From a virus: DNA of 26,694 nt. Of the stretch, positions 1 through 26,694 are shown piece by piece (the first letter of the stretch is position 1; each line of letters starts with the position of its first letter). The stretch lies in IMG/VR virus record IMGVR_UViG_3300030106_001964, positions 1-26,694 of that record; one strand, given 5' to 3'. Made by a program: the position numbers and the translations under genes. Below the pieces are notes generated by a model. The model did no database searches. It saw only the letters and a program-made list of their open reading frames with translations, and was not told the origin of the DNA.

Positions 1-333
1 AGACCTACACAATATACTGTTAAAAGAAATTTAGCTAATCCTAAAATATTTTTATATCCTGTACCAGATGCAACTGGTCTTATACAGGTAGAATTAATAC
101 GTAAAGTTCAAGATACAAATAAATCATTTCAACAAAATGCAGATGCTCCAGTAAGATTTTTACCTTGTCTTACTGCAGGTCTTGCATATTATATGGGATT
201 AAAAAGACCAGGTATACCACTTGAAAGAATTACATTATTAAAATCAAACTATGAAGAATTATTATTAAGAGCAATGGAAGAAGACAAAGAAAGAGCAAGT
301 ATTTATTTTAAACCTAAATTGAGAAGCGTTTAA
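1..333 (+). CDS. Head-tail adaptor/connector-like protein, C-terminal part (5' end outside window)
   Basis: The frame is open from the first base and ends in TAA at 331-333, giving 110 residues of a protein that began upstream. It has a helix-rich tail with the segments RFLPCLTAGLAYYMGLKRPG and YEELLLRAMEEDKERAS. That pattern is characteristic, from memory, of head-tail adaptor or connector proteins of marine podoviruses (the P22 gp4 / SU10-adaptor type of role, joining portal to tail). It sits directly before a tail gene block and a gp10-like hub, which suits that role. The stop overlaps the next start as TAATG, so the two genes are translationally coupled. The family call rests on recognition and position, not a search. 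Confidence 0.6.
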   Translation, partial: RPTQYTVKRNLANPKIFLYPVPDATGLIQVELIRKVQDTNKSFQQNADAPVRFLPCLTAGLAYYMGLKRPGIPLERITLLKSNYEELLLRAMEEDKERASIYFKPKLRSV

Positions 334-620
334 TGGCTACAGATAAAAATGCCAAAGCTATGTGTGATGAGTGTGGATTTGTTTATCCACTACGAGTAAT
401 GAGATTAAGTAGTTATGGTACATTAAGATGTCCACAATGTTTTGATGGTAGATATGATTTAAAAAATCATCCACAAAATAGAGTTCCAGATACAAGAGAT
501 GATCCAACAATTCAAAATGCTAGACCAGATGATGGTGGTAGAAATTTAGAGTGGCAACTTGCAGATATAACATGGAATGATATTCCAGAACCAGATGATA
601 GAAAATGGGGTACAGTATGA
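333..620 (+). CDS. Small zinc-ribbon virion-module protein
   Basis: This 95-residue protein has two Cys pairs, CDEC at residues 11-14 and CPQC at 33-36, separated by 18 residues. This is a classic treble-clef or zinc-ribbon spacing, so it very probably binds one zinc ion. The C-terminal half is polar and rich in Asp, Pro and Asn (NHPQNRVPDTRDDP, then PEPDDRKW) and looks extended. Similar short Cys4 proteins lie beside connector and tail genes in uncultured marine phages. It starts at the TAATG overlap with the adaptor gene and ends at an ATGA overlap with the fiber gene, so it belongs to the virion operon. Its exact role (structural, assembly or regulatory) cannot be read from sequence. Confidence 0.75.
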   Translation: MATDKNAKAMCDECGFVYPLRVMRLSSYGTLRCPQCFDGRYDLKNHPQNRVPDTRDDPTIQNARPDDGGRNLEWQLADITWNDIPEPDDRKWGTV

Positions 621-3217
621 GTGATTTAACAAATAAACTAATTAATGCTACATATAAAAAATTATTACAAGTTAGCACATCTGGTAATCTAGGTGTTCCA
701 ACAGCATTAACTAATGTACAAACAGGAGATGGATCTAATACAGCTTTACAAATTGCAACAAGTGCAGCACAGATTAATGGTACATTAAGTATTACAGATA
801 ATTTAGTTGTAGGAGGAAAATTTGGAGTATCAAGTGATGTTTCAATAACTGGTGATTTACAAGTATCAGACACAGTTTGTGCTTCAGCTTTTTATGGTGA
901 TGGTTCTAATCTTACAGGTGTTACTATGTCTATTGGTGGTAATATATCTGTAGGTAATGCAACAGTAGGTGGTAATCTTTATGTTAGTGGAACTACTACA
1001 GTTGTTGGAGCAACGCATTTACAAAGTTCATTAAGTGTTGCAGCAGGAGTTTCAATAGGTGGTGCTGTTAATTTATTATCAACAGTTACAGTAAGTGGTG
1101 CAGCAGGATTTTTAACAACAGCAAGAGTTTCTGGTAATACAACAATAGGTGGTACTTTAGATGTAGCAGGCAATACATCAATAGGTGGCACATCTAATAT
1201 AACAGGAAAAGCTGAATTTGAAGATGATGTATCAGTAAGTGGTAATGTTGCTATAGGTGGAACTACAACTATAACAGGTGCTGTATCATTAGGAAGCACA
1301 TTAGATGTTGCAGGTAATGCATCTGTATCTGGTAATTTAAACATAGGTGGTACAGCAACAATAGCCGGTAATGCTTCAGTAGGTGGTACATTAACTGTAG
1401 GGGGAGCAACACATCTTGCATCAACTTTAACAGTAGCAGGTAATACAACTCTTACTGGAACTCTTAATGTAGGAGGTGCTGTTAATCTTGCAAGTACATT
1501 AACAGTAACAAGTAATGTATCTATAGGTGGTACATCTAATATAACAGGAAAAGCTGAATTTGAAGATGATGTTTCTGTATCAGGTAATACTGCTATAGGT
1601 GGCACACTTGATGTAGGAGGTAATGTATCTCTAGGTGGTAATGTTACAATTAAAGGAGATGTTCATGTAAGTTCTAAAGTATGTGCTTCAGCATTCTTTG
1701 GAGATGGTTCTAATTTAACAGGTATAACTGCTTCAGTAGAAGGAAATATATCAGTTAATAATGCAACTATTGGAGGTAATCTTTATGTTGGTGGTACAGT
1801 TACTGTTGTAGGAAATGGAACATTTGATGGTGATGTTTCTGTATCTGGTGATATGAATATTGGAGGTCATACTACTATAGGAGGTGCAGTACAATTAAAT
1901 TCTACTTTAAGTGTTGCAGATGCTGCTCATTTTAAAGATAATGTTTCAGTAAGTGGTAATGTAGTAATAGGAGGTACAACAACAATAACAGGTGCAGTAT
2001 CTCTTGGCAGTACATTAGATGTTGCAGGAGATGTTTCAGTATCTGGTGATATAAATATAGGTGGACATGCTACTATAGCAGGTGCAGTTCAACTAGGTTC
2101 TACATTAAGTGTTGCAGGAGAAGCTCATTTAAAAGATGCAGTAAGTATAGGAACTACACTTGTTGTAGGAGGTAAAGCAGAGTTTGATAATGATGTATGT
2201 GTTTCAGGTAATACAGTTCTTGTAGGTGATTTAGCTGTAGGAGGAACTGCAACAGTTGTTGGAGCTGCCTCAATAGGTGGAGCTTTATCTGTTGGAGGTG
2301 CAGTAAATTTAGCATCAACATTAACAGTTGCTGGAAAAGCAGAATTTGATGGAGATGTATGTGTATCAGGTAATACAGCTTTAGTAGGTAATTTAACTGT
2401 AGGTGGTACATGTACAATAGTAGGTAATACTACTCTTACTGGTAATTTAGGTGTAGGTGGAACTGTAACAGTAGCAGGAGCAGTACATTTACAAGATGCA
2501 GTAAGTATAGCAAGTACATTAGTTGTTGGAGCTAAAGCTGATTTTGATGATGATGTTTGTGTATCTGGAAATACAGCTCTTATAGGTAATTTAACAGTTG
2601 GTGGTACAGCAACTATAACAGGTAATACAACTATAACTGGTAATTTAGGAGTAGGTGGAACCTTTAGAGTATCTACTAATACTTCATTAGAAGGAACATT
2701 AGTTGTTGGTGGTAAAGCAGAGTTTGATGGAGATGTATGTGTAAGTGGTAATACTCAATTAGTAGGCACTGCTAAAATTACAGGAGCAACAACTATAACA
2801 GGTAACTCTGGATTTTTAGGTACAGTAAGAGTATCAGGTAATACTTCATTAGAAGGACAATTACAATTAACTAAAAGTGCAGCAGCAGTTATTTGTGCAA
2901 CAGCTATTAATGGTATAACATCTGTATCATTAGATTTTGGTGCATGTCAAAACTTTTTTACATCAGTAACTGCAGCACATACGTTAGCACAACCTATAAA
3001 TTGTAGAACAGGACAAACAGGTAGTATTTTCTTACATCAACAAGGAGGTAGTGGTACAATGGCATATCATGCAGACTTTAAATTTATAGGTGGTACAGAT
3101 CCAACCATGTCAACAGCAGATGATGCAGTAGATAGATTAGATTATATTGTAGTATCTGCATCTAGTGATGGAGTTGGTGGAGATATTCAAATGATAATTT
3201 CACAGGCATACGCATAA
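617..3217 (+). CDS. Giant hexapeptide-repeat tail fiber (beta-helix-like)
   Basis: I chose the ATG at 617 (866 aa), which overlaps the upstream stop as ATGA, over the in-frame ATG at 605. Residues 1-55 are non-repetitive. From about 58 to 760 the protein is an almost uninterrupted run of six-residue units such as TLDVAG, NTSIGG, TSNITG and DVSVSG, with a hydrophobic residue at unit position 4 and Gly/Ser at 5-6. That is the signature of a beta-solenoid with six residues per face. Two copies of a VCASAF-x-GDGSNLTG module (87-101 and 355-369) interrupt it. KAEFD-x-DVCVSGN units begin at about 520, 574, 640 and 700. The last ~100 residues form a distinct domain with INCRTGQTG and a related copy in the 307-aa fiber. 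It is most likely a trimeric receptor-binding fiber; this role is inferred. Confidence 0.85.
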   Translation: MSDLTNKLINATYKKLLQVSTSGNLGVPTALTNVQTGDGSNTALQIATSAAQINGTLSITDNLVVGGKFGVSSDVSITGDLQVSDTVCASAFYGDGSNLTGVTMSIGGNISVGNATVGGNLYVSGTTTVVGATHLQSSLSVAAGVSIGGAVNLLSTVTVSGAAGFLTTARVSGNTTIGGTLDVAGNTSIGGTSNITGKAEFEDDVSVSGNVAIGGTTTITGAVSLGSTLDVAGNASVSGNLNIGGTATIAGNASVGGTLTVGGATHLASTLTVAGNTTLTGTLNVGGAVNLASTLTVTSNVSIGGTSNITGKAEFEDDVSVSGNTAIGGTLDVGGNVSLGGNVTIKGDVHVSSKVCASAFFGDGSNLTGITASVEGNISVNNATIGGNLYVGGTVTVVGNGTFDGDVSVSGDMNIGGHTTIGGAVQLNSTLSVADAAHFKDNVSVSGNVVIGGTTTITGAVSLGSTLDVAGDVSVSGDINIGGHATIAGAVQLGSTLSVAGEAHLKDAVSIGTTLVVGGKAEFDNDVCVSGNTVLVGDLAVGGTATVVGAASIGGALSVGGAVNLASTLTVAGKAEFDGDVCVSGNTALVGNLTVGGTCTIVGNTTLTGNLGVGGTVTVAGAVHLQDAVSIASTLVVGAKADFDDDVCVSGNTALIGNLTVGGTATITGNTTITGNLGVGGTFRVSTNTSLEGTLVVGGKAEFDGDVCVSGNTQLVGTAKITGATTITGNSGFLGTVRVSGNTSLEGQLQLTKSAAAVICATAINGITSVSLDFGACQNFFTSVTAAHTLAQPINCRTGQTGSIFLHQQGGSGTMAYHADFKFIGGTDPTMSTADDAVDRLDYIVVSASSDGVGGDIQMIISQAYA
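1190..1572 (+). repeat. 41-bp perfect direct repeat within the fiber gene
   Basis: Positions 1190-1230 and 1532-1572 carry the same 41 bases, encoding the segment TSNITGKAEFEDDV in both places. The identity extends further upstream with a single mismatch in the glycine codon. The copies are 342 bp apart, exactly 19 units of 18 bp, so duplication or recombination between them would keep the hexapeptide register. Most other units share protein sequence but differ in synonymous codons, so this pair is unusually recent or conserved. The span given covers both copies and the DNA between them. Confidence 0.85.
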
Positions 3218-4023
3218 TGGGAGTATTTCAAAATCATTTAATGGGAGCAGCAGCTGCAGCAGCAGCAGGTGGTGGAGCATTTTATTCTTATCAAATAGAA
3301 CAAAGCTGTAGATTTGATAGAGGTAGTAGTTCTCATTTACATTGGTCGCCTAGTTCTTCACCTTCTAGTAATAAAATATTTACTCTATCATGTTGGGTAA
3401 AAAGAAGTGGTCAAGGTAATGCAGTAGAAACTATTATAGGTGCTGATGATAGTAGTTCAGGTCAATATAATGTGTTAGTTTTTCAATCAGGAACAAGCGA
3501 AAAATTAACTTTTCAATTAGCTGGAGGTGGAGCTAATACCTATTTAGCAACTAATAATAGTTTTAGAGATACTGGTGGTTTTAATCATATAGTGTGGAGA
3601 GTAGACACTACAGATTCAACAGCTGGAAGTAGAAATAGATTATATTTAAATGGAGAACTGCAAACTACTGGAGATGGTAGTAACCCAAGTCAAGATGCTA
3701 CATTAGATTGGAATAGTAATGCAGAACAGCAATTTGTAGGAATATTTGGAGATGGAAGCAGTCATGCTTTTGATGGATATTTAGCAGAAGTTATAAATTG
3801 TGATGGACAATCGTATGCACCTTCACAGTTTGGTGAAACTAAAAATGGTGTGTGGATTCCAAAAGACCCAAGTGGTACAACATTTGGTACTAATGGTTTT
3901 CATCTTAAATTTGAAAATGCAAGTGACCTTGGAAATGATTCGAGTGGAAACAATAATGATTTAACAGCAAGTGGACTTGGAACAGATCATCAAGTTCTTG
4001 ATAGTCCAACATTTGGGAGTTAA
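3217..4023 (+). CDS. LamG/concanavalin-type lectin-like tail protein
   Basis: This 268-aa protein starts at a TAATG overlap with the giant fiber gene. Residues 10-20 are an Ala/Gly-rich linker (GAAAAAAAGGG), followed by IEQSCRFDRGSS. From about 50 to 240 it has LamG/jelly-roll features: FTLSCWVKR, an internal sheet with HIVWRVDTT, RLYLNGEL and FDGYLAEVINCDG. This fold binds carbohydrate, so a receptor-recognition role on the tail is likely. In related marine phages, as I recall them, this domain runs straight on into the SPRY-like part that here is a separate downstream gene. The protein ends with LDSPTFGS exactly where such fusions would continue. An internal ATG at 3241 is an alternative start. 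Confidence 0.75.
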   Translation: MGVFQNHLMGAAAAAAAGGGAFYSYQIEQSCRFDRGSSSHLHWSPSSSPSSNKIFTLSCWVKRSGQGNAVETIIGADDSSSGQYNVLVFQSGTSEKLTFQLAGGGANTYLATNNSFRDTGGFNHIVWRVDTTDSTAGSRNRLYLNGELQTTGDGSNPSQDATLDWNSNAEQQFVGIFGDGSSHAFDGYLAEVINCDGQSYAPSQFGETKNGVWIPKDPSGTTFGTNGFHLKFENASDLGNDSSGNNNDLTASGLGTDHQVLDSPTFGS

Positions 4024-4028
4024 TTAAT

Positions 4029-5792
4029 ATGGCAAGTAGTGGAAATTTTTGTACGTGGAATCCTTTAAATTGTAGTTCTAGTTTAAAATTTAATACAGGA
4101 AATTTAAGTACAGACCAAGATACAAATAATTGGATGACTATGTTTGGAACTATGGGTGTTAAATCTGGAAAATGGTATTGGGAATCATATCAAAATGCTA
4201 ATAATGCTAATAATGCTTTTGCTACAGGAATACAAGAAACAGAATTTGGAAATGATGGTAGTTTATGGACAGGTAGTGGAAAGTATATAGGAAGAGGAGT
4301 AAGTACATATGGATATAGTTATGCAATATATACTAATGCTCCTACTTATTCTGCAAAAAGACATAATGATACACAAACAGATACTGATTTAAGTGCAGGA
4401 ACAAGTGGAGATATATATCAATTAGCTGTTGATTTAGATAATGGAAAAATATGGTTTGGTAAAAATAATACATGGGCAGATTCAGGAGACCCTGCTAATG
4501 GAACTAATGAAGCATACTCTAGTATACCTACACGAACATATGTACCTGCTTCAACAACTTGGAATAGTAGTGGTTCAGATAATTTTATTCATAATTTTGG
4601 ACAAGATTCTACATTTGGTGGAGCTGTAACTGCAGGAAGTAATGCAGATGGAAATGGATATGGTGATTTCAAGTATTCACCACCATCAGAATTTTTAGCT
4701 TTATGTACAGCTAATCTTCCAATTAGTGAAAATATAGACCCTGCAGAAACTGATGACAATTATCCTGCTAAAAACTTTAATGCAGTTCTTTATACTGGTA
4801 ATGCTAGTACAAATGCAATAAGTGGATTAGGTTTTCAACCTGATTTATTTTGGTTTAATAGAAGAAGCAATTCAGGAACTTATGGTAATGGAATTGTTGA
4901 TTCTAGTAGAGGAGCAGGTTTAGGATTATATCCTAATAGAGCAGATGCTGATACAACTTTTACAAGTGATTTTGATTCTTTTGATAGTGATGGATTTACA
5001 TTAAATGCAGGTTCTTCAGCTAATATAAATAATAGTGGGCAAACTTTTGTTGCGTGGTGTTGGAAAGCTAATGGAGGAACAACTACAAGTTTTACAGCAA
5101 GTGGAGATAGATTAGCAGGAACATATCAGGCTAATACAAATAGTAAGTTTTCAATTATTACTTATACAGGTAATGCTACTGCAGATGCAGAAGTTTTACA
5201 TGGACTTGGAACTACACCTAATTTTATTATTTATAAAGCTAGAAGTAATACTCATTGGTGGGGTATATATCTTAAATCTGGTGGAACAGTTCATACTGGC
5301 TATGATAGTTTATTATATTTAAATTCTAGTAATGCTGTAGCAAGTAGTCAAGCTGTAAATATAGCACCTGATTCAACTAAAATAGTTTTTTCAGGAAATG
5401 AACAAATTAATACTAATGCTGCTACTTATGTTATGTATGCTTGGGCAGATAATGAAATGCAAAAGTTTGGAAAATATGAAGGTAATGGAGATGCTAATGG
5501 AGCATTTGTATATACAGGATTTAGACCAAGAATGTTAATACTCAAAGATTTAGATGATAGTGAAAACTGGGTTCAGTTTGATTCAGCAAGAAATACTTTT
5601 AATCCTGTTGATAAAGGTGTATTTCCTAATTCTACTGCAGCAGAAACAACTGGCTCTGGTAGTGGTTTTGATGTAGATTTTCTATCCAATGGTTTTAAAT
5701 TAAGATGTACTCACGATAATATGAATGGTTCATCAACTTATGTCTATGCTTGTTGGGGTGACGTGCCCTTTAAGTACAATAACACTTTTTAA
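4029..5792 (+). CDS. SPRY-like tail fiber protein with three C-terminal YTGN repeats
   Basis: A Shine-Dalgarno GGGAG lies at 4015-4019, inside the end of the previous gene, 9 nt before this ATG. Residues 1-200 resemble a SPRY/B30.2-type sandwich: TMGVKSGKWYWE at 41-52 and LAVDLDNGKIWFGKNNTW at 132-149. The rest is three copies of one ~100-residue domain, at about 249-347, 373-475 and 480-577. Each begins with a YTGN or YTG strand, then a G(F/T)xP motif with a hydrophobic strand, and ends near a Trp-rich strand (VAWCWK, MYAWADN, YACWGD). I associate this repeat with DUF7483-type domains of marine phage fibers. The frame differs from the upstream lectin-like gene, so this is a separate chain. 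It probably acts in host recognition together with that protein. Confidence 0.75.
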   Translation: MASSGNFCTWNPLNCSSSLKFNTGNLSTDQDTNNWMTMFGTMGVKSGKWYWESYQNANNANNAFATGIQETEFGNDGSLWTGSGKYIGRGVSTYGYSYAIYTNAPTYSAKRHNDTQTDTDLSAGTSGDIYQLAVDLDNGKIWFGKNNTWADSGDPANGTNEAYSSIPTRTYVPASTTWNSSGSDNFIHNFGQDSTFGGAVTAGSNADGNGYGDFKYSPPSEFLALCTANLPISENIDPAETDDNYPAKNFNAVLYTGNASTNAISGLGFQPDLFWFNRRSNSGTYGNGIVDSSRGAGLGLYPNRADADTTFTSDFDSFDSDGFTLNAGSSANINNSGQTFVAWCWKANGGTTTSFTASGDRLAGTYQANTNSKFSIITYTGNATADAEVLHGLGTTPNFIIYKARSNTHWWGIYLKSGGTVHTGYDSLLYLNSSNAVASSQAVNIAPDSTKIVFSGNEQINTNAATYVMYAWADNEMQKFGKYEGNGDANGAFVYTGFRPRMLILKDLDDSENWVQFDSARNTFNPVDKGVFPNSTAAETTGSGSGFDVDFLSNGFKLRCTHDNMNGSSTYVYACWGDVPFKYNNTF

Positions 5793-5807
5793 AGGAGATA
5801 AAATAAT

Positions 5808-6446
5808 ATGTGGGCTTATATAAAGGATAATAAAATAGAACAAATCTATCAAAGACCAAAATCTATTATGTTAAATAATGTTCGTTATCCATCTAATATG
5901 TTTACTAAATATACAAATACAGAAAAAGAAGCTATAGGAATATATCCTGTCGAAGATAGTGGTACAAAAGGAGATGATAAATTTGAATATACTTCACAAG
6001 CTACATATACTTGGAGTGCTTCTAATAAAAAGGTAACAACATCTTATACTATAACAGCAAAGTCTTTAGTTGATGTAGAAAATAAAGATGATTCTGGTAA
6101 TAATATATTAGATTATAAAGGTAATAAAACTTATACTTATGGTTTAAAAACACTAGCTAAAGAAAAAGCTAAACAACAAGCTAATAATTATATATCTAGA
6201 TTTAACTGGTTAGTAGAACGATTAGCTTATGATAGTAGTAAAACTATACCAAGTGCTGTTACAACATATGTAGCAGCTATTAGAACTGATTGTGCTAACA
6301 TTGAAACAGCAATAGATAATGCTAGTGATATGACAGCTTTTAAAAAATTATATATATGGGAATACAATAGTGATGGAAGTATAAAAACTATTGCACCTAT
6401 AGAAAACTGGAGTGATGATTATGACGTTCAAACGTACATTAGATAG
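5808..6446 (+). CDS. Putative tail-fiber assembly/chaperone-like protein
   Basis: This 212-aa protein has a clear AAAGGAG ribosome-binding site starting at about 5792. The N-terminus (MWAYIKDNKIEQIYQRP, then VRYPSNMFTKYTNTEKEAIGIYPV) follows the pattern of marine phage fiber-associated proteins, where a short beta region naming a position or step precedes a helical region. Residues 120-190 are helical (TLAKEKAKQQANNYISRFNW). The end is acidic and aromatic (IENWSDDYDVQTYIR). Such genes usually lie just after the adhesin they help to fold, which fits here. It could instead be a small structural protein. The function is inferred from context and general resemblance. Confidence 0.55.
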   Translation: MWAYIKDNKIEQIYQRPKSIMLNNVRYPSNMFTKYTNTEKEAIGIYPVEDSGTKGDDKFEYTSQATYTWSASNKKVTTSYTITAKSLVDVENKDDSGNNILDYKGNKTYTYGLKTLAKEKAKQQANNYISRFNWLVERLAYDSSKTIPSAVTTYVAAIRTDCANIETAIDNASDMTAFKKLYIWEYNSDGSIKTIAPIENWSDDYDVQTYIR

Positions 6447-6525
6447 ATATAAAAGAAAAATAAAAAAATTATATATAAAAATTAAAAAAAGATTATTTGG
6501 TAAACTTTGCAAGTGTGACGATTAA
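6421..6525 (+). CDS. 34-aa very basic mini-protein with C-terminal CKCDD
   Basis: An ATG at 6421 opens a 34-codon frame ending at TAA 6523-6525. It overlaps the preceding gene by 26 bp and the next start by one base (TAATG). The product is extremely Lys/Arg-rich (RYKRKIKKLYIKIKKRL) and ends LFGKLCKCDD, with two closely spaced cysteines. Its position exactly fills the gap between two genes and couples to the next one, which favours a real gene. It could bind nucleic acid or a membrane; no family is assigned. Low-complexity AT-rich sequence could also produce such a frame by chance. Confidence 0.5.
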   Translation: MTFKRTLDRYKRKIKKLYIKIKKRLFGKLCKCDD

Positions 6526-6827
6526 TGAAATATATATTATTAAGTTTATTTTTATTTATTATATTTTGTCAAAATAGTTTTAGTCAAAGTAAATTTTTTC
6601 AAAAAAAAATGATGCACTTTTATACTTGTGCAGAAAGAAATGTTGCTCTTAATGATCTAACACAAAGATTACAATATAGTAGAAAAGCTCTTTCAATTAC
6701 TACAACAAATGAAGCTTTAGAATTATATATGAATTCTAATAATACAGAATGGTTAATAATGATTACAGGAACTAATAATATAACATGTGGTCTTATAGGT
6801 GGAGAACAAGAATTTATATTTGAATAG
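6525..6827 (+). CDS. Small secreted protein with signal peptide
   Basis: This 100-aa protein begins with a textbook Sec signal (MKYILLSLFLFIIFCQNSFS, cleavage plausible around SFS-QSK), so the mature ~80 residues should be periplasmic. Two further cysteines, in YTCAERN and NNITCGLI, are placed for a disulfide. The pattern Cys...AL...L...NEALELY...EWLIMITGTNNITCGLIGGEQ resembles a family of small exported proteins shared by alphaproteobacteria and marine phages, function unknown to me. No lipobox is evident. It sits among tail genes although exported proteins are not needed for tail assembly, so it may act on the infected cell (envelope or exclusion). The stop leads into AGGAG before the next gene. 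Confidence 0.7.
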   Translation: MKYILLSLFLFIIFCQNSFSQSKFFQKKMMHFYTCAERNVALNDLTQRLQYSRKALSITTTNEALELYMNSNNTEWLIMITGTNNITCGLIGGEQEFIFE

Positions 6828-6836
6828 GAGAATAAT

Positions 6837-7760
6837 ATGGCATCAACATATACAAGTAGAATAAGATTAAATAAACAAGGTGATGGAGATAATCCTAACT
6901 CATGGGGTACTGTATTAAATGATGGTGTAATAAGTTTGGTAGATGATGCTATTGCAGCATATACAACTATCTCAATAGGTTCAGCAGCAACTGTTACATT
7001 ATCTGCAGTAAATGGGGGATCAGATACAGCTAGATCTGCATTTCTTGAAGTAAAAGGTTCTGTAGGTGGAACTAATACTACAATAACATTAGAAATTCCA
7101 GGTAATTCAAAAAGTTATGTAATTAATAATAAAGTATCTGCTAATACTACAGCTAGTGATATTGTTAAAATAAAAACTGCAAGTGGTCAGGGATATGATA
7201 TTCCTTTTGGTGCAGTTGGCCTTGTTATTTGTGATGGTACAAGTGTATTTGCTACTAATACAAAAGGTCTTGGTTTTGGTACAGCAGCTTCTGCAGATAT
7301 AGGAACAGCTGGAGAAAATGTACCTAAAGTATCTGTAGCAGATTTACGATATGTAAGAACTTCAACAACAACAGATACAACTATTAGAGGTAATATAACT
7401 TATGAAGCAGGTTCTTTAAAAATAGGAACATCAGCTAGAGCTTATAATCCTATAGTAACTGTAACAGATGCTGCATGTATAAGTGTAAACTTTGCATTAG
7501 GTAATAACTTTTTAGTTACACTTGCTGGCAATAGAACATTAAAAGCTCCTGCTAATTGTACTGCAGGTCAAACAGGAAACTTTTATGTAATACAAGATAG
7601 TACAGGTTCACGTACATTATCTTATAATTCAGCATGGCAGTTTGTATCTGCAGCAGCACCTACATTAAGTACAGGTGCAAGTGATGTAGATATATTAGTA
7701 TATAGTGCAAGGAGTGCAACGACTATAGATTCAGTATTATTAAAAAACTTTGATAGGTGA
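6837..7760 (+). CDS. Tail fiber-like protein sharing a C-terminal domain with the giant fiber
   Basis: This 307-aa protein has a strong AGGAG site 6 nt upstream. The N-terminus (TYTSRIRLNKQGDGDNPNSWG, then LNDGVISLVDDAIAAYTTI) is the typical beginning of a widespread marine phage fiber or virion-surface protein. It is followed by beta-rich sequence to about residue 190. Residues 206-307 (CISVNFALGNNFLVTLAGN, then CTAGQTGNFYVIQDSTGSRT, PTLSTGASDVDIL) match the end of the 866-aa fiber in order and spacing, including the Cys-x-(T/A)-GQTG motif. It is likely a second adhesin or an attachment partner of the fibers. It lies 3 bp before the hub gene, consistent with a tail role. Confidence 0.7.
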   Translation: MASTYTSRIRLNKQGDGDNPNSWGTVLNDGVISLVDDAIAAYTTISIGSAATVTLSAVNGGSDTARSAFLEVKGSVGGTNTTITLEIPGNSKSYVINNKVSANTTASDIVKIKTASGQGYDIPFGAVGLVICDGTSVFATNTKGLGFGTAASADIGTAGENVPKVSVADLRYVRTSTTTDTTIRGNITYEAGSLKIGTSARAYNPIVTVTDAACISVNFALGNNFLVTLAGNRTLKAPANCTAGQTGNFYVIQDSTGSRTLSYNSAWQFVSAAAPTLSTGASDVDILVYSARSATTIDSVLLKNFDR

Positions 7761-7763
7761 TAA

Positions 7764-9626
7764 ATGTCTAATCCTGATGCAAAACTTTTAAAGTTTGATT
7801 TTAAACAAGGCTTTCATAGAGAGTCTACACAATATGCTGAAGAAGGTAAATGGTATGATGGTGATAGAGTACGTTTTAGAGCCGGTAAACCAGAAGTAAT
7901 CAGAGGTTATGAAACAAAAGTTAGTGCTACCTTTGATGGTAATGCAAGAGATTTAGTAACTTGGAGAGATAATAGAAGATTAAAACGAGCTGCTTTTGGA
8001 ACAGAAAAAAAATTATTTGAACATAATGGAGATTTAATATATGATATTACTCCAGTATCTGTATCAGTAACAGTTTCAAATGCATTTAGTGTAGCATTAA
8101 GTGCTAACGTAGTTACAGTTTCAGCAACAGCACATGGAAGAGCAACAGGTGATTTTGTATTTTTTACAAGTTCTCCAACAATAGGTGGAAATATATTGCT
8201 AGGTACTTCTACTTATGCAGTAAGTGTTATTAATGCTAATACATTTGCTATTGATGTAGCTACAACTGCAAGTGCTGCTCAATCTAGTGGTGGTCAAGCA
8301 ACCTGTCATTTTTTAATAGCAACAGGAGCTGCCGAAGCTGTTGCAGGTTTAGGTTATGGTGCAGGTTCTTTTAATGCAGGAGTATGTGCTGCAGGAGAAA
8401 GAGGATGGAATCAACCAACATCAACAGGTGCTAGTGATTTTATTAGTGAAATAACACAATGGAGTTTAGATAACTGGGGTGAAGATGTTGTTGCTGTACG
8501 AAGAGGTGGAACTATTTATCAATATGATACTGATGCTTCTGCAACACCAGAACGAGCAACAAGAGTGTCTGGTGCTACAAACTCAACACCAACAACTGTA
8601 AACTCTATTATTGTATCACCAAATGATAGACATTTAATTTGTTTAGGTAGTAATCAATTTAATACTACAGCATCACCAACAGGAACTTTTGATCCTATGA
8701 CTGTGCGTTGGTCTAATCAAGAAGACTTTACAAACTGGGTTCCAAGTGTAAGTTCAACATCTGGTGAAACTGTATTAACAGATGGAACAAAAATAGTTGG
8801 TGCTGTTAGAGGTAGAAATGCTATTAATATATGGACAGATAATTCATTATGGTTAATGGAATTTGTTGGGCCACCTTTTACTTTTAAGTTTAGACAAGTA
8901 GGTAGTAATTGTGGTATGATAGCAGCACATGCTGGTGTTGATTATAATGGTATTTCATATTGGATGGGTGATGAAAACTTTTATGCATTTGATGGTCAGG
9001 TAAGAACATTACCAGCTACAATACGTAGATATATTTTTGATGATTTAAATTATGATGTAAAAGATAAAGTATTTGCTGGTATTAATTCAGAGTTTAAAGA
9101 AATTATTTGGTTATATCCATCAAAAAAATCTAATGATTGTGATAGTTATATTTTATATTCACCTGAAGAAGATTATTGGACTTATGGTACTGGTATCTTT
9201 ACAACCTTTGCAGATAGAACAGTATTTGGAAATACAATAACAACAGGAACTACTGCTGCTGGTAGTCAAATATATAATAATGAACCGGTATCTATTTATA
9301 CAGCTAATGGACAACCACAATCTTCATTTATAGAGTCAGCAGATTTTGATTTAGATGAGGGTAATGAATTAATATTTATGGATAAATTAATACCTGATTT
9401 TGATATTAGTACAGGAAATATACAATTTAGTGTAAAAACAAAACGATATCCTGAAAGTAGTGAGGTAGTAGAAAAAGGTCCATTTACTATTAGTAATACA
9501 ACAGAAAAAGTAAGTATGCGTGCTAGAGGAAGGCAAGCTAAAATCAGGGTATCTTGTAATTCAACAAATACAAAGTGGAGATGGGGTTCACTACGTATGG
9601 CTTTACAAAAAGATGGTGGGAGATAA
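7764..9626 (+). CDS. P22 gp10-like tail hub / packaged-DNA stabilization protein
   Basis: This 620-aa protein has an AGGTGA ribosome-binding site. The N-terminus (FKQGFHRESTQYAEEGKWYD, then GDRVRFRAGKPEVIRGYE) is the recognisable opening of gp10-like hubs, which close the portal channel after packaging and anchor the tail apparatus. P22 gp10 is about 470 aa. The extra length includes a ~100-residue insert at roughly 105-205 (VVTVSATAHGRATGDFVFF, then ANTFAIDVATTASA), a small beta domain common in marine phage hubs. Conserved blocks such as LICLGSN, VRWSNQEDFTNW and SLWLMEFVGPPFTFKFRQVG follow. The position after fibers and before the ejection-type proteins parallels the P22 order. The next gene starts inside its stop codon (TAATG). 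Confidence 0.8.
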   Translation: MSNPDAKLLKFDFKQGFHRESTQYAEEGKWYDGDRVRFRAGKPEVIRGYETKVSATFDGNARDLVTWRDNRRLKRAAFGTEKKLFEHNGDLIYDITPVSVSVTVSNAFSVALSANVVTVSATAHGRATGDFVFFTSSPTIGGNILLGTSTYAVSVINANTFAIDVATTASAAQSSGGQATCHFLIATGAAEAVAGLGYGAGSFNAGVCAAGERGWNQPTSTGASDFISEITQWSLDNWGEDVVAVRRGGTIYQYDTDASATPERATRVSGATNSTPTTVNSIIVSPNDRHLICLGSNQFNTTASPTGTFDPMTVRWSNQEDFTNWVPSVSSTSGETVLTDGTKIVGAVRGRNAINIWTDNSLWLMEFVGPPFTFKFRQVGSNCGMIAAHAGVDYNGISYWMGDENFYAFDGQVRTLPATIRRYIFDDLNYDVKDKVFAGINSEFKEIIWLYPSKKSNDCDSYILYSPEEDYWTYGTGIFTTFADRTVFGNTITTGTTAAGSQIYNNEPVSIYTANGQPQSSFIESADFDLDEGNELIFMDKLIPDFDISTGNIQFSVKTKRYPESSEVVEKGPFTISNTTEKVSMRARGRQAKIRVSCNSTNTKWRWGSLRMALQKDGGR

Positions 9627-9907
9627 TGGCAAGATATCCTGAACTACCTCGTTTACAAAATTTAGAAACAGAAGAATTACGTAATTTATATACAGAGTTA
9701 CAAAGATGGGGAGCTACATTACTAAATGAATTAGATACGAGAGATGTTCAAGTAGATAGTAGACCATCAACAAATATTTTAACAGCTGTTACAGTAACAC
9801 AATTAACGAACCCACAGAAAGGTGATATTGCTTATTCTGTAAGTTCTGGAAAATATAAAGGATATGTTAGTTTAGGAAGTGAAACATCATGGCAAAATCT
9901 CAATTAG
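9626..9907 (+). CDS. Small virion-module protein of unknown function
   Basis: I chose the ATG at 9626, which overlaps the hub stop as TAATG and has GGGAG upstream. An in-frame ATG at 9575 lies deep inside the hub gene and is unlikely. The 93-aa product begins MARYPELPRLQNLETEELRN with a helical segment (LRNLYTELQRWGATLLNELDTRDVQ). A beta-rich tail follows (TNPQKGDIAYSVSSGKYKGY) that looks like a short fiber or needle tip domain. In P22 the needle (gp26) follows the hub gene, so a plug or needle-type role is conceivable from position, but the protein is far shorter than gp26. No firm family is assigned. Confidence 0.65.
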   Translation: MARYPELPRLQNLETEELRNLYTELQRWGATLLNELDTRDVQVDSRPSTNILTAVTVTQLTNPQKGDIAYSVSSGKYKGYVSLGSETSWQNLN

Positions 9908-10092
9908 ATAATTATTTTAATTTAATTAATAGTAGTAGTTTTATACAAAATGTTAATCAAGGTAAAACTGGATTAATGAAAGGTATATATAGTTCTAAAC
10001 AAAAACTAGAACCTTTACGTGATGTAAGTAACAATTTTTATGCAGACCAAACAAAAGCACAATCAAACTATATGGATAAGAGGAAAATATGA
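9889..10092 (+). CDS. 67-aa hypothetical protein
   Basis: This frame overlaps the upstream gene by 19 bp, with GGAAGTGA upstream of the start, and overlaps the next start as ATGA. The sequence (MAKSQLDNYFNLINSSSFIQ ... NFYADQTKAQSNYMDKRKI) is polar, Asn/Ser/Lys-rich and mostly helical, with no membrane segment or motif. Overlaps on both sides and the match to operon spacing support a real gene. It may be a small virion or scaffolding-type component of the ejection block; this is a guess from location. Confidence 0.55.
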   Translation: MAKSQLDNYFNLINSSSFIQNVNQGKTGLMKGIYSSKQKLEPLRDVSNNFYADQTKAQSNYMDKRKI

Positions 10093-11570
10093 TGGCACAG
10101 GGATTACAAAATTTAATTAATTTTAGAGATGATTTACAACAAGAAATGCCTGAACCAACAGGTTTAGATAAATTATCATTATTACAAAATCTTACTATGA
10201 ATAGTATGGCAGAGAATGCTGCTGATAATCAATTAATGGTAACCCCTCAACAATACTTTGCATCTGGAGGTCTTGTAGGTTTACCTGTAGTACAAGCAGG
10301 CTTTGGTGGTTTTTTAAAAAAAATAACAACCATACCTAGAAAAATTTTTAAAGCTGTTAAAAGAGTTGCTAAATCACCACTTGGTAAATTAGCTATAACT
10401 GCAGCACCTATGTTTATGGGATTACCACCGGTATTTGCTAACCCTGCTGCAAATGCTGCTTTTTGGAGTGGAGGAACAACATTATTAACTGGAGGTAAAC
10501 CTGAAGATGCATTAAAATCTGCTGTATTATCTGGTGGATTAGCAGGTTTAACATCACCAACAGGTTTTAAAACCCCTGAAGGTGCTAAAAGTATATTTAG
10601 TAGTGCAAAAGTTAAACCAGTAGATATGACTTCAACTAGTGTTTTAGGTCAAGGTGGTAGTGCAGCAGAACAGGCAAGCAAGTTGCAATCAGCAATAGCT
10701 ACATCAGCACAGGCATCAGGTGCAGGAAATATTACTGGAGGTTTAAATTTAGTTGATAGTTACCCAACAGATGTAACACCACGAATAACTACAGCAGAAG
10801 CTGACCAAATAGCTTTAAAGTCAGCACAACCAACAGGTATTATAGATACAATTAAAAATATAGGAAGTTCAGCAGGAAACATAATAAAAGAAGGTTATGA
10901 AAAGTTTAAATCTTTACCCACATATGCAAAGGTAGGAGCAGGTTTAGCAGGTGCAACATTATTAGGAGGATTAGGTGCTGGACAACAGATACCACAACAA
11001 CAATTAGATATGGCAGGATTAACACCAGTTGAAACTGATTTTGATAAACAAGTATTTACATATAGAGATATGCAAGGCAATATATTAGACAGAGATCAAG
11101 CATTACAAATGATACAAACAGCTTCACAAACTGTTGGTGAAGGTGGAGAAAGAGTAGCATCAGGTGTTACATATGGTTTTGATAGAGTTGATGATAAAGT
11201 ATTAAGTGCATCAGGTGGACTAATAGGTATGGCATATGGTGGACAAACGCCTATGAATAATTTAGATGTAAAGTATAAAGAGTTTTCAGGAATGGTAGGA
11301 GGCCAAGGAGATGGCATGGAAGATAATGTATATATGCCAATAGTAGATAAAGAAGCAGGACAACAAGTAGCAACATTAGCTGTAAGTCCAAAAGAATATG
11401 TAGTAGATGCTAATACAATGTCTTTGCTAGGTAATGGTAATCCAGATGCAGGTGCAAAGATAATGGATCAAACAGTTAAAGATGTACGTATGGCAGCTAC
11501 AGGACAAACAGAACAACAAAAAGAAATAGATGGACTAGAAGCATTAAATAGAATGAGGAGGAGTATCTAA
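10089..11570 (+). CDS. Internal virion/ejection-type structural protein 1 (493 aa)
   Basis: The start is an ATGATG pair with AGAGGA upstream; either ATG is possible. Residues 1-55 are helical. An ASGGLVGLPVVQ motif sits at 58-69. Then comes a basic patch (FLKKITTIPRKIFKAVKRVAK, 75-95) and Gly/Ala-rich segments at 100-160 and 280-300 that could insert in membranes. A second ASGGLIGMAYGG is at 374-385. The C-terminal module, about 397-483 (EFSGMVGGQGDGMEDNVYMP, VATLAVSPKEYVVDA, ALGNGN-like LLGNGNPDAGAKIMD), is one I recognise as recurring in marine phage virion proteins. It is the first of three consecutive large proteins after the hub, the place of P22 gp7/gp20/gp16 or T7 gp14/15/16, so DNA ejection is the inferred role. 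Confidence 0.6.
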   Translation: MMAQGLQNLINFRDDLQQEMPEPTGLDKLSLLQNLTMNSMAENAADNQLMVTPQQYFASGGLVGLPVVQAGFGGFLKKITTIPRKIFKAVKRVAKSPLGKLAITAAPMFMGLPPVFANPAANAAFWSGGTTLLTGGKPEDALKSAVLSGGLAGLTSPTGFKTPEGAKSIFSSAKVKPVDMTSTSVLGQGGSAAEQASKLQSAIATSAQASGAGNITGGLNLVDSYPTDVTPRITTAEADQIALKSAQPTGIIDTIKNIGSSAGNIIKEGYEKFKSLPTYAKVGAGLAGATLLGGLGAGQQIPQQQLDMAGLTPVETDFDKQVFTYRDMQGNILDRDQALQMIQTASQTVGEGGERVASGVTYGFDRVDDKVLSASGGLIGMAYGGQTPMNNLDVKYKEFSGMVGGQGDGMEDNVYMPIVDKEAGQQVATLAVSPKEYVVDANTMSLLGNGNPDAGAKIMDQTVKDVRMAATGQTEQQKEIDGLEALNRMRRSI

Positions 11571-13633
11571 TGAGTATATTATCATCATTATTAGGTCTTG
11601 GACAAGGACAACCAACACAGGTTATACCAACAGCAATCGCTGAACCTACAATAGCAAAAGAGATAGCACCTTTTCTTAAAGACATATTAGGTAAAGGACA
11701 AGCATTATATAAACAAAGAATGGATGAAGGCTTTGTACCATATGAAGGACAAACACTTGCTGATGTTACTGCTCAACAAAAAGCAGCTCAAGAAGGTATT
11801 GCAGGATTAGTTGGTACACAAAAGCCAATCTTTGATGAAGCTGGTGTGTTAGTTCGACAAGGAACAGAGAAAGCTACTGCTGAAGCATTACAACCTTATA
11901 TGAATCCATATCAACAAGCAGTAACTGATATTGCTAAAAGAGATGCACAAGAAAGATTTGAACAAACTACACTTCCTGGTTTACGAAAACAAGCAATAGA
12001 TGCTGGTGCTTTTGGTGGCTCTAGAGCTGCTATGAGAGAGTCACAGGCACAAGATGCACAAGCTAGATTACTAGCTGATATACAAGCTAAAGGTGATTTA
12101 GCTGCATTTCAAAATGCTCAACAACAATTTGCTGCACAAAAAGCTAGAGAAGCACAAACTGCTGAAGGTTTAACTGGTTTAGGTACAGCACAATATGGAG
12201 CACAATTAAAAGAATTAGGACAACTTGAAGCTGTTGGTAGAGAAGAACAACAAAGACAACAACAATTATTAGATGAGTCTTATAAAAGATTTTTACAAGA
12301 AAGAACTTTTCCAGAACAACAACTTGGACAGTATCAACAAATAGTAGCTGGTGTACCTGTTGGTCAAAGTAGTATAACTAAAACACCACAGCAATTTCAA
12401 CCAAGTCCTATAGCACAAGCTATGGGTACTGCTACTGGTCTTGCTAATATTTATGGTGCTTTTTCTAATCCTACTACTTTTAATCCTATACCTCCAACAA
12501 AACAAGTTGCTAGTGGTGGACAAGTTATAGCTGCAGAAACTGGTGGTGGTTTATCTAGTTTACCTGTAGTACAAAAACAAAGAGGAAAAGTAATAGATAA
12601 AGATGAAAGAAAAGGTATATTTGATAAAGGTATGCCTTTACATATTTTAAAAAAATTAATTTTATCAGATGAAGAATATAAAGCATCAGAAGATTTAAAA
12701 GGAACAACTATAGATCAAGACATTGATGCTCTAGATGATGGTGCACCACCTACAGCTAATGCAACAACTAAAGATACAGAAGAAATTATATTACCTGAAG
12801 ATCAAAGAATTAATGTACTAACAGGAGAAACTTCCCCTGCAAATGTTGAAGGAGAGAGTTATCAAGGTTCAACTCCTACTGAAACTGGAACTGGTACAGA
12901 TCTTGATAAAAGTAGTTTACTGCAAAGATATTTAGCAGAATTTCTTACACCTTCAACTACAACATCATTACTAAAACCAGCATATGAAAGTAAAAGAGAG
13001 GCATTAAAAGTTGATAAAGAACAACGAGACAAATTATTTAATTTAGCTAAAGATCAAGCTGCGTTTAATCGAAGACAAGCAGCTCTTGCTGGTGTAACAG
13101 AAGGTTTATTATCACCAAAAGTAGGTAGAGGTGGAATATTTGCAGACATACAAGGTGGTTTATTAGGAGCTACAAAAGCATTAGAAGGTACTGTTGCTGA
13201 AAATAAAGAGTTATTTAATATGATGAAAGATATGGCAGCAGAAGATAGAAAAGCTGCTTTAGATATAGCACAAACTAATATAGAAGAATTATTAGCAACA
13301 AATCAAATATCACAACAAGAAGCAGCAGTTAGAATGTCTGGATTAAGCACTATGATAGAGTTAGAAAAATTAGGTGTTGATTTAAATGATGAATTATTAA
13401 CAGATTATATAGCTATTAATGATGAATTAGCATATAAAAGTCCAGAAGAACTTGAAGGATTAAGAAGTTCAATAATAGCAAAATTTAAACGTAGTCCTGA
13501 TTTACTAAAATTAATACTTAATCAAATAAATAAATATATTAGTGCTGGTGGAGGACCTTTACAAAATGTAACAATAGCACAAAAAAAAGGTATTAAGTTA
13601 GAAGATGACAACGTAGAAATAACAAAAAATTAA
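11570..13633 (+). CDS. Internal virion/ejection-type structural protein 2 (687 aa)
   Basis: A strong AGGAGGAG site precedes the TAATG start. Residues 30-250 are a long Gln/Ala/Glu-rich helical, probably coiled-coil region. It carries motifs I know from marine phage structural proteins: YMNPYQQAVTD at 110-120, GAFGGSR at 146-152 and FLQERTFPEQQL at 241-252. A linker with ASGGQVI (314-320) and LPVVQ (331-335) echoes the motif of the preceding protein. Residues 380-450 are acidic, Thr-rich and probably disordered. Residues 450-687 are helical again. Together with its neighbours it suggests an elongated, partly unfolded protein suited to passing through the portal and tail during ejection. No enzymatic motif is seen. 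Confidence 0.6.
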   Translation: MSILSSLLGLGQGQPTQVIPTAIAEPTIAKEIAPFLKDILGKGQALYKQRMDEGFVPYEGQTLADVTAQQKAAQEGIAGLVGTQKPIFDEAGVLVRQGTEKATAEALQPYMNPYQQAVTDIAKRDAQERFEQTTLPGLRKQAIDAGAFGGSRAAMRESQAQDAQARLLADIQAKGDLAAFQNAQQQFAAQKAREAQTAEGLTGLGTAQYGAQLKELGQLEAVGREEQQRQQQLLDESYKRFLQERTFPEQQLGQYQQIVAGVPVGQSSITKTPQQFQPSPIAQAMGTATGLANIYGAFSNPTTFNPIPPTKQVASGGQVIAAETGGGLSSLPVVQKQRGKVIDKDERKGIFDKGMPLHILKKLILSDEEYKASEDLKGTTIDQDIDALDDGAPPTANATTKDTEEIILPEDQRINVLTGETSPANVEGESYQGSTPTETGTGTDLDKSSLLQRYLAEFLTPSTTTSLLKPAYESKREALKVDKEQRDKLFNLAKDQAAFNRRQAALAGVTEGLLSPKVGRGGIFADIQGGLLGATKALEGTVAENKELFNMMKDMAAEDRKAALDIAQTNIEELLATNQISQQEAAVRMSGLSTMIELEKLGVDLNDELLTDYIAINDELAYKSPEELEGLRSSIIAKFKRSPDLLKLILNQINKYISAGGGPLQNVTIAQKKGIKLEDDNVEITKN

Positions 13634-13646
13634 AATAGGAATATAA

Positions 13647-16600
13647 ATGGATTATAATTCTTTACTTCGAGATGATGCTTTTTTAAATGATGCTTATAAA
13701 TCATTAACTTCTTTAGGCTATCAAGTTAGCACTAGAAGAGGTGATATACTTAATAAGTTTTTACAAAATAGAAGATACTTTGAAACAAATCTTGCATCCA
13801 CAATAACACAAGGTGGAAACATTAAAGATTTAGATGATGTAAATAAACAAAGATTTGCAAGAGCATTAAATAAAGTAGAACAATTACCTTCTATATTTTC
13901 TTCTGGAAGTGCACCTAAATGGAAAGCTTTAAAAGACTATGCTATTGCTGGTGTATCCGATCCCACTAATTTATTATCTATTATTGCTGGTGCTTTTACA
14001 CTTGGCAGTGGTAGTGCTGTGGGCTTTGGTGCAAAGGAAGCAGCTAAACAAGGTACTAAAGCTGCATTAAAAGCTAAATGGAAATTACTAGGTACAAAAC
14101 CTGTTTTAAAAGCTATGGCAGTAGAGGGAACTATTGCTGGTGCTGGTGGTGCTGAACAAGCTAGACGTTCTCAACAGACTGATATGGAATTAGGAAGAAG
14201 AGAAAAAGGAGATTATGATGCAGGTCAAATTGCATTACAAGCTTTATTAGAAGGTGTTGGTAGTCCGGCATTTGGTGCTGGAATTAATCTAGGTGGCACT
14301 GCTTCACGATTAGGTATTGAAAAACTTGGTGATGTTTCTGGAATTAATAATAGTCAATTTGCAAAAAATACACAACACTTTTTAGAAAAATGGTTTATGC
14401 CTGCTGCTGGTTTAGATGAAACCAGTTTACGTAATATTGAAATGAGTCAAGGTGAATTTAAAACTATTAAAGCACAGGCTGAAGATGTGTCAGAAGATAT
14501 TGATTCAGCTTTTAATAGAGATTTTAAAAATTCAGAAGAAGAATTTTTTATAGAAGATAGAAGTAAATTTGCAGATCTAGATGCAGATGAACCTTATGCA
14601 GGAGGAAAAACAGTAAATAGTATTGATTTAATTAATTCTGCTATGGAAGGTGACCAAGCTGCTTTGGATATTGTTAAAACAAGAAGTCCAGATATGGCAA
14701 CTGCATTAGAAAAATTTAGAGGATTAGAAAAACAAATCAGAGCTAAAATAAAAACAGATGACAGAGGTATGAGTGATGTACTTAAAAACATTTTTAAAAA
14801 ACAAACAACTTATACAAGAAATGTTATGGCTAAATATACTCAAGCACAAAGAGAACCTTTACAAGAATTTTTAAAAAAAAATCCAGAAGTATTTCCAGAA
14901 TTTAAAAAACTTTTATTAGATGAAGATTCGCTTGAGCAAGCACAAAGTCTTGGATTAAAAGATATAGATGGTAATTTAATTGGAGATGAAATATTAAGAG
15001 ATAAAATAATTCAAACAGAATTAAAAAATCAATATGATCCTAAACTAGCTAATAAAAGTAGATTTGGTACATTAAAAAGTAGGAATGATGGATGGCCTGA
15101 TGTATTAAAAAAGATATGGGGATTCAATGTTAATCCAGCAATTAGAGCTACACAAACTATAGCTGGTATTTTAGAACCTATTGCTGATTTACGAATGGCA
15201 TCTGGTCTTGCTAGTAGTTTAGAGAGTAGAGGATTAGCATTTGTTGCTAATAGTGCAGAAGAAGCTGCTGCTAAATCTGGTGATCCTAATGCTAGGTTTG
15301 TTCCTTTAATATCTAACAAAGCTGAAATTAGTAAACAACAATATAAGGAAACTCCTTTTAGTGTTCGTGGTGATATTTACAGTGATGACTTAAGAAAAGT
15401 ATATGTAGATGCACGAACAGCAGATAAGATTAAAGTTATGACAGATAGAACTGGCTTTCTTTCAAAGAATGAATTTTTAGGTCCGTTTGCTCAAGCTTTT
15501 GCTGCAGCTCAAGGTTACATGAAAAAAGGTAAAACAGTATATAGTGGTTTTGCTCATGCAAGAAATTTATTAGGTGCATTGCAAAGTGTTGCAGCATCTG
15601 GTAATTACAGAGGTATTGGACAATTAGCAAAAAATGTTCTTAAATTATCTAAAACTGAACGAGATTCTTTCTTTGAAAAAATGAATGACCTTGGTGTATC
15701 TGGAACTAATGTTGAATTAAATCAAATTATGACAAGGTTATCTGATCTTGGTGATATTAGTGAAGATAATTTAAAAGGTTTATCTGGATGGATGGCAAGA
15801 AATATAGTTCGAGGTACTTCACTTGGAATAAGTTCTCTTGAAAAAACAAAGTATGGTAGAAAAACAGCAAGAGCTTTAGAAAAATTATATACAAAAACTG
15901 ATGACTTTGGTAAAGCAATGACTTTTCTTTCTGAAAGAGATAAAGCACAAAAAATGTTTGATGAAATGACACCAGAACAACAAGTTAAGTTTAGAGATCA
16001 ATACTCTGAAGCTTTTGCAGATAGGCTACCTCAAGTAAAACCACCCTCTCCTTCACAAGCTATACGTATGATAGGAGGTACAGAGATTAATATTAAAAAA
16101 GAATTTATTGATGGTACAAAAATTAGAAACATCACACCAAAAAGAATTTCAAAATTAAAAAATAAATTTGAAGCTGATTATCAAAAGAGATTAAAAGAAT
16201 ATGATTCTAAATTATTAGATGAATTTGCTTCTGAAAAAACTTTAAATGTTATGCCTGTATATTCACGTATACCACGTATATTAGAAAAAATGAGAGGCAT
16301 ACCTGTTATTGGTTCTTTTACTGCTTTTCCTGCAGAGAACTTACGTAATAAATATAATGTTCTTAAACTTGGTGCTTTTGAAATAAGAGATGGTTTTGAA
16401 ATTGGTAATAGTGCACTGATTAAAACTGGTGCTAATAGATTATTATCACAAGGAACTGTAGCATCAGCACCTATTGCAGCTGCTTATGTATATAATGAAG
16501 TTAATGATACTGATAAAGTAATGCCGTTTGTTAGAGAATCTTTTCCAGAGTGGGCAAGATATCATGCATTACAAATTAGAAAACTTAAAAACAAAGAAGG

Positions 16601-17618
16601 TGAAGATGAATATGGTGTAACAGATTTAAGTTATAATAATCCAGATCAATTTGTTTTAGATATTGTAAGTCCATTAATGGTTGCTGCTGCTAATGGAGAA
16701 GATGTTTCTGAAAATTTAGATAAATTATTTAAAGATGTAATTGTAGGTGTATCACAACCTTTTGTAGATAAGTCTCTTGCATTACAATTTGGTGAACAAA
16801 TGTTAGGTTTTATTAGATCTGATAATCCACAAATTGCTTCTGAATATTTAGCTAAAGCTTATAAAATAGCTGAACCTGGAGTAATAAAAAATTTAAGAGA
16901 AATGGCTGGAGATGCAGGAGCTTATCAAACTATTGATAAATTATATCAAAAAGTTGGTGATGCAACACCAGGTTCTTTTATTCAATCTAGATTAGAACCT
17001 TTATATTATGGAGAAAAAAGAAGATACTTGAAAGATGCAACAAGCACAGCTGGATATTTAGCTGAATCAGGATTAGTTGGTAATAATATAATGTTTCCAT
17101 ATAATGTAGCAACTAGAGAAACACTTTTAAATCCAAAAAAACAATTAGGATTTGCTGTTAAAACATTAATGGGTAGTGCAAATTCTAATTTTAATATTAA
17201 TTCTAGAGAAATTAAAAAAAGACTACAAGATACTCAAGCTAATTTTACATTAAAAGGAATGTTAGATTTATATAAAGAAGCATTAGAAGAACAATATGTT
17301 GCTCAACAAGGTATTCACAAATTAGTTAATACACTATCTGCTTTTACACCAAGACATGAAATAATTAAAATGTTACGTAGTAAAAAAATTAAACAAGCTG
17401 GAGGTTTATCAGATAGAGAAATATTAAATATTGTTGATGGTAGATTTGTTGCTCCACAATTTGATAAGTCTTTCTTAAAAAGTTTAAAAAGATCTCATCC
17501 TGAAATTAGAGATAGCATACCTTACATAGGCTCACAATTTATGAAACTATTTGGTTTATATAATAATGTACCTTTATTAGAAGAAGTACCAGACATAACA
17601 ATAGAAAGAGAAAAGTAA
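13647..17618 (+). CDS. Very large internal virion/ejection-type protein (1323 aa)
   Basis: This is the largest gene of the window, with AGGA upstream of the ATG. Its length is close to T7 gp16 (about 1320 aa), the internal core protein that enters the host with the DNA, and it occupies the same last place in a row of three. Unlike T7 gp16 I see no N-terminal transglycosylase motif; a lytic domain is instead on a separate protein at 18223. A Gly/Ala-rich stretch near residues 90-175 (SIIAGAFTLGSGSAVGFGAK and AVEGTIAGAGGAEQ) could be membrane-active. Much of the rest is charged and helical. No database family is claimed; the ejection role is inferred from size, order and composition. Confidence 0.6.
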   Translation: MDYNSLLRDDAFLNDAYKSLTSLGYQVSTRRGDILNKFLQNRRYFETNLASTITQGGNIKDLDDVNKQRFARALNKVEQLPSIFSSGSAPKWKALKDYAIAGVSDPTNLLSIIAGAFTLGSGSAVGFGAKEAAKQGTKAALKAKWKLLGTKPVLKAMAVEGTIAGAGGAEQARRSQQTDMELGRREKGDYDAGQIALQALLEGVGSPAFGAGINLGGTASRLGIEKLGDVSGINNSQFAKNTQHFLEKWFMPAAGLDETSLRNIEMSQGEFKTIKAQAEDVSEDIDSAFNRDFKNSEEEFFIEDRSKFADLDADEPYAGGKTVNSIDLINSAMEGDQAALDIVKTRSPDMATALEKFRGLEKQIRAKIKTDDRGMSDVLKNIFKKQTTYTRNVMAKYTQAQREPLQEFLKKNPEVFPEFKKLLLDEDSLEQAQSLGLKDIDGNLIGDEILRDKIIQTELKNQYDPKLANKSRFGTLKSRNDGWPDVLKKIWGFNVNPAIRATQTIAGILEPIADLRMASGLASSLESRGLAFVANSAEEAAAKSGDPNARFVPLISNKAEISKQQYKETPFSVRGDIYSDDLRKVYVDARTADKIKVMTDRTGFLSKNEFLGPFAQAFAAAQGYMKKGKTVYSGFAHARNLLGALQSVAASGNYRGIGQLAKNVLKLSKTERDSFFEKMNDLGVSGTNVELNQIMTRLSDLGDISEDNLKGLSGWMARNIVRGTSLGISSLEKTKYGRKTARALEKLYTKTDDFGKAMTFLSERDKAQKMFDEMTPEQQVKFRDQYSEAFADRLPQVKPPSPSQAIRMIGGTEINIKKEFIDGTKIRNITPKRISKLKNKFEADYQKRLKEYDSKLLDEFASEKTLNVMPVYSRIPRILEKMRGIPVIGSFTAFPAENLRNKYNVLKLGAFEIRDGFEIGNSALIKTGANRLLSQGTVASAPIAAAYVYNEVNDTDKVMPFVRESFPEWARYHALQIRKLKNKEGEDEYGVTDLSYNNPDQFVLDIVSPLMVAAANGEDVSENLDKLFKDVIVGVSQPFVDKSLALQFGEQMLGFIRSDNPQIASEYLAKAYKIAEPGVIKNLREMAGDAGAYQTIDKLYQKVGDATPGSFIQSRLEPLYYGEKRRYLKDATSTAGYLAESGLVGNNIMFPYNVATRETLLNPKKQLGFAVKTLMGSANSNFNINSREIKKRLQDTQANFTLKGMLDLYKEALEEQYVAQQGIHKLVNTLSAFTPRHEIIKMLRSKKIKQAGGLSDREILNIVDGRFVAPQFDKSFLKSLKRSHPEIRDSIPYIGSQFMKLFGLYNNVPLLEEVPDITIEREK

Positions 17619-17771
17619 ATGTCTAACAATATTATTATATTTCCTATAAATAAAAAAGTAAAAGAAGAAATTGATATTGTAAATAAAGAAACAATAGATA
17701 AACAATATAAACAAATTATAAAACAACAAGAAGAAATACTAAAACAGAGAGAAGAAATATGGCAGATATGA
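17619..17771 (+). CDS. 50-aa mini-protein with N-terminal NIIIFP motif and coiled coil
   Basis: An ATG one base after the stop of the 1323-aa gene opens a 50-codon frame ending in TGA 17769-17771. It overlaps the next gene by 13 bp. It begins MSNNIIIFPINKK, a (V/I)IxFP opening seen in many short phage and bacterial proteins. It continues as a Lys/Glu/Gln helix (KQYKQIIKQQEEILKQREEI) that reads as a coiled coil. It fills what would otherwise be an empty 140-bp gap, with tight spacing on both sides. No function is assigned; it is likely co-expressed with the membrane protein that follows. Confidence 0.6.
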   Translation: MSNNIIIFPINKKVKEEIDIVNKETIDKQYKQIIKQQEEILKQREEIWQI

Positions 17772-18007
17772 CAATGATATGGAACGCAATATTAACTATG
17801 GCGATAGGTGGATTTTTATGGTGGATACGTTCTACTTCTGCTGCTATTAGTAAAGTAAAAGAAGAAGCTGCAAAAGCTAGAGAAAAAATGGCACTTACTT
17901 ATGCTACTAAAGAAGATGTTAAAGATGATATGACACAGCTTATGCAACGATTTGATAGACTAGAAAGTAAAATAGATGATATGATACGTAGGTCTGCAGA
18001 GAAATGA
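17759..18007 (+). CDS. Small membrane protein, N-terminal TM plus coiled coil (holin- or spanin-like)
   Basis: This 82-aa protein has one hydrophobic segment at about 7-24 (IWNAILTMAIGGFLWWIR). A basic/acidic helix follows (AISKVKEEAAKAREKMALTYATKEDVKDDMTQLMQRFDRLESKIDDM), predicted as a coiled coil in the cytoplasm or periplasm depending on orientation. This architecture recurs in phage lysis regions as accessory holins or inner-membrane spanin-like proteins. The next gene, also short with a hydrophobic N-terminus, overlaps by ATGA and could be a partner. A dedicated three-TM holin is encoded on the other strand at 20961-21359, so this is more likely an accessory membrane protein. The lysis role is inferred only. 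Confidence 0.6.
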   Translation: MADMTMIWNAILTMAIGGFLWWIRSTSAAISKVKEEAAKAREKMALTYATKEDVKDDMTQLMQRFDRLESKIDDMIRRSAEK

Positions 18008-18210
18008 CTACAGTATTTTTATTAGTAATCTATCTTGGAAAGATACAACAAGAAAGCAACATGATGTTTGCTGATATTAATAGATGTAAATATTTTGCAG
18101 CTAGGGTAATGAAACAACCGGCAAACCCTACAACAAAACAAAGATATACAGCAATATGTAGACCGGTAGAAGTAGATTTAAATAATCCAAAGGTTAGAGT
18201 TTATAGGTGA
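18004..18210 (+). CDS. 68-aa protein with hydrophobic N-terminus and conserved Cys pair
   Basis: The start overlaps the previous stop as ATGA. Residues 1-12 (MTTVFLLVIYLG) are hydrophobic but short, either a weak membrane anchor or the first strand of a small fold. Two cysteines lie in the remainder (DINRCKYFAARVM and YTAICRPVEVD), a spacing I recall in small marine phage proteins found next to tail or lysis genes. Lack of positive residues before the hydrophobic stretch argues against a standard signal peptide. Function unknown. A partner role with the TM protein just upstream is possible because the two are translationally coupled. Confidence 0.55.
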   Translation: MTTVFLLVIYLGKIQQESNMMFADINRCKYFAARVMKQPANPTTKQRYTAICRPVEVDLNNPKVRVYR

Positions 18211-18222
18211 AAGGGTAAGAAC

Positions 18223-19389
18223 ATGGATAGAGATAAAGTTCAAAGGTATAAAGATTCTTTAAAATATTTTGAAGATTTAAAAAATTTACGAGAGAGAGAA
18301 GATTTAGATAGTTTATCAGATTTTTTTAGAAGTATGACAATTCGCCCTACATCAAAAGAATTAGAAAAACCTATTGCAATAGATGATAATATTGAAAGTC
18401 AATTAGAAAACACAGCAGGAGTAGGAAGAGAATTAACAGAAGAAGAACTATATCAAAACCTTTCACAACAACAACCAGAAGAAACAACTGTAGAAGATTT
18501 TGGTGGTGTTACAAAAGCTATAGAAGAAGCAAAACAAAGAACAACAGAAGAACCACAAGTTAATTTAGGTACAGAAATTGTTACACCAACTGAACAACAA
18601 ATAATTGATGCTAATACACCACGTTTAGGTGATGAAATAGATTTAATAAAAAAACGTGAGAGTGTAGGTGATACTAATTATTTGCAAGAAGGTAAAACAG
18701 AAACAGAAAATGTTGAAGAAAAAGATACAGATGCTACAACAAATTTGTTAACAGATGATTATTATAATACACAATATAGTATTGAAAAATTTAAAAAGTA
18801 TTATGATATTCACAATCCTTTATCTCTAAAAGGTCAAAAAACAAAACCTCGACAAGAAGAATGGAATAAAAAAACTTTAAAAAAATGGCAAACAACTAAA
18901 GTTACACCTATGGTAACAAATACTATTGATGCAATTTTTCCAGCATTTAAAAATGAATTAGAAAGACATGGTATTTATAGTAGAGATTTTGGAACAAAAT
19001 TAGCTATAACTGAAAGTGCTGCCGGTACAAATTTAATAGGATATAAAAATGGTAAGCCAGTAGATTTTGGAATGTTTCAAATAAATGCTAAAAATCTTAA
19101 TAAAATATTTAATACTGATGCATTTGAAAATTCTTTTAAAAAATATTGGGGACCAAACGCAGTAAAAGCTGTTGGAAATATATCGGCAGACCAGTTAAAA
19201 GAAATGTATAATAATGATCCACAAAAGTTTTTAGAAAAAATAACTAATGACCATAAATTAAATTTAGCTATCGCATTAGCAGGTGTTATTGTACCTAATT
19301 TAGATGCAAGAATGCCTAAAAAACAAGAAAAACAATCAGGAGGCATGATAGAATCAGACCCCTATAAAAAACAACCAAGATTTATATAA
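18223..19389 (+). CDS. Lytic transglycosylase/lysozyme-like protein with long acidic N-terminus
   Basis: This 388-aa protein has an AAGGG site upstream. Residues 1-180 are highly charged, Glu/Thr-rich and probably disordered. Residues 228-355 form a lysozyme-like domain: helix TNTIDAIFPAFKNELERHG, then LAITESAAGTNLIGYKNGK with Glu264 in the place of the catalytic acid, then VDFGMFQIN at 280-288. The E-S...G...D.G..QIN pattern is that of SLT-type transglycosylases acting on peptidoglycan. The end has SGGMIESDPY (372-381), related to ASGG motifs in the two ejection-type proteins upstream. No signal peptide or TM segment is seen, so it is more likely a virion-associated wall-opening protein than an exported endolysin. 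Enzyme family confidence is moderate. Confidence 0.65.
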   Translation: MDRDKVQRYKDSLKYFEDLKNLREREDLDSLSDFFRSMTIRPTSKELEKPIAIDDNIESQLENTAGVGRELTEEELYQNLSQQQPEETTVEDFGGVTKAIEEAKQRTTEEPQVNLGTEIVTPTEQQIIDANTPRLGDEIDLIKKRESVGDTNYLQEGKTETENVEEKDTDATTNLLTDDYYNTQYSIEKFKKYYDIHNPLSLKGQKTKPRQEEWNKKTLKKWQTTKVTPMVTNTIDAIFPAFKNELERHGIYSRDFGTKLAITESAAGTNLIGYKNGKPVDFGMFQINAKNLNKIFNTDAFENSFKKYWGPNAVKAVGNISADQLKEMYNNDPQKFLEKITNDHKLNLAIALAGVIVPNLDARMPKKQEKQSGGMIESDPYKKQPRFI

Positions 19390-19413
19390 TCCATTAAGAA
19401 TTAAGAGGCAAAC

Positions 19414-19860
19414 ATGGACCCAGTTACAGCATTTGGTGTGGCTACGACTGCATACAAAACGATTGTAGCAGGATTCAAAGTAGGTAAACAAGTAGAGAAC
19501 ATGTCTAAAGATCTAGGCAGGTGGATGGGTGCAATTCAAACAGTTAAAGAAGGGCACAACAAAAAGAAAAGTAGAATGTTTGGTTCTGTAGAGGAAGAAG
19601 CACTAGAAACATTTGCTATGAAGAAGAAAGCTATAGCAATGGAGAATGAGTTACGTAACTTTGTAAACCTAAACTATGGCCCTAATGCTTGGAATGAAGT
19701 CATACGAATACAAGCAGAGATAAGAAAGCAAAAGAAAGAAGCAGAACTAGAAGCTAAAAGAAAACAAAAACAAATGATAGAGAATACTATTATAGGTGGT
19801 CTTGTATTATTGTTTATCTTCTTTGTTGTTTATGTTGCTTACCTTGTTATGACTGTTTAA
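19414..19860 (+). CDS. C-terminally membrane-anchored coiled-coil phage protein
   Basis: This 148-aa protein has AAGAGG ahead of the ATG. The N-terminus MDPVTAFGVATTAYKTIVAG is amphipathic. The middle carries DLGRWMGAIQTVKEGHNKKK and GSVEEEALETFAMKKKAIAME, blocks I recognise from a protein widespread in marine phages and cyanophages. Residues 90-120 are a charged coil (AEIRKQKKEAELEAKRKQKQ). Residues 123-147 are a strong TM segment (IIGGLVLLFIFFVVYVAYLV), a tail-anchored topology. The last 54 bp overlap the oppositely transcribed terminase small subunit gene. Function is not known to me; location at the end of the virion/lysis block suggests an envelope-related role. Confidence 0.7.
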   Translation: MDPVTAFGVATTAYKTIVAGFKVGKQVENMSKDLGRWMGAIQTVKEGHNKKKSRMFGSVEEEALETFAMKKKAIAMENELRNFVNLNYGPNAWNEVIRIQAEIRKQKKEAELEAKRKQKQMIENTIIGGLVLLFIFFVVYVAYLVMTV

Positions 19861-20265
19861 AAACCCAGCTTTTTGTCCTACTTCAATAAAAAAATCTTTA
19901 CCTAATATTTTAGCACAATCAATTAAATCTTCTTTTAATTTATCTGGATCGGTTACGTCTTCCTTTTCATCTTGTGTTCCTCTAACTCTTGATAATAATT
20001 CTAATGCTTTGATAGCACTATTAGTATGACCATTCGCTTTTGCAAAATCATATTGTTTTTCTATTTCAGTAATAACATCTACATCAGTAGTTAGGTTTTG
20101 TTCGAGTTCAGTAATCCTTTCGATAACTTCCTCGTTTTGTAATAACCTATGCCCTTGTCGTGCTGCATGTTCTTTTGAATACCCAGCAGCCCTCGCAGCT
20201 TCAGAAGCATTCCTGTGTAGAATATACGACTGACAAAATCTTTCTTGTTGATCATTAAGTGCCAT
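19807..20265 (-). CDS. terS: Terminase small subunit
   Basis: This 152-aa protein begins MALNDQQERFCQSYILHRN and continues ASEAARAAGYSKEHAARQGH, LLQNEEVIERITEL. That is the DNA-binding helix-turn-helix and following helix of the Terminase_2-type small subunit, which recognises the packaging site and regulates the large ATPase/nuclease. A central helix (ITEIEKQYDFAKANGHTNSAIKALELLSRV) is the usual oligomerisation region, followed by an acidic tail. It is the last gene of the minus-strand operon and its 3' end overlaps the convergent plus-strand gene by 54 bp. The large subunit is not in the window, so the two terminase genes are not adjacent in the usual way on this side. Confidence 0.85.
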   Translation of the reverse strand: MALNDQQERFCQSYILHRNASEAARAAGYSKEHAARQGHRLLQNEEVIERITELEQNLTTDVDVITEIEKQYDFAKANGHTNSAIKALELLSRVRGTQDEKEDVTDPDKLKEDLIDCAKILGKDFFIEVGQKAGFLNSHNKVSNINNKEDKQ

Positions 20266-20290
20266 CCTTTATATACCTATAATTTTTATA

Positions 20291-20422
20291 TTACACTAAA
20301 TAATTATGTATTATAGCCCAACATTTATTAAAATTTTCTAAATCTTTTTCTGGAATATTATCTTTATATTTTTCAAAAAATTTTAACAACTCTTTATTTA
20401 TTTTATTTAAATCTTTATTCAT
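20291..20422 (-). CDS. 43-aa hypothetical mini-protein
   Basis: A 43-codon frame on the minus strand runs from ATG at 20422 to TAA at 20291. The product (MNKDLNKINKELLKFFEKYK, then DNIPEKDLENFNKCWAIIHNYLV) is an amphipathic helical peptide with one Cys. AGGT lies a short distance upstream, and the start overlaps the stop of another tiny frame as TAATG. It sits 25 bp before the terminase small subunit start and fills an otherwise empty gap. No family is recognised. A chance frame is possible in such AT-rich DNA. Confidence 0.45.
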   Translation of the reverse strand: MNKDLNKINKELLKFFEKYKDNIPEKDLENFNKCWAIIHNYLV

Positions 20423-20478
20423 TAGATACCTATAATGATTGCAATTATTATTAAATAACAAAATACTTCTATGTACAT
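20422..20478 (-). CDS. Tiny hydrophobic peptide frame (18 aa from ATG; 35 aa if a rare ATT start is used)
   Basis: From ATG at 20478 the frame reads MYIEVFCYLIIIAIIIGI and stops in the TAATG overlap with the 43-aa gene, the junction style used throughout this phage. Upstream in the same frame there is no other ATG/GTG/TTG before a stop. An ATT codon at 20529 does lie about 9 nt after AAGGA and would add a basic stretch (KKIIKLIYSKVKNIDS) in front of the membrane segment. Either form would be a single-TM peptide. Weak evidence; it could equally be non-coding. Confidence 0.25.
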   Translation of the reverse strand: MYIEVFCYLIIIAIIIGI

Positions 20479-20575
20479 TGAATCTATATTTTTAACTTTA
20501 GAATATATTAGTTTTATTATTTTCTTAATAAACTATTTTCCTTTGTCTATTTTTCTATTACAATAACTTATATAA

Positions 20576-20752
20576 TTATCTATAGTTACTCATCTCATAT
20601 TTTTCATATACTTTTTCTACTTCATTTAATTGTATTGTTTCTTCTTCTTTAATTGGATTATTATCTTCTATTACTTCTGAAGCATTGTGTGAAATTATAG
20701 CTATTATTAATACAATAACTATAATCCCTAATATTATAAAACCTTGTTTCAT
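20576..20752 (-). CDS. 58-aa single-TM mini-protein
   Basis: The start overlaps the stop of the 71-aa gene as ATGA, with AAGGAAGGAC upstream. Residues 1-20 are MKQGFIILGIIVIVLIIAII, a strong membrane or uncleaved signal-anchor segment. Acidic helical sequence follows (ASEVIEDNNPIKEEETIQLN, then EVEKVYEKYEMSNYR). The topology would place the charged tail in the periplasm if the N-terminus stays inside. It lies downstream of the holin in the same operon, so an accessory lysis role (antiholin or spanin-like) is plausible but not shown. It is shorter than common gene-calling cut-offs. Confidence 0.6.
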   Translation of the reverse strand: MKQGFIILGIIVIVLIIAIISHNASEVIEDNNPIKEEETIQLNEVEKVYEKYEMSNYR

Positions 20753-20964
20753 TTTGTTTGTCCTTCCTTTGGAAATTTTATTTTACTAAACCATTCTTCA
20801 TAACTCTTTGGTACCCATATATTATACTTAATACCAGAGCCATCATTGTCTTTACTTGTTGGACTGTTTTTAAACTTTAATCGCATTTGATTACACGAGT
20901 ATTGATTATACATATCCCATAGAGGTTTGTCTATACTAACTTCAACTACAAATTTTTTCTTCAC
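20749..20964 (-). CDS. 71-aa hypothetical protein (GTG start)
   Basis: The start codon is GTG, overlapping the holin stop as GTGA, with no clear ribosome-binding site, so translation is probably coupled to the holin. The sequence (MKKKFVVEVSIDKPLWDMYN, QYSCNQMRLKF, then GIKYNIWVPKSYEEWFSKIKF) suggests a small alpha/beta protein with two short strands near the start. There is no signal peptide or TM segment. It lies between the holin and a single-TM mini-protein. No family is recognised. Confidence 0.6.
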   Translation of the reverse strand: MKKKFVVEVSIDKPLWDMYNQYSCNQMRLKFKNSPTSKDNDGSGIKYNIWVPKSYEEWFSKIKFPKEGQTK

Positions 20965-21359
20965 TTTGTAATTTTTTTGTACTTCTCAAATGTACGTAGA
21001 CCACCAAGCCCTAGCATACCCATTAACACAGTCATTAAACTACCCATGTCAAACTCTGGCAATGGTGGTATTGTTGCACCAAATATTGCTGCAAAAAAAA
21101 TAATAAACGGAGCTAAAACAAAGTGCCACACCATTGCAACTCCACATCCCCAACCTATGAAGGGTCGCCAGCCGGCAACAAATATATTTCTAGATTGTGC
21201 TTCTGCTTTATTTATTTCTAATTGTCCTTTCGCTAATTCTTGTGCATGTTTCTCTGCCATTGTAGCGACTTCGTGAGCAAGTTTATTCTTTGCATCTTTA
21301 TCTTCTACAAACTTACCTATTAACTTTGTGGCAGGTCCTATTAAACCTAATAACGCCAT
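20961..21359 (-). CDS. Holin of the three-TM (GTA_holin_3TM) type
   Basis: This 132-aa protein has an N-terminal amphipathic/charged helix (residues 10-55, with ELAKGQLEINKAEAQS). The hallmark NIFVAGWRPFIGW at 58-70 follows. Hydrophobic segments lie at about 66-94 (GVAMVWHFVLAPFIIFFAAIFG) and 105-122 (MGSLMTVLMGMLGLGGLR), and the end is basic (FEKYKKITK). The (F)VAGWRPFIGW motif after a KAEA helix is diagnostic for the holin family first described in gene-transfer-agent release. It should form lesions in the cytoplasmic membrane at lysis. AAAGGA lies at the end of the upstream methyltransferase gene. No endolysin gene is adjacent on this strand. Confidence 0.85.
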   Translation of the reverse strand: MALLGLIGPATKLIGKFVEDKDAKNKLAHEVATMAEKHAQELAKGQLEINKAEAQSRNIFVAGWRPFIGWGCGVAMVWHFVLAPFIIFFAAIFGATIPPLPEFDMGSLMTVLMGMLGLGGLRTFEKYKKITK

Positions 21360-21360
21360 A

Positions 21361-22029
21361 TCATTTCCTTTCTATTGTTTTATATACTGTAAGTGATTGA
21401 GGGTTTTCTGCATCCTCATCTTTAATAATATCTAAACTATAATGAATATTTAAATGTGAATATTTATTATGTAACTTTAATAATTTTTCTTTCCAGTAAC
21501 TCGGTTGCTTTACATTAACATGTAAGTTTCTACCATCTTCAAATTTTTTTAAAGCTTTATAACAAGCTATGGTTACAAATACAAATTTTCTAGCATAAGA
21601 AAATATTTCATCAAGAATCCAGTCAACATCTTTTTCATCTATATGTTCTATAACATCTGTACAAATAACAGCATCATATTTTCCCTTTGGTAGTTTACTG
21701 TATTTTTCATATGCTGGATCATATAATGAGAAGTAATCTAACTGCCAAAGTTTTGACAAAGGTTTAGGTAAAACCTGTCCGTTCTCATCTATTGGCATCT
21801 CTTTATATTTCATGTCATCATATAACAATGCTTTGCCACAACCATAATCTAATAAACTTTTTACACCTTCAAGTAACATAAGCTTTGTTAATCTTTCTAT
21901 ATGAACAGCTAATGAAATACCATTAAAAAAAGCATTTCCTGGTCTATCTTTTAAACCTTTTGTATGTAGTATTTGATATTGTGTTACAAGTTCTTTGTAA
22001 TCTTGTGATGGATTTTCTCTATTGTACAT
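21361..22029 (-). CDS. Class I SAM-dependent methyltransferase
   Basis: This 222-aa protein has a Rossmann-type methyltransferase core. Motif I is SLLDYGCGKA at 58-67, YDPAYEKY at 103-110 is an acidic/aromatic region at the usual motif II place, and CTDVIEHI is at 123-130. The beta4 to alpha region continues with DVDWILDEIFSYARKFVFVTI. The DVIEH signature is that of small-molecule or glycan methyltransferases rather than DNA methyltransferases; there is no (D/N)PPY motif. Its start overlaps the end of the 767-aa sugar-transfer gene by 11 bp, so a role in methylating the same glycan product is the simplest reading. The substrate is not known. Confidence 0.75.
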   Translation of the reverse strand: MYNRENPSQDYKELVTQYQILHTKGLKDRPGNAFFNGISLAVHIERLTKLMLLEGVKSLLDYGCGKALLYDDMKYKEMPIDENGQVLPKPLSKLWQLDYFSLYDPAYEKYSKLPKGKYDAVICTDVIEHIDEKDVDWILDEIFSYARKFVFVTIACYKALKKFEDGRNLHVNVKQPSYWKEKLLKLHNKYSHLNIHYSLDIIKDEDAENPQSLTVYKTIERK

Positions 22030-24322
22030 TTAATAATTTCCTATAACTCGGTAAGGTTTGTCTCTTAACTGCCTGTTCCCAGATAGCAGAAACTAAACTA
22101 TTCTTACCATAAAAATGAAAGTTAATACCCATAGAACTATCAGCAAAAGTTTTTTCACAATCTTGTGCCATTGCTAATAACTCTCCTGTTGTCCAAAAAG
22201 ATTGTTCTTCAAGAGATACTTGAAAATACTTTGGTCTTTTAGGTTCATCATCAGCACCAGTAGTTTCTTTTTTCATAGCTTCTGTTGGTTCAGATGCTAA
22301 AGAACATTCAAAACCAAATAGATGAATAGATCTAAAACCTATAGTATGTAACATTCCTATTGCTCTCATAGCTGCACAAGTGCCACCAGTAATTAATGTA
22401 GCACCAGCAGGTAAACCAATATCATCTCTAATTTTAACTTGATTATTTCTGATAACTGTTTTACGTTCTTCATCATCTCGTAATGATTCTGAAAAGGCAT
22501 GCCATCCCCATATGTCAGCTTTCTTTTCTATAAGATAATTTGTAACAGAAGGATCAGTCATAGACGCAACTAAAAATTTTGTTTCTGGAACTATATCTTT
22601 TAATAAATCTTTTCTTTTTATTCCATGTGTACTTTCACCATCAATAGAACGAGGATCTAAAAGAATACAAGAGTTTGGTTTAATACCATTCTTTATTAAA
22701 TTAGGATAAGCATGTTTAACACATATAGTAAAAGCATTAGGATATTTTTTCATAGTTTCTTTTAATTCAGTATAATCCATGTTAGGCCCACCAGAAATAA
22801 CTATGGCATGCTCATCATGTATCCTACATTTATCTATAAATTTATTCTTGTCTATTAATTTTAAATTATCTTTAATATTATTTCTAATATAATCTTTTGG
22901 AACACAATCTCTTGGGTTCACTACAATAGGAACTCTTTTTAAATCAGCTGGAATATCATCTAATTTTTTATCATTAAGAAGAATCATTAAATGAGTAAAG
23001 CCACCATTTAAAACTTTATCACCGGAAGGTAAAATATTTTTTCTAATTTCTTTATTACCTTTTAAACTATCCCATACTTTATTAACACCTTGATATGCTT
23101 CATTAGGTTCTAGCTTATCATCATCTTGTCTGAAGTAATGGTCAAGCATAATGATAGGAGTTTTCTTTACACATTCATAATCATGAGCAACAGTTTTAAT
23201 ACTATTACCACCACCTATAAATGCCATATCAAACCACTCACCCTGATCTTTTAAGGTTTCTCTTGTATTACCTTTGTGTAATTCAAATATAAAATTTTTA
23301 TTTTTATTTTCTTTTACATGTTCTGCAAATTCTTTTAATCTATTTTGAACAGCTGATAATTTATTGTGTGCTTTACCATTAAACTCTTCAAGGTCAGTTT
23401 GAACTGTTGCATCTTCAAATAAATCATAACCATAATAAGTAAAGGTATTAGAATATTCAAATGCAGTTAATGCCATTTCAATAGCTCTTCCACCATTCCA
23501 TGTACCAGTTTCAATTACAGATGTTGGTTTATATTTTTTCATTATCTGTACAATTTGTTGATATCTATTTGGTTTAATGTCTGGCGATACATTATCTGAT
23601 AAAGGAAATACTCTGTCTCCTTTTTCATTTCTAATTGCAACTTTTGAAAAATCTGGATTACCTCTAAAGTGATAGAAGTAATCATAAATAGCTGGTACCT
23701 TTTCAATTTTCATACCATGTGCTTGATATATATTTAATAGTCTTTCTAAAACATAATAGTCATGCCACTCTCTATACTTTGTAACTTCTCCTAATATAAA
23801 AGCACCACGTAAATCAGCAAGAATATCTATGGCTGGTTGTTTATCTAAATTAAATGCCATAAAGAAAGGTTCTTCTGGATTATAAATAATATCTACTTTA
23901 TCATTTAACATAGATAAAATATTTTCTTTAGTTAATCTCTTTTGCAAATAAGAATCTATATCAATCCATATCAGCCAACCTGCCTGTTTATTTTTTTCAA
24001 TTAAAGAGAAAGCTTCTTCAGTTAAAGCAAAAACTTTATGACTCCATCTTAATGCATCTAACTTATCGTTGTATGCTATCTGTCCATTCTCTGTCCCATC
24101 ATGATCTTTATATCTTTCTAAAAAATCTTGGTGTTCTTTTACTTTATGTAAATCTTTATAAGTAAATTCTGGTAAAGAATAAGCATCTAATTTACAATCA
24201 TGATGATAACAAGTTAAATTAATACTGCTTTCTAAATTTTCTTTAATTGATTTTAATAAATGTATTCCTGTAGTTTTTAATAATGTTTCATTAAATGAAG
24301 TAACAAAATTAATCTTTGTCAT
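22019..24322 (-). CDS. Three-domain glycan-modification protein: glycosyltransferase-like + methyltransferase-like + DUF115/Maf-like
   Basis: I chose ATG 24322 (767 aa), with GGAG six bases upstream, over the in-frame TTG at 24334. Residues 1-225 resemble a family A glycosyltransferase: TKINFVTSFNE opening and WIDIDSYL at 119-126 with the Asp121-x-Asp123 metal motif. Residues 250-450 resemble class I methyltransferases of the Methyltransf_24 type: SVIETGTWNGGRA (268-280), YYGYDLFED (296-304), MAFIGGGN (366-373), IIMLDHYF (390-397). Residues 505-765 match DUF115/MptE-like proteins related to the Maf glycosyltransferases of flagellin glycosylation: AIVISGGPNMD (506-516), CVKHAYPNLIKNGIKPNS (534-551), LLDPRS, and GGTCAAMRAIGMLHTIGFRS (646-665). 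All domain calls are by eye. One chain carrying all three suggests stepwise building of a decorated sugar. Confidence 0.7.
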   Translation of the reverse strand: MTKINFVTSFNETLLKTTGIHLLKSIKENLESSINLTCYHHDCKLDAYSLPEFTYKDLHKVKEHQDFLERYKDHDGTENGQIAYNDKLDALRWSHKVFALTEEAFSLIEKNKQAGWLIWIDIDSYLQKRLTKENILSMLNDKVDIIYNPEEPFFMAFNLDKQPAIDILADLRGAFILGEVTKYREWHDYYVLERLLNIYQAHGMKIEKVPAIYDYFYHFRGNPDFSKVAIRNEKGDRVFPLSDNVSPDIKPNRYQQIVQIMKKYKPTSVIETGTWNGGRAIEMALTAFEYSNTFTYYGYDLFEDATVQTDLEEFNGKAHNKLSAVQNRLKEFAEHVKENKNKNFIFELHKGNTRETLKDQGEWFDMAFIGGGNSIKTVAHDYECVKKTPIIMLDHYFRQDDDKLEPNEAYQGVNKVWDSLKGNKEIRKNILPSGDKVLNGGFTHLMILLNDKKLDDIPADLKRVPIVVNPRDCVPKDYIRNNIKDNLKLIDKNKFIDKCRIHDEHAIVISGGPNMDYTELKETMKKYPNAFTICVKHAYPNLIKNGIKPNSCILLDPRSIDGESTHGIKRKDLLKDIVPETKFLVASMTDPSVTNYLIEKKADIWGWHAFSESLRDDEERKTVIRNNQVKIRDDIGLPAGATLITGGTCAAMRAIGMLHTIGFRSIHLFGFECSLASEPTEAMKKETTGADDEPKRPKYFQVSLEEQSFWTTGELLAMAQDCEKTFADSSMGINFHFYGKNSLVSAIWEQAVKRQTLPSYRKLLNVQ

Positions 24323-24536
24323 TAAAGTCTCCAAAGTTTTTTTCTAATCTTTCTAAAGCTTCCTCTGCTTCAGATAATTGTTTTAATAATACAACAGAAT
24401 CATCTACTATTTTTGGATGCTCTCCTATTGCTACTGGATTTTGAAAAGCTAAATCAAGTTGATACAATGCTTTAGTTCTTTCACCTTCATAGTAAGCCTG
24501 CATGGCTTTATATAAAGTATAATTTAATTTTCTCAT
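24309..24536 (-). CDS. 75-aa conserved small protein linking two sugar-transfer genes
   Basis: I chose the ATG at 24536, which overlaps the stop of the glycosyltransferase gene as ATGA. A longer in-frame start at 24587 lies inside that gene. The sequence MRKLNYTLYKAMQAYYEGER, then ALYQLDLAFQNPVAIGEHPK, VVLLKQLSEAEEALERLEKN is helical, resembling a TPR-like hairpin plus a coil. I recall similar short proteins with the YEGE and NPVAIGEH blocks beside glycosyltransferase-like genes in marine phages. It overlaps the next gene by 14 bp. It is plausibly an adaptor or chaperone for the enzymes on either side; no activity is evident. Confidence 0.6.
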   Translation of the reverse strand: MRKLNYTLYKAMQAYYEGERTKALYQLDLAFQNPVAIGEHPKIVDDSVVLLKQLSEAEEALERLEKNFGDFNDKD

Positions 24537-25324
24537 GTTATTAAATAATCTTCCTCTCTTGAAATAATACCTTTCATTTGTAACCATCTAGCATCTTCGC
24601 ACCACTTGACAGCATACTTCCCTTCTTCTTCTCCTCTCGGTTTCCAATTAGAAAACCAAGGGCCACCTGTTGTAAAATGAACAATTTTTGGTTTCATATC
24701 TACTGGTGAATGACCATCAAGCCAGTTCCACTCTTCCGGTATTTGTCCTATATCAGACTCTTCATCAGGCAACCATTTGAATGTGTGCAACCACCTACCT
24801 CTTTCTGTGTTTATAGCATTAATACTTAACTTATCTAAATAGTGATGTTCATTATTAAACATCATAAGACTAGACCAATTCTTCATACGATAAGGTTCTT
24901 GTGCTTGGCCATCCATTTTAATACCTTTTTCTACTTCATACTTATGGTGTACTGTCCAAACAGGATAATAATTATCCCTACACATATCAAATAATTCATT
25001 TATATTTGCAAAACAATACATATCACAATCTAAATATAAAGACATACCAGTATATAAATTTAAATGTGGTACAAGAAATCTAGTAAAACTAAAATCAGTA
25101 GAGAAAGGTTTGCCATCTATCTCATCATACTGTTGATTACCTATTTTATTAGACCTTCTTCTAAACATACCATTTTTAATTAACGCATCTTTTTTAAGAG
25201 GCACTATTCTTACAGGATGCTTTGCTCTTATCTCTATAGAAAATTTTAATACCTCATAAGCTACATGTTCTCTAGGATCATAACCAATATAAACTGTGTC
25301 CATATCTTTTCTAATTTGTTTCAT
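24533..25324 (-). CDS. GT8-like glycosyltransferase
   Basis: I placed the start at ATG 25324 (263 aa), one base after the stop of the secreted-protein gene. A longer frame to 25396 overlaps that gene and is less likely; ATG 25303 is a further option. The protein opens VYIGYDPREHVAYEVLKFSI (11-30), has STDFSFTRFLVP (75-86), then the metal-binding MSLYLDCDMYC (94-104; Asp99, Asp101) and KIVHFTTGGPW (213-223). These are the landmarks of GT8-type nucleotide-sugar transferases: the D-x-D strand and a late His strand. It would transfer a sugar to an unknown acceptor. The acceptor may be a virion protein, host surface glycan or small molecule. Neighbouring methyltransferase and DUF115 domains support a glycan pathway. 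Confidence 0.8.
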   Translation of the reverse strand: MKQIRKDMDTVYIGYDPREHVAYEVLKFSIEIRAKHPVRIVPLKKDALIKNGMFRRRSNKIGNQQYDEIDGKPFSTDFSFTRFLVPHLNLYTGMSLYLDCDMYCFANINELFDMCRDNYYPVWTVHHKYEVEKGIKMDGQAQEPYRMKNWSSLMMFNNEHHYLDKLSINAINTERGRWLHTFKWLPDEESDIGQIPEEWNWLDGHSPVDMKPKIVHFTTGGPWFSNWKPRGEEEGKYAVKWCEDARWLQMKGIISREEDYLIT

Positions 25325-25325
25325 A

Positions 25326-25586
25326 CTAAAATTTCCATTCGTAATCAATAAAAAATGTTCCTGCTTCAAACCCCTGCCCAAGTCTTTTTCTTTCATATGC
25401 TATTTTTAATTTGTCATCATTAGCTAAATTTTTAGTAGCATAACTTCTAAATTTAGAACCATCATGTTCATTATCTAGATCATGATAATATCTATACCCC
25501 ACAGAATCAAACCAAGCATCTGCTTTAACTGTGGTAGTTAATAATGTAAATCCAAATAATGTTGTGAATAATAATATATATTTCAT
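25326..25586 (-). CDS. Small exported protein with beta-rich C-terminus ending in Phe
   Basis: This 86-aa protein has a Sec signal, MKYILLFTTLFGFTLLTTTV-KA, with cleavage likely after VKA, leaving ~63 mature residues. The mature part (WFDSVGYRYYHDLDNEHDGS, then KLKIAYERKRLGQGFEAGTF, FIDYEWKF) has alternating aromatic/polar strands and a C-terminal Phe. That resembles the last strands and beta-signal of outer-membrane proteins, although it is far too short for a full barrel. AAGGACAAGGA precedes the ATG, and the start overlaps the upstream mini-gene as ATGA. Its first six residues equal those of the secreted protein at 6525. Outer-membrane or periplasmic action in the host is inferred. Confidence 0.65.
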   Translation of the reverse strand: MKYILLFTTLFGFTLLTTTVKADAWFDSVGYRYYHDLDNEHDGSKFRSYATKNLANDDKLKIAYERKRLGQGFEAGTFFIDYEWKF

Positions 25587-25729
25587 TTTTTTCCTTGTCC
25601 TTTATATTTTTTAAAATTTCTACGTTTGTGTTTATTCTTTGGTCGACTTCTACTAGACTTACCTATAGAAGTTATCTTCTTAAAAAAGTTTTTTAATTTC
25701 TTTCCTGCACCTACTACTGCTTTTCTCAT
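25583..25729 (-). CDS. 48-aa highly basic mini-protein
   Basis: The frame runs from ATG 25729 to TGA 25583, overlapping the next start as ATGA. The product (MRKAVVGAGKKLKNFFKKIT, SIGKSSRSRPKNKHKRRNFK) has about 20 Lys/Arg in 48 residues and no acidic residue, so it should bind nucleic acid or an anionic surface. There is no ribosome-binding site; the ATG abuts the T-tract of an intrinsic terminator. It would therefore need read-through or a leaderless message. The tidy overlap with the following gene argues for a real gene; the poor start region argues for caution. No family is recognised. Confidence 0.5.
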   Translation of the reverse strand: MRKAVVGAGKKLKNFFKKITSIGKSSRSRPKNKHKRRNFKKYKGQGKK

Positions 25730-25765
25730 AAAAAAAATAGGCAGAGACTCTAATGAATCCCTGCC
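25730..25765 (-). terminator. Rho-independent terminator after hsp20
   Basis: On the minus strand an 11-bp stem (GGCAGGGATTC pairing with GAGTCTCTGCC, two G-U wobbles) with an ATTA loop spans 25765-25740. It is followed directly by TATTTTTTTT (25739-25730). It lies 8 bp past the hsp20 stop codon, the ideal place to end that transcript. The plus-strand version lacks a long T-tract, so the element works on the minus strand. Confidence 0.85.
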
Positions 25766-25772
25766 ATGCTCC

Positions 25773-26183
25773 TTATTTTATTTGTATCTTTCTTGGTTTC
25801 TTTTCTTCTGGTATAATTTGTTTTAATTTTATTTCTAAAATCCCATGAAGAAAAGTACAACCTTCTACATGTAACGTATCAGCAAGAACAAACTGTCTTT
25901 CAAATACTCTTTTGCCAATACCTCTATGCAAATATTCTAAATCATCTTCTTTATCAGAAGACTCCCCTTTTATTGTTAATTTATTTTCTTTTACTTGTAC
26001 ATCAAGTTCTTTTTCTTTAAACCCAGCTAATGCAAATTGTAAAAGATATGTATCTTCTTTATCTTTAATTAAATTATATGGTGGATATCCAATATCACCC
26101 ACGTTATTATTTAACATTGAATTAAACAAGTTATCAAAACCAATAGCTTGTCTAGTTATATTATCTAAATTAAATGTAACCAT
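25773..26183 (-). CDS. hsp20: Small heat-shock protein (Hsp20/IbpA family)
   Basis: I chose ATG 26183 (136 aa), which has AAGGAG seven bases upstream; a longer frame to 26270 lies in the 5' untranslated region. The protein holds an alpha-crystallin domain from about 33 to 125: YPPYNLIKDKEDTYLLQFAL, then ALAGFKEKELDVQVKENKLT, RGIGKRVFERQFVLAD (88-102), and the closing HGILEIKL strand (114-121, the NGVL position). The C-terminus IIPEEKKPRKIQIK is typical of bacterial and cyanophage homologues and includes an IxI-like tail. It is an ATP-independent holdase expected to protect phage or host proteins during infection or virion assembly. It has its own promoter and terminator, so it can be expressed separately from its neighbours. 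Confidence 0.9.
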   Translation of the reverse strand: MVTFNLDNITRQAIGFDNLFNSMLNNNVGDIGYPPYNLIKDKEDTYLLQFALAGFKEKELDVQVKENKLTIKGESSDKEDDLEYLHRGIGKRVFERQFVLADTLHVEGCTFLHGILEIKLKQIIPEEKKPRKIQIK

Positions 26184-26203
26184 TTTTTTCTCCTTTTGTG
26201 TGC

Positions 26204-26244
26204 GTGGTCTTGTACCCACGAGCATAATCTTTTTGCACACATTT
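26204..26244 (-). promoter_or_regulatory. Nested inverted repeats in the hsp20 5' untranslated region
   Basis: Read on the minus strand, the leader contains CGTGG-(8 nt)-CCACG (26221-26204). GTGTG lies further 5', with CACAC just 3' of the inner stem and immediately before AAAAGGAG. The two stems can stack next to the ribosome-binding site. In bacteria, hsp20 leaders often carry RNA thermometers (ROSE or fourU), but here the ribosome-binding site itself is not obviously paired. Structure is seen in sequence; a regulatory role is inference. Confidence 0.35.
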
Positions 26245-26289
26245 ATAAGCAAGTTAAAAATAAAGTCCATATAGGCACTTTATAATTAC

Positions 26290-26318
26290 ATTATACCATA
26301 TATTGTTACACAATGCAA
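26290..26318 (-). promoter_or_regulatory. Sigma70-type promoter for hsp20
   Basis: On the minus strand TTGCAT (26318-26313) and a perfect TATAAT (26295-26290) are separated by 17 bp, the optimal spacing. The -35 box keeps only the TTG of the consensus. Transcription would start near 26283, giving a leader of about 100 nt before the hsp20 ATG. This is the only convincing promoter I found in the window and it sits in the only sizeable non-coding gap (26184-26326). Confidence 0.7.
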
Positions 26319-26326
26319 GAAAAAAA

Positions 26327-26694
26327 TTATATATCTACTAACTCACAAGATCCTGCTTTACATGCTAACTCTTGTGAACCCCTTGTATTATCTTCTGATT
26401 CATACTCTTTTAATTTATTCCAATCAATATTTGTAGGCATTTTAGATTGTAAATTTTTATATTGCATCTCATCTATATCTTGATAAGGTGCTTGCTGATA
26501 TGTATGGTCAGAGAAAGGTAAGAAGGATATACCAGATAGTGTATCAAAATTATCCCAGCACCAGTTACCTACATTAATCCATTCATGTTCTTTAACAGAT
26601 ATAGTTACTGATGGTTTATGTTCACACCAATGCTGTGCATAACACTTCCATATCTCTAACTGTTCAATAGCAGTCATAGTATATCTAAAAATAG
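26327..26694 (-). CDS. nrdJ: Class II (B12-dependent) ribonucleotide reductase, C-terminal end (5' part outside window)
   Basis: The frame stays open to the window edge (IFRYT before the internal Met at 26677), so about 120 C-terminal residues are present of a protein usually several hundred residues long. TAIEQLEIWKCYAQHWCEHKP, then SVTISVKEHEW, GISFLPFSDHTYQQAPYQDI and a final ACKAGSCELVDI match the end of adenosylcobalamin-dependent ribonucleoside-triphosphate reductases found in marine podoviruses. The closing Cys-x4-Cys is the redox-active pair that re-reduces the active site. The enzyme makes deoxynucleotides for phage DNA synthesis. It is transcribed toward hsp20, and only T-rich sequence without a hairpin follows its stop. 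Confidence 0.85.
   Translation of the reverse strand, partial: IFRYTMTAIEQLEIWKCYAQHWCEHKPSVTISVKEHEWINVGNWCWDNFDTLSGISFLPFSDHTYQQAPYQDIDEMQYKNLQSKMPTNIDWNKLKEYESEDNTRGSQELACKAGSCELVDI

Follow-up and report, generated by a model that had tools for sequence, protein, structure and literature searches.

The window analysed here, 26,694 nucleotides of IMG/VR virus record IMGVR_UViG_3300030106_001964 (positions 1 to 26,694), comes from an uncultured phage, probably of marine origin, that carries a conserved sugar-decoration cassette. We class it as a phage glycosylation cassette, and the C-terminal part of its central protein is a member of the DUF115/Maf fold family without being a Maf. All ORFs of the operon lie on the minus strand. 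They encode a GT8-like (GT-A, DxD) glycosyltransferase of 263 amino acids (24,533–25,324; phrog_28018, E = 1.5e-51), a 75 amino acid protein (24,309–24,536; phrog_1811, unknown), a 767 amino acid three-domain fusion (22,019–24,322; supported by Pfam, an AlphaFold model and Foldseek) and a stand-alone SAM methyltransferase of 222 amino acids, MTase2 (21,361–22,029; PF13489; phrog_24759, E = 8.9e-24), with successive overlaps of 4, 14 and 11 bp. A preliminary description of this DNA had reported these genes, overlaps, DxD positions and the three-part fusion, and all lie at the places claimed. It had described the four overlapping genes as translationally coupled; the overlaps stand, and the coupled block extends beyond four genes. 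A 3-TM holin gene of the same operon (GTA_holin_3TM, E = 1.6e-23; phrog_3427; 20,961–21,359, minus strand) starts one base past the methyltransferase stop, and an 86 amino acid signal-peptide-like ORF ends one base ahead of the glycosyltransferase start. Ribonucleotide reductase and Hsp20 genes come before the cassette block in the window, and in the window's lineage the block continues into the holin and terminase small subunit genes. Since the same block is found in more than 100 viral contigs, the ORF set is not due to chance.

The cassette is widespread among uncultured phages, with more than 250 confirmed viral-contig matches. Comparison of gene neighbourhoods revealed that the GT8, fusion and methyltransferase genes co-occur in related phages: the GT8-like gene is directly upstream of the fusion at all 104 loci tested, and MTase2 is directly downstream at all 97. 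The 75 amino acid protein, earlier described as a dedicated small partner, does not belong to the core of the cassette: only 40 loci have it between GT8 and the fusion, another 19 have it at a different upstream position, and none was detected in 24 loci with more than 5.5 kb of upstream sequence. On this distribution we reject the partner role. A tblastn search of 50,697 phage records returned no match to the full-length fusion, and therefore no cultured phage of that set carries it. A full-length structural match (E = 2e-57, 26% identity) was obtained for A0A6J7X5Q0 from an uncultured Caudovirales; this and other “MptE-like” uncultured Caudovirales entries carry automatic annotation only, and we found no functional study of them.

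The GT8-like protein has the GT8 motif set, consisting of a DxD and a C-terminal motif of the H-x(2)-G-x(1,2)-PW type. Residues D99 and D101 of the DxD (residues 99–101; 25,022–25,030, minus strand) and the HFTTGGPWF segment are invariant in 26 relatives, and the DxD is invariant in 10 phage relatives. The window protein scores weakly against PF01501 (17.5 bits, below the 24.3 cut-off), while 20 of the 26 relatives match Glyco_transf_8 at E ≤ 0.1 (best E 3.7e-6). A weak PDB match to the GT8 structure 5gvv was also obtained.

To assign folds to the fusion, we searched with Foldseek an AlphaFold (AF2) model built from 51 sequences (pLDDT 84.7), which replaced a poor earlier model from 16 sequences (pLDDT 66). 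The three segments are predicted to adopt GT-A, O-methyltransferase and Maf-type DUF115 folds, as had been anticipated; with these folds and the gene co-occurrence described above, neither of the two outcomes that the preliminary description gave as refuting its proposal was observed. The pTM is only 0.50, so the arrangement of the domains cannot be read from the model. Domain 1 (residues 1–226; 23,645–24,322, minus strand) matched alpha-1,3-galactosyltransferase (2jcj, 5nr9) and glycogenin (3rmv) in Foldseek. Searching the PDB with phmmer gave no match to the fusion, and the domain 1 profile returned only spurious ones; the GT-A assignment therefore rests on the fold match together with a DxD (residues 121–123; 23,954–23,962, minus strand) that is intact in the window, kept in 61 of 93 relatives and lost in 32. 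Homologues of domain 1 occur as separate genes in contigs L186 and L213 and in Pelagibacter phage Mosig. Domain 3 (residues 462–755; 22,058–22,939, minus strand; Pfam, Foldseek and hhalign) contains PF01973 (DUF115, now MptE-like) at residues 481–674, scoring 59.2 bits against a cut-off of 34.6, and this family is matched at E ≤ 0.01 by 51/51 fusion members. The flagellin glycosyltransferase Maf (5mu5; Foldseek E = 9e-7) is the only PDB structure that domain 3 matched by sequence, and alignment with bacterial Maf-like proteins by hhalign gave E = 8.7e-9 over 165 columns.

Domain 2 (residues 246–460; 22,943–23,587, minus strand) has an O-methyltransferase fold (Foldseek 5n5d, 3tfw) with an altered metal site. 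Methyltransf_24 (PF13578) matches residues 270–387 with 30.3 bits (cut-off 26.3); for comparison, Methyltransf_23 (PF13489) matches the 222 amino acid protein with 28.4 bits (cut-off 27). The SAM motif E-x-G-x-W-N-x-G (E271, G273, W275, N276, G278) and D300 are invariant in 51/51 members. Alignment of relatives places FIGGGNS (residues 368–374; 23,201–23,221, minus strand) where intact relatives have IDGGHS, and D394-H395 (23,138–23,143, minus strand) where they have DD. We assume site roles as in COMT/TylF, with the first Asp of IDGGHS presumably a metal ligand of the COMT Asp141 type. This putative ligand is Gly in 51/51 sequences of relative set A2 and in 73/93 of a wider set; the presumed ligand set, the Asp of IDGGHS plus the DD/DN of strand 5, is not kept in the window, and is intact in 19 relatives. 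Because the fused methyltransferase has lost the Asp expected to bind metal, the earlier proposal of a single chain uniting all three activities is, judging from the alignment, probably wrong for the window.

Loss of the site tracks the presence of the stand-alone gene. MTase2 accompanies 0/19 fusions with an intact site (IDGGHS..DD) and 63/65 altered-site fusions for which 500 nt or more of sequence is available downstream; it does not occur anywhere in the full records of 12 contigs that are intact, partly altered or outgroups. In a phylogeny of just the DUF115 domain, the altered-site sequences fall into one clade (55 rows, SH-aLRT 98), requiring one change. Asp loss and MTase2 appearance map to the same branch, that of the window's lineage, an observation new to this work; the association is a single event. 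The loss of the domain 1 DxD in some members came later than the change at the fused methyltransferase site. Two contigs (L171 and L190) have an altered site and lack MTase2. Contig L213 has an intact fused methyltransferase plus an MTase2 homologue; the two therefore need not be alternatives, and strict exclusivity is ruled out.

These data suggest that recruitment of MTase2 in the window's lineage was probably followed by conversion of the fused O-methyltransferase domain into a SAM-fold scaffold, either non-catalytic or altered. A somewhat unlikely alternative is that no displacement took place: the fused domain, though altered, would be fully active, possibly independently of metal, and MTase2 would attach another, different methyl group. 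The invariance of the SAM motif and D300, and the intact fused site of L213 alongside its second gene, are consistent with continued activity; replacement of the metal-ligand-equivalent Asp by Gly, on the very branch where MTase2 appears, argues for displacement.

The genomic settings of related enzymes bear on the target of the cassette. In L213 they lie between the terminase large subunit and portal genes. In L197 they are flanked by the major head protein and a virion protein, in Caulobacter phage CcrColossus by a tail gene on one side and lysis genes on the other, and in L050 they adjoin capsid/stabilization genes. Given these terminase/portal, capsid and tail/lysis locations of split relatives, glycosylation of virion proteins is favoured. 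The virion-gene setting is not universal: Mosig, DLP_6 and L206 carry the related genes among nucleotide-metabolism, tRNA or recombination genes. Overall, we give roughly even chances to a glycan-modification cassette, most likely expressed late, that acts on virion proteins. We infer the activities and their order as follows. The GT8-like enzyme would move a sugar from a nucleotide-sugar donor, the DUF115 domain of the fusion (Maf/sialyltransferase-like fold) would add a further or the first sugar to the acceptor, and MTase2 may cap the glycan by methylation; the putative N-terminal GT-A enzyme retains its DxD in the window, not in every relative. Mycobacteriophages Che8 and Rita, whose capsids carry glycans (cited in PMC11256854), provide a precedent: there too phage-encoded glycosyltransferases have the virion as proposed target, although the glycans are demonstrated in those phages and inferred here, and the likeness drawn is one of proposed target. 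The fibers of the same phage, put forward as acceptor candidates in the preliminary description, are indeed Ser/Thr-rich (20–23%), a matter of composition only that does not point out the acceptor.

The cassette might instead modify glycans at the host surface, be it LPS, capsule or glycoproteins, and not the virion, for example to block superinfection, which we consider unlikely. GT8 family enzymes are common in LPS synthesis, the GT8 gene has a relative in a cyanophage next to KdsA/KdsB, genes for the LPS sugar Kdo, and the Mosig GTN-GT8 pair stands alongside methyltransferases and a sulfotransferase. A host-surface role gives no reason for the placement of relatives inside head/packaging and tail-lysis modules. 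The window's lineage is also lytic-type in appearance, with holin and terminase adjoining and an integrase not in view, and the surroundings of the cassette showed neither flippase nor polymerase genes. Sugar hypermodification of phage DNA bases is very unlikely. Glycosyltransferases of phages are known to act on DNA (Pyle et al. 2024, cited in PMC12619734). A ribonucleotide reductase and a nucleotide kinase-like gene precede the cassette, which would fit such a role. The known DNA glucosyltransferases, T4 AGT and BGT, have the GT-B fold, however, not GT-A or DUF115, and no base-hydroxymethylase gene was seen adjoining the cassette, an observation that covers its neighbourhood. A role of the C-terminal domain in pterin/nucleotide metabolism, as an MptE-type 6-hydroxymethyl-dihydropterin pyrophosphokinase, is extremely improbable: PF01973 is named MptE-like and is matched by archaeal genomes used as controls, but sequence matching pointed to a single solved structure, 5mu5, which Foldseek ranks as well, and the neighbours are glycosyltransferases and methyltransferases, with no pterin genes seen.

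Of the closest known systems, the Maf flagellin glycosyltransferases share the PF01973 domain with its Maf/Cst-II-like fold. In contrast to Maf, the phage chain carries an additional GT-A domain at its N-terminus and a domain recognisable as an O-methyltransferase. The C-terminal helical bundle is Maf's; the phage model has ~80–90 residues of mixed alpha/beta structure past PF01973, compared with roughly 200 or more residues in bacterial proteins. The cassette also lacks a flagellin context and nonulosonate synthesis genes, with neither NeuB nor a CMP-sugar synthetase (CTP_transf_3) present in 14 long relatives; the nonulosonic-acid chemistry raised in the preliminary description stays conjectural. 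In Maf, PF01973 is preceded by a Rossmann-like domain whose motifs weakly resemble those of methyltransferases (PMC11339370). This domain holds the same position in the chain as the phage methyltransferase domain, with no detectable sequence homology between them (hhalign 0.2%). The extant phage series could run from an active O-methyltransferase–DUF115 chain to DUF115 with a dead methyltransferase, and the degenerate Maf domain might be a former methyltransferase produced by the same process; we regard this as quite improbable, and if true it would offer an explanation of the Maf N-terminal domain.

Among phages, CcrColossus and relatives, Stenotrophomonas phage DLP_6 and podovirus ctDrO704 have a homologous GT8 (33–38% identity) adjoining an MTase2-type gene. 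Their genes are separate, unlike the three-domain fusion, and no Methyltransf_24–PF01973 linkage was seen in them. CcrColossus gp126 is PF01973-like (31.8 bits, cut-off 34.6), with only a 24-column match by profile comparison, and gp128, considered as a relative of domain 1, gave no match. In Pelagibacter phage Mosig EXVC030M, the GT8 homologue directly adjoins a homologue of fusion domain 1, in a cluster that lacks DUF115 and has a sulfotransferase and other methyltransferases instead. Virion glycosylation has been shown in few bacteriophage systems, and these split, fused-intact and fused-altered natural versions offer a direct route to test the step and acceptor of each enzyme. They also constitute a natural series for the loss of catalysis in a fused domain after a stand-alone gene appears alongside. 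As to hosts, Pelagibacter and Roseobacter are among those infected by the nearest structural relatives, and genome collections yielded a single match, a phage-like contig that had been binned as Sneathiella.

The window covers the whole of a 26,694-base IMG/VR record (31.6% G+C). Its minus strand carries a block of four open reading frames overlapping by 4, 14 and 11 bp, as stated in the preliminary description. These encode a GT8-like glycosyltransferase (24533–25324), a 75-aa protein (24309–24536), a 767-aa fusion (22019–24322) and a stand-alone 222-aa methyltransferase, MTase2 (21361–22029). The DxD motifs previously noted at residues 99/101 of the glycosyltransferase and 121/123 of the fusion are present. 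The fusion matched Pfam families PF01973 (DUF115, renamed MptE-like) and Methyltransf_24, and MTase2 matched Methyltransf_23, each hit exceeding its cut-off. The first protein scored below cut-off for GT8 in the window, but 20 of 26 relatives support the family assignment. The start of a holin gene (three transmembrane segments) lies one base past the MTase2 stop codon, so the transcription unit extends beyond the interval first described (21361–25324). An 86-aa open reading frame with a signal-peptide-like start (MKYILLFTTLFGFTLLTTTVKA; 25326–25586, minus strand) ends one base short of the GT8 gene; members of its family are found near the cassette in 55 loci, in some of them after MTase2 instead. 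Just upstream of the cassette lies an Hsp20 small heat-shock protein gene (25773–26180, minus strand; E = 1.9e-19), whose family is retained in 53 related loci, and further upstream the C-terminal end of a ribonucleotide reductase (26327–26677, minus strand), truncated by the end of the record and of the same family as phrog_367 in the related contig L056. Elsewhere, a plus-strand 1323-aa open reading frame (13647–17618) has no PHROG match, and its only match among phage records was partial (17%), to Pelagibacter phage HTVC027P.

The block is a real and widespread phage cassette, predicted to be glycan-modifying. The fusion had no match among 50,697 phage records. In IMG/VR, a search with the single fusion sequence matched 46 loci, and an alignment-based search yielded at least 252 confirmed matches among 600 candidates, a lower bound. 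Across 84,980 bacterial and archaeal genomes there was one match, on a phage-like contig binned as Sneathiella. Where enough flanking sequence was available, GT8 lay directly upstream of the fusion in 104/104 loci and MTase2 directly downstream in 97/97, counts that are non-independent and include many close relatives. The 75-aa gene was more variable: between GT8 and the fusion in 40 loci, elsewhere upstream in 19 and not found in 24. Gene order varies little among related genomes (DNA polymerase, SSB, Cas4-type exonuclease, ribonucleotide reductase, Hsp20, cassette, holin, terminase small subunit), with a convergent structural block thereafter. The fusion frame is interrupted mid-way by an in-frame stop in two contigs, L002 (2601–4922; 99% identical to the window's protein) and L096 (4165–6507), which could reflect sequencing error or a split form; in L040 (62–2282) it is divided into two overlapping frames, likely by a frameshift.

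We modelled the fusion from a 51-sequence alignment (mean pLDDT 84.7, pTM 0.50); the predicted domains are reliable, their relative arrangement is not. Foldseek against the PDB returned exactly the three fold classes proposed earlier: GT-A retaining transferase (alpha-1,3-galactosyltransferase, blood-group GTB, glycogenin), O-methyltransferase (5n5d, 3tfw, TrmR) and DUF115 (Maf 5mu5, E = 9e-7). The DUF115 sequence profile gave one PDB match, again Maf 5mu5, sub-threshold but in two collinear segments; its match to a small panel of Maf-like proteins from Alphaproteobacteria was clear (hhalign 95.7%, E = 8.7e-9, 165 columns). In Maf, PF01973 lies between a degenerate, Rossmann-like N-terminal domain that weakly resembles methyltransferases in its motifs and a C-terminal domain that is helical (PMC11339370). 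The phage fusion shares the PF01973 part but differs at the C-terminus, and carries a real methyltransferase domain at a place comparable to the Maf N-terminal domain, with no homology between the two detected by profile comparison. We therefore place the phage domain in the PF01973 fold family, not in Maf. Maf enzymes use CMP-nonulosonates as donors (PMC11339370). Searches of 14 of the longest relatives found neither NeuB nor a CMP-sugar synthetase, so a nonulosonate donor would be host-derived, or the donor would be another sugar. Full-text searches of mostly open-access literature returned no functional description of phage DUF115 or MptE-like proteins; for the MptE-like ones, automatic annotations exist.

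The strongest new facts are a natural series of split, intact and altered fusions, and the loss of a site together with the gain of a methyltransferase gene on one branch. The DxD and C-terminal motif of the GT8-like protein are kept in 26/26 sequences, with the DxD retained in distant phages too, and within the fusion DUF115 shows the highest conservation. The domain 1 (GT-A) DxD, kept in the window, is lost in 32/93 fusions. Domain 2, the methyltransferase, keeps its SAM motif, but it has IGGGNS in place of the IDGGHS seen in contigs L186, L213, L214 and others, and DH or DN in place of their DD. By analogy with COMT and TylF-type enzymes, the first Asp of IDGGHS and the DD/DN pair are the presumed catalytic-metal ligands. 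MTase2 was near none of the 19 fusions with an intact site, nor did it turn up anywhere in the full records of 12 contigs of intact, partly altered (L171) or outgroup type; it was recovered in 6/6 control contigs of the other class. MTase2 accompanies 63 of the 65 altered fusions that have 500 nt or more of downstream sequence, the two exceptions (L171, L190) having sites altered in other ways. In a tree built from the DUF115 domain alone, altered, MTase2-bearing fusions form one clade (55 rows, SH-aLRT 98), and, with long-branch rows removed, the site alteration maps to one change; DxD loss requires three changes, all inside this clade. The simplest reading, of an association resting on one event, is that the methylation step passed to MTase2, which would have left the fused domain free to decay. 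It is also possible that the two perform different methylations, since L213 has an MTase2 homologue together with an intact fused domain.

On balance, genomic location favours virion proteins as the acceptor. L186 and L213 encode GT8, a separate domain 1 and a methyltransferase-DUF115 chain, and the L213 block, MTase2-GT8-domain 1-[methyltransferase-DUF115], separates the terminase large subunit gene from the portal gene. In contig L197, MTase2-GT8 has a major head protein on one side and, on the other, a virion protein that shares its PHROG with the 7764–9626 product of the window. Caulobacter phage CcrColossus has a PF01973-like protein, GT8 and an MTase2-type gene between tail and lysis genes, and podovirus ctDrO704 a GT8/methyltransferase pair between capsid and stabilization genes. 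In Pelagibacter phage Mosig, Stenotrophomonas phage DLP_6 and contig L206, related genes lie among nucleotide-metabolism, tRNA or recombination genes, which counts against virion proteins. The main rival acceptor is host surface glycans. The Ser/Thr content of the window's fibers (20–23%, versus about 5–14% in most non-structural products) is compatible with a role as glycan acceptor and no more. GT8 homologues of about 555–579 aa, extended at the C-terminus by ~330 aa, occur in six contigs (L198, L201, L202, L205, L208, L209); that of L208 has no Pfam or PHROG match outside the GT8 part. In Synechococcus phage S-SCSM2R (L052), the GT8 homologue adjoins the Kdo synthesis genes KdsB and KdsA, with a 2OG oxygenase and a glycine amidinotransferase also among its neighbours.
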